Assembly (NCBI GenBank): GCA_963922205.1
Contig: CAWUHX010000148.1
Span: 1 to 64,000, forward strand
DNA: 64,000 bases
From: Romanomermis culicivorax
Taxonomy: Eukaryota; Nematoda; Enoplea; Mermithida; Mermithidae
Direction of reading: 5' to 3'
The position numbers and the translations under genes are program-made. Of the stretch, positions 1 to 64,000 are shown piece after piece (position 1 is the first letter of the stretch; every line of letters begins with the position of its first letter). The notes beneath the pieces are model-generated. The model made no database searches. It worked only from the letters and a program-made list of their open reading frames with translations, and was not told the DNA's origin.

Positions 1-91
1 CTGAAGTGCTGCAAGCTCATATTGTTGTATCCCCGACTGTCAGCTTCCAAATACTACGAATTTTCTTCATTCATCATAATAATAAGCCTTC

Positions 92-288
92 CTATACCCA
101 TTAATTTTAAAGTGATCGATGCAGCTGTCCGATATTCAATAAACGCAGGTTCACTATAGATCAGGAAGTTCATTGCGACAATCTCAAAATGCTTGAATAG
201 CGTGGTCATCAAGTAGTCCGTATCGTACTGAACCAGAATTGAGGTCTTCTTACTCACTATAATGTTGGAATTGTACAATGATCTCAGG
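92..288 (-). repeat. Degenerate copy of dispersed inverted-repeat element (MITE family A)
   Basis: This stretch resembles, in reverse orientation, the repeats at 5375-5599, 18471-18700 and 20985-21184. It opens with an attttaaagtgatcgatgca end and carries a diverged 'gatcaggaa' core segment. The far terminus is poorly preserved. The remaining bases from 1 to 657 hold no gene that I can support. Confidence 0.4.
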
Positions 289-657
289 AAAACAGCTAAT
301 CAAGAGTTAGTTTCATAAACCGATCAAGTCCATTCATTTTTGGATGTCTTATGCGATCTATTGTTTAGCCGAAAATTGTACAAATATGAAATAGTACTTA
401 CGTTAAAGTTTTTAACAGCTACGCGCATTCAAAAAAATAAACTATAGATGCAGCAAAACTTTCGCTAGATGCTTTGCGAGGCAGTTTAGCTGCACCGCTG
501 AGGCTCATCGGAAAGATTCTCTCAAGTTTCCTCGCTGAAATCGGTGTCTGATTCAAAAAATTTTCCCTGATCACATTGAATGTAACCTGTGTCATTTAAA
601 AAAATATGGAAACGGCCCCGTAGAACATTAGAGCACTCATGCTCCATTTTTCAACAG

Positions 658-2643
658 GAAGTTGTCGACTTGTGGGTCAAACAAGACTTGGTCGACGCCA
701 CCGACGGGAAAATCATCAAAAATATGATCGACGCCGTCCAAGGCCAACAAGACAACAAAGACGTGGCCCACACGAGGGGTAACGGCGACATCATTTTCGC
801 TCGTACGGCCTACATCAACTTGCAAGTGAAAAAGAGCGACCCACCGACCGGCACCCTGATCTACATGTTGCGCAAATTCCATTTCAAATTGGCTATGGAC
901 GTAAAAGTGGAAAAAACCAAAGAGTGCTACGTTTGGGGTTTGGTTTGCAAGACTAAAGTGACAGTGACGTCGAAAGAGCACGACTTGTCAGGTGGGAAAA
1001 TGTTTAGCGTCAAAAAGTAACAAACTAAAATAATACACTTTGTAGTTCAATGTTGTAAGCAGTGTTTTTTGTGCACAGACATTTGTGCCAATGGCACTAA
1101 AAATTTTTCTCTATAAAAACATACTGAAATTTGGAAAAAAGTTTTTGGCTAAAAATTTTATAAAAATGTAATTACCGCACGTTGAGATCGTGCATACTCA
1201 ATTTTTCATCTATTTACGCCAGTGGGGTAAATAGATCTATCAGAGAAAACGGTTTATGATTTAAAAAGAAATAGAATGCGCCAACAATTCAGATATATCT
1301 GCAGAGTAATCAGAAAGTTTACATTTAATTTCATTTTTGGCTACTAATTCCTTTTCAACAACCGTGTCAAGATTGACGGTGTCCATTAGTGCTTACTTCC
1401 GCATAATTTTTAGTCGGCAAATTGCGCTAATAATGTCAATTTTTCTATTTGAATAAACACCCAAAATTGTACTTTTTCAGTTCCAAGTCCTACTCAAAAT
1501 AAACGGAGAAGTTCAGAATTTCTTTTTATTTATCAGTCACTGACGACATATATATTTGCTGCGATAATACATAGATGCTATTCAACGAAAATTTACTCGC
1601 GTTCGTGCTGGAGCAATCAATACTATTTTCATTGAATCGGCGAGTAGCGCCGAAAAAATTTTGCGTTTCCAGTCTCTGAGATGCCTGAAAACCAAAAGAA
1701 TTCAGCCTTTGACCTCTGAAAAATTGATCCCTTTTTGCGACTTTCTTCTTGACTGTAGGTTACGTTGGAGTGTAAATGTCCGAACACAATCGACTAACTT
1801 TCAGTAAATTCCTGAGTGCAAGATCTCACTATGTGAAAAAATCTGGTAAACGATTTCGACGATGTTATCAATTTTTCTTCATACCTGTAAGAGGTCCGGC
1901 CAGTTGGGGGAGGAGTAAACCCCAAACATGTGAGGTGGGGGTAACCAGTTCCCAAAATTTTAGGGGGTCCCTAAAAATTCCCAAAAAAGTCGAATGAAGT
2001 CGAAAATTTCGAAAGTTTTCCCAAAAAAAACTATTTTTTTCCAAAATTTTCCCAACATTTGGGTATTAGAATCGATTAAGTCGGGGCAGAGGCAACCTCC
2101 CCAATTACAGGTATGTTTTTATCATTTTCCAGTTTTTCAAGGCCTTCATAAAAAAACAGGCTATGAAGTTCTGAACTTCTCAACTATTATTGTACAGTAT
2201 TTTTTGGTGGCTGTTTCTAGCCATATGACCAGTACAGTAATGCGAAATGTCTCAAACAGAAATTTTTTGGACAACGGACTGTTTCTGTGATGCCTTGTGT
2301 TTCAATCAAAAATTTAAAATTTAATTAAGGTCAATAGGTCACTTGAAGCTACGGTATTTTACATGTACTATACATAGCTCAAATGGTATGACCATCATTC
2401 GAAACTTTTCCAGGAAAGGAATCTACGGACTTGGCGAACTACATGAAAATGAAAGTTGCCAACGACTACAACGAAAACAACGGCCCCTACATCGAATATT
2501 TGGGTCGCGAATCCAAACGTCACGAAAGATTTTTGCCTGCGAAATTCCGCGGCGATTGGGACAAAATCAACGCTCAACCGGAAAAAGATCCGACCGAAAT
2601 TATCGAAAAGAACGCCTTGGATCCGTCCAACTACGAACTGTGA
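658..2643 (+). CDS. 3' end of an unrecognised gene (two exons, 5' end not found)
   Basis: The proposed exons are 658-991 and 2414-2643. The first follows the acceptor tttttcaacag and begins in phase 0 with EVVDLWVKQD. It can end at a gtggga donor after ..KEHDLSG (phase 1). The next exon starts after ttttccag with two bases completing a Gly codon and runs KESTDLANYM.. to a TGA at 2641-2643. The phase match supports the join. The alternative is that the first exon reads on eight codons to a TAA at 1018-1020, which would leave the second exon without a partner. Together they encode about 187 residues, lysine- and aspartate-rich, with several cysteines in the first exon (ECYVWGLVC). No signal peptide or family is visible. 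Upstream exons must lie before 658 or outside the window, because the exon begins at an acceptor. Confidence 0.6.
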
Positions 2644-4391
2644 TGATAATCATTTGCTTCCTTTTTCGTAGTATAGGTTTTCTATTGATATTCGATACGC
2701 TATACACTGCTATCATTCATCACAAGCATCATTGCGGGTTTTTGTAAAAAGTTGATAAATATGGGAAATCTGTACGGAAAAAAGCATACCGTCTTTGTTA
2801 AATAGTAAACGTAAACTGTGTCACCAATTCGAAGGTCACTATATCTTAGGCTGCAAAATTTAGTTACGCGAGAATTCTATGTGAAAGCTACAGTAATTGC
2901 TAAGGTATGGGCAATTAAAACGAAAGTAATACTATGGAAGGCTTAACGGCGAACTCCTCATCTAGGAAGAAACACATTTATAAAAAGTGCATGTCGATGC
3001 TACGTTAATCCAAAAATGAATTTGACTTCAAGGTTAGTCTGATTTTTGACTACCGTTCATTTATTTTCGAAGGGCAGATGCGAGGTGACAAATAGATTTA
3101 ATTTGACATACAATTTTCTCGGATTAGAAAATTAAGAAAATATGAATTCATTCTTGACGGTGGGAGGCCTGGATCAAAGGAACAACATCAAGATTGTCTG
3201 TGTTTGACCAGATTATTGAAAAAAAATTATGTTTGTCGCTGATGGGCGAGAATGTTTATACGTTGATTACAGTTGTAAGCTTATTACTTTTCCCAAGTTG
3301 AACTCATTTTCCCTCGATCCCGTGCATCTGTCATTTCAAAAGAAACTATGGTGTTTATTGGTAGCATGGAGTAATTTTTGGAATCGCATTGTACCGTGAT
3401 TATTTTGACCGTTGAAAACAATTTTCGACCTATTTGCAGAGCAAAAAACTTCACCTTCTTATAGCTTTTATATATAGCTAGATATAGCATATATTCTGAT
3501 AGCAAATCTGTAGAAAATTATAAAACTGAGATTAGACATGAATTTTGCCATTAAAAATTTCAGAGCTCACAGAGCAAGGCACCAAGGCTGATTTGAATAA
3601 CCTAATTCTAAGCTTCTGATGAGAATTCGTGGTACATGGAAAATTAAGTATTCAATTGAAATTCACATCCCAGAATGAGCAATGCAAAAAATTTCGAAAT
3701 CTTTCCGATCAGAATAGTATCAGAGGGGTTCACAATGATTGAACAGTGTATGTAAAAGTCAAGAACTTGCAAAAGTTAACAGTAGGTATTTATTGGTTGA
3801 TAATAACAATTAAACTGGTGGAGAATAGATCTCACATGAAGCTGAAAATTGGATAATGCTTTTATATGCAATGACTATCCATAAAAACAAAAATTCACGA
3901 TACCAATGTATTGAAGAACTATTCAGGTATCGTACTTTTATCGCGTTAAGGAAGATTTGTTAGATTAAGTTATACTAGTCGTTCTAAGCACTTTATCTGT
4001 GCGGGAAAAATCAGTTTCACATCAATATGTGCATATTTTCAGAGGATTTTCATGTGATGAATTTGCAGGATCTATTAGCCCCAGTTGTATTTGTCAATGA
4101 AGTTCATCTAAAAATACTCACTCAGAACAATCTGATGACCCAGTTTCTGATGAAATATGGACATTCTGGGATGCAAAAAATGTAACAACGTCGTCAACAA
4201 ATATTTTTATCAATGTTTTCCCCTCAATAACAAAAAAAATCAAAATTAACTTTGTATACGATGAACCAATTAAGGCCCATCCTAACAAAAGCAATCGAAG
4301 AACGAATTATCAACAAAAATGCTAAGAAAAAATGCGAAGGCAGCATTGTTGCTAGTTGTTGTCGAAAAATCAGTCAGGAAAATTGGGAAAA
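2644..4391. other. Intergenic, AT-rich
   Basis: No coding exon with matching splice signals was found on either strand. The open frames here are short and AT-rich and do not read like protein. Confidence 0.5.
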
Positions 4392-7300
4392 ATGACGATC
4401 GCGAACATGAAAGCGTGGTTTCTTTTCCTCGTTCTCCATGTGTCTAAAGCGGTGGAAGTGAAGAGCAATCCGCCAGCCAGAACCCAAGACCTGAGCATAG
4501 TGGTCGTGGAAAACAAGAACGCCCAAACTTTATTGAACCAATTCGCCCTGAATTGGACTTTGAAACGCGACGATGTAGTGGTTGATCAAGACAGGTGATT
4601 GATTAACTTTTTCATGATTGAGAGACTCGAAAGAATGGCTTATCAATAAGTCAAACTTTGATTGAATACAGAAATCATGTACATTTTCCGTTCATATTTT
4701 ATGTGTAAATCACCATTGTAGTTTTTCCCACGCAGTGTGATTTTTCATCTTTGCGTATTACATCTGGCATAAGTTTCACATTCTACACCATTTTTTCCAT
4801 ATTCTCGAATTTTTCTCGCTTTGTTTTATGTTTTCGTTTTTGATGTTGTTTTGTTGTTTTTATTTTTTCTCCCTACTGCAATTTCAGAACACATCCTCTT
4901 TATATTTTTGTCTGGATTTATTTTTCTTCTCGACCTAATTTATCATCGTTTAATTTTTTAATTTTTTCATCCATTATTTTTATTTCACTTTTTATTTTCA
5001 TACCCAATAGAAGTACATTTTTCTATCCATCATCTTGCACAACAAATCTAGAATTTGACAAACATCATCCTGAATTGGTAACTTTTCAGTTTTTCTCTCT
5101 TTTTGCTGTTTATCAAGTAACCTATGTAGACGTGACGGAATCAAAATAAAAAAAATTGTGTTAGGATGTTACGCGATATTTTTCGTCAGGAGTTGACCCA
5201 CACGTACTACCAACTTTCGAGAACTTTGAAATCAGTTAAAAATAAAAATAATCCCAAATAATAAATGGCGACTAAATCAATCCAGTGACCGAAAATTCGC
5301 AGTGGCTGAACATATTTTCTTGTGGCTACAATGACACAATGAATAAAAATGCTGAATCGTTGATGTACTATAATCCATTCGTTTTGAAATGATCGATGCA
5401 ACAAGGTCGTAGCCAAACTTTATTCAAAGTTATGGAAGGCTCGTTGATTCTTATCAATAAATTTTTCATTCGTGATACGGGGTCCTTGATGATCACTTTT
5501 TTCAATCATCTCAATATTATAGAAATCGATTTCCTGATCTCTAGTAAGGCTGCGTTTGCGAGACTCCGCCCGCTGTATGGATAATTTCAAAATGAATGAA
5601 GTGTAATGTTTCTACCAAGTCAGAGTGTGAGATAACATTTTGGGATATGAATCTAAGATCCTCAAAAACACATGTTTTGGAATATGAACCTCGAAATTGT
5701 CAAAACTGCATATGTAGTCTTTGCGCATGGAAAAAATGGGAATCATCAAATTTCCCAAATAGTTTATAAGGTTTCCTTACTCAATTTTTTGGCCAGTAAA
5801 ATAAACTAATTCTTTTTATGGCTCTTTCTATTTCCTTCGAAGTGAAAATTTTGCGATTTTTTCTGACCTACGATTCCTTGGATTGCCACAGAGATCTCAG
5901 GCCAACGATAATCGCAGCATTATCCTACAAATCCTACGATTATCGTAGAAATTATTTTTGTTAACAGAACTCAAAATTCATCACCGAGTTTCCGAATTCC
6001 TTATTTTCGAATTTTGACCGACTTTAAAGCTTTTCGAGTGAAACAACTATTTTCTCAACAAAGCAAGAAACTTTCACAGATATTACAGAGTTGTAGACTG
6101 ATTCGCTGACGTTCAGATTTTTGTGTGTTTAGCATAGAGATGTGATATTCAGGTTATTGAGCTACTTGACTCCTTTTATTCCTTAGTTTTTCCGGTTACA
6201 TTTTTTGAACCCGCAAGTCTCAAGCTGGTTTCTAAAAAGATTAAATTTCTGCCGTAAAATAACCAGAGCACAGGTTCTAATTTGCGCTCTACAACCAAAT
6301 TATTTCAGTTTCGTACGTCTATGATTGCAAAACGAGTAATTTTTCCGATTTTCCATCAATTATTTTTTGACAGATGCCAGAAAAATCGATTAATTTAGAG
6401 GAAAAGATAGCTTAAAATACCTGTTCCGAATGGAAAACGCTCAATGAGATCACTTTGATCCTAAACAGTTTTCATTTGAACATCCAGGAAAGTAGCACAA
6501 ATTTTGCTGGAGAATAATATTTTCGCTTATGATTATCAGAATTAACGATTTGTAGCAAATCATATTTTAACTGTTTAGTTCTTCCAGTTTACAATAAGCA
6601 TTTTAGCAATGACTACACACTACAGTGGCTGAATACTGATAATTGCTGAATTTTTGAAAAATTGAGTTGAAATCAACACGAAAAAGCGGTGGTTCACTAT
6701 GACTGAATACAGCTCATGAAAGTTTCAAGTTGATGAACTAAATGAACGTAACCCGAAGATTCTAGCTTATCTGGCGGAAGTACCATAAACTGTTTAGTGT
6801 TTTGGACCACCCTGTATTACCAGATTTTCGTAATCCATAACCTGAGGATTGTTTAATCTTTTTACAGACAGTTGACTCTCTTGAGCCGCAGTATCTACTA
6901 CAACGCCGACAAAAATTACGCAGCGGACATCAAAACGGGCCTCGCCAAAGAACAACTCGTTCGACAGTGGTCCTTGGCTGTCCCGTTGTATAAGGTATCT
7001 GCTGCTTTCGACGCCAAATTTCGCCGAGCTTTGGATACTGCAGATCAAGAGTGCCAATTTTTCTTCGACGACGAATTGGTTTTCTATGATAAAGTGTTGC
7101 AGTATAACAAATTCGGTTTTCTCAAGCAATCGAAAACGCGCGACAAATTCGTCTATTTACAAGTGGTCTACGGCGCCGAATTCCCGAAAATTCGAGAAAA
7201 TACGATGAAATTTTTGACTTGCGCCACCAGTTATGAAGAAAATGAAAATCAAAACCGGAGTCGGGAATGTGAGACGCAATTTGCCCCCGGTTTTAGCGAC

Positions 7301-9508
7301 ATTGATTGGTTGGCGTTTAGAATTTGGATACGAGCCAAAGCTGTGACTTCCTTCATGGAATTCGCGGAACCGAAAAAACGACGTATCGATGAAAACATGC
7401 AGACTTTGGAACAACATTTGCCACCAGATTACGAACCATTAGAAAAATGTTCGCTATTCCGACCTGATCCGCAAGGGTATGTTGATTTTGTATTTCAGAT
7501 TCCTTGGTTCAGTAAATTGAGCTGAAATCGTTATTTCTTCACGTTAACTAATGTATCTCAACAGGAAATGTTCGTTAAGTTCGAACTGGAATCCCAGATT
7601 TGGGTGCAAAATCTTAGATTTTGATCCAGAATACGACTTCTTGAAAATTCTTAACGTTGATCAAATTCTTCCGGAGATGTTCATGATTAAAAATGACTTG
7701 AATCAGCAACCGAGCTGCTAATTCAAATTGATCTTGTTTTATTGAATCATCCAACTCTAGAACTTTTTTTGCGTGACAGCTTTGCTAATCAGGTTTTATA
7801 TGTTTTTACTCTATAATCGTTATCAAAATCCTTCTCTAAGGTATGACGTTTGAAAGCGAAGTTTATAGTTTCTTATTTTTTGTCAAATAGCACGTCATGT
7901 GGAACAAAAAATTATGAATCACTTGAACTAAAATCAAAAAGTTTTTGAGTAGGAAAATCAGCGATTTGTGAAAATACGTTTAAAGACAGCATTTATTTTT
8001 TGTCATTTTTTCAATTTACAAGCATTTTATGAAAAACAAACCATAATCATCTATAATAGTTTATTTGATTTTTAAATTTGTCATTGTTAATCTTTTACTG
8101 CATGCTGGCCCGAAATATTGACAAAACTGTTCATAATATTTAAATTCAGAAAATTCCATTTCTTGAAATTTTTTGTTGTCGTTGTTCTTCATAATTATGG
8201 TGATCAATATTTGTTTAAAACTTCATGCCTGAAAATTCACAATTGATGTACTTAACAGAATCACTATCATGGAAATTCTTTGCACCTCATGCTTTCGACG
8301 CTTTCGTTCTCATTTTCATCCTATCAAAGGTGCTCTTTATTTGAGCTGAGCAAAAATTAACATGTTTGTTACTTCAGATGCGACGCCTTGATCGACCCTA
8401 AAATCGGCGTGGCCATCGGTTTAGCAGAAAAATTAGGCGACTCCGAGTTCGACAAAGCCACACTGAAAAAAATCGACAAGCTTTTGAGCAATGTCCGAAT
8501 CAAAAACGAACCTCAGCTTTTCTGTAATTTAACTAGTGAAATGGTCGAACATCATTTCGATCAATGGAAAAACGTCAAGTATATAAACGAAAACTTTGGA
8601 CAGGAATTGCAGTCGACTTTTTCGGATAGGCAAGATTCGGCACCCTACGTGAGAGATACGTTTTTCGTCGCCGATACGGACGATTTGGGCAAAAGACTTG
8701 CTCATTTTGCCAGGGTTTTGATCTATAAGGAAGAAGTTACGTGGTCGATTGTTGGGGTTTTTATGGAAATCCAGACCAGCAAGAAGCTCACAGTATCAGT
8801 AAGTTGATTCGTTTTTCTTTATATGAAATGCCATTGTTTCCTTTTTCATAAAACGTTTTTAAAATGGAAACGACGCAATTACGAACTGACTTGAGAATCG
8901 TTTACGCAAAGCATCTACTGTAGAATCTTATGCTCAAACATTTCTAAAGGTTTGTTGAACGGTCTCGTTGGAAGTATCTTATAAAAACATTCAATATCTA
9001 AGGTTTTTTAGTATAACAAAAAATAACAAAAAACAACCATGAGTTAAAGGACGACTTTCACATATCACGATTATTGTGAAATAAATCATGCTTCCTTGTG
9101 GATCTTAACGAAGATATCCTTTTTCATTCCTTCCTTTTTCATTATTTTCTTTGGATTTCTTCCTTTTTCCAAGTAAGGAAAGAATTCAATAAGAACTTTT
9201 TCAGGAAACCCTGTACATTCGTCGTGCTGCTACTTCTTGTCCTCGTTTTCTTTTAACGACTTCACTTTTTAAAGAATCGAACCCCGAAGCCTTGCGACAA
9301 AGAACTACAATATTGTGTTGCTGATCAAATCGCATTCTCCGACGCCAGTATGGATCCGGTTTTGAAACGTTTCGTGATTTCGAAAGCAATCGATGCATTA
9401 ACCGAACGCAAAATCGTCGTAAAGAGAGTCGGATTGATGAAAATGGGAGGGGAAGAAAGAGAAGCAGAAGCAGAAGTAGAAGCAGAAGCAGAAGAACGAG
9501 AATCCTAA
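4392..9508 (+). CDS. Unrecognised secreted protein, 488 aa, four exons
   Basis: The exons are 4392-4594, 6868-7476, 8378-8798 and 9275-9508. Intron phases are 2, 2 and 0, and the summed length (1467 nt) gives exactly 488 codons plus TAA. The ATG at 4392 (or the second at 4407) starts a hydrophobic signal peptide (MKAWFLFLVLHVSKA). All donors are gt and the acceptors are ttacag, cttcag and ttaaag. For the last exon a stronger-looking ttttcag acceptor at 9204 is rejected, because the frame that continues the protein meets a stop there. The body is a mixed alpha/beta-looking sequence with scattered cysteines (QECQFFF, LTCATSY, KCSLF, CDALID, QLFCNL, PCDKELQYC). It ends in an acidic Glu-Ala repeat tail (EAEAEVEAEAEE). 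I do not recognise a domain. It is probably extracellular. The coding exons are visibly richer in GC than the introns. The gene converges on the EGF-like gene that ends at 9943. Confidence 0.78.
5375..5599 (+). mobile_element. MITE family A, intron copy
   Basis: The termini are inverted: ttttgaaatgatcgatgca at the left and a slightly diverged tggataatttcaaaatgaat at the right. The length is about 225 bp, there is no coding capacity, and it lies in intron 1 of the secreted-protein gene. It shares the 'tagaaatcgatttcctgatctc' type core, split by mismatches, with the copies at 18471 and 20985. Confidence 0.65.
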
Positions 9509-9942
9509 GGAATTTTGGGCGCGCTCATCCGGTTAATTTGCATATAAATTATAAATTTGAGAGCAATTTTGACTTCCACTTGAGGTAAAGAGTGCCAGTT
9601 TAAGCGGAGTGTAATTTGTATACTTATCTGATATTGGTATTAATATTGATTGCGTGCTTACGTAAGGATAAGAATTGAACATCTATAATTCGCTCAGTCG
9701 TTTTCAAATTTCAGGCTGTTGCTGACATCAACGAAAAAAACAAAAAGTATAGAAATGCATCTAAAAGAAAGAAGCAAAATATATATTTCATAGTTTTTTC
9801 TGATGACACGTTCGTTAGGTATTTAATGGCCGGTCACAGAATGCACATGCATAATTTCGGAATTTATGCTTGAAACTCCTTCTTTAGCGTTCAGTATATA
9901 AGCGCATCAAAGTTTATATCTAAATTTAGGAATAAAAGATCA

Positions 9943-12687
9943 GTCACGTTCATTTTCGCGCTGTTGTTTCAGGCAGAAGCATCGACCATCTGTCATTTCA
10001 AAGACCAATTTGCCGGGAACGCCTTCGCATTGGGTTCCTCGAATTTGACCGCATTTGTAAAATATGGCATTTTCTGAATTGAGGATCAGTATTCACAAGT
10101 TTTCCTGATTTAGCTTATTTGTGAGCGGCATTTAAACAACACATAAATGCAGATTTAACTTGTTTAGCGAATGTTAAAATGAGTGACTTGAGCTTTCAAA
10201 AATTCATTCCTTATAATCTGATGCGCATATTGTCGACGTCAAATAATTTTTTACGCTATAAATAGTCGTTTATTCAAGTATTGACTTACTGGGTGGTCTC
10301 AGGCATTTCATCTTTTCTTCTTGAAAACCTTTGAAGGACTGGTAGTAGCCGGACTTACAAGCGCACGTCGAGTCTAGCAACGACGAGCCACGGCAAACGG
10401 CGTTTAGGTCGGTGCACGGCCGACCATCTTCGGTGTGAGTGCAGTGGGACCAGACCGGTTTAGCTGATTGAACGAACGTACACGTAAATTACCACAAAAT
10501 TTAAAGAAATAATCCTTGTTTTTAAAAATCAAAACAATGCTCGAAATTTTCGGTAGGATGGATCTAACGACATTATGAAATCATTATAGAAAGTTTTGCA
10601 ACAGTCCCACGGAACTGCATGTATGCTGACACCCACACTACTTCACTATACAACATCGAAAACCCTGTAAAAGATATAATAGCTTGGAAGATGCTTCAAT
10701 CAAAAATCCTTTTTTAGAAAGAAGCCTGATGAATCTTGTTTCATGAGCATTTTGGCTCGTCCATGTTTCAGATGCACTGACATGCGGACGATGCACAGAT
10801 TTTTTTGAAGACCGTTCATTATGTGTAAACGAGAAATAGCAACAGGAAAAGGCTTCAACAGGAGCTAATAGCTCATTGTCAGGCCTTTGTGAAAATAAAA
10901 AAATTATCATAAAATTTGAGGAGTTTCTATTGTTCAACACTTCAACAAACTCTATTCTAGGACTGAACTTGTGAAGGTCCTCGAATTTGTATGTGAACTT
11001 TTTAAATTGGCTCTACCACTCTGTTTGTCTTTGGTATAAGGTGTTTAGAGTTTTGCTAGTTGTATCTCCATTCCCCGACCATCCCTATTCCCTGGCCATC
11101 CTTTTCCCCCCGACCATCCTTTATCCCTGACCATCCCTTTTCCCCGACCAAGCTTTAAATTTCCGATTTCCCCAGCGATGTGAAGTTTCTCGGACGACAC
11201 TAAGTTTGTGATAATCCCGATTCCCCGAGCATTGATATTTATAGCACATTTTTTGTTTAAAATTTCTTAATCAAGAAAGCAATTACATACAGGGTGTTTC
11301 AATGAAAAATGATGCAAATTCTTATTTCGTTGCACAGTAAATCAACATGTAAAATTTTGATACCTTCAACAGATAACCTTTTACATATCTCCAAATTTTT
11401 TTTCTGGGTCATCCTGCGAGTATGTATTACTGCATTTTCCATAGCAGGGCTCATAGTTAGAGTCGTTCCGAAAAGAGTTCTTCGAATATTTATCGATAAA
11501 TTTAACAAGAAACGCAAAAATTAGAATTATTACAGTAATTGTTTATCCTAACAAGTAGGATACACGCCGCAAAAATAGTGGGAAAATAATGTGTAGCTGA
11601 GTCTAAATTTTCTTGCAGGTAAGTTTTTGTAATAAGGCATAAATTTTTCTCACTTTATTTATAACATTAGTCGGGGAAATGGGATAGTCGGGGAATAGGG
11701 ATGGTCGGGGAGAAGAGATGCTTGGGGAAAGGCGATTTTCTGTATTTATTTTTTGTATTAATCGGCGAAAAAGGATGGTCGGAAAAAGGGATGGTTGAGC
11801 AAAGGGCATACAATCGTTTCTCTCACTTCGCCTCTCCTTCAGACAGAAACAAATTTTTTGCTCGTTTTCACCAAAGTTGGCGTCGTACATGCCGCAAGGG
11901 AAGCTGAATCTCTTGCAATTGAACGTATCTTTAGCTGCAAAGATGCAAAAGATATCGACATAGCTTTCATGAAGAAAGATCAGAAATAGCTTACGGGAAA
12001 TGCTTTCACATCTTCGACCATTATTATGAAAGCCACCTTTGCACTTGCATTGATTACTGTCCGAGTCGCAAAAAGCGTTACGGTCGCTGCAACCGTCTCT
12101 TCTGCAAGCTGAAAATGCAGAAGATGCACAGAAGATGCACAGAAAATGCACAAAAGAGCCACTAGCAAAAAAAAGAGGGAAAAAAGAGCACAAAAGAGCC
12201 CACAACTAATAATGGTTCAAATCAATAAGATAAGTGGAGTTTGATAAGTTAGCCGAATCAAGTCAACTTGGAATGTTTCACCTGCTTGGAGTCTGATTTT
12301 CTGGCCTCATTAACACAAAAGGGTTTCTTTGGAAATATTCGTCGGTTTATTTTCTTGAGTTTTGCATTGTAAATCAAATCCACTATACAGACGAATATCT
12401 TTCGAGTGGTATCATCACAGACAATGTATATTCATTCTTGACGGAAATGATACCGTAGCCGATGTGAAATGCTAGCTGTTCTGAACATTGGTCCCAATAT
12501 TAATTTTGTGCAATCAAAATCTAAATAGGACATTGTTACGGAGTTTGAAACAGGAATAATTTCAAAGGAAGAACGGAACAGGACTCTTGTTGATCGTGGA
12601 AGCCCCGCTTCCTATCACACCATCCATTGAAAAACACTTACATGTTGCTAAACCCGTGAAAATGCAGCACAATAAAAGGAGGAGCAT
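9943..12687 (-). CDS. Secreted EGF-like cysteine-rich protein, 154 aa, four exons
   Basis: The exons on the minus strand, in order, are 12687-12642, 12108-11995, 10463-10290 and 10073-9943. All introns are phase 1, as is usual for shuffled extracellular modules, and the total of 465 nt is exactly 154 codons plus TGA. Exon 1 encodes the signal peptide MLLLLLCCIFTGLAT. Exon 2 is a short EGF-like module (CRRDGCSDRNAFC..QCKCKGGF..GRRC). Exon 3 is a second one (HCTHTEDGRPCTDLNAVC..CACKSGYYQ). Exon 4 ends in a four-cysteine tail (KCGQIRGTQCEG..GRCFCLK). A likely role is an extracellular adhesion, inhibitor or ligand protein, but that is inference. An 11-nt leader precedes the ATG and follows tttttattcag, which fits spliced-leader trans-splicing. 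The 1.5-kb second intron contains the foldback element at 11060-11813. Confidence 0.82.
11060..11813. mobile_element. Foldback-like element 1 with inverted minisatellite ends
   Basis: The left end is about five 17-18-bp units built on ccccgaccatccctt (11073-11155). The right end is the same unit in opposite orientation, gggatggtcgggg (11669-11800). The outermost bases also pair (ttgtat at 11060, atacaa at 11808). The centre is AT-rich with no coding capacity. It lies inside intron 2 of the EGF-like gene. Confidence 0.65.
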
Positions 12688-12698
12688 GGTTTTTGATG

Positions 12699-12710
12699 CT
12701 GAATAAAAAT
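12699..12710 (-). promoter_or_regulatory. Probable trans-splice acceptor for the EGF-like gene
   Basis: The minus strand reads atttttattcag followed by an 11-nt leader and the ATG. A near-consensus nematode 3' splice site this close to a start, with no upstream exon, is typical of spliced-leader addition. An upstream cis exon cannot be excluded. Confidence 0.5.
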
Positions 12711-15118
12711 TTGAATAGCACTGATAATCAACTGTGCCAGATTTATTCAACACGCCTGCGTTTCATGAAAGGTCGTGTTCGCTAATAAGATGCGTGACAT
12801 TCCCTTAAAGAACATTCATGCGATGTTATCAGGTACACGAAAAATTCGAAAAGCAGAAACTGCAGCTTTTCGGAAAGAGCGCGCACCGTGTCACACATAT
12901 TGTTACTGAGATTGTATTAATTACATATCAAACCGACTTGATACGTGGCGAAAATGAAAAAAAAAACATCTTAGTAGCGTCAGAAAAATAGAGAGAGTGA
13001 AGACAATCATAAATGTCAGCAGAATCTTGTGAAAAAAGTGTCAAATATAGAAACGTAGTCATTTTAAATACAAAAAAATTATGCAAAACATAAAACGGGA
13101 AATTTGCATTATTTTTACCTATGACCTCTGGTAATCATCATACAAACACACGACATAAAATCTACCTAAGGTTAGGGAATGAAATTTTTCGGGAAAATCG
13201 AAGAAAATTTAGAATTTTCTATCAAAATGACGTCTTTTGCTTAGTCAGGCCAAATCTGCTAGCCAGTAAACCTCTAGCTTGCGATTTTATGGTAATCATT
13301 ATTTGCACCATCTATTTTAAATCTGGTATTCAATTCATTGGAGTTTTTCCAGTTTTCGGCAGTTTAGAAATCTGTGCACACATCGGCGTGAGGAGGCTAA
13401 GGAGTTTTGAACTCACATGGGAAATTCGAACTCAAAGTTTTTCGTGACATACGTGATGAAAAATGAAGCAAATTAATCGAAAACATTGTGATCTAACTGC
13501 TTATATGAGCATGCACGGAAATTTTTTTAAAGCGCTTGTAGACAGTTTTGATAACTAAAATAGTTGTCTATTGAAAAGTATAATTGTTTTCTTCGACGGA
13601 GTTTTGAATGTTTAGAGTGGGACTTCTCCCAATTTTTCTTGCCACAATGGTATGATTCTGTGTCATTTTAAATTCTAACTGGTGTGCACGGAGGTTAGTT
13701 CTGAACTTAAAATTTATAAGAGTGTTTGACCTCACCCAGGAAGAGTTTGAACCACCATGATAAATTCTTGACTTTTGTACATATTGACATGCAAATTTTG
13801 AGAAACCCGATTCCCCTCGGGTCGGAGGGACTCGACCACAGTTGGATCAAAATTTTATCACCCATAAGCTTTCCAACACTGTAGATGCAATATTTTGAAA
13901 TCTTTTTCGCCTATATCTCATCGAGATCTATCGACTAGTGCTCAATTTGTGGCTTTTTCAGATCGAAAGCTTTTTTCTTGGCTTGAAAACTGTATATCTT
14001 TGATGGGGTGAAACAATTTTCTGGATCCGATCGAATACTTTCTAACTTACCCTCACCCATACGCCGATGTTATGACCTATTCAGAAGTGAAAAATCCTAG
14101 GATTTTTGTCGACGACAGTCAGCGACTCCATGGAATGAATAGACAATTTGCAGAAAGCCCAATTCAGAAGCGAAAAAATCCTAGGATTATTTTTGTCGCC
14201 GACAATCGGCGACGGTCGGCGACTACACTTCTGAATTGGGCTTTGGTGTGGATAATAATTTGCTTTGATTGAATATCACCATGCTCACATCGCCGTCGTT
14301 CATTGCGCATAAGACTAAGTAAAGTTCATTCCCAATTCGATTTGTATTCTTTGATAGTCAGTTATTTTTGGCACTATTTTTTGGTATTGATTATGACAAA
14401 AAATTTTCAAAATTGTTTCGCTCCTCAAGATTTAATTCCTCGAAATAAGATTTACCAAGAAAATTTACTGAGTTACTCGAATGCGCACTTTTTATAATTA
14501 ACCAATTCGACATACGTTTTCTAGCTCGCATCCGTAAACTTCGTCGCCGAAGTGACCCCATTTTCCTTTTTTTACAAAACCATGTTCAGTGTTCACCAAA
14601 ACGACATCCGACCTTTATTCACGTGTCAATAAAGATCGACAATAATAATGTCGTGTAGTTTTGAGAATAACTATACTACATTTTTGTGTTTTGTATTGTA
14701 CGCTTTTATCTAGAAAATTACTGCTTTTGTTCTCTTGTTCTTGAACATTTACTGTACATACAGTATGTTCCGTGCGAAAAATAGTGGTCTTATGCGGGAA
14801 AATTGGAACAAGTGGATCAAGTGGATTTTTTTATAGAAAAATGTATCTTGCTTTCTAGAGACTGTTCCACAAGTTAGTGTTGCTGGGTTTAGAATATCCA
14901 ATTGTGACGGGTGATATAAGGATTTTCTGGTAAATCGTTGAGAAAGGATCACTTTTATGTTCAACTTATTCAACTCAACGACGTATTTCTTAACTCAACG
15001 ACGGTACATCTTTTTTTTTTGTATTGCCACACCGACAGTATTCAATCATTGTTGAGAACATCTGTGGGTTTCGCTCCTTATAGAAATCCGTTGTAACTAT
15101 GTATATACAATAAAGCCC
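12711..15118. other. Intergenic, AT-rich
   Basis: No supportable gene. It includes the hairpin repeat at 14154-14244 that is listed separately. Confidence 0.45.
14079..14244. repeat. Tandem pair of a hairpin-forming repeat
   Basis: Two related units begin attcagaagtgaaaaatcc (14079) and attcagaagcgaaaaaatcc (14162); both continue through cctaggatt to gtcg(a/c)cgacartcrgcgac. The second is bounded by an almost perfect 19-bp inverted repeat (aaagcccaattcagaagcg at 14154 and its complement ending at 14244), so it is a 91-bp hairpin and probably a very short MITE. Confidence 0.6.
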
Positions 15119-15606
15119 CTGCTATACTTCGACGGCTGGCGCTGTTAGAAGTATAGCAGCTCGAAACTGGCGCCGGTTGTCAATTCCCATTCATCGAAAT
15201 TTCTGAACCGGCGCTAGCGGGCGCTTATGTTATAACATATGAATTATGATGCAAAAAATGCATCTTGGTGTTTTATCGTTTTGCCGTAGGTTTGCAGTTG
15301 GTATCTCACTTTTGGAGGGTTGTATCACCCCTCCTTAGTGCATTGTCTGAAGGGTTCCATCAGATAATAGTTTAAATTCAATCCTAAATTTCAGCTGAAG
15401 AGGTGAAATAACATAAGTTCCGAATCTGAATCCATATTTATCTGAATAATAATAATAATCATAGCCATAAAAATCGAAGAAAATAAACAAATTTCAGTTT
15501 CAAACTACTACCCCAGACGGCACCGGATGAAGTGTAGCAGCGAAAATTTGCAACCGGCGCCGGTTTAAAAATATTTGATCCGGCGCCGGCCGGCGAAGTA
15601 TAGCAC
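15119..15606. mobile_element. Non-autonomous element with GC-rich inverted ends
   Basis: The left end ctgctatacttcgacggctgg is answered at the right by ccggcgaagtatagcacg in opposite orientation. Each end carries a second inner copy of the tatagcag / tggcgccggttg block. The middle is AT-rich and non-coding. The length is about 490 bp. Confidence 0.6.
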
Positions 15607-16395
15607 GTGCTTAACAGTTAAAAATACCCGCTTTACAATCATTACAGTAAAATCGGCTACTATGTTCAAATGTTTGACAACATTCTACGATCCTTTGTTT
15701 ATTTTTCTCAAGTATGACTAATGTGTTCAAGATATTAACTGCCAAAATGTTCGAATACATCGTAAGTCTAAAATCGAGAAATAAAGATTTTTTTCCTATA
15801 TAAGCGTTTGGAACGTTACTTTAATTCCATTTCATTTTCCTCGCATTATAATGTTTTTTCAGCCTCGATAGTCCTTAGAGAAGCAGCTCTGCTATCAACC
15901 ATAATTTTTTCCAGGTGATTTATTAGATTAACCCAAATTATTGTGATTTTACGATTAGCATTAATTTGGATTTTCGGAGATTTCGTGCCCGACAATTTTT
16001 GTCTGCATTTGTGTGAAAAATGAGCTCTTATGTCCCCTCGAAGTATGCTGTGTAATAATTGCGTTATAAGGAAAACTTTGCTTTACGGACATTATTTCAC
16101 CAAATTTCTTATATTAAAGTAATAATTGCAAATTCAACCGGATTTCCCCGCTTTAGCCTTCCTAGAAAAATGAGGAGTGATCCACTTTCAGACGATGATT
16201 ATCAACTAACTTCTTGAGAAAAATCGTTGATTGTATTCATGATTTTCAAACTTCAGCAGATTACTTGAGTTCCAGCCCCGTGATAGATCCTATTAATCCC
16301 CGAATCTCGAGATATGACAGTAAGCCTCTATCAGACTAAAAAACTGAAGTGGACTAAAGTTTAACTATAGCTTTTGTTTCAAAGTATACATGGCT

Positions 16396-16613
16396 TATAG
16401 TCCGTTTTTCTTGAAATGCTTCCAAAAATGCTTGAAATGCGGGCGATTACTATTTCAGATGTTTAAGATTTTGAGCTGGACTGTAGGTCAACCAAAATTG
16501 TTTTTTTGAGTAAAAAATTAAATAATCAAAAGTTTGTGTAAACGATTCCATGGGCAGAGCTAATTTTTGTCAATTTTCACTTTACAGGCATTTCATAAAA
16601 ATTAGACTTTAGT
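16396..16613 (+). mobile_element. MITE family B copy
   Basis: The left end is tatagtccgtttttcttgaa and the right end is a diverged inverted match (attagactttagtta). Family B copies share tctgtttttcttgaaatgct at one end, a 'ggaaagcaagtagtatttca' type block, and aaaaaacagactatag at the other end. Confidence 0.55.
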
Positions 16614-16801
16614 TATCTTTACTTTCGGTCAATGTGGAGCAAAATATTGCGAAGTAATAAAACGCCAAATTGCAGTGTAAAGCTTCCTTTTGACCGCCTA
16701 ATGCGACATTAAACAATTTCTTTGACATTACCAACAAATATTCTTCATCAAACAAACTGATAAGGGAAATTCGAATAAAACAACGACTTAGTCTTAAAAA
16801 C

Positions 16802-17036
16802 TACAGTCTGTTTTTCTTGAAGTGCTTGTAGATATTGAGAGTGGATAGCAAGTACTATTGCATACTTTTACCGTTCCTTGCTTAACTATGTGGCGCACAT
16901 GACTGGAAATTTGTGAACTTACTCAACAAGCCCTATCATTTATTAAGCGAAAATCCTGCTATAAAGATTGTGCGTAAACGATACTTATTTTTTGTCATTT
17001 TTGAATTTACAAGAATTTTATTAAAATGCACTATAG
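16802..17036 (+). mobile_element. MITE family B copy
   Basis: It begins tacagtctgtttttcttgaa and ends attaaaatgcactatag, with the internal 'agtggatagcaagtactatt' block of the family. It is about 235 bp and non-coding. Confidence 0.6.
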
Positions 17037-17302
17037 AACATATGAATCTATATATCTCACAACCCATTGCAAGCTGTCTAACGTTGCACTCCTGCAGGGT
17101 TTTACACTGAAATTTGCGTGAACGTAATGGGCAATGAAACGTTGGCATAAACTACTTTATCACAGGAGCTACAAAAGACACAAGGAAAATTCCGTTCGAT
17201 AGAACTCACTTATCTCGCCTTAGTCTAAAAAGTGCTTATTTCAGCTTTTCGAATTTCATGAAAATCTGAACTCGAACAATTGAGAGGTAGGTGGCGCTAT
17301 GC

Positions 17303-18262
17303 CGTTAGGACGCAAGACATTAGGACGCAGACATTAGGACGCTGGAACATTAGGACGCAGGACATTGGGACGCAAGACATTAGGACGCAAAGACATTAGG
17401 ACGCAGGACATTAGGACGCAAGGACATTAGGACGCAGGACATTAGGACGCAAGGACATTAGGACGCAAAGACACTAGGACGCAGAACTTTTAACATCCTA
17501 GGACGTTAAAACATATAATCGGAAATTTTTCCCAGCACTAATTTTATTATATGAAAGATATGTGTTACTAATGTACTATTTCGTGTTCATGATTTCATTT
17601 TTTCTAATGAGAGAAAGTGACACTCAAGAAAAATCAAGCCCTTGTCTTTTCGAGATCCAGTGACACACCTGATCCATTTGCATGTCCAAATGCTAACATG
17701 AGAGAAACAAATATTAATGAATTTTTACAATTCTAGCACTTTCTGTTATTTTTTGGCTCCCACTAAAATTTTATGGTTCCCTATTATTTTGCAAAACAAA
17801 CTGCTCGTAAGACTTTTTCCATAAGACTCCAGGATGTGGCGTTTTGGGACTTTTCGAATATCGTTTAAACATATACTGAACATTAGTTTTAAAAAATAAA
17901 TAGATATTCTATCGTTGTACCATGTCTGAACTGACACTGCTTTTCAAACTCATTCGAAAACAGAAAATTTTGCAATGTGGGAGGCATTCAAGATTCTTCA
18001 GTTTCTCTGAACCCACTTCTAAGTGAGCCTCCAGAACAGTGAATAATACCATAGATTGACTTTCACAAATTCTGGGGTTAAATTTCTGCGTCCTAATGTC
18101 CTTGCGTCCTAATGTCCTGCGTCCTAATGTCCTTGCGTCCTAATGTCCTGCGTCCTAATGTCTTTGCGTCCTAATGTCTTGCGCCCCAATGTACTGCGTC
18201 CTAATGTCCCTGCGTCCTAATGTCTGCGTCCTATTGTCTGCGTCCTAATGTCTTGCGTTCTA
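17303..18262. mobile_element. Foldback-like element 2 with inverted minisatellite ends
   Basis: The left terminus is about a dozen 14-16-bp repeats of the form acattaggacgcagg (17303-17485). The right terminus has the complementary repeats, gcgtcctaatgtccttg (18085-18262). The two outermost segments match base for base over the first few units (gacgcaagacattaggacgc). The roughly 600-bp centre is AT-rich and encodes nothing. No transposase is seen, so the element is non-autonomous or an inverted satellite. Confidence 0.75.
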
Positions 18263-18470
18263 GTGACGCGTCATGGAGGTAGGTGTATGCACGCTTTATT
18301 TGGACACTGTTGTGATTTGGATCAGATACATAAACTGTCATGTTTCCACAGGTTTCAGAAATCAGTTGAGGGTGAATTTGCGAGACCACAGGACTCCCAA
18401 ACGTTGATAGTGACGTTGGACTTGTTACTAGGGGCTTCCGTAACCACAGCAATTTCCAAAATTACGATAC

Positions 18471-18700
18471 TTCATTAATTTTGAACTGATCGATGCACCG
18501 GGGCTGCGGCCAAAAGCCAAAAAGCCAATTCAAAATTGAGGAAGGCTCGTTGACTCTATTCGTTAAATTTTTTCCTGATACAAAGTCGTTGATCATTTTA
18601 TTCGATCATTTCAAAATTATAGAAATTGATTTCCATAACTCTAGTAAGGCTCAGTTTGCGGGAACTCCGCCCGCTGCATCGATCATTTCAAAATGAATGG
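18471..18700 (+). mobile_element. MITE family A copy
   Basis: The left end ttgaactgatcgatgcac is answered at the right by tgcatcgatcatttcaaaat in opposite orientation. It shares its interior with the copy at 5375-5599. Confidence 0.7.
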
Positions 18701-19217
18701 AATATAGCCGCATCTGCTAATAACGGTAAATAACGTCACATGATCTCAATAATCTAAAAAGGTTCATGGAGTGATATACACTATTCATACACAATGTACA
18801 TACAGCGATATACACGAAAATGTTCATTGAAAAAATTTCAATCTAATATTCTCTAAAATACAATATTCCGAGACATAATGATATTTGAGAGTTTACGAAT
18901 CAGAAAAGGATGCATGATCACATTTTCGTCATTCCAATAGCTACATTGATATCAGAAAGTTTTATCAAAAGTGATTTTTTGCACGTTTGCATCTGCTCTG
19001 GTTTTTAAATTGTATGCATATTTCCGTCTGTTGTGGCTTTTGAAATGGCATGTAACCTATAATATATAGGCGTTTCAACTTTTACCACATTTATGCAAGT
19101 TTCATTGTAAACAACAAAACTCATTCAAATCGCCCGGAAGTATAGAAGTGCGCACTTGCAGTACACTCCTCATTACTCTCTGGTGTAATATGCCCGAATT
19201 GTCGATTAATTTGCTTT

Positions 19218-19228
19218 ACATTTTTCAG
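19218..19228 (+). promoter_or_regulatory. Probable trans-splice acceptor of the ZP-domain gene
   Basis: acatttttcag ends at 19228, twelve bases before the ATG at 19241. There is no convincing upstream exon, and the arrangement fits nematode spliced-leader addition. Confidence 0.5.
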
Positions 19229-19240
19229 CTTTACTTAATT

Positions 19241-19804
19241 ATGCATTATTTTTCTCTATTTTTCTTATTCTTCTCCATTTGCCATTCAACTTACTGTATT
19301 AAACGCAGCCGATCTCGCTTCACCGACCGTACATCATCCAACGTTAACAATAATAATGCCACGTCTTTCAAGGAACGCGAAATTCGAGACGATGAAATCA
19401 TCCAATTGCCGGTTGGTCGTTTCCCCGAACCCATTTGCGATTATTCCGTACGAAAAAACGACGCCAACGGTCAATCGGTGGCCGGCGCCCTGATCGGCGA
19501 TGCCTTGTACCACAAATGGACGTGCCGGACGCCCGGCTCGGACGGCTCTATCTACTGCATCGTAGTCTACAATTGCACGGTGGCCAACGACCGCTTGACC
19601 GTCCCTATTATCGACTCCAACGGCTGCACCGTGGAGCCGCAAATCGTGCCGGACGTCGCCTATCCGACCGACTTGTCGGGCGGAATAGCGGCGCCGGCGT
19701 TTTCGTTGGGATTCGGCGAACCGCAAATCCAATTCAATTGTGGCATAAGACTTTTGATCAAAGAGCACGGCGTTTGTACAAGGTTGAAATGCCCCAGACA
19801 TTGA
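19241..19804 (+). CDS. Cuticlin-like ZP-domain protein, ZP-C half only
   Basis: A single exon encodes 187 residues. The signal peptide is MHYFSLFFLFFSICHSTYC. A basic, Asn-rich linker follows, then a region that matches the C-terminal half of nematode cuticlin ZP domains. The landmarks are PICDYSV, ALIGDALYHKWTC, YCIVVYNCTV, IDSNGCTVEP, YPTDLSGG, IQFNCGI, LLIKEHGVC and LKCP, with eight cysteines in the expected order. Cuticlins are secreted ZP proteins that polymerise into cuticle layers. Here the ZP-N half, a furin-type cleavage site and the C-terminal membrane anchor are all absent. The protein may be a soluble short form, or other exons were missed. The ORF opens further upstream in frame, but the acceptor at 19228 and the signal peptide favour this start. 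Its GC content is strikingly higher than that of its surroundings. Confidence 0.85.
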   Translation: MHYFSLFFLFFSICHSTYCIKRSRSRFTDRTSSNVNNNNATSFKEREIRDDEIIQLPVGRFPEPICDYSVRKNDANGQSVAGALIGDALYHKWTCRTPGSDGSIYCIVVYNCTVANDRLTVPIIDSNGCTVEPQIVPDVAYPTDLSGGIAAPAFSLGFGEPQIQFNCGIRLLIKEHGVCTRLKCPRH

Positions 19805-19946
19805 TGACAGTTGATTGGGTGTCCAGGAGGGAAAAATCGCCTATTCTTTTTCGACCGGGCTCACCAGGATTTCAATGAAATTTCGCAAAGTTGGATGCCT
19901 ATAGCCGATTTTCTGTAAAACGCTCCTAAATTGAAAGTTGACAAAA

Positions 19947-19952
19947 AATAAA
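19947..19952 (+). terminator. Poly(A) signal of the ZP-domain gene
   Basis: AATAAA lies 143 nt after the stop codon and is the first canonical signal downstream. Confidence 0.5.
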
Positions 19953-21850
19953 TAGCGTCGTCAAAGTCATTTACACAAGGATTTTACTGTAGAATTTATT
20001 ACTCACAAAAAATGTTGCGATGAGAGTTGGTTGAGTAGATTTGAGAAGGTCCAGTCAAATGAATAGCGCGAAATTGTCAAAATTACTTGTTTGAAATATT
20101 ACTTGTTTTCCACTATTAATATTAACAAACATTTTAAGAAAGCAATTATAGCTAGTCATGGTGTTAGAATAAAAAGCTTTCACGTTTTTTTGCAGTGAGT
20201 GAGTTGATCTTGTGATGAATCAAGCACATATTCCGCAGGGTTTACATCTCTTCCCCGGGTGTGCTGAATTTTGGTTTAGACGACTATCTCCTAGTGGACA
20301 CTGGCAAACATGTTCATCTCTAGTGGCATGAGGTGACTATAGGCTGTTTATTTTCAAACGAGCTTTGGAAAAATTGGTGAGCAGGTCATAAACATGCATC
20401 GCAGGCCAAATTTTTTTTTCTCAATTTGTTCGCCTAAGTACTACAGTCAATTCGAGAAAAAAGGTTGTCCGTATACGCAGGTTATCATTTGCATGAGTAT
20501 TTTTTGAACGCCAAACCTGATTTTAGAAAAAAGAGGGCTATCACCAACTGTGAATTCTGAAATCACAGGTGTTATAATGCATTTGATAGTCCGGGGCAAA
20601 TGGAATGGAGTTATTTATCTCACAATAATTATTTTTCCATGCGGATGTTCACGCAGAAATTTGTATTACTGCGCATAACAATGGAAACTGAGCCTTGGTC
20701 TAAGGAGCAATAAAAAAAATACTGGCATGCAACCACTCACATTTTTTTCGAACTGCCCTGGTTCTTCATGTGATAAAAGACCGATTTTACATTGCTATAC
20801 AGTTGAAAGCTTTTAAATTTCTCGGAGCCAGAAATTCAGAATTGCATATTTCAGGTACTATGATAGACAAAAGATTAGTCACATAAGCAATATTGATGTT
20901 TTCAAAGTCATCTATTGAATGCATGTTTTTCATTTTATTCAAATTTTAATCCAACTGAGATCTAAGTAGGAAAAAATGATACACTTCATTAATGAAATGA
21001 TCGATGCATTCAAAATTATGAAGGACCCATTGACTACATTCAATAAATTTTTCTTCGTGATGCAGACTTCATAATGATCACTCATTTCAATCATTTCAAG
21101 GTTATCAAAATTGATTTCCTGCTCTCTGGTAAGGCCGCGTTTGCTGAAACTTCGACTGCTGCATTGATCATTTCAAATGAATGGAGTATTGTGTTGCATT
21201 ACCCTGGTTGTTATGGGCTATTGAATGTACTATAAAATGTATCATTTTAGCATTTACACTTTGCGACCAGCGAAATCGGCTCATTTTAATATTTGCATTT
21301 TCTGACGGAACGGAAGTAGTTTTTTTCAACCGATAAGCAAGTATAAGAGTTTTCGGCGGTCGGACAGACGCCGGTACGTATAACCGTAGTCAACCGAAAC
21401 CGATTGACAAGAAAGACGTCAGTTCCATCGGTCAAAAAATTTCCGTCGGGCGTCGTCTATCGGTTTCCCAATTCCGACAGAAATACTGAATTTTTCTTTT
21501 TAAGATTTGAATGAATTTCGGATGTGTTTTGACGCTGTCAATTTTCTTAGCTAATATATCGAACTAAAGCTAATTTCTATCAATTTTTCTTGCTTTTGAT
21601 GCCGTCGGAATTGATCGAAAACCAGCCTGAAAAGGAAATCAATTTTTTTGCGGGGCTGTCAGCGTCCATCTCAAATGAAATTTAGAGATGCGTGCCCGAA
21701 AAATTTTTTAAAATAGAAGTTAATTAAATTTCTGTTTGAATTTTAATTTTTAGATTGAAATTAAATTTTTTTTTAATTTTAAAATTAAAAATTTTGAATA
21801 AAAAATTGTGAATCAAATTTTTAAAATTTAAATTGATTAAAATGATTAAA
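19953..21850. other. Intergenic with MITE A copy; very AT-rich before the telomere repeats
   Basis: No supportable gene. The last 130 bases before 21851 are almost pure A/T with self-complementary aattttaaaatt runs. A GC-rich patch rich in cg(g/t)cgg motifs lies at 21350-21490. Confidence 0.45.
20985..21184 (+). mobile_element. MITE family A copy
   Basis: The ends ttcattaatgaaatgatcga and gatcatttcaaatgaatgg are inverted repeats. The core contains the family segment attgatttcctgctctctgg. Confidence 0.65.
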
Positions 21851-22036
21851 AGGCTTAGGCTTAGGCTTAGGCTTAGGCTTAGGCTTAGGCTTAGGCTTAG
21901 GCTTAGGCTTAGGCTTAGGCTTAGGCTTAGGCTTAGGCTTAGGCTTAGGCTTAGGCTTAGGCTTAGGCTTAGGCTTAGGCTTAGGCTTAGGCTTAGGCTT
22001 AGGCTTAGGCTTAGGCTTAGGCTTAGGCTTAGGCTT
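21851..22036 (+). repeat. Interstitial telomeric repeat array, (TTAGGC)31
   Basis: There are 186 bases of uninterrupted TTAGGC, the nematode telomere unit, in the G-rich orientation on the plus strand. About 45 bases of decayed units follow (gcggttagtcttaggttcag..). It encodes Leu-Arg or Leu-Ser dipeptide frames only by accident. Confidence 0.97.
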
Positions 22037-22172
22037 GCGGTTAGTCTTAGGTTCAGCTTAGACTTGGACTCACGGTTAGGAACTAGTAGACTAAAATTTT
22101 TCGACCAATCAAAGGATGATGTAAACTTTTTGGACCTATCAAATTGATGGCAGATCTCGCTCCGCAATGCTT

Positions 22173-22397
22173 CTATAGTCTGTTTTTCATGAAATGCTTC
22201 TAAATAATGAATCAAAGCAGGTACCATTTTATATTGTCAGAATTTTCTGCCAAGCCGTACGTCAGGTGGAACTAAAATTTTGTGACGACACTCAATTGAC
22301 ACTTGAAAATTTTTGCTTCATGTACAGGATTTTCAAGTCACCTAATATTTGTGTCATTTTTCGTTTTAGGAGCACTTCTTAAAAAACTGACTATAGT
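22173..22397 (+). mobile_element. MITE family B copy
   Basis: It starts ctatagtctgtttttcatga and ends aaaaaactgactatagt, in inverted orientation. It lies 136 bp after the telomere array. Confidence 0.65.
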
Positions 22398-25110
22398 TCT
22401 CCTAATAGTTTATACGAATAATTTTACGCTAATCATTCATGAGCCTAGTTTACACTGAAGTTTTTTTTAGTTATATCTTAAACAACTGAATAACCGACGT
22501 TTAAAAAATAATTGGGGGTCCGATGTCGCACTGATTTTGAAAAATGCGCGAGTGATTATGATCAGTGCAGTATTACCATTTACAGGTTATGCAATACTCA
22601 GTCAGTAATATGTATGATTTCGATTCTCCATTGTGGCAGTTTGTCTGTCTAATTTTGTTCTCGACATGAAAATATTATTCTACACCTTGTTCATAAAAAA
22701 TGTCACAATAGAAGTTTTGAATCGTAGTAAACAGGAAGCTATTTCTCAACACGAATTGCATTTTCCATAGATGATGTTGGTAGAATGCTTGATTAAGTTT
22801 GATCGAAGCTTCAGATTGCTTTCCACTCCATGAAAATTGTGAATCAAATTGAACCTACTATTTTGGTTCTCGCTGTTATTTCCAAGTATGGAAATGTGTT
22901 CACAGTACTTTTACAAAATTTTATTGACTGAGTTTTCAATTTTTTTCTATTTCAATGAGATACGCTCATTTTTGTGTGATATTCGAAAACTATAGCTATT
23001 AGCACGTGTGAACAGGTTACTTCGTCAAGTCAATGAAAATTGAATAATATTTTTTTGTGAAGCACATCTCCAATGAAAAATTCTAACTGACTGCGCTCTT
23101 GAAACACACTTCTACCAACGGCTGTGCTTTTGAATTTAAATTAATAAATTAAATTTTGCATATGCTGCGTTTTTGAACCCCATCCTACAGAGCTCCTCTT
23201 GTCGAATCTAATTTGCATAATGTCTCGAATCTCCGACCGTTCAAGTTGAAGTCCCACACGACTCGCGAGCATGTAATATTGTTCAATAAAACAAAAAGCT
23301 ACCATAATCTGTTAAAAGCTTTTTCTAATGCCATGAATCCGGGATTTTTTTCCATAATATAGTCGATTTTCGAATAAGTGGGATAGAGACGAAAGGACAC
23401 ATTCTTTAGATTTCAGAGAAGAGCAAGAGAGGAGTTCTTGTTCCATCTAGCGCTTCCTCTCTCGAAACATAGTATTCACCAATGTTGCCATGTATATGTA
23501 TAGCAGCAGGTCGATTTTTTACTCATTTCCTCTTTGAGAGATTTTTTGCATCGGAAAAATGTTTATGCTGTAGATATACTAGTTACGTATGATCACAAAG
23601 ATGTGTTTTTTAAAACACGGATGCAACAAGTCTTTTCGACCAGAAAATTTTCAATTTTTCTGATATGTTTATCTTGTTCGACAAAGATTCATTAGAATAG
23701 TGGTGCTGCGAAAATTTATTGAAAAAAGTGGAAAACGATACACCTAAGAGAGACGAAGAAAAAATATGTTGTGCCCGCCAATCAAAAATTTTAAATTTTG
23801 ACAGGTTGATGATACCTGTTTCTAGAATTTCTAGTAATTTTTAGGCAGACTATTATTTATGCGACACACTCTATTAAGTCTAGAGTTTCGGCCACGTTAT
23901 TCACAAGTTATTATCTGGAGAGAAAACTTATCAGCTGTGTTTATTTAATGGTTCAACATTGATTTTGTGGATTTCAATTCCAAATTTGATCAAGTTCTTA
24001 CGAGAAGTTAATGACAGTGCCTGTCTTACTGTAGCTCATCAGAATGTAGTCACTTGGCGCACTGAGAAGTGGTAGACCAAAAAACCCAACCATTGTATTT
24101 GTACTGAATCATCAATTCAGTTGCTGAAATGATACAGTGATAGATGAGATACCTAATATATAAAACAGTTACCATGATAGTTAACTACGTCTACATGGAA
24201 AATTCATTCAACCTCATTCATTCGTAATCCGCTCTTGTTTCTTCAATCCAGAACTTTCTTCGTAACTAAAATCTATAATTTTAACATAAGTCAATAGACG
24301 TCGTTGAAATATTCTGAGAAAGATACTTTTCCCTCATTTTTGACGGAATTATGCATGGTAAATGTTTAAATGCACGAAATGTGGAATTCTCAAATTACTG
24401 AAACAATATGAGGGGAAATGCAGGCTCATCTGACTGTCATATTTATTTAGCTGAATTCCATTGCATCAGTGAGCTTAGAACACGCATGTCTTGGAAAATG
24501 CGCGTTTCTTTGATGAAAATTCTGCAATCGAAATTTGGCAGTGTGAGAGGGACGCAAAAGAATCAAAATAATCAGGAAATTCATCGTAACGTGTAACAGA
24601 GCTTTCGTAAGCTTTTCTTCCGAACAAATGAACTTGTTTCATTTTAGTAGGAAGACTTCACTAAATTTCAGATGGGCCTTACGCAAGACGCAAATTATCA
24701 TCAGGAAAAATAAGAGAACATACCTTGATTTTAATTTTTCACAGATTGCTACGGTCAACTTGTGAAAAAAAGATATCGACTTACGATGCATGTTTTTTTA
24801 TTTATTCTGGATAAGACGAACCGTATACTGAAGTCAGGTACTCTAGAGAAATTCTTACTCATCATATCGATCAGGAAAAACTGGGAAAACTTGAATAAAA
24901 TGACTTATGTTGTTGAAAATGTGCTTATTAATTATGTATCTGCATAATGCAAGTGGTACAAAGCCTTTACGAATAATGTACAAATGTAAGAAATGTACAA
25001 CAAATGTGATAAAATGCACCTTTTTCCAAACTGTCCTTGCTTGGGGCCAATTTCTATTCATTTAAAATGATGCAGCAGTATTTACTGCATTAAGCTTGAA
25101 TAGTTTCACA

Positions 25111-25366
25111 ACTATAGTCTGTTTTTCTTGAAATGCTCCTGAATAATGAAAGTGGAAAGCAAGAAGTATTTCAGATTTTCACGATTTGCCGATAGACAAT
25201 ATATCATGCAGGACTAGAAATTTATGAGCACACTGACCTAACCTTCAACCTTTTTTCGAGTGAAAAATTTTATTGTAAGAGCTCTATGTAGACGATTCTG
25301 ACGACAATACTGATTTGTATCACTTTTCCATTTTTATAAGCATTTTATAAAAAATTGACTATATTC
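25111..25366 (+). mobile_element. MITE family B copy
   Basis: It begins actatagtctgtttttcttg, includes agtggaaagcaagaagtatt, and ends aaaaaattgactatatt. Confidence 0.65.
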
Positions 25367-26943
25367 TTCTCCAATATGTCATCGATCAAAGCCAGAATTT
25401 CCGGAGTGCACCGGCATTTTCAAATGCACATCTGTCTCATCGGCTCATATATGTGATGGAAAGCTGCATTTTTGTTGATTTTGCAAATTTTTTCTATCCT
25501 ATCGTCAGTCCAAGATTTGAAATAACATATCATTGGAAGCCTATAAAATTTTTCCATGGTGTGAATGAGCTCAAAAAAAAAATTGTTCGAAAACGAAGCT
25601 CGGCGTTTGAATTTTGGTGATTATATATTTTGATGAAATCTGCGTCTTTTTTTATAACTTATCCTCAAAGATCTTGATAGAATACTCGCATCGCTAACGA
25701 TAACGTATCAAAATGCTGCAAAATGTTGACTTGGACGCAGAAGCTGCAAACGCACGTGGAAGCTCTCTTCCAAGAACCTCCTCATTTTTTCCATTATCAT
25801 GAAAGACTCGTGCATGTGATATAAAATCGATAATTTTGCCGCTACAGGTGTATGCTAATACAAGTTCTAATGCTATTTAACGCCCCAAAGAAACTTTTAC
25901 GATCTTTTACTGGTTTTCTACGGCTTTTTACTCTGTGTCGTTAATTTTCTCGAAAGAACTAGATCGTCGTACTTTGTGCATCATTCCATTAGCTTTTTTC
26001 TCCTTTTCTTCCCGGGGTCTTTATGCTCAATAATTCATCTCTTTTGTAACTTTGGAGAAATAGAGTTCGACATCTATTCTAATATTATATACTTATTGCT
26101 GTATAGTTGCTTGGCCACCAGCAGTTTTCCTACTTTTGAGAGTCTGACTTTTGATGAGGAAGTTTGCTCCCTCGAGCCGCAACTATGTTAGCTGCGACTT
26201 GATCACGTCTATTTTATTCCATGCCTTAAACTTTACTTTATAACTTTCAATCGTTGTTTTAATACTAAAAGAAATGGAACATATCTATCGAGTTTGTAAG
26301 TTTGTGATTTCAGTTCAGGTTTTACCGGATATCTTTCTTTTGTTTTTCTTTGTAAAACTTTCGAAAAGCTGATAATGTATGACCGCATAATGAGTCGGTC
26401 AAGATTTATGACTAAGATAATTGAATTATGTCAGAGCAAGAAGATTGAACTGGAGTTCTATTCACCATCTCTCATAAAAAAATGAGCAATCGTGTGGCTC
26501 CTCAAGTTTTTATCGTGAACTTATGCTTTCGCTATTTCAGGCTATCGCCAAAATGTTCGGTTTTCAGCATTCCAATTTTATGGCAAAATTAATCAGTGAG
26601 CGAATTTGGAATTCACCACTTTTGTTTGTTATTTTTAGAAAAAGCACACTATAAAGTATTGAAATCAACTTTTGTAACCACCTCGCAAATCAAGCGATCT
26701 GGTAAATTCCACCAGCTTTGCGCATTATATGACCGAGAAAAACTGGTTGTGAAAAAATGAAAGAGCACGCTCTCCTGTTTTATAGCTAATTTGTGCTTCT
26801 TTGCCTGAATTTCGGGTGAGTGATAGAAAAAGATTAATCTTGCGATTCCACTTTATGCCTCTTCAACTTCTTTGTGGTAATAAAATCATAGCGCATTAAA
26901 TTTTGCGAAAAAATTGGTAGTTTGGTAAGGTTATAACCTGCGC

Positions 26944-27197
26944 CTACAGCATGTTTTCCTAGAAATACTTCCAAATGATAAAACTGATTAAAAAACAATA
27001 CAATTTGATATTTTTCAAATTTTCGACTTAGAATTTTCTGGACATGCTCAAGTAACTAATAATTTTTTCAGTAAAGAATGTTTCGTGAAAGCCTATGTTA
27101 TGATTTTGACGAGACTACTTATTTTTGTCATTTCTTAATTAATTAAATTTAAAATTTAGCTTAATTTAAAAGCATTTTTATAAAAAACAGACTATAG
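26944..27197 (+). mobile_element. MITE family B copy, diverged
   Basis: The left end is degenerate (tacagcatgttttcctag). The right end is well kept (taaaaaacagactatagtct). Confidence 0.5.
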
Positions 27198-28001
27198 TCT
27201 GAGGAATATACGGATCTTCAAATTCTAACAAATTCACGTGAGCCAATATGTCACAAAGATCTGCCACGTGACAGATCATTTTTTTTGCTTTGTTTCCCGC
27301 AATTTTTATCGGCAGATCGCATACGACTAATCATCGCTGAACCTACAATGAACGAAACCTCGAAGTTCCTGTTTATGAACATAAAATTTATGCAAATCGG
27401 TCTGCGACTCTCGCGCTTGGAGTTCGAATTAATGAGAACGAAGGTAGATAATGCGACCCGTGTATTTTTCTTTTCTAGAAAAAGATTAATCACACGCTTT
27501 CGCTCCCCTCTCGTATCATTTTTTTGTACAATAATTAATGTCCCTAATTAGACATGCCAAGGTTGAATTTTTTTGTACCCGTCTCTAGAATGTGCCCCCG
27601 GTTGTATATAAATATACCTTCGTGTCTAAATGATATTTTCTGCTGTTCAAGAAAAAAATAATCGTATCTGCTAATGTAATTTCCGCATCAGTTCACATAA
27701 AAATGTTTTTAATCAAATCTGATTGTTCGGTCGATAAGGCGGCCCTGTATGCTTGTGTGCATGGTAGGAAAGTTGAAATTTATTTTTTAGTCCTATCTTT
27801 ATCCTTCCCCAGGGCTGGCCTAATCCTAAGCATATCGGTTTACCATTATATGGCTTTCTGTATTTGCAGCAGGGTATCTTTCCAATCCGTCTTTTCCCCG
27901 TTTAAGGTTTTTTCGCGACTGCCATTTTTTCTCTCTCTATAGCTCGTACATGAGAGCATTGATTCTCTAAAAAATAATGAAAAGCATGGAGGCACCCTAG
28001 G

Positions 28002-31000
28002 ATGATGCCGCTGGTTCCGTGCCGCATCAGGGCATTGCTATTGTCCGGCGTCATTTTTACTATATCGATTCGACGTTTCGTATACAGTTATTATTCTATT
28101 TTGGATGGAAAAAGTTCATCGATGATGGTACAAAAAGGATTGGTTAAGCAACATCCAAGACAAATATCATTTGACGAGGCGAAAAAATGTCCGGATAAAT
28201 TGGACTGGAGACATAAATATTATATCGAAGATATTCAGGTTAGAAACTTGATACCAATCATATATGTTTTTGTGGAGAGTATGGGTTACTGACTTCATGC
28301 AAACTACGTATTGACACTATGCATGCACAACTTGGGCTGACCCTAACAGACTCTCTATCCCCAATAGATTTTTGAGTGTGTCAGACTTTGAATTTTCTCA
28401 TAATGTGTGGAATTATCGAGTATTGGTCAAAAACTTATTGACCATAAATCGTATTAAAGTTCTGTAATTCCATATACATGGAGAATGAATGACTACGCTA
28501 ACATAACCCATATATGAGAATTTGTTAGTAGAAAATGACCAATCAACCCCCATGAAGTCATCCCAAAAGACTTTTACTGTTCTGAATATTGTACAATTTT
28601 TGGAAATGAGCAAATGGTTGTTATTCAGGTATTCACATTCAAGCTCGCTGAATTTTCTATCAGGTAAACTCTGTTTCAGGCATGTAACTGCATTCAGCAC
28701 TAGAATCAAAAAACTTCATTGTCATTGTGTACAATCTTCATTAAAAAAAGTAATTGGGTACATGTTCTGGATCAATCAAGTTTATCGATGTATATGTGGA
28801 TTCTGGTTATAGCATCTGCATCACACGTCTAAAGGCCCATCTATACTTTTTTTCGCTAGAAAGCATACGCAAGCGATTTACTCTTCAAGTATTGGAGCAA
28901 TTTCAGCATATAATACATCGCAAGGTAGACATTGAAATTTTAAATCGAAAGATACCAAACACGCTCAACAAATATCTACTGTGTGCTTTAAATCTAGCTT
29001 TGACGCAAGAAACGTAAGAAACGCAAGATGCTTACAAAATAGTCGATTTCTGCAACACTATGCAAATTTTTTTGCAAAATATAGTTCACTGGATAGAACT
29101 CGTCAAGATCTTTCTTGCGCACAGAAAAACTGAGGAATTCGTTCGATTTTAATCATTGCAATCATTTGCGACAAATTTTCGAGAAAAGAGTCTAGATGGG
29201 CCTTAAGCCTAGACTTCTGCAAAAAACTTATCATCAATAGTGGTTCATAATTGCGGCCGATAACCAGACAGACACGACGATTATGACGGATTACGCAGAA
29301 AATGCCATCTCCTGTTTGCCGTATGTATACTTTGTTTTTCTACAGTTTATGTACTAAACTTAAAAGTTTAAACCACAAAACTAAGTAAATATCTTCGAAA
29401 TCGTTTATACGAAGCTTTTACTGAAGAATCTTCTACTTAGAAATTTTTGAAGGTTAATTGAGTTGGATAAGAAACTTCAGTCCTAGTGGGCGTGTGGTTT
29501 AGCAGTTAATAACTAGAGTATCACGTAATACCTGCTGTCAAATGTATTCTTCAAAAGCAATCATGGCATGCATTTGGTTGACTTTTGCGCGAAAAACCAA
29601 GTATTGACAACAAGTAAACAATGACGGAGACTAGGAAAAATATGAAATGTTTCACAATAAATTTAAACGCAGCTGACATCAAAATGATTGAAATTTAAGT
29701 TGGCATAAAGTAGAAGGGCTTACTGACCTGACTTGCTAATAACTTTTAGGTTGAGCTCTAATCCAACTCGGATCTAAAGGCCTGTCTATACTCGTTAGCG
29801 CCGCTTAGAAATCCTCGGCGGAATCCTCACAGGGTGGAAAGGATTCGAAGTTCTTTGCATACACAAGTACAAAGTTTTCAGCAGAATCTCGTGACAAAGA
29901 TTTGCATATTGTACCTAAGAATGGACTACTCCATTAGGAGTATGGAAAATCTGTTTTTTCGTATTATTCTAACTGTTTTATGCCCTTTTTGTCACATCGG
30001 ACAGTTCCACCAACACCTTGCTGACTTGGGCCGGATAGAACCCATAATTCTCAAAGCAGACAGTAACTTTAGATGATATTATATGGAAATAAGCAATAAG
30101 GTGTCATATCGATAATGTGCCGTCTTTCATATAGCCATATAATTACAGCTTATATTTCTAGATGGAGATTTGTTTCTCCAGGCTTGATTACTCTTTACCT
30201 AGGATGATTAGCTGCATCCCTGTTGCCTTCGAATGAGCGATATGCGTCTATGACGCACAATAATCAAAGTGATGAGAGCTGAAGAATCGATCAATTGTTC
30301 GTGAATCTGTTAATGAAAACTCTTTTTCTACTTAAATCGTACAGACTCCAATGTATTCAGAATTAGGTAAAGTGCCAAAGAAAAAAAGAAAAAAGGAAAG
30401 GAGGGAAACGATTAAAAAGAAAAACAAAAATAAAAGTCTCAGGAAAACGCCTCATGCAATAGCTTACCTAAATTTTGACCGAAATTGTGATAATGTAGCT
30501 CATCCTTAGTCTGAAATCTGAGCTTTCCTCTGTTTTTAGTTTATTTTGGAATAAATTTAATAAATTTTCACAAAATTTTCGAATGACAACTTCAGGGAAT
30601 TAGCTCTACGCTCTGACAACAGACCTTTTAGTAAACAATGCAAATGTTATTCCTAAATCCTGAAAATTATGCGCTGTTTGTTAATGAATTTCTTTGAAAA
30701 TGGTTACTTGGGGAATTTATTCAATTTTCATTTCGTCAAGAAGACTGTGATCCTTTTATAGTAGTCTGCGTTCTGGTTTTATATAAGAATCGTACACAAA
30801 TGTGCATGACTCCTAGCGTGTTAGATCTCTTGCAAGCATATTATAATAATTGATTTCCCGATTTTGACTAAGCAATTTATTTCTGATAATTTTAGAATCC
30901 CTCGAGGAAACTGATGCGTGACTGCAGGCAGGGGGTTTGGAGGGCCATGGGCCATGGCCCCTCCCAAATGTTTGAAGTGTTAAAAAAAGGCAAAAAAATC

Positions 31001-33343
31001 TTTGGTTTTTTTGAAGTAAAGTCAGGAAGAAGAAATTCAAGTCAGAAATTCCAATTTTACGGTAAATTGAGTGGAAAAAAATGTGTGCCCCCCCCCGAAA
31101 AAAATTCCCGGCTACAGGCCTGCATGATTGACATGCAGACTCTCTGGAGTTTAGAAGATTTAGCAGATCAGTTTTACATAGTGGCTTGCTGTTCACTATA
31201 AATATCTTTCTCTTACCACCTGTTGTGCGCCACTTGAAATATGTCTGACAATGACGAAGAATTGTCTCGAACTCCTATAGTGTGTTTTTTATAAAATGCT
31301 TCCAAATAGAAAAGTGAAACAAATCAGTATGTCCTCATAATTGTTTACATAGAGCTCTTCCTGTAAAATTTTGTGATCTAAAAATTGTTAAAGGTTAGGT
31401 CAGAATGCTCACAACTTTCCAGTCCTATAGGATATATTGTTCATCAGCAAATCGTGAAAATCTGAAATACTACTTGCTTTCCACTTTCATTATTTAGAAG
31501 CATTTGAAGATAAACAGACTATAGACTTGTAGCTTCACTCATTCATATGGTGCAATTTTTGACAATTTCGACTTCAAGAACTTTGAATCAGGGTAAAACT
31601 AAACATTGGTAAGTGAAGTTTGGCCATGGTATAACTATCTGTTGTCTTGCCCAAAAGTCCATATAGCGGCTGGAAAGAAAAATTCGTAGCAGAAATCTCA
31701 CACGTCTGACTATGGAGCTTTTTGTTTCAGGCTTTTCGTTTGCAATTATGTTGTTGGATCGACAACATTTGGTGGGCCGAACTTTTGCACGGTTGGCGAT
31801 TCAACGAAACTCACCTCAATATGAAGGGCGGTCAAGTATGGCAAAATGTGCACAATTTAACTTTACCCGGTTTCGAGCTCATGGTCTCCAAGTGTCCCGG
31901 TGGACGAATAGTTTTGGGCGAAGTAGTCGGCAGCAACAGGCTCAATTGTACTTTAGAATTCGGAAGTATTTTGACTTTAACTCAAAGCGAGGATTATTTG
32001 CCTGAATTCAATCAATGGTATATCATGTGTTACCAAATTAATAGAATGTCGTATTACCACGGCAGTCGGACTATCAAAAGTATGGACTATTGGAATCATA
32101 AGTCCAGAACTATGAGACAAAACGCCAAAGATAAGGACGAATGCGTCGTGTGTGATTTGGATCAGTTTTGTACAAATCATGGAAGATGCAGAGACAAGTG
32201 AGAATATTTCTCGTATGTTTCAAGTTTTCTCGAGCCCCATGTACTACAAATTGCGAATCTATTTACGTTCTTGTGTATTTTGACTTGAACAATGTGGCAA
32301 TACACTAATCATTTTTTGCCCAGGATCTATTTTATCCTATATTTATAATTTGCATAAATGTGTTCAATAATCGGAAGTTGTTCGATGCGTGAGACCACAG
32401 GAATTTTTTTCATATGTGTACAATATTTATGCATTCAAATAGGTATGCTTATATCGAAAAACAATTTCCACGTGAAGGCAATTCATTTTCATCGTAATCT
32501 CTCAGTTGGAAAGTACTGGAAATAAACGTTCCTTCCCATGGACAACTAATTTGCCGAATACATGTTCTAGCAGGTCATGCACTCCTGGATGTTTAGGTAT
32601 CACAAACACATCAGAATAAATTTATTGAAAATTTTAATGTAAATAAGGAATATGGAGAGCACCTGGACATTAGAGCGCCGTCCGTCGCTCTAGTGTCTAA
32701 GCCTAAGCCTAATGTCCGGCGCCCTACTGTCCACGCGCGGTTCAAATCGATATGATCCACCCAGATCGGAATTTCAGCCCTTCAACCTTTCCACGTTATT
32801 TCGTATGTCACACGAGTGGTTATGCACAATACAACATTTTTCAGATTCATGCAAATCGAAATTGTCAACGCCACACTGACCTCATTGACATTACTCATCA
32901 CTCTGGGGGCCGTACCTTTCGACTCGGAAATCAGCGTCAAAGTTCAAGAAGGTTATCGGCGGCATAATAATCTCATTTACAGTAATCGATTTCTTTCCAA
33001 ATTAAAAACTGATACTCAAGCCGACGCGGTTAGCGACTTTTATACAGTACTCACTGAACAATTAGGCGGCTTGAAACCGGATAAGTGGTATACTGTAACC
33101 GTTTGCATGCACGTCAAGACGCCGATGGATTTCATGGCCAGGTATCCGAATTTAGTGCTCAATATACCGTCAGATCACGAATTTTGTTTAAAGGAAGAAA
33201 GTAGAACTTTGTGGAGTAGAAAAAAATCTTCTGTCATAAAGTTGGACGCACAGATTTACTATTTGTTATTGGCTATTTATGTATGCAAAAATTTTTATGA
33301 CGCGTACGTGTATTTCGAATCACGGCATTATAACATACAATAA
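28002..33343 (+). CDS. Unrecognised secreted or membrane glycoprotein, 400 aa, three exons
   Basis: The exons are 28002-28238, 31731-32197 and 32845-33343. Intron phases are 0 and 2, and the total of 1203 nt is exactly 400 codons plus TAA. The acceptors are gtttcag and tttttcag. Exon 1 starts with two Met codons and a hydrophobic segment (ALLLSGVIFTISI), a signal peptide or signal anchor. Exon 2 carries Asn-glycosylation sites (NETH, NLTL, NCTL) and a four-cysteine EGF-like beginning (ECVVCDLDQFCTNHGRC). Exon 3 contains GLKPDKWYTVTVC, which resembles the F/G region of a fibronectin type III fold, and ends with a hydrophobic stretch (YYLLLAIYV) that could be a membrane segment. No family is recognised with confidence. 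Intron 1 (3.5 kb) holds two or more MITEs. Confidence 0.72.
28831..29205. mobile_element. Short inverted-repeat element in intron 1
   Basis: aaaggcccatctatac at the left is answered by gtctagatgggcctta at the right. The same terminus occurs singly at 24663, 29776, 37070 and 61483, so this is a family of small elements. Confidence 0.55.
30915..31135. mobile_element. Possible small element with ctgcaggc-type ends
   Basis: The left end gactgcaggcaggggg and right end ctacaggcctgcatg are imperfectly inverted. An inner palindrome gccatgggccatggc and a C-rich tract (cccccccc) are GC-rich anomalies in AT-rich intron DNA. Confidence 0.35.
31275..31524. mobile_element. MITE family B copy, opposite orientation
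   Basis: It begins ctatagtgtgttttttataa and ends aagataaacagactatag. The interior reads as the reverse complement of the copy at 25111. It sits 206 bp before exon 2 of the gene at 28002. Confidence 0.7.
32665..32735. repeat. Small palindrome related to foldback element 2
   Basis: gacattagagcg and cgctctagtgtc pair around ccgtccgt, followed by taagcctaagcctaatgtcc. It resembles the acattaggacgc unit at 17303 and includes two TTAGGC-type units on the minus strand. Confidence 0.45.
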
Positions 33344-33344
33344 A
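33339..33344 (+). terminator. Poly(A) signal overlapping the stop codon
   Basis: AATAAA spans the TAA stop of the gene that ends at 33343, implying a very short 3' UTR. Confidence 0.45.
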
Positions 33345-35127
33345 ATCTTTCTTAGACCGTGAAATACAAATGTTCTTTGGTTGATTGACAGCAATTTATC
33401 AATTCTCTAAATTTCTCATTCAAGCACCAATTATGGCCCAAAAACACATTCTAAAAAATGATATTCCTTCTACGACTTCATTTGAATGTCATCAATGAAT
33501 CCCATGTTTGGTGTGAGTATTGTGAGAAAGGAGAGGGTTTGTACAAGTAAAAAGCAGTTGACCTCATCCAGAATCACATCTTCTCAAGGTGAGCAGAAAT
33601 CTTTTCGACTCAAAATTAGAGATGTCCGGACCCAAAACAAGATGCGAAATTACCCGACCATTTCGTTGGACCCGCGGAGCCGATATTCATAAAGTATTGG
33701 ACTCGAACCGGACCCGAACCCGATATTCTTAAATTTTAGACTCGAACTCGTTGTTTTCAAAATATGCTACCCGATACATCTTTAGTCAAAATGCAGCAAA
33801 TCGGAGTTGGCACCACATTTTTTTTGTCACTGATACATGACACTGAGCGATCGGTAGAATTTTCTATAGCAAATTTTTTTATAATTCAATGGTGCAAGCA
33901 AATTTCACAAAACTTTTTTCTCGACTAATCATGGAACGAACTATGTTACATGAAAACAGTACTACTGGTTGATATTTCTGTCAAATCTTACAGAAATGAT
34001 ACATGGAAATGACACATGTACTATTATAATACCAATATAAAAGTATTTATTAAAAACTTTATTACATTAAATCATATAAGAAATAGCATATGAATTTTTA
34101 CTGAAAACATTAATTTCATGCCGCTTGAAAACGCAACCTAAATTTTGTGACATTATAGAATGGTTTAAACATCATAAGCCCATGATTCCGCTTGCAGATA
34201 AAGTGTGCAGTCTTAAAGTTACATACCTCTATCACATGCTTACCCTCAGATATACGTATATCCGGGTAATAAATTTCAATCCAATTCTTGAAATCAATCT
34301 GATAATTCATGTTCACAAATACAGCAAACTACTAGTTCATGAATCAATAGAATAATGCACCGGCCAAGCTCTGGACAAGTGAATGTCAAATTTAAATGCT
34401 GCATTCATAATTCATAACTACATTCTATGATTTCATTGAAACTCGAAAGCATGCTATTATATTGGTTATTTCCAAAAATTATTCCTTAGACTTTTCCATG
34501 CTATAAGCTGTATAAATGGATTGGAACATTATAGTCTGTTTTTTATAAAATGCTTCCGAATAGAAAAGTGCCATAAATCAGAACTGTCGTCAAAATAGTT
34601 TACATGAAGCTCTTACTATAAAATTTTTACTAGAAAAATTGTTAAACGTTAGGTCAGTATGCTCATTAATTTACAGGCCTGTATTCTATATTGTTTATCA
34701 GCAAATCGTAGAAATCTGAATTATTACTTGCTTTCCGCTTGCATTATTTAGAAGAATTTCAAGAAAAACGTACTATAAACGCTTCGATTGCATTTCACAT
34801 CCACTAGTACAACAAACCGATACCTTTTCCCGTTAAAATTTTTCCCAAGAATGTCTCAAATTTGTCGTGCCATACCATCCAACTTTTATAGTTTGTTGAG
34901 GTGAAATGTTTGGGTAAACAATAACAATGATAAGCAGGTGCTACTCCACATTTTCGCAATTTTCGACTTATTTATATGTCACAGGTGTCAAAATTTGTAA
35001 GCATGCACAACTAATTTTAATTTTTTTTCCGGAAAAAATTCTATTGTGAAAGCCAAAAGATTTTGACGACAATGCTAATTTTTCTTATTTTTTATTTACA
35101 AGCATGTTTGTTTTATGAGACACTTAC
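33345..35127. other. Intergenic
   Basis: No gene seen. Near 33660-33760 a roughly 40-bp segment built on ccgatattcataaag / cccgatattcttaaa is present twice in tandem. Confidence 0.4.
34529..34778. mobile_element. MITE family B copy, opposite orientation
   Basis: It begins ttatagtctgttttttataa and ends agaaaaacgtactata, with the family's interior motifs. Confidence 0.65.
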
Positions 35128-38100
35128 TTTGATGAACACTGATCAAGCGGGATTTCAGGGGCGCAAGTGCAACATGGCAGCTCTGAAAAATGATAAATGT
35201 CCAGAACCATCTTGAAATTTCAGAATCCAGTCCGTAATGCGAATCAATTTTCGAACTTGCTCGAGATTCACTGTCCTCCGAAAACTGACAATCGCAAAGT
35301 GATTCAAAAATTATTGGCAATAGATATATACTTTTAAGTGATATAAACTTTTAAGTGAATTGTAGCAACAAACAAAAAGATTGGATCGGTTATGGGCGAA
35401 ACTATAGTGGAGTAGAAAGCTTTATATTGTTGAATGTTAAGTGAATGTGGATAGTGATAATTGTGAATAAGTGAAAGAATAATTGAATAAATGTTAAGCC
35501 AAAATCATTTAAATATCATGCTTATTTATTCGGATAAAACTGGTTCTACAACACAATGTGAGAAGAATGCCCTTTATCCACAAATTTCGATGATATTACC
35601 CTAACGAGACAATTTTTTTGAATACAGTAATAGGCTAAGCATTTCTTCTCTGTTGAACTATTCGTTGTAGACCAGTTGGCCGACTGTGCCGTCTGGCCGA
35701 CTGTAGCGGCTGGCCGACTGTACCGGGTGGCCGACTGTAGCACATGGCCGACTGTACTGTGTGGCCGAATTTAATTTTAAATAGTTTATGCGTATAAAGT
35801 CGAACTTTATGTAAAATGTTTTTGTACGAAATTTGAATAAAATGTGGCCAAACATACGTTAAAATGTGCAAAGTATCATCAAAAAATGCAAGAGCAACGC
35901 AAAAATATGTTAATTAAGTAAAAGCACACAAAGACACCTATTTGAAATGAAAAGTTTTCTATTTTGTAAGAAACTTTTCCCCTCATATCCGTTAACTTTG
36001 TTGAGTATATTTGTTATAAAAATCAATTATAAAAATGATTTTGGAGCTGCAGAATGTCTGCTGACAGTTCATGGAAAGTCGACATTGCCACTTGTTGCGA
36101 GCTGGTTTGTAGTTTTGAGCACTGTAAAATTTGAATTAAAAACGTTTTATAGAAACAATTTTCATTCAGGGTGATACTTGGCATTTATATACAAGAAAAT
36201 CTTAATTTCGGAGTACTTATTTTCAATTTTCATGACAGAAACTGCAAAAAAATTCGCTAATATTCTTTTAAAATAAAAGCACCATGCTGATATTCCACAA
36301 ATGTGAAGGCCCCATGGCTTTTACCACAGCTAAACCCATATATAGAAAAAAGTAATGAGCCAGAGACATTGCAGAGTACGACCGTCGAATAATTTACTGA
36401 AGTAGACGAAATTCCGTTGCTGTTGTTCTATCTTTCCTCAAAATTCTATTTTTTGCCAAGTTCTAACATATTTTATTCATCGTTTTCTCTACAAAAATAT
36501 TGACAAAATTCAATAGAATCAATCTAAGCTTTTATAATGAATTAAAAAAATTATGTGAAGCATATTTCTTCACTTAATTAGAATATTTTTGTGTCGCTCT
36601 TGCATTTTTTGATAATATCTTGTGCATTGAAACTTATATTTAGCAACATTCTATTCAAATTTCGTGCGAAAACGTTTTACATAAGGTTCGACTTACATAT
36701 AACTTATTTCAAATTTAATTCGGCCACCCGCTACAGTCGGCCACCCGGAACAGTCGGCCAGCCGCTACGGTCGGCCAGCCGCTACAGTCGGCCAGACGGC
36801 ACAGTCGGTTACTCGCTACACAATCGAACTACTTCCACCCAGTCGACATAGCTGCTATTTCAGAAAGTATATACTATAGTTGTACTCCAAAGTCGCTAAT
36901 CTTATAAAGCAGACAGATGGACTCATTCGCCATACATTTTGGAGAATTAATCTTTGAACTTTTTTTTACAATTTTTTTCGACTATGTAAGTAAAAGCTAT
37001 TTCCATGGACTTTGCTAACTATCCTGCAAATTGACATTCCGCTAAGGCTCCTTAAGTTCACTCGGAGTATAGATGGGCCTTTACCTGAGCATGAAGCCGT
37101 GGACGGTCTACTTTGCCCTTCAATTTCCATGTTGGTCTCCTGGTTGACACAGAAGCATACACCCATGCCACACTGTAATGGTCTATAATAGCCATCGTTC
37201 TGGCAATCTACACTTATACTCCGGTGATATTCGCCGGTTCTCCAAAGCAGGTAAGCTTCTTCGCATTTCAACCTTGTGGGAATTTGCTTGCCCGCTAGAA
37301 AATGCAATAATTCCTTCACAGACGTATAACTGCAGTAACACAGCAAGACCATTTCCTGTGAATAACATCCCTTTTTATAAAATGGTTGTAAATTGAAAAT
37401 CACAAAAAACAAGTACCGCCCTCAGTCTTTCACACAAGGCTTTTAGTATGTGATTTTTTAATCGAAAAACAGTAAAAGCTCACAAATTTCAGGCCAAGTG
37501 CGACATATTAGTTTAATAAGAAATGTCAAAAAGAGGTAATGGTACTTGCTTTCTGCTTTTAATATTTATAAGAAATAAAAGGAAAGCATTATAGTAGATT
37601 GCTTGTTAATAATGACACTGGAAAGTAAAAAATGTTTCATATTTGTTTGCTTGGCCAAGCGTCAGATGAAATTAAGGATTTTTGAGACCATTCAATTATT
37701 TGTTTATATACGAGCTTAGTGTAAACGATTTTGGGGTCAGTAGTTTGTTTCATTTTCTGTTTTATAAGCATCTTGTGAAAGAGACTATTGGATCCACGAA
37801 ATTTTCTTAATCAATAATAACAACCTTCAAAATAGTGGAATAGAGAGTCTACATCAACAGCAAAGAAACTCACGGTGAGCTCAACCAAGTTTAACCAGTC
37901 TTAACCTCGTCAAAAATAAAGAGATTAGCATTTTAAAGAATGAGTTGCTTCCGTCCGCCTTGGAAATCCAATATTCTGGATGGGGGAACACATTTCTGAT
38001 TAATTAGTAAGATCAACCACTTTCTGTGTGAGTTCTAAACCCCTTCTTTAAACACGCCATGGTATGACGGAGTCCTCAAAAACATTCTGTAAGGGCAGAG

Positions 38101-41100
38101 ACCTCACCCGTGTGAACGGCGAAGTAAAGATTTCTTAATTTTCAAGTCAGAGAAGTTAGATTTTCCATGAATTTCTTAGTTCATAACGATCAAATATGGT
38201 TTTAATGACCGTTGCTGAGCTATATAAGACATATTTTACACAAAAGCTCACTATCGCAGTCGAAATCGCGACCCGGCCACATATAATCGTCGTTGATCGT
38301 TTGGCCAGTCTTATCAACACAGAAGCAGTACTTAGAACCGGGCATTAAGACACATTGTAGGCTGCTATAGTCACCATTTTCTTCGCAAGCACGGGGATCA
38401 CCCTCAATTGCCATGTGACCATTGAATCGACTGTCGGAATAGAAGTTTTCCGCGAAGCATGGTGTTAATGTTATATTTGGAAGTACGCCATTAAATTTGC
38501 CTGAAGCAAACAAAATACTTCCCCTGAATTTTCTTTGCCAGTACTGCATCAAAGTAAAGTTTGGCCTCCACGATGAGGTGTTTTCACGAAAACTTCATGG
38601 TTACCTATCCCCACAATATGATATCAGTCCTTAGAAGCAATTATGATTTTCCATTACAATCATGGATCGAAATTTTATGCGGAAGCTTGATGCTGCACTA
38701 AGATATGATATGTGATACAGCCAACAATTTGCGCCTTTATCTCCATAGTTTTTTATGTCTCTATGTTTCGAGAGAAGAACTTGAGAGATATTTAACCTGA
38801 TTTACTATTTTTCAAAGTCTGTTTCAGAACGTTCAGCCGCCAGATTTTTATAACGAGTGTCGATTCAGCCACTGGTTTAATTTTTCATTTCGCTGCCATT
38901 ATTTTTTGCAATTTTTATTTAATTTTTTCTTTTTTGGACCGACATATTTTCTCAAAATTTGATGTATTCAATGAGGAATTTCAAATAACCAAGCACAATA
39001 ATGCACGAGCTATCAGAAGGATAATTCTGAAAATATCCTTGCGCAATGTTTTGGTGAGAAAGTCGAAACGCTTGCACATATTTTCTAAAAGAAAAACATT
39101 TAATAAAAACCGAGCATTGAGTTAATCAAATGTATTTTTGGTAAACCATTAGACTTTCCAAAAACCGTTGGGAATCGGACAATGCAATTGGGTCTTGACA
39201 AAATTTATGAAAATAAAAATTTGGCTTTATCAAACTCTTGAGGATGTGATGTTTTTCGATGTCAAAAGTAATCACGGAAAGAGTCGTTAAGTATGACCCC
39301 GGGCATTAGATAGTGTGTCTTCAAATTTTTTTCTTGGTAAAGACAAGTTGCAGTGATGGGTATCTGGCCCCCAAATTTCATGCCCCCCACCCTAAAGCCA
39401 AAACGATAAGAGCTAGAACGTTCGTGTTTCTCATGATTCCGGGCATAGGGGCAAACTATGGGGCGCCTTTTGTCACTTCGCCTCTATCTGCAAGTGGTGC
39501 TCGGTGGGGCCCCAAAAACATGGAAAAACGCACTTTCTAAGGGTTCCCAGTCCCAAAATGCCCCACAATGGGTGTGGCGTATCCAAGCTCCATACTTCGG
39601 CCTAAGCATCTTGGGGGTGCAATCTAAAATGAGATTTTTTATTTTTTTAGAATATGGCCTCAAGTCAATTATATGGTGGTCCAAAGTTCCGGGAAACGTG
39701 AAAATCGGGCATTTTGTTATGTAATACTTACGGCTTCAAAAAAATAATTTTTTGCGGTATAATGCACTACGGTGTCAGAATTTTTTGTAGTTTCAATTGA
39801 ACCGTTAGCCTTATTGGGATTTTTGGGGTGTAAGGGTGTTCGACCATTGGGAATTTGATGGATGCGGTCACTTTACACGAGACATTATCCCGGGTGTAAC
39901 AAACGTATTTTTGTCATTATTTCGCGCAAGGGGTTTAGGACCACGGTAAATTCAATTAAGACGGTCACTTTACACAGAAAAATTAACCCCGGTGTAAACA
40001 AGCGTATTTTGGTAATTTTTTGTGGAGGGGGTTTTCGACTGCGGGGAATTCAATGGATTTGTCTCTTTACACACAAAATTATATTGAGTGTATACAAAGG
40101 TATTTCTGCGGTTTTTTGGGTTGAGGGGTTCTTGATAATGGTGAATTCAATGGAAATGGTCACTTTACACTCTGTTTACAGCGTGTTTCAAGTTATATAC
40201 GGATTACACATGTTTTACTTTTACCAAAAGTGAGAATTCGTAGCTTTAGAATTGTTTTTTATTGTTTCTTTGATGTGAAGACGACCCAAATTTAAGCAAA
40301 AAGCAAAGGCAAAAAGACTAGATTTTTAAGAACTAGGGTTAAGGTCGGAAAAAAATTCCCTTTCGTTATATTGGATTTTCATTCTTTTTCAAAAAAAATT
40401 TTCCATGTCTGTGAAGAAGAATATTCTGCAGCTGAGTGCATCAACACACCCTCCAACCAAACATGTGCATCTTCGAAATTCTGAGGGGAGTACAAGAGTG
40501 GACCTTGGTTTTTTGAGACATAAAATTAAAAAAAAATTGACTCTAAAATTTTTTTTCATAACAAACTTTCCAGTTTCAAAACCCTTGGGGTAGTTTGTAC
40601 ACTCATGTCCCCCTCACACTGTATGCTTCCAACTGTGTTGAATTTTTTTACTGAATTTGGTGTCAACAAAAGGAATCAACTGTGGGAAAGTGGCACATAA
40701 AATGCCACTCAACTTTTTCCAGAAAAAAAAGTTTTCTTTTAACTGAATCGATTGTGCAAGATATGTTTAATGCACTTATTTTATAAGAATTCACTCTGTA
40801 AGCTCTACTGAATACAAAATATAAACAAATTTGTTCTCTTCTGTTTAAACTATTCAATAAAACAGCATCATTCACAGTTTTTGGATTTAAACTGGAATTT
40901 GCAGAAAAAGCGCTTCTTGCAGGATTGCAGACGGGAAGCAATTTCACCCATCCCTGTCGCTCCCGTCCTGCTTTCAGAAATGTCGTACTGTTGCCGTGGG
41001 AGTACGAGTTTAGTGGGGGAGGAGCGGGTACAGGAGTTGGTGCACACCCCTAATATAGGCATGGCTGAATCAGGAGCATTTTTGTATGCTTTACCAGTTC

Positions 41101-42839
41101 TCCCATTTGCAGGTAGGTGCCCAATGACTGTAACCAAGGCTCAGTTGCACTAAAGAGGTCTAAGCTCGAGCTCAAGATAATCTTGAACAAAAAGGCAAGT
41201 CGGTTTGATCTCAAGTTCGCTATAGTTTGAATGTCATCAGGATTATAACGAGCTGAATGTCGAGATTATCCCCAGCTTGTCGGGTTGCACTAAATTTTCT
41301 TATCTCTAAAGCAAATAAATATAAAAATGTCTGCAATTCCCAAACGCGAAATCAAATCTCAGTATTAGTTAATCCTGAAGTGAGTATTGTTTGTGCACTG
41401 GAAGAAAACAATTTGGACATTGCGATTCGCTCAAACTGAAGATTATCAATTTAATCCCGATGTTGAGATTATCCTCATGTTGGGTTAGTGCAACCAACCT
41501 CAGGTTTCTTTATAGTTCTGAAAATGACTATAATATGCCTCTCTCACCATTTTTCAGCTAGTGTGAGAGGCAGGAGTTTTGAATTGGCCGGGAGTTAGAA
41601 TGATATTGGTTTACCATTTCCTTTTATTTGAAGTCATGGGCATATAATTTTCATATAGAAAAATGTTACTGTAGTTGATGCCAGGGGAAGGACAAAATGC
41701 ACGACGCTGCAGAATATACTTTTTCAGAGACATGAAAATTTTTTTGAGAAAGAATGAAAATCCAATATAACAAAAGTGAATTTTTTCAGACTTTAACCCA
41801 AGTTCTCAAAAATCTAGTCCACTTCTTTTTGTAAGTTGGCAATCCAATCAAGTATATCCTCCTTTTTTCTGCCCTACCGGGTCTTTTCTAATAAACTAGT
41901 CCAGATATTTACGCCGCTTGTGAGTCAGAGTAGCTATTTTTGACAAGAACAGCTAACTTTATAGCATAGAATCAATAATTATCTTTGTAGGAAGACGCAA
42001 AAGCTTTCATCAATATCTGAATACCTCACATTCAATTTTAAACCAAAATTTGACTTGGCTAAATTTTGGATGAGCGACTGAAATGTCTGTTTTTCATCTT
42101 TCAACATGTAACTAACAGGAATTGACTGATTTTAGCTTGTGTCAAAATATTCAACATGAGTTTAACGTGAGTTTACTGAGTGGCTGAAACAACATGTTAG
42201 GGGGACTGTGTTAACACAGTACGGTGGCTGACTTATTCATCGTCTTATATCTTAGGTTGTACGAGTAGGTCTTGGCGTATCCCATACTAGATCTATAATA
42301 TTTGAACATTTTCGAATTTTGAATTTTTTTCTGCCTCTGCTCATGCCTTAGGTCCTAAAGCGCGTTAACCGTATTCTAGATTGTATCATGAGATCAATAT
42401 TTAATTTAATGGTCTTTCAGTCAATATAAATTTCATACAGATCTTATCTGACACCTGATTAAGGTTAATGAACGCATAAAGTGTATTTATCATGGTCCAC
42501 TTAAATTGCTCTAAGCCATATCAACTGCCCCTTTGAGAGACTCATTCTGGAAAAATTACAAAAAAGGTACCAGGTGATCATTTTATTTCGCAAAAATCAC
42601 ATCATACTCTCTCTACCTTCACAGTCAAGAGCCGGCAGCTTGGCGTATTTTCTACGAATGGCCATCTCACGGGTTATGTTGACCCTTGTTCCGGGCTTTT
42701 CTTGGCCCGTTTCCGTATCTCTGCACCAGCAATATGAATAGTCACATCGCTCGCTTGGGTAAGTTCCATCATGGTCAAAGTTTCCGCGAAAAACTTTTGC
42801 ACTTATAGAAGAGAAAAAAAGTAGAATCAGCAACAACAT
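35128..42839 (-). CDS. Secreted protein with three thyroglobulin type-1 repeats (3' end uncertain)
   Basis: The minus-strand exons are 42839-42617, 38500-38252 and 37294-37085, with a tentative fourth at 35182-35128. Introns after exons 1-3 are all phase 1. Exon 1 encodes the signal peptide [14 protein letters not shown] and a short thyroglobulin repeat ([20 protein letters not shown]) that lacks its first two cysteines. Exon 2 is a full repeat ([31 protein letters not shown]). Exon 3 is another ([32 protein letters not shown]). In both later repeats the family's CWCV is CFCV. Thyroglobulin type-1 modules often inhibit cysteine proteases or occur in matrix proteins; which applies here is unknown. 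The 55-nt fourth exon ([17 protein letters not shown]) has tttttcag and gtaagt borders and fits the phase, but no final exon was found. Intron 1 hosts a TIR element and a minisatellite; the last intron hosts foldback element 3. Confidence 0.75.
35668..36820. mobile_element. Foldback-like element 3 with inverted minisatellite ends
   Basis: The left end holds four to five 17-bp units ggccgactgtagcggct (35678-35766) and the right end the same units inverted (36721-36812). Inside these, the inverted repeat continues for about 160 bp of ordinary sequence: aaaatgcaagagcaacgcaaaaatat at 35884 matches the complement of 36590-36612, and cgaaatttgaataaaatgt matches near 36650. Arms are therefore about 250 bp around a ~650-bp AT-rich centre with no transposase. 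It sits between exons 3 and 4 of the thyroglobulin-repeat gene. Confidence 0.78.
39838..40170 (+). repeat. Minisatellite, about 3.5 copies of a 97-bp unit
   Basis: The motif ggtcactttacac recurs at 39866, 39963, 40060 (diverged) and 40158, spaced 97-98 bases. Each is preceded by a gaattcaatgga-type segment and followed by a gtgta(a/t)ac.aa.gtattt segment. It lies in intron 1 of the thyroglobulin-repeat gene. Confidence 0.75.
40923..41112 (+). pseudogene. Exon-like open frame inside the 1.5-kb inverted-repeat element
   Basis: A 190-base segment bounded by tcttgcag and a gtaggt donor. It is much richer in GC than its flanks and fully open for 63 codons ([10 protein letters not shown].., [20 protein letters not shown]). 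I do not recognise it. The opposite strand is also open through the segment ([10 protein letters not shown]..), so strand and coding status are unsure. No neighbouring exon with matching phase was found. Confidence 0.35.
41141..41505. repeat. Internal inverted repeat with ttgcacta ends
   Basis: gttgcactaaag..ctcaagataatctt at the left is answered by gattatcctcatgttgggttagtgcaac at the right. A third ttgcacta occurs at 41284. It may be a MITE nested in the 40316-41820 element. Confidence 0.4.
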
Positions 42840-44385
42840 TTCTCGTAATTAAAAATGAAAATGAAAAATCTTCAATCCTGTCGAAGCATAAGTGCAGGAT
42901 GAATCTATTCATGCACGACCGTAGTGCATAGTCCTGAATTTATTCCATCAGTAAAACTTTGTTCCAAGTGAACTTTCTTTTGGAATGTGAATTTATTCAT
43001 GTACAACACTAATGCGTGTTCATGAATTTATTCTAAAAGTCAAAACTTTCTGTAAGTCTATTTCCAGAGAAATTGTTGCTTTTTTCACGGTAAAGTTGAA
43101 ATGAACAATCAGGAAAAGTGGAAAAACTTACCCTACTTCTACAGAAGTTGAAAAGCATTGTATCTTTTTGACTAAACGTGACCAATAACTGTTGTAAATT
43201 CAAGTCGAAAAGCGCTTTTTCGGCACCATTATTGGAAATAATGTCACTGTCACTAATTATGTAAATTAGTGTAATGTTATTGGAACTCAATGAAGTCGTC
43301 CCAGTTACCAATAAAAGTAATGTTAATTGAGTGGAAATTATAGATAGTAATCTCAGCCAAAATATAGTTGATACAGAGCTAGCAAACATTAATATTAATG
43401 ACAATTTTTTAAGTATGATAAAATTGGCAAAAAATAATTTTATTCCTCAATGTGAAACATTTGATAAAAACAAAAATTCAAAATTTGTAATGAAGTATAT
43501 AAATTTCCTATATGTACTAAGATTAGACCAACAGGTTGTGTCAGAATCTATTTGTGTTGGGATAATAATTAAAACTATAAGGTCAAAAAATGCAGGCTAG
43601 AAATAGCCACCCAAGTAGAGACCCTGATCATATCATTTCTTGTTCCACAAAGTGGACATTGCAGCCCTTATAAACCCAATCCTGAAAGATGTTGCTACCA
43701 GCACGTTGTAACCCAAAAATTCAACAAAGACGTTTTTGATCACTCAATGCCCATAACTTATGTAAGGGCCGCATCTGGTGTGATCACAACATATGTACGG
43801 GATAACTGTTATATATGTATTTCTTCGTTGCGAACTCCCTAAATATTATGGTTCAATGATTTATGGCTGGGGATAATATATTAAATCAGTCGTTAAATTT
43901 CCAATTCGAATTATTTAAAATAAAATGTCCAGAAATAAGTAAACAAGTAAGTCAAAAAAGAAAACAACCAAAGTGATGAAAACGAAAATGTGTGATTAAC
44001 ATTAGAGGAATTAAAATGAAATTGTACAAAACGATAGAATTCGTTCTGCATCAAAGGTCGTTAAAAACAATTTGTAAAACACTAAAATTCTAACAAACAT
44101 TAACCCCATTTTAATTCTTCACAGATGCCATAATGAAAATAAAATCTGCATAAAAGCAGCAAAAAGAAGTTTTATTGAAAAGCATAAAACATGAAAACTT
44201 TCGTTAATACATTGCAAGATTCTATTAATTGGTGATTTTTATTAAGGTTAAATTTATTAGAATTCGAGGAGCTGTGTTTTTTTTCTCTTCGGCATAAGCG
44301 TTATATTTCAATATTTTCTACATAAATGCAGTCAGTACTATAATAATTTATGTAGTAAATAGAATGTATTATAGTAAATAGAATG
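42840..44385. other. Intergenic, AT-rich
   Basis: No gene supported. A short direct duplication (agtaaatagaatgt) at 44354-44388 marks the left flank of the retrotransposon. Confidence 0.45.
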
Positions 44386-44983
44386 TGTTATATCTTGGTT
44401 TGCGGTCGGGGATGATGTGGCGTGAGCAGGATTGGGATTCCAAGGTTGCGGCCTTAATGTACGTGCGTCCCACACCCACGTTTACCCGATTACTTAATTT
44501 CTAATACTTAAACCCCGACGATAATAGTTTTCCCCAACAATCAAAGAAAACCCTAGTTTCTTTAATTGTCTCCCTTCTACTCTCACTAACTAAAAATAAA
44601 GGGATTCTCCTACCTATTTATTATTATACAATAACGTACGAAAACTTACGTGACCAAAACGTTACGGGCGAGACGAAAATAAAAAATGACAATAATAAAT
44701 CTACTCCCACGCGCGGGCGAACAAAGACGAGAAACGCGTGGTGGGAGGCGGCTAATACGTGCTAGTGGTGGCCGGCGGGGCACACAACTAGTAAGGAAAA
44801 TAAAAAATACACGTAAAGTATATGCAACGAATAATGAATAGAGAGAGACCAGCGCACGCGTACCGACGTGCGCTACAGTAAGATGGCCACTGGTGGTCCG
44901 CGTTGCTCTCTCCACTTGCCACCTGCGGGCCTGTGACGCGTTTTGACAAATAATGAAAAATCGGCGGAAAACACACTACAACA
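44386..44983 (-). repeat. 3' LTR
   Basis: 598 bp, bounded by tgttat and acaaca as read on the plus strand. On the element's sense strand a possible poly(A) signal AATAAA lies at 44622-44617. Confidence 0.95.
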
Positions 44984-44996
44984 CCCCTCCCCCCTT
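44984..44996 (-). other. Polypurine tract
   Basis: The sense strand reads aaggggggagggg directly before the 3' LTR, the expected second-strand primer. A 6-bp-stem hairpin (gatcgc/gcgatc) lies next to it at 45003-45019. Confidence 0.85.
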
Positions 44997-45401
44997 GCAG
45001 TAGATCGCCCTAAGCGATCGTCAAGAAATACCGAAAAGAACGTGCAAGGGGAAGGGCTCCGCCACTACAGGCCGTTGCCGGGGTTGCCGAAGATTCTTCG
45101 GCGTCACACAGCGGGGCCGGCGGAGTTGTTGGGGTAGTTTGAGCCGATTTTTAGGGCTGCGACCATAAGCCCGGCGGCGAAGTGTACGGACAAAAACGGG
45201 GCAAGTGGGGGCGTGTAGCGGGCCACTGGCGGTCAACTTACTGTGTGTTTGCAGCGTCGGCTGCACGTGCGCTGGGATCACTAGTACAAAATAATAAAGC
45301 ACGAACGAGATTAGAAAATAAACAACCGGTGTGAAAAATGAGGTTAAAAGAAAACAACAAAACGAAAAAGAAGTACAAAGTTACTGTACAAAAGCTCGTG
45401 A
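44997..45401 (-). other. 3' untranslated stretch of the retrotransposon
   Basis: About 400 bp between the third ORF's stop and the polypurine tract. No ORF is supported. Confidence 0.5.
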
Positions 45402-48400
45402 TCAGTGGCGGCGGCGATAACGAGTGTCGGACGCTGAACGGTGATTTCGTTGCGGATCGCGGCGGTCTCGTTCTCGTTCTCGTTCTCTTTCTCGTTGGCG
45501 TTCGATGTGGTAGCCGTGGGGATCGTATGGATCTTCGTGGCCGTCAAAGCGGTAGTTACGAGAATAGCGGGATCGACCGTAGTCAGAGGTATCCCGGCGG
45601 CGAGACGACGAGGTTGACATTTGAGGCGGGAGCGGCGATAGCGGGTTAACGCCTGGCGCTGGTAACTGAGTCGCGATTAACGACGGTTTGTCGGACGGCG
45701 TCCCTGTTGGCGGCAACGGTCGCGGTGGTAAAAGATTCCACCGGGCAGAGAAATCGTGCCGACGCAGCAGGGGCGCGGGGCGATCCGTCTCGCTATGGTA
45801 TTGTAAATAAATTTTTCGGACGTCGGCGAGTTCGGGCGGCTGTGGAAACGGTGCGTAGTCTGGGTAAGCCATCCAGCTGTCGATGAGTCCGACAGCGGTG
45901 TTGTAGGCTTGGAGCAGGCACGAAGGATTGTCCAGGCCGCGAGCTTCGTAGAGGAAAAGCGTCAAATGGGCGGTGTGAACGGCGTCAACGACGCCGAGCT
46001 CCTCGGCCCAAAGACTGGCGACCCATTTCAATATTACCGTGGCAACGGCGTGCGAGATCGGTGGTTGCTGTTCTACGTACGAGGGGCGGTAGTGGTCGCG
46101 AAAATACTGATACAGCGCCAACGAGGCGTTCGTGGCGCGTATGTGCACCGGCATAATGATGTGAATGCGGAGGCGCCCGAAAAAATTGATCAGCACCATC
46201 TCGTGCATCGTGCGCGGTGAGAAGAATTCAACGGCCGGGTCAATATGTGGCGGATAGCCCGGCGTGACAATCGTAACAGTATGCGGCTTATCGGTAGTAC
46301 GGAATCGCGTATAGTTCGGCAAGTGCGTAGCCTCGCTAGGCAACCGGGGTTTGATTGCTGGCGCGGAACTTGGTGGCAACGGGACTCCAAGAACCGGTTT
46401 GGTGGTGATGATCATATGCGGCTGTTGGACCGCAGTAACCGGAGCCGACGTCGGGGCCGTAGGCGGCAGCGACGTGGTGTGGGTTACCGTGGTCGATATG
46501 GCGGTTGTCGGAGCCGTGGGCGGCTGCGACGTTACCGTAGGCGTAGTCGAGGGTTTTGCGGGCTCCACGTCCATAGGAGGCGGCGGGAGCAGAGCTTTAA
46601 ATTCATCTTTCGGCGGATTCTTTAGAGCTTCCAGGCGGCGCTGGATTTCGGCGTCTCGGTGTAATGGGCTAATATAGTCGGTTAATTTCGTGGGTGAGCG
46701 GCGGAAACCGTGGCGATAGTGTTCTTCGTAGAAACCCGTTGTGTGCACCTTACGGGTTTGTTCGCTCTGAGTACGATGCGGCGGCGCGTCATCGCGGCGT
46801 TCGTGTTGGCGGCTTTCCCTGCCGGTTGCTGGGGTTTGTTTCGTTTCTTTTCGGTGGCGGTCATCACGAGAATGGGACTCGTGGTGTGAACGGTGACTGT
46901 CTGTCTTGTGAGCAGGCGGCGGTAACGTTGCCGACGCTGTTGTTTTGGAAGAATCGCGTTTGGGTTTCGGCGTTGACGTAGCGTGCGAAGAGCGTGCGGC
47001 TTCTTCGCGGATTCTTTGCTTATCGCGTTGTTCGCGGCGTCGAGTGGTGCGCTCGCTGGGCGTTCGGCCGCGCTCGGCACGCGAAGTGCTGGGTGGCGGC
47101 GTACGCCGTGTACTCGGTTCGTCCGATGTTTTGGTCTTGTGAGATTTGCGGTACGCTGATTCGTCCTGGAGCTGTTGTTTTCGTTTTATCGAATGTTCAT
47201 ACCGACCGGGTCTTCGGATGGGATTACCATAGCGATCTAAAGCCGGCACGGACGTGCTGGATGCCTGTGGGGTTTGGACATCCACAGGCGCCGTCGGCGG
47301 CGGTAGAATCGCTGGTTGCGGCGGTTGCGGGATCGCTTGCGGTTGGGATATGACCGGCGGCGGTAACGGGGCCGGTGGTTGCGTGACGGGTTGGGCCATC
47401 GCAGGAGCCATTTGAGCTACTTGCGGGGCCGGAGCGATCAACGTCGGTTGCGGCAACAAAATTTGTTGTATTTGTTCCTTCAACGACTCGGGGAAATCTT
47501 TCCACTGGTGTTCAGGAAATAGCATACCGGGCGGCGGTGGCGGGAAATGATGCGCGGTCAGTGCTGCGGCCAAAGCGTCCCATTGCGGAGCTGAAATAAA
47601 CTGTTGCGAAAAACGTACAGGAGCACTATACCTGGCTGCGGCAACAGTAGCAATAAGCGGAGGTCCCGGCAAAGCGGCCGGCGTCGCCAAATATATTCGT
47701 GGATCCACGGCGGGTGCCGTGGTGATTGTCGTAGCGGCTGGTTCCATAGAGGCGACGTCCATAGACGTGGATTGGTCCACGGTACTTTCTTCGGGTATGT
47801 CAGTCAACATTTGTTCTGACGTCATTGTCTCGGAGTCAATCGCGGCGGGTTGGACGGGTGTGGACTCGTCCATCGGGGCCGGAGCGATGTTGGAAATTTC
47901 ATCGAGCGTCAGTTTCAGGAAATCGTTGATTTGCGTGGCAGTTGCGGTAATATCGGAAGGCGCCGGTACCATAGGAAGGGTCGACACGTCCGTTGACGGC
48001 GGCAGCTTCGCTATGTTGAGATCGAAAATTGGCGTTTCAAGTAGTTCATCGTCGGCGGGTTCAACTTCAACGTCGGTGGGGCGGTCGAGAAGTTCCTCGG
48101 CGGTGAGCGTGTGCACCGAAGCCGTAGTCGGCATGGGGTACGCATACACCGGCGCGGGGAACGAAAGACGGTTTTGGTGGTCGATGAGCGCGATGAACGT
48201 TGAATAAAAATGGAAACGGCTATGTGGATTGGCCGTATAATCGTTTTCATCGATTTCAACTTCTTCGACCGACGTTTCCATGTGGAAGTTTTCGTCGAAC
48301 ACGATCGGGCGTAACGCAAAGCGATTGCAAATGTACGTGCTCGGGTCGGCCGAAAAACTGGGCTCGCATTCCGGAATGCGGTTCATCCAAGTCGTGAGAA

Positions 48401-50631
48401 GCGAATTGGGGTTGCCGTCGCTGCGGTACCACATGCATTCGTAGAACACGGCACGTGTATCTGGCGTCATTGATTGCGCGTGGCGGAGGAGGACGTCATT
48501 GACCCAGGCGTATTCCGCGGCGGAACATGGTGAAGCTAGGAGCGCGGCTAACGGCATAAAAGTCGTTAGCTTCCGGAACCATTCTCCATCAATCTGTAAA
48601 AAATTAAGGATGGTTGAGGGGTGATAACGATAATGGGTACCGTTATAAGTGCGCTCGCGTAGGGGTTGGTCGGCGGCTACGCGTTCGGTCCAAAGATCTT
48701 CGACTTCGTGGGGAAGCGGCGGCAAGTTGGGATCGTTGTAGGGCATACGATCGCGGACGGCCAACTTGTATATCGGTGAAAGCGGGAAGTTGAGCAACTC
48801 GATGATGCGGTGGATGAGATTGCTTTTCATGGCCGACGTGACGGCTGCTTGAAGACGTTTGGGATCGTCGAACACCGATTGTGGTTTGAGAGCCGGGTCT
48901 TCATCGTCGGAGACGTCTGGTGACTTGTTCCATTCGTCTTTCTGTTTCTTTTTCTTCTTTTTTGGCACTTTCGGAACGGGGAGAAGCTTCGGGTGAGTTG
49001 TCCGCGTCAAGGATTTGATATCTTTGAAGCCGTTGGGAACCGTTCCTAAACAGAAAGACCGACCGTGGTCGGACGATGTGCAATCATACATAAAAAATTT
49101 ATAAGCCGAAAGAACTTCGTCTCGCATGATCGCGGGCAAGGCCACTTGCGACGTAGTCGGGTAGATCCGGTTGGCGTAGTCGGGAGGCAAGACATCCGAC
49201 AGCGCGACGTTGTAAAAAGTTGCGATGACGTATTCAGCGAGATGGTCGATTTCGGCGGCGTCCAACGAGTCGTGGGGAAACAACGCGGGCGCGTTGTAGA
49301 CCTCGGGGATGAAGCCGTAACGACCAAATGCCAAGAACAATAGCAGCGGATAATAGGCGTCGAGGGCCGCGTAGGCCAAAACGTCGGATTGTAGAAACGA
49401 CGTTGTTGGATTGTTGAAAAAGCGTAGAGCGTGAGGAAAGCGTAAGGTGAGCTTTGAGACGTCTAGCGCCCACATTGCGGAGACTGTGGCTTTGAGCGTG
49501 CGTTTTTCCGGAAAGAAACCGATTCGGCGGGCCAACTCGTACAGTGGCGGAGATATGTCGATATTGCGAATGACGCGGTACGCGTCGAAGTGGATTGCTT
49601 TCACGACAGGATCTTTGTTTTTCTTTTGCCGGTCAGTGCGAAATTGAGTGCCCAGAAGCGCGTAGATTCCCGCCCAGTCGTCGGCTCCATCGAAAGAGAC
49701 TACGATGGTGTGGTCGCCGTCGACTAGGGCGAAAAGCGCGGTCCAGTCTTCTGGGGTGGCGGTGAACGTTTCGAAGACGAACATTGTGCCATTCGGAAAC
49801 GCGAGTTGAACGTAGCGGGGGTAACTAGATGCGTTGGGGTCGGCTGGCATTTGAACTGTGCATTGAAACTGTTTGAAGTCGGCGGCCGAGATGGATTCGG
49901 TGTCAAAGCCGACCAGCGTGTAGCCACGGAAGTTTGGTGTGGGTTGGGCGGCCAAGGCCTGCCCCAAACTTCCGGGTGAAAGGAAAATCGGCGGCGGCAA
50001 GACGTTCGGGGGTCGCGCGTACATGGAAATGTACCACGACTCCAAATCGGCGACGCGAGTTAGGCGTTTGACGTTGTTTTCTAAACAAGAGCGAATGCGA
50101 TACTCATCAATGACACATGGGACGCCACGTCGAATGAACGACATGGGGTTTGAAGGATGATGTAAACGTGAACCAAGAGGGAAGCGCTGTGGTGTCGTCA
50201 ATTCGTTAGAAGGACACATGCTTTGAGGCGGCGTTGGCTTGGGCGGCGATGTCACCTTGATGGGCGCACGTGGACAACTGGATCGGGCTACGATAGCGAG
50301 ATAACGAGAGTTGTGGTATGCGGAAATCAAGGCAGCGGCCGGTTGTGGACTGAGAAGGCCACAACTTGACGATGACGGGATCGCGGCGGCTGACCATGGG
50401 ACTCTGACCCAAGACTACAGAGGGGGAGAAACTCATGGGGTCCCAAGCAAAAGCATGCAAGTAAGCAGCAAAAGCATAAAATGAGAAAATACCGTCGCAG
50501 GCGAAACTTAAATCGTTCTGGTGGGGCTGCCGTTCGGCCCAGCGGACGTAACGTTCGTTTACGTTTATCGATTCGCGATACGGCGGAGGGTCGTCGGCCG
50601 TGGAGGATGATGCGGTCGACGGCGTCGCCAT
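45402..50631 (-). CDS. Third retrotransposon ORF: DEDDy 3'-5' exonuclease domain plus long proline-rich protein
   Basis: An uninterrupted frame runs from 50414 down to a TGA at 45404-45402 (1670 codons). Its first in-frame ATG is at 50219. A short frame starting at ATG 50631 can join it by a 148-nt intron (50562-50415; donor gtaaac, acceptor after ctctgtag, phase 0), giving about 1693 aa and an early DDPPPYRES segment with a PPxY motif. Exonuclease motifs: ExoI VGFDTES (Asp codon at 49904, Glu two codons on), Exo[12 protein letters not shown] (Asp pair near 49682), Exo[14 protein letters not shown] (Tyr at 49373, Asp at 49361). Between them sits a typical LARRIGF..ALDVSKL segment. This is the WRN/RNase D (DEDDy) pattern with every catalytic residue present. 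Downstream come a lysine-rich patch (PKKKKKKQK), an unrecognised globular region, a very Pro/Thr-rich stretch, another conserved-looking region ([20 protein letters not shown]) and an Arg-Glu-rich end. No signal peptide or envelope features are seen. Confidence 0.85.
50415..50562 (-). other. Candidate intron at the start of the third ORF
   Basis: The acceptor tttctccccctctgtag is strong, and its TAG is exactly the stop that closes the long frame upstream. Donor aac|gtaaac gives a length of 148 (one more than a multiple of three), which is what is needed to connect the ATG at 50631 to the long frame. RNA would be needed to confirm it. Confidence 0.45.
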
Positions 50632-51136
50632 GTTGAAAAATAAAATTTTTGAGAGCGGCTGGAAAATGCGACTATTGCTGATGGAAGCGAAAGATGGAAA
50701 TGAAATAGTAAAAAGAATGAGCCGCTGAAAGGTGAAGAAAGTGTAAAGTAGGAAAATGCAAACACTATCATTACGAAAAGCAACACAAACACCACTATGT
50801 TAATGGAGAGTAAAATCAACCTTTCCCAATTAGTCTTATGAGAGTGATAGCGGCCAGGGTCGGGCGGAAGTAAACCGAATGGCCTCGCGCCAACAGAACC
50901 TAACATTATAGAAGAAACCCCCTCCTATTGCGAAAGTGCGGAAACCGAGACCGGGTGTAAAGTGACATTGTAAAGTCGGTTGAGGGCAAAAACAGCGGAT
51001 TGAGTGGAAACGTTGGAATTGCCGTGCATCCTTGCTCGTTATCGAGGTCGCCATGATCTAAATTAAACAAACACAAAGATTATGTACAACGCGGCGTGAT
51101 GAGCGCCGTATCACAAAAGGAAAATTTCAAAGCGAA
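50632..51136 (-). other. Spacer between pol and the third ORF
   Basis: About 500 bp, more AT-rich than the rest of the element. Short frames here include one with a hydrophobic run (50906-50565), but nothing shows that it is translated. It could hold the splice or promoter signals for the third ORF. Confidence 0.4.
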
Positions 51137-54100
51137 CTATTGCCGGCGGGAAGTGTGGGGCGTGCGGGGTCCACCTTCTTCGTTGTCAAAAATATTCTTT
51201 GCCGGTCGTGGGATGAACGGTTTTAGACGCGTTATGGAGACGGTCTGCGGGCGGCCGGGCGCGTCGAGTGCGTCAATGGTAACAACGTTTTCGGCTGCGC
51301 GGGAAGCGTCCGTGATGAGGAAAGGCCCGATAAAGTCGGGTTGAATCTTGTTGGCTTTTCGCGTGTTGGTCAAAAGAACTAAGTCGTTGACGGCGAAGTC
51401 GCGTCTTCGAGCTTTGCGGTCAAAATATTCTTTGCTGGCGGCTGCTGCGGCATCGAGATTAGCTTTGATCTTTTCGTGCATCTTGAGTTGGGCTTGCGTT
51501 AGAATATGTTGATAAGCGTCGTAATTCAACGGCAAGGTGAGACGGCGGGCGCAATCGTAGTCGAAAGTGATGCGCGGTTCATATCCTCGTAATAAACTGA
51601 ACGGCGAATGTCGTGTGGCTGTATGCGGCGTGGCATTGTAAGCGAATACCGCGTAAGGCAGGTATTGCTCCCAGTTGTCTGGGTCGTCAGCGGTATACTT
51701 TTTGAGTTGGGCGATCAGTGTTTGGTTGAAACGTTCGACCATTCCGTTGCATTGGGGGTGGTACGTCGTTGTTTTGACTTTTCGAATTTTGAGAAGTTCA
51801 CAAATATCTTGCATGAGTTTTGACGTAAAGCATCCGCCTTGATCGGAAAGGAGTACAAGTGGGCTACCGTGCGTGAGGACGACGTTGTTGATGAAACATT
51901 CCACTATTGTTGAGGCTTTTTGATCCGGTATCGGGTGCGCGGATACGAATTTCGTAAAATAATCCTGAAAAACAATAACGTAGGGACGCTTCTCACCTAC
52001 TGGCGAAATATTGACGATGTTGGTTGCCACGATTTCGAATGGGTGTTTGGGTTGAATTGGCAACAAGGGCGGAGGCGGTGACGTGCGCGGCGTTGTTAGT
52101 TGACAAATTTTACAGGTTTTGATCCAATCCCGAACGTCCTCTTCCATGCGGGGCCACCAAAAGTGAGCTTTAATGGCGGCTAGCGTCCGATTCGTCCCTT
52201 GATGATTCAAAATTTTGGCGCCGTGAAATTGGTGAAGAGTTTGGTCGACCATGGAGGCGGGTACGACTAATTGCTTGACGTCTTTAATTTGCCGGTATAA
52301 AAGTTGATCTTCGAGGAAGAAAATCGGCGGGTGTTTGGCGGCGTTATCTGCTTTGAGGGTGGCGACAATTTTCGTTATGGCTGGATCTGCGGCTTGAGCT
52401 TTCCGAACTTCTGCGTGAGCGGCGATTGTAATGGCTTCGGCCGGAGGCGGTTCGTGGTCGGCATCCTTAGGCATTGAATTAGAGAGTGTGGGTGAACTGA
52501 TGGTCTTTCTCGTCATCGCACGGGTGATGGCGTTGATTTCGGCGTCGACCTCCGTGGATAGTGAAGCCACTGCTGGGCGTGTTTCCGGTACCGTCAGGTC
52601 GGCTTCCGTAGTTGCACCAGCAGGGTGAAAATTTTCACGGAAGATCTTGGTGGTCAAATTTTCAGCGTTCTGGATCGGGCATTTGTCGCGGTCATCTTTC
52701 CTAGATAGAAAATCAGCACAAGCGTTATCCTTACCTTTAACATATTCCACTTTGTAATCGTAATCTTGCAGACTGATCGCGAAGCGTTGTAGTCGTGAGT
52801 TTCGGTGTTTTTCGTCTTTGAGCCATTCGAGCGGCTTGTGATCGGTGCGGACGATAACTTTCTGGCCGTACACATAGTGGCGGTACATCCGGAAGCCGTA
52901 TACAATGGCGAGGCATTCACGCTCAGTTGTACTGTAGCGGGTTTCGGCATCGGTGAGTACGCGGCTATTGTAGGCGATGACCCATTGGTCGTTTCCGTTT
53001 TCTTGATACAAAATCGCTCCAATGGCGGTTGTACTGGCGTCGGTTTGAATAACGAATTGAGCTTTGCCATCGTAGACGGGATAGCGGAGAAATGGCGAAG
53101 ACGTAAGGGCTGTCTTGATGCCTTTGAATGCGGCGTGGTGTTCATCCGTGGCGAAATATTGGGCGTCTTTGCGTAAGAGTCCGTACAGTGGACTGGACAA
53201 GGTTGCCAAATTCGGAATGAATCGCTTGCACCATTGAACTAGACCTAAAAAACTTTGCATACCTTTTTTAGTCTTTGGAAATTCGTATTCGGCGATCGCT
53301 TTGACTTTTTCGGGATCGGCGGCGATTCCGCGGGCGCTAAGAAGATGTCCCAGGAATTTGACTTGCGGCGGCAGAAACTCGCATTTGTCGGGTCGAAGCG
53401 TAAGATTGGCGGCGCGGAGGGCGTCAAAAACGATTTGAAGGTGTTCCAAATGCTCTTCAAATGAATTCGAGAAAATGATGATATCGTCGATGTAAACGAG
53501 GCAGATTTTCCAGATAAACGGGCGAAGGATTCGTTCCATTAAGCGTTGAAATTCGGCGGGCGCGTTCTTCAAGCCGAACGGCAAAACTTTGAATCGAAAC
53601 AAACCTTCTTGGCAAATGAAGGTTGTTTTATCGCGGGAGTCGACGTCGAGGGGTACTTGCCAATACCCAGCCTTGAGGTCGAGCGTGGTGAAGAATTTTG
53701 CGTGTCCCATTGCGTCCAGGTAGTCGTCGATGCGCGGGATTGGGAATTTGTCGCTCGGCGTAACATCGTTGATTCCGCGGTAGTCAACAACGGGTCTCCA
53801 CGAGCCGTCTTTTTTCTTTACCAAAAATAGCGGTGCGGCCCAGGGTGAGCGGGATGGTTCGATAAAATCATTGTCAAGCATTTCTTGAATATGGCGGCGT
53901 ACAATCGGTCTTTGTTCCATCGCGGCGCGATAGTAATGGCGGGATACGGGCTTCGCGGTGCTGGTGTCGATGCTGACGGTTAATTCGCTAGTGATAGTTG
54001 GTTTATCGCCGGGGAGACTGAAAACATCGCGGTGCTGTCGGAGCATCCTGAGGGCTCTCTCTTTTAGCGCGGTAGAAACATACGTCTTTTCCGTCATTTT

Positions 54101-54643
54101 GTTCAGGGCGTATTCCAGCTTTTGTTGTGCGGTGTTGCCTGGGAATGATTTATCCAATGCGGCCGGCTCGTGGTCGGTTAAGTCGCAGTCGGCGGCGGCG
54201 GTTGCTATCTGACAATCGGCGTGGGTTTCGGAATACTCCAGCGTGTGCTTTGCCATCGCAATGAGTTGATTTGGTCGGAGTTTGATACTGTTCGGCGTAT
54301 TGTTGATGAAAAGGAGCGGACAATGGCCATTGGTGATGTTGACCACTGCGGTTTCGACTGGGAGCTCTGCGGCAACGTTATCCGTGGCGAGTGGTTGTAC
54401 AATCACATCGGGCACTGTCGCCGATGTTGTGGGAAAAACGCTACTTTTGACCCATTGTTGGCAGTGCGGCGAAATCGAAATGGAAGCTTGGGCGACGAGA
54501 AAAATTGGTTCGGCGAGCTCCGTAACCTCCAACCGCCTAGGGGGCGGTTGGTGTGGACCAGGTTGAGCCTGCCGTATCGGTTGTTCGACTTCGATTTCTT
54601 CGGGTTGGCTAAAAATATCAGATTTATCATCATAACAACTTAC
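51137..54643 (-). CDS. pol: Retrotransposon Pol: reverse transcriptase, RNase H, integrase
   Basis: The frame is open from just after the gag UGA (54646-54644) to a TAG at 51139-51137, 1168 residues with no start of its own required; the first strong block begins near 54532. Numbering residues from 54532: RT covers about 190-400, with [13 protein letters not shown] and the YIDD box at 347-350. RNase H has TDAS (Asp 498), [22 protein letters not shown] and ADFLSRK. The integrase HHCC finger has FHG..NHQG..CKICQ (first Cys 807). The integrase core has LSDQGG (Asp 897) and MVERFNQ (Glu 933), spaced 35 apart as expected. The first catalytic position reads VATNIV (Asn 838, codon 52021-52019) where the family has Asp. 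The C-terminus carries the GPF module ([16 protein letters not shown]). Order and motifs are Ty3/gypsy. Confidence 0.93.
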
Positions 54644-57600
54644 TCATTCGTCTTCTGGTATCTCTTCTAAAACGTTGTCGTTAGTGGCGTTGAGAAATAA
54701 TTCCGTTTGCGGGCGGATCGAGGCGATTACTTTGAGCGGCAGTTTAACGTCTTGAATTTCGATATAATTGTCTTTGAAATTTAAAATGGCGTGGATATCG
54801 GGGTGCGCGAGGAAATCGGTTCTGATGATGAATTGATCGTTTCCGTCGTCGTCAAGAATTACGCATTTGATCATGTGCTCTCCGAAGGCGGATTCCATTG
54901 TGACAACTACCGGGCCGTGAGCGTTGACTACGGCGCCGTCAGCTACTTTAATTTTTCCACAAATCGGGAGTTGGAGCGATTGCTTGTCGAAAGCGCGTTT
55001 GACCAAACCTGATGAGAGGACGGAACATTGGGCACCTGTATCGATGAGCGCGTGTGCTTTGACGGCTCCAATTTTGATTGGGATTTGAAAGGCTCTCGTA
55101 GAAGCGTATTTGCGGACAAACGATTTGGAAGATGGCGTTAGATTATCAATTTGACAAACGGACGAACGAATATGACAGGGATCTTGAAAAGCGCGGCCTG
55201 TTGCGTTCCAACGGACGATGCCGGGGCTGACAATGGGCGCGGCGGAAGCGATTTCTTTAGATGGAACAACCATATTGGCCGCGGACGTTGAATGATTGTT
55301 GACGCGTGTTTCGAGCGCCGGTACGGGCGCGGTGTTTGGTGCCGGAAGGGCGGGTAGGGTAATTTGCATTTCTGAAGATTGAGAACTAGCATGCGATGAA
55401 TCCGTCGGCGTTGTGACGTATGGAGCAGGTACCGCGTTGTAATGAATATGTTGTTCCCACGGCGCCGGAAATTGGTGGTTCGGGTAGACGGCGTATGTAT
55501 TCTGAACGAAATCATTTGGGCGTTGTATAGGGTTACTTTCATAGAAATGGTTTCGCGCGCCGCGGGCGTAGTTCGCACCACGTTGGGGCGGTCCTCCGCG
55601 GCGGGGTCGCCAATCGCGTTGTCCACGGACGTCGTTTGAATTATTTCGGAAGTCAACTTGCCGTGGTTGGGCGGCGTAATTTGAGCGATTTGGTTCAAGT
55701 CGGGCTGATTGTTGAGCGTTTTGCCGTTTGAGCCAGACGCAATCTTCTGTGTTGTGTGTGCGGGATTTGTGAGCGTCGCACCACAGACCTGTAGGTTGCG
55801 TCGTGCGTGCGCGGTCTCTGCTGGCGGATCTGTCGAAGCGGTTTGCGTACGGCTCTCTGTTTTGAGATTGATGGCGCGGACTTTGTTGCCGATTGATGGG
55901 GGCCGTTTCTTCAGGGCGTTGTCGAGATTTTCTTTCTTCATAGTCGCGGTCGTATCGTTGAATCAATTGTTCCAGAAGCATCTCCGTGCGCGGTAGTTGC
56001 GGTGGCGGTGGTTCAATTGCTTGTGGTTGGAAAGAGACGAATTTATTGGGCTGCATCGCCGGGTTTTGCGTCCTGCGGTCCATCGATGGAGAGCGCTTGC
56101 GGTAGCGATTTTGAGGACGGTCCATGCTGCGGCGGCGTTCAAAACGGCGGTCAAACGGTTGCGGCGACTTCGGAGGTGGTGCATCTTGATCGGCTTGATT
56201 TACCAGAATGGGTCGTTCCGCGGTTCCAATTTCGGCTTTAGTTGCGTTGAGGACACTACGGGCTTTGGCTACGGCGTCGGCCAATTGTTGAACATTTGTG
56301 AAACCCTTTGCTTGTTCGCCAATTGTGAGTTGATAGAAAACAGGCATTTTTGTCAAAAAGGTATCAATTACTTGTTTATGCCGGAAAGTTTGATCTTCAT
56401 GCTGATACAATAGTTGTACATAAGTCATCACCTTACTCAAGAATGCGGCGGGTTCCTCTCCAGCTTCTGGCGTGATTGACGCGAGTTCGCGTTTAAGAGT
56501 CATTGGATTGCAATCGGGCGCCAACTGGAACATAAGCAAATGTTTGGCGTCTTCGTACCGCGTCATATCTTGGATCATGTCGCTCGGCGTATCGCGGGTG
56601 AGTCGGCGGAGGGCACTCATCTTTACGTGATTGGAGGCGTCGTAGCCGAACTCATTTTCCAGTCGTATGAAGAAGCGTAACAGGCGTTTATTTGTTGCGG
56701 CGCCGTCAATTATCAACGGATGCATATTGTCGACGATTGTTTTGATGCGGCTATCTTCTTCACGATGAGACGTGCGCGGCATGTCGTACCGAGGATGCCG
56801 GTGTTCATAATAATCCTCGGGTGGATAATCTGAAAAGCCAAATTGGTTGGCCGCGGGCGGTGGGCGTCTTTGAAGCGCGGAACGGTGTAAATCTTCATCG
56901 GCGCGCGTATTGCGGGCGAATTCGTTATTATATAAGGTATCCGTCGACGGTGCTTTGGGTTTGACTTGGTTTGGTAGCCTGCCAAAGACTGGAGCCGGTT
57001 CAGTTTCACGGAAAGTTTCGTTAGGGATATAAACATCTCTTGTTTCCTCGCCGTGAAACCGTGAGGACACCGGCGGCGGTCTTGGTGTAGGCGGATTACG
57101 CGCGTGCGTCGCGGCGGCGGTTGTGGAAATCAACTGTTGCATTTGCTCGGCGAGCGCGGCGAAACGCGCGTTAGTGGCTTTTGTTTGTTCTTGAATTTCG
57201 CGTTGAACGCGTAATTGTTGGGCTTGGAATTGATCGGAGACGGCGCCGATAATTTGATCAATGGTTTGTACCGTGGGGACATTGTTGGTTATACGCGCGG
57301 CGGCGGTGTTTAGTTGTTCCAGCGCGTCGCGTGCTTCAATTCGAAAATTTTGGACTTTGTTAGCGTTTGCGATAGCGAGACTGCTGCGGTGATCGTTTAC
57401 TGAAGCACGGGTGGCGGCTGGGGCTTGCGGCGGTTCAATATTGACAAAGGATTCGGAAGAGTCGGTTCTGGCGACAATTTGGTCATCATTACTTCGAGCC
57501 GGCGCGGGCGGCGGCGGCATTTGCGATGCGGGCGGCGCGTTGAGACGATTTTCGGCGGCGGCATGAATATTTTGGTTTCCAAACCGCGGAGTTTGGGAAA

Positions 57601-57865
57601 TATTGGTCGCCGCGGTTGCGGGAATGAGCGGTGCTTGCGGCTGTGCCGTCCCGTCCAGCGCGGGAGTGCTGAAATTAGACAAGGGCGGATTATGGGGCGG
57701 GAGACTTACCGTGGGTACCGCTGTCGATTGCGTAATATTTGCCGGTCGCGGCAACATCATCTGATCAAAACTTAAAGCGCGGCGTGCGGCTGTGGCGGCG
57801 TTGGGAGAACTGGAACGCGACGGAAATCGAGTGAAGTCCGGCGGTGTGTGGCTTACCGTTGGCAT
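54644..57865 (-). CDS. gag: Retrotransposon Gag with C-terminal aspartic protease
   Basis: 1073 residues from the ATG at 57865 (aaaaaagATGcc) to a UGA at 54646-54644; the frame opens slightly earlier but lacks an ATG. The N-terminal third is Pro/Ala/Gln-rich. Residues about 375-545 form a helical capsid-like region ([12 protein letters not shown].., [12 protein letters not shown]). A zinc knuckle at about 695-709 reads [15 protein letters not shown], a C-x2-H-x4-H-x4-C variant in which the second Cys is His. The protease follows with [11 protein letters not shown] (Asp 942). Its second signature reads FIIRTDFL, with Arg at 1015 where retropepsins have Gly. Gag-protease and Pol share one frame, so the UGA must be read through for Pol to be made unless it is a mutation. 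Confidence 0.92.
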
Positions 57866-57982
57866 CTTTTTTCTCAAGGTATAATAACCTCGTTTGTACC
57901 CTTTGGCGCAGCTACGGCGGGGTCGAATTTTGAATTCTTTAATTTCTTCGGATGCAACGCAACAGCGGGGAGCGGCAACGTA

Positions 57983-58000
57983 CAATCCAAACGGTCACCA
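57983..58000 (-). other. Primer-binding site
   Basis: On the sense strand tggtgaccgtttggattg starts one base after the 5' LTR. The leading tgg pairs with a tRNA CCA end. I could not match the rest to a tRNA with confidence; Trp-type primers share the first eight bases. Confidence 0.65.
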
Positions 58001-58001
58001 G

Positions 58002-58599
58002 TGTTATATCTTGGTTTGCGGTCGGGGATGATGTGGCGTGAGCAGGATTGGGATTCCAAGGTTGCGGCCTTAATGTACGTGCGTCCCACACCCAGGTTTA
58101 CCCGATTACTTAATTTCTAATACTTAAACCCCGACGATAATAGTTTTCCCCAACAATCAAAGAAAACCCTAGTTTCTTTAATTGTCTCCCTTCTACTCTC
58201 ACTAACTAAAAATAAAGGGATTCTCCTACCTATTTATTATTATACAATAACGTACGAAAACTTACGTGACCAAAACGTTACGGGCGAGACGAAAATAAAA
58301 AATGACAATAATAAATCTACTCCCACGCGCGGGCGAACAAAGACGAGAAACGCGTGGTGGGAGGCGGCTAATACGTGCTAGTGGTGGCCGGCGGGGCACA
58401 CAACTAGTAAGGAAAATAAAAAATACACGTAAAGTATATGCAACGAATAATGAATAGAGAGAGACCAGCGCACGCGTACCGACGTGCGCTACAGTAAGAT
58501 GGCCACTGGTGGTCCGCGTTGCTCTCTCCACTTGCCACCTGCGGGCCTGTGACGCGTTTTGACAAATAATGAAAAATCGGCGGAAAACACACTACAACA
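58002..58599 (-). repeat. 5' LTR
   Basis: 598 bp, same ends as the 3' LTR and a single mismatch to it at 58095. It ends at the target duplication aatg (58600-58603). Confidence 0.95.
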
Positions 58600-58603
58600 A
58601 ATG

Positions 58604-59400
58604 TATTATTGGGGAACTTGTATGAATTGCATAAATACAAATGCGTAAATTTCATTTGCATAAAGCGCTTGCAATGAAGTTTCGTCCTCAAGGATGTCGT
58701 AAAATTTATTTTGGTATGCTTGCAAGCTATTTTAAGCTTTTCAGTTTCAAAAATTTCAATGAAAATTTCAAACAAACAAAGTATTTCACATTTTCTTTTC
58801 TTTTTGCAGCAAATCATGGAATTTTTTATTCTTCAATTTCACTACTAAGACATCGTCATATGTTTTTTCATTGCGAATCGAAGATTTTCAATCGATGTCG
58901 CGCTTTCAGAGTCAAACGACTCTTAATTATTAATAAATAACGGGTTAAAATCAAAATCTCCTCAATCAAAAAAGAAATTTTGAAATTTGTAACTCGTGGC
59001 ATCGCTGGTATTTGACGTTGGTCACAAAAACTAGAATAGGGCATCCAGCTGTTATGGCATGGTGTATTTAGTCAAACCGTTTTTCATAAATATTACCATC
59101 ATCTGTCAAACTGTTGTCAGTTTCATGACCTTCCAAAATTTATGACATGATCTATTGATGCTTATTATTACTTAAAATATCGCTTTAAGTTCTATATAGA
59201 TGAATAACCAAGCAAATTATTCAAATGAAGGAAATTTTAAAAAATGTATGGATATAACTGATGCTGTTACTTGAACGTTACCTATCTTCCTAATAAATCT
59301 TTACCACTGCTATTCATGGATCACCACAAAATTAATGGAGAGATAAAAATGTGAATATGCTGATTCAATTGCTTTTTGCGACTAATATTTGGAATTTCAG
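58604..59400. other. Intergenic or intron sequence
   Basis: AT-rich. A tctttttgcag acceptor near 58809 precedes a weak open frame that I cannot support as an exon. Confidence 0.35.
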
Positions 59401-60583
59401 GACTGCGCCGCGGTCGACCAATGTCATCGAAGATTTACTGCATGAGCATGATGAATGGTAAGCCGTGTGCGAATTTCAAGATTCGTCATCAATAGATTTT
59501 TAAGCTATAGATTGAACACATGTGGCATGAATAAGCTCTCGGAAATATATCTCTCTATTCATCATTTCCATAGCATTTTAATGAAACGTAATGAGAAACT
59601 TGTGGACACAGTTTAATAGATCTGAACATAAGAAGAATTTGATTTCATGTGATCATCGGAGACCCATATGCAATATGACTGACTTCTGAGATTCATGCAA
59701 TAAAGCATGACTTGTCCGAAAAGAGACGATATGAAAAACAAATCACATGTTTCATGTTTACAGGGTGCTCCACGATCTTTAACGATTTCTCCACATCCCA
59801 GTTTGGATTGAAAGTCCTTTGTATACAAAATTAGTTTATGGTATTAGTGTTATGAGAAGCTTACAAAAACTAATTATTAATGCCAACACTGGTTTTTGTA
59901 CTGGAAGACTTTTTGCTTACCGCAACAATCCGTTCTAGAGTAAAATCATGTTTGGAAGCTTCAGAATAAAAAAAAGAAAAGAGAGCCGGAGTATATGTAT
60001 CATTTATCATTTCATCGATCACATTCACTTTTTATATTTACTCCAATCTATAATCTGTATTTCGGAATTCTTTCAATCTTCATAAAAAAACTACTCGAAA
60101 AATAAACAAAACGTAATAAATACCGCAATAATATTGTTTATTTTGTGCGAAACTAGAATTTTTGTTAGGGAAATAACGAATAAACTATAATCCATAGATC
60201 AAATTTCGAACAGTTTTCATTTTTTAATGTAGTGGTTCGTCAGTAGTTTGTATCTTTTCGCGAGCTTTGATTAAAAATCCTGTGAGCAAGTCGAATGTTT
60301 TTTTACTCTTTTTTACTACGCTGTATATCACGTGACATCAAATTTGCATACTAGATCGTCATTTGCATGGTGGGGTTACTGTATGATTTTCAGCGCAAAA
60401 TGTGCGCTACGAACAATTGTGCTGCGGCCTCGAAATCGTATGATATACAATAAAAACGAAAAAATCAGTGACACGAAACAGTATCTGTTTATAACATTTT
60501 TAATCAGAAAAATTTCAGGGAGCGCCTAACTATCTTTTTGTATGATTATTCAAAATTTGAAGAATTTCAGGACCAAGCTATAA
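59401..60583 (+). CDS. Last two exons of a small unrecognised gene
   Basis: Exon 59401-59457 follows ggaatttcag and ends at gtaagc. It reads TAPRSTNVIEDLLHEHDE after one base that completes an earlier codon. It ends in phase 2, and the exon after agaatttcag at 60571 completes Trp and reads TKL then TAA (60581-60583). An AATAAA follows at 60587-60592. The acidic C-terminal tail is all that is visible. Upstream exons were not found and could lie beyond the retrotransposon. Alternatively this is an early exon of the aquaporin transcript, but the frame does not continue into it. Confidence 0.4.
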
Positions 60584-60586
60584 CCA

Positions 60587-60592
60587 AATAAA
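60587..60592 (+). terminator. Poly(A) signal before the aquaporin gene
   Basis: AATAAA four bases after the TAA at 60583, about 150 bases in front of the aquaporin ATG. Confidence 0.4.
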
Positions 60593-60739
60593 ATGTGAGA
60601 ACTTTCACTTTCTTCTTCCTTTTACAAAAACGATTTGCATAGAATTTTCTTCATTGATTTCTCCATCAAATGAAGGGGTCGCAACAAAAATGGCGCGGAC
60701 ATTTTCGAACAAAAAGCTGCCAAATTTTTCATACCCACA

Positions 60740-63700
60740 ATGGAAAAATTGCGCCGAAAATTGGCCGGGTATTTACGATCGGATCGTAAATGGTTACGCG
60801 ATTTTTTAGGCGAATTGTTGGGCACGATGTTCCTAGTGGTATGTAAAAATAATGGCAAATTTAAAAGTTTGTGTAAATGCCGTTAATTTCATAGGCTTTG
60901 GGTGACGGCGCCGTGGCTCAAACGGTCCTAAGTCGCGGAACGCACGGCCAATTTTTCTCGATTACTTTTGCTTACGCCATGGCCATCACGTTCGGAGTTT
61001 ATATAAGCGGAAACACTTCGGGTAAGGAATAACGTGAAGATGGTCTGATTAGCTTTATTTTTTGGAGTGGTGAATTCTTTCCAAAAAGTGCCCCCAGTTT
61101 ACCCCAGAAATGAAGTGTGAAATTTGCAAAGCATGTTCTGAATATTAGAGTGGAATGCGAGTACTATTTAATGTTTTTACCACTTCCTACTAAACCACAT
61201 GTTGCATAAGACTGGAGATATGTGAGCCTACGCAATTAACCCTTACTATTTTACGAATAAAAAATCCTACAGTAAAAGATTTGTGTATAGTAGTCTTTCT
61301 TGTCAGGCAAAAGATACTGACCTTTCTCGATAATCTCGTACCCAGTTCCTCTGTTTCCTAGTGCTTATGTGTGTGTAGCATCACAACAAGAAAGGGATAA
61401 CAGGGATCAGCCGTTTAATCATCAGAAAGTCTACTACGCTCCTCTCACATAGAGGCTCGATTATCAGCATTTTGAGTCTAGATGGGTTTTCACTTTTCTA
61501 CTTGGATGTCCGAAATTTTTCAAATACAGAAAATTTTGAGAATTGAACCATTAATTCACCCATTGGAACATTAGAAAGTTCATTTCCATTTACTAATCGT
61601 GTTTATAATATTGCTGAAGCATTTTCTTTTGACACATGGTAGGACATTTATTTTTCATGTCAATTAACACCTTTTATAAATTCCTGTAAATGTTCGAATG
61701 AGAGTTTTTGTGTAATTTAGTTTTTTAGCATATTGTATAAGGTGATTTGTTAAGAAAATACAGATTTAAGGGAAGCGCTCGTTTCCTAGGTATCCGACTT
61801 TTTACGAAAAATAAACAAAACAAAAAAAATATCTAATTTTGCACGTGCGAATAGAAAAATTCTGCGGGCCTTATCCTGCAATTTTTTTCTCAATGAACGC
61901 GGATTAATATGATGGAAAGAAAACTAATAACCTCATAACCCTAATAGTCGTTGGTAAACGCTAAAGTTGACCTGCATCAGATTGTGAAAACGGCATTTGA
62001 GCCACAATTTAGTTTTGATACGATTTGATTGGCATAACAATCCTCAACATGCATTATGGCAGCGGAGCTTCACTATTTACTCAATGTTTATGAACAGAAT
62101 TTTCTTGTGAAAATTCCTCCGATCAGTCTATTTTTAGTTGCTTTCATTTTTCAGGCGGTCACATTAATCCCGCCGTCACCATGATCATGGTTCTTATGGG
62201 TCGAACCCGTTGGATCATGTTACCTTTGTACTGGCTAGCCCAATATTTGGGCGCTTTTCTGGGCGCTGCGTTCGTCTACGCCGTTTATTTTGGTATAAGG
62301 AAAAAATTTTATATCTTTACCTTGAACCGACGAAAATTTCGCTTTACTGATCAGATGCTATCGACAGATTCGATGGTGGAATCCGCATGACCACTGGCTA
62401 CAACGCAACGGCCGGTATATTTGCCACATATCCGCAAGAATTTTTAAGTGCTGGATCCGGCGTTCTTGATCAGGTGAGATTGGAAAATCAACCGAAAGGA
62501 AATGTAAAAGGGCTGTTTGGAAAATAGTAATTAGTTCACTTAACCTTACAAATAATTTTTGTATCAAAGGACTCCTCTTTAGAGTCTGATCTTTATGACT
62601 ATTGCAGATGTTCGTAAACCGTCTGTAAATTGTGCAGAAAATTCTTCAGCTTTTGTTATTTCGAGCGAATTTACTGTAGAATTAATTAGCGAACTAGAGT
62701 TCAGCAAGTTCCAGATTTCTCTCAAACTGAAGCGAAAGTGCTGAAAACAAGTGGAGGTGCTGAAAAATATGCAGAATCTTCTGGAAGAAAATAGTTTTGA
62801 ATTTTTCACGTAACATTCATCACGCGATATTCATCAAAGTGCCAAGTTTTCAAAGTTATTGCGAATTTCGTGGACATCCTCGCACCAATTCATAGGCTCC
62901 GTGGTTCAGTGGTACAGAAGTACAGTGATAACTGTCATAGAGTCAGTAGTGCCAGCTTGCACCAAAAATTTTTACAAAATTCGATTTATTATGGTTTATT
63001 GGCTCAGAGGCTCAACACTGAAGGCAATTCTTATGACGATATATAAAAAAGCATTATGACTTCTTGTTTAGAAATCGGAAGTTCAAAATCACGGAGATCA
63101 GTAAGTCCTCATAATTTAGCAGCTTCTAGGCGAATTGTAGTGAACTTCTTTTAAAATTTTGTCCAGTAATTATACTAAAAAACCACAAATAAATTTTACG
63201 TTCTTTTGACGTGAACTCCTAACGTGAGGCTATTGGTGCATCAAGCATAAAAATTTTCGCTCAGGGTGTAGATAAAAACAATACTCTTGAGTCCTTTCCA
63301 TCTAAACGGAACAGTACCACTAAAGCACGGAACTACTAGATTCTTGTGTAAAAGGAAAACCATTCTATTGGCGACTCTTTCCAGAGATCATTTAAATTTT
63401 TCTAACGGATCTCTTGATTCATGAAAGTTACCATCATACGTTTATTACCGCTAGAAAATCGAAATCGATCAAAGTCGCTTATGCAAGCAAACATTGTACC
63501 TATGACAGGCACTACACCACTGAAATTCTGAATCCCTGATCGACCGGACCTCTGATTTTGTGTAGGCTGGCCTAAACCTAATTAGTGTCAGTAAGCGCGT
63601 CCTCGTATGTATTTTTTATTTCTTCTCCACAACAGACTGTAGGCACTGCCATTTTGACCATGTGTGTTTTCGCCGTCAACGACCCTAGAAACGTCGACGT

Positions 63701-63853
63701 GCCCATGTATTTTTTGCCTCTTTTGGTCGGTCTTGTGGTCGGCACAGTGGGCATGTCCTTCGGTTATAATTGCGGTTTCGCCATAAATCCAGCTCGAGAT
63801 TTGGGACCCAGGATTTTTACCGCCTTGAGCGGTTGGGGTAATGAAGTCTTCAG
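60740..63853 (+). CDS. Aquaglyceroporin (MIP family), 3' end outside the window
   Basis: The exons are 60740-60838, 60895-61021, 62155-62292, 62355-62473 and 63636-63853. Phases are 0, 1, 1 and 0, with the last exon ending in phase 2. The 233 residues so far start MEKLRRKLAGYLRSDRKW. Membrane segment 1 follows (FLGELLGTMFLV), then segment 2 (FFSITFAYAMAITFGVYI), the first pore loop GGHINPAVTM, segment 3 (LPLYWLAQYLGAFLGAAFVY), the loop FDGGIRMTTGYNATAGIFATYP, segments 4 and 5, and the second pore loop GFAINPARDLGPR. Two NPA boxes identify a MIP channel. The Asp after NPAR and the long loop C mark the glycerol-conducting subgroup. It would move water and glycerol across the plasma membrane. 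The sixth membrane segment and C-terminus lie past 64000. All splice borders are gt..ag. Confidence 0.93.
61095..61300 (+). mobile_element. Diverged MITE family B copy in aquaporin intron 2
   Basis: It shares gcatgttctgaatattagagtgg, split by mismatches, and the agtactattt / ccttact / aaaaatcctacagtaaa blocks with the copy at 16802-17036. The termini are degraded. Confidence 0.45.
62876..62945 (+). repeat. tRNA-like A-box segment, possible SINE head
   Basis: ggctccgtggttcagtggta matches a tRNA D-arm/A-box start, but no B-box and no closing acceptor stem follow, so it is not a functional tRNA. A related segment appears inverted near 63490-63530 (actacaccactgaaattctg). Confidence 0.3.
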
Positions 63854-64000
63854 GTAAGTGAATGTCAGTTCACATGTTGAAATGCTCTAGCCTTTTCTCT
63901 TTGTGATAAACAAGTATTTGCTTTTTTGGAGTAGATTGAATGATTGCCATGTTTTGTCTCTTAGAAAATATTATAGTAAACCCGTCATGAAGATTTATTC

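What the first reader, a model, noticed from the sequence alone, without database searches (positions are those of the whole stretch)
45402..50414. LTR retrotransposon carrying a DEDDy 3'-5' exonuclease in the env position
Seen: after gag-protease and pol, the element has a third, roughly 5-kb intact ORF whose N-terminal part shows [15 protein letters not shown] and [11 protein letters not shown] in the right order and spacing for the WRN/RNase D exonuclease fold, with every acidic residue and the Tyr of the DEDDy class present. Established: retroviruses and errantiviruses put an envelope gene here; Ty3/gypsy elements do not normally carry an exonuclease. Inference: an exonuclease captured from a host gene may process the element's own RNA or cDNA, trim integration ends, or counter small-RNA silencing, since nematode MUT-7 has a related exonuclease domain. 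I know of no described family with this layout, but I could not search.
Basis: partly seen in the sequence, partly recalled or inferred. Interest (0 to 1): 0.92.

Follow-up and report, generated by a model that had tools for sequence, protein, structure and literature searches.

The report
Nematode retrotransposon with exonuclease third gene
A large family of jumping genes in a mosquito-parasitic worm carries a third, apparently spliced gene with a 3'-5' exonuclease-type domain where retroviruses keep their envelope gene; natural selection keeps the domain, a similar arrangement is described in bdelloid rotifers, and its job is unknown.

Summary
The minus strand carries a Ty3/gypsy-type LTR element (44386-58599; LTR match of 599 nt with 1 mismatch) with protease, RT, RNase H, integrase and then a third gene with all DEDDy residues in order. 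The window ORF alone misses Pfam PF01612. But a diverged family in the same genome (C; 24% identity, BLASTP E 3e-29) and a distant integrase-bearing family (B) that passes the PF01612 cut-off link it to DEDDy exonucleases; a joint profile hits MUT-7/WRN structures first, mainly around Exo III. The gene is probably spliced: exon 1 50493-50631, intron 50081-50492, exon 2 45402-50080 (1605 aa), with the same phase and place in family C. Selection is strong (pN/pS 0.085, 14 copies; C 0.116; B 0.133). The host assembly matches Romanomermis culicivorax v2. Corrections: the layout was described in bdelloid rotifers in 2017; the first ~111 residues of the stop-to-stop ORF are intron; a stop breaks this copy's gag-pol. 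Predicted folds were unusable; activity, splicing and role are unshown. Leading guess: an RNA 3'-end exonuclease serving the element's RNA or blunting siRNA silencing. A new variant of a known kind, in a second animal phylum.

The parts
58002..58599 (-). 5' LTR (TGTT...AACA)
   Evidence: 599-nt match of 58001-58599 to 44385-44983 with 1 mismatch; ends and flanks read
58600..58603 (.). target-site duplication CATT, 5' side of the element
   Evidence: flank reading
54647..57994 (-). gag-protease part of the gag-pol frame (stop-to-stop ORF, stop codon left out)
   Evidence: ORF; Pfam aspartyl protease PF13650 2.2e-5 at residues 972-1061
54644..54646 (-). in-frame stop codon that splits gag-pol in this copy; no stop in the frame there in 6 of 6 other copies fetched
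51137..54643 (-). pol part: RT, RNase H, integrase (H2C2 + rve)
   Evidence: Pfam RVT_1 4.1e-39, RT_RNaseH 7.6e-36, Integrase_H2C2 3.2e-19, rve 2.7e-10
50493..50631 (-). third gene, predicted exon 1 (ATG at 50631; 46 codons + 1 base)
   Evidence: pN/pS 0.16 in the ATG frame only, 8 copies; counterpart exon in family C pN/pS 0.11, 12 copies
50081..50492 (-). predicted intron of the third gene, 412 nt, GT...AG, phase 1
   Evidence: GT and AG kept in 8 of 8 copies; same phase and place in family C, GT/AG 12 of 12. Not checked by RNA data
45402..50080 (-). third gene, predicted exon 2 (spliced protein 1605 aa)
   Evidence: open frame; frame across the predicted junction; pN/pS 0.00-0.27 in segments of spliced aa 48-907, 7 copies; aa 908-1605 not tested
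49209..49958 (-). DEDDy exonuclease-type domain (about spliced aa 88-337)
   Evidence: alignment A1, BLASTP to family C 3e-29, hhalign A+C against B, joint profile against PDB
49896..49904 (-). Exo I D-T-E (catalytic D and E)
   Evidence: invariant in the 4-row alignment A1; 13 of 14 copies keep GFDTE, one has K for E
49677..49679 (-). Exo II aspartate
   Evidence: column D157 invariant in A1; kept in 13 of 14 copies, A in one
49359..49373 (-). Exo III Y-x3-D (YAALD)
   Evidence: invariant Y and D in A1; both kept in 14 of 14 copies
44984..44996 (-). polypurine tract next to the 3' LTR
   Evidence: read directly
44386..44983 (-). 3' LTR
44382..44385 (.). target-site duplication CATT, 3' side

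Best explanation
A Ty3/gypsy-type LTR retrotransposon family of the mermithid nematode Romanomermis culicivorax carries, downstream of integrase, a third gene made (by prediction) by splicing a short leader exon to a 4.7-kb exon. Its 1605-aa protein has an N-terminal DEDDy 3'-5' exonuclease-type domain, then a further region under selection, then proline-rich and SR-like stretches and a basic RS/RE-rich tail. Shown by sequence: the layout, the residues, the constraint, and an exonuclease-type ORF after integrase in two further families. Inferred: the domain is an active metal-dependent 3'-5' exonuclease on RNA, brought to RNA by the basic regions. The repeated use of such ORFs by elements here, and by LTR and Penelope-like elements in rotifers, argues against a role tied to LTR cDNA ends and for one at the RNA level: maturing or protecting the element's RNA 3' ends, or removing siRNAs or their templates. 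I put the domain assignment at 0.9, catalytic activity at 0.75, an RNA-level role at 0.6, and within that an anti-silencing role at about 0.3.
For: Element anatomy. Family C: related integrase (49% identity over 394 aa), exonuclease region BLASTP 3e-29, PF01612 0.0031, below cut-off. Family B: ORF 240 nt after an integrase ORF, PF01612 1.4e-10, above cut-off. All DEDDy positions invariant across A, B and C. hhalign of the A+C profile against B: score 40.8 over 145 columns from Exo II to Exo III; best of 200 column shuffles 29.5. Joint A+B+C profile against PDB: 14 rows at E up to 10, the first ten named exonucleases of this kind (MUT-7 homologue 2.4e-5 first, then WRN, EXD2, NrnC, Rrp6 and a putative 3'-5' exonuclease), four of the ten below 0.05. 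Purifying selection: A 0.085 (14 copies), 0.100 in six copies from the last eight rows of the list, C 0.116 (12), B 0.133 (23). Splicing. Clade I nematodes lack PRG-1/PIWI and the EGO-1-type RdRP but have an RRF-3-type RdRP, and no 5'-triphosphate small RNAs were found in R. culicivorax (PMC4323106, passages).
Against: The window ORF alone has no PF01612 or PDB match. The PDB matches of the joint profile cover mainly the stretch around Exo III (best row: 36 residues), four MAP kinase rows follow at 0.56-0.84, and the profile leans on family B; A+C alone gives only the MUT-7 homologue at 0.75. Two AlphaFold2 runs gave mean pLDDT 36 and 51 and none of the 50 Foldseek rows shown for the better one is an exonuclease. 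A alone against B by hhalign is weak (E 0.0089; C alone 0.023) and A+C against E. coli RNase D (21.0) lies inside the shuffle range (maximum 22.7). 2 of 14 A copies have lost one catalytic acid. In the UniRef relatives only the Exo III residues are better kept than average; Exo I is about average and Exo II below (I take most of these proteins for decayed copies). Splicing, expression and activity were not observed. LTRs of families B and C were not looked for. Nothing here separates the RNA-level roles.
Confidence: 0.7

Rival explanations
1. The exonuclease-like domain has lost catalysis and serves as an RNA-binding module of an accessory protein that carries the element's RNA, as Cer1's CERV does for nuclear export of genomic RNA.
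For: The gene is predicted to be spliced and lies in the env position as CERV's does (PMC10309623, abstract, passages and section 9); SR-like and basic stretches; PMC5408684 notes catalytically inactive DEDD derivatives, Maelstrom and EXD1, that keep RNA binding; an unspliced genomic RNA with an intron must be exported (inference).
Against: All DEDDy residues survive between families whose domains are 17-27% identical to the window's under strong constraint, which binding alone does not require; CERV's domains are H, M and a GTPase-like G, and cerv exons 1-3 lie in the gag frame, unlike exon 1 here.
Confidence: 0.2
2. The exonuclease works on the element's cDNA or integration ends.
For: DEDDy enzymes such as WRN act on single-stranded DNA (PMC5408684 passage); integrase is present.
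Against: DEDDy ORFs are also found in rotifer Penelope-like elements (PMC5408684), which do not use LTR ends (recalled); integrases trim their own ends (recalled); the gene is not part of pol.
Confidence: 0.12
3. The third gene is an envelope gene whose exonuclease likeness is chance.
For: Position after pol; the window ORF alone has no exonuclease match.
Against: Only one 19-residue stretch above KD 1.6, the exonuclease helix at aa 280 (1.72); links through families C and B.
Confidence: 0.03
4. The element merely inserted beside or into a host exonuclease gene.
Against: The ORF lies between the LTRs and recurs at 96-100% identity in all 89 places scored, with a diverged family in 126 more places scored.
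Confidence: 0.01

Closest known systems
Juno and Vesta LTR retrotransposons of bdelloid rotifers with DEDDy ORF3 (PMC5408684; abstract and passages seen)
   Same: LTR retrotransposons with a DEDDy-type exonuclease ORF3, gained at least twice within one host lineage, function unknown.
   Different: Other phylum; here the DEDD acids are canonical (the paper reports DEED), ORF3 is a 1605-aa multi-region protein behind a predicted intron, and copies are many (89 scored) where the paper calls full-length copies scarce. Sequence kinship was not tested: I did not obtain the rotifer sequences.
Cer1 of C. elegans with CERV (PMC10309623; abstract, passages, section 9)
   Same: Nematode Ty3/gypsy element; spliced gene in the env position that is not an envelope.
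   Different: CERV is 517 aa from five exons, the first three in the gag frame, and has H, M and GTPase-like G domains; the word exonuclease does not occur in the text.
Cellular DEDDy exonucleases MUT-7/EXD3, WRN, EXD2, Rrp6, RNase D
   Same: Exo I, II and III residues; MUT-7, WRN, EXD2 and Rrp6 chains are among the first ten PDB rows of the joint profile.
   Different: Similarity is too low for the window ORF to be found alone; here the domain belongs to a mobile element.
Terminon/Athena Penelope-like elements (PMC6431247, passages)
   Same: Retroelements with DEDDy accessory ORFs.
   Different: Endonuclease-deficient, telomere-attached, up to 40 kb with many ORFs; no LTRs or integrase (recalled).

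Membership tests
DEDDy 3'-5' exonuclease (PF01612 type) | Exo I D-x-E, Exo II D, Exo III Y-x3-D in order | tested here: met
DEDDy 3'-5' exonuclease (PF01612 type) | profile match above the curated cut-off | tested here: not met
   window ORF no match; family C 17.8 bits, below 23.6; family B 41.7 bits, above
DEDDy 3'-5' exonuclease (PF01612 type) | profile kinship with known members | tested here: met
   joint A+B+C profile: first ten of 14 PDB rows are such exonucleases, best 2.4e-5, mainly over Exo III; rests partly on family B: A+C alone gives only MUT-7 at 0.75
DEDDy 3'-5' exonuclease (PF01612 type) | RNase H-like exonuclease fold | tested here: inconclusive
   pLDDT 36 and 51; no useful Foldseek match
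DEDDy 3'-5' exonuclease (PF01612 type) | 3'-5' nuclease activity | not testable with these tools
   needs purified protein
Ty3/gypsy LTR retrotransposon (window element) | LTRs, target duplication, order PR-RT-RNase H-IN | tested here: met
   an RT phylogeny was not made, and LTRs of families B and C were not looked for
Envelope-bearing retrovirus / errantivirus | ORF3 with signal peptide and membrane anchor | tested here: not met
   only one 19-residue stretch above KD 1.6, inside the exonuclease domain; judged from hydropathy alone
Rotifer DEDDy-ORF3 LTR elements (Juno/Vesta) | DEDDy ORF after pol between LTRs | tested here: met
Rotifer DEDDy-ORF3 LTR elements (Juno/Vesta) | ORF3 and pol cluster with the rotifer lineages | not tested
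   rotifer sequences not obtained
Cer1/CERV type | spliced env-position gene whose first exons lie in the gag frame | tested here: not met
   predicted exon 1 lies after pol; further upstream exons cannot be excluded without RNA data
Cer1/CERV type | H, M and GTPase-like G domains | not tested
   CERV sequence not obtained

The most novel reading that the evidence does not exclude
The third gene is a retrotransposon-borne suppressor of small-RNA silencing: a 3'-5' exonuclease that removes siRNAs, or the 3' ends of RNAs that feed RdRP amplification, in a nematode that has lost piRNAs and is expected to rely on a Dicer/RdRP pathway. Distant element lineages in this host (A/C and B) and rotifer LTR and Penelope-like elements would then have converged on the same counter-defence.
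Probability: 0.17. Interest if true: 0.88.

Novelty: new variant of a known kind. Interest (0 to 1): 0.6.

Why it matters
It carries DEDDy-bearing LTR elements from one group of rotifers to nematodes, shows that the domain is held by selection in three families of one genome, and points to a conserved intron in the gene. (The rotifer paper says that intragenomic evolution of its extra ORFs shows no significant departure from neutrality; [quoted passage not shown].) It turns a curiosity into a testable question: what do distant retroelements gain from a 3'-5' exonuclease? Small RNAs of R. culicivorax have been profiled (PMC4323106, passages), which makes a silencing role testable.

Tried and rejected
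Envelope gene, host gene beside an insertion and chance motif were rejected (see rivals). Pfam and PDB searches with the window ORF alone found no exonuclease. The first protein-database search, with whole-ORF length limits, found nothing at E up to 1; a shorter profile query found 95 proteins, 94 of them named R. culicivorax, which I take for mostly decayed or fragmentary gene models. Structure prediction failed twice (the second alignment held 75 of those 95 proteins) and Foldseek gave nothing useful. Viral contigs held no relatives by tblastn. The C-terminal parts of A and C could not be shown to be related (hhalign 15.3 against shuffle maximum 19.6) and the middle regions only marginally (22.4 against 22.3). 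An early pN/pS run gave 0.62 (A, aa 479-978) and 0.70 (C); I discarded these two because indels and a one-codon offset put codons out of register and redid them. Rows dropped before counts: 8 of 30 family B loci with stops or short matches, 7 of 30 B loci without an open 215-codon stretch with the motif, 1 of 8 A copies (early stop). L001-L008 were the best-scoring copies by protein, which lowers pN; six copies from the last eight rows of the list were added to test that (0.100); even so, the list holds only the best candidates (89 of 3711 scored). No tree against host WRN, EXD2 and MUT-7 genes and no RT tree was made, so capture from a host gene and the exact clade are open. LTRs of families B and C were not looked for.

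Papers: seven text searches of the held library; none of the titles and abstract starts listed describes a nematode LTR element with an exonuclease ORF. Papers outside that library, unlisted hits and supplements were not seen.
Full report
What is there. The window's minus strand holds an LTR retrotransposon from 44386 to 58599. Its LTRs match over 599 nt with one mismatch, begin TG and end CA, and are flanked by CATT on both sides. Pfam finds an aspartyl protease, then RT, RNase H and integrase. Base composition changes at its edges, from about 35% to about 50-58% G+C. After integrase comes a stop-to-stop ORF of 1670 aa, 45402-50414, with the three exonuclease motifs at the stated places.

Host. 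The whole genome that holds the window has 359,112,060 bases in 595 contigs. PMC10879605 (passages seen) gives 359.1 Mb and 595 scaffolds for Romanomermis culicivorax v2, and protein relatives carry that name. It is an enoplean nematode of the family Mermithidae.

Copies. A protein search of that genome scored 89 of 3711 candidates, all 89 at 96-100% identity over the exonuclease part. By my count of the table 67 of 89 rows list a frame of at least 1639 aa, stops inside the match being read through by the tool. This alone excludes a host gene beside one insertion.

Is it an exonuclease? Alone, the window ORF matches neither PF01612 nor any PDB chain. I therefore searched the genome with PF01612: 119 matches, 95 over the cut-off (my count; some only together with their neighbours in the frame). 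The 30 best-scoring loci align with one another and form a repeated family, here called B. One copy has a 608-aa ORF 240 nt after an ORF that matches the window's integrase at 28% identity, and RNase H and integrase zinc-binding domains lie upstream. A weaker match lies in another repeated family, C, after an integrase 49% identical to the window element's. Family C's ORF3 aligns with the window's over 305 aa at 24% identity, E 3e-29, and matches PF01612 at 0.0031, below the cut-off. In the four-row alignment the invariant columns include G-x-D-x-E, the Exo II aspartate and Y-A-x-x-D-A. A profile of A copies plus C aligns with B with score 40.8 (P 5e-5) over 145 columns from Exo II to Exo III, while 200 column-shuffled versions reach 29.5 at most; A alone or C alone against B is weak. 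The joint profile's first ten of 14 PDB rows are exonucleases of this kind, led by a MUT-7 homologue at 2.4e-5; four of the ten lie below 0.05, the matched stretches lie mainly around Exo III, and four MAP kinase rows follow at 0.56-0.84. The A+C profile alone finds only that MUT-7 homologue, at 0.75. I read this as good evidence for the DEDDy superfamily. Structure prediction did not help: pLDDT 36 and 51, and no exonuclease among the 50 Foldseek rows shown.

Selection. Over ORF residues 150-400, 14 copies of family A give pS 0.144 and pN 0.012 (ratio 0.085). Six copies from the last eight rows of the list give 0.100. Family C gives 0.116 (12 copies) and family B 0.133 (23 of 30 loci). The end of pol gives 0.07 in eight A copies and the exonuclease 0.08 in the same eight, so the exonuclease is held about as tightly as pol. 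Catalytic residues: the Exo I aspartate and Exo III Y and D in 14 of 14 copies, the Exo I glutamate and the Exo II aspartate in 13 of 14 each. In UniRef relatives only the Exo III residues are better kept than average, as one would expect if most are dead copies.

The gene looks spliced. Many of the 89 rows list one TAA inside the match; in the three such copies looked at (L006-L008) it is at ORF residue 88, and residues 1-89 show little coding constraint (ratio 0.56). Upstream, the frame of the ATG at 50631 is constrained (0.16; the other two frames above 1.6) up to a GT after 50493. A pyrimidine-rich AG at 50081 restores the ORF3 frame. Family C has the same arrangement: an exon ending in GACG before GTAAGC, then 638 nt with stops, then TTTTTTAG; exon 1 ratio 0.11; the same phase; and a junction at the same place of the protein (CD-E-NN and VD-D-HN). 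BLAST found no match between the two short exon-1 peptides, so their kinship rests on place, phase and my reading of a short similar stretch. One R. culicivorax UniRef model (P0011) also joins a relative of this exon to the exonuclease ORF, at a different acceptor. No RNA data were seen.

Mechanism. The protein has no hydrophobic anchor apart from the exonuclease helix. It is rich in proline and in SR- and RE-type basic stretches, and family C's ORF3 ends in RGG repeats. I infer an RNA-associated protein. Use of such ORFs by LTR and Penelope-like elements alike (PMC5408684) argues for a role at the RNA level rather than at LTR cDNA ends. No 5'-triphosphate siRNAs were found in R. culicivorax and clade I nematodes lack PIWI, but clade I has an RRF-3-type RdRP (PMC4323106, passages). 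That paper also reports that HENN-1, which protects small-RNA 3' ends, follows the same pattern of conservation as the piRNA factor; its absence in this species was not tested here. A 3'-5' exonuclease could attack unprotected siRNAs, but nothing here shows it.

What is known. Rodriguez et al. 2017 (PMC5408684; abstract and passages) reported DEDDy ORF3s in Juno and Vesta, gained at least twice, and in Athena elements, with functions left open. In the passages seen, later reviews mention only rotifers (PMC6431247, PMC5718144) or cite that work (PMC6338049). Seven searches of the held library listed no report in nematodes. Cer1's CERV shows that a spliced gene in the env position of a nematode element can serve genomic RNA export (PMC10309623).

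Verdict. The arrangement is a new variant of a described kind: second phylum, a larger and apparently spliced gene, three families with an exonuclease ORF after integrase, clear selection. Function remains to be shown.

Noticed in passing
window 50081-50492, densest at 50148-50393: The predicted intron varies less between 8 copies (pi 0.0124; 0.0065-0.009 at 50148-50393) than synonymous sites of the exonuclease next to it (about 0.12), as if it held a functional RNA or DNA element or had been homogenised.
   Followed up: partly
window 54644-54646: This copy's gag-pol frame is interrupted by an in-frame stop between protease and RT; 6 of 6 other copies fetched have no stop there. The copy is young by its LTRs but probably not autonomous.
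   Followed up: yes
L039 and L016 (family B): The copy read has a zinc knuckle, RNase H and integrase zinc-binding domain but no RT domain by Pfam in the ORF before its DEDDy ORF: a deletion or a non-autonomous family.
   Followed up: no
P0002 (UniRef, R. culicivorax): A gene model with a PF00929-type exonuclease start fused to the C-terminal half of a family B DEDDy domain; real fusion or artefact unknown.
   Followed up: no
window 40350-40401 and 41735-41786: 52-nt inverted repeats, 92% complementary, 1333 nt apart, perhaps the ends of a small DNA transposon.
   Followed up: no
   Followed up: no
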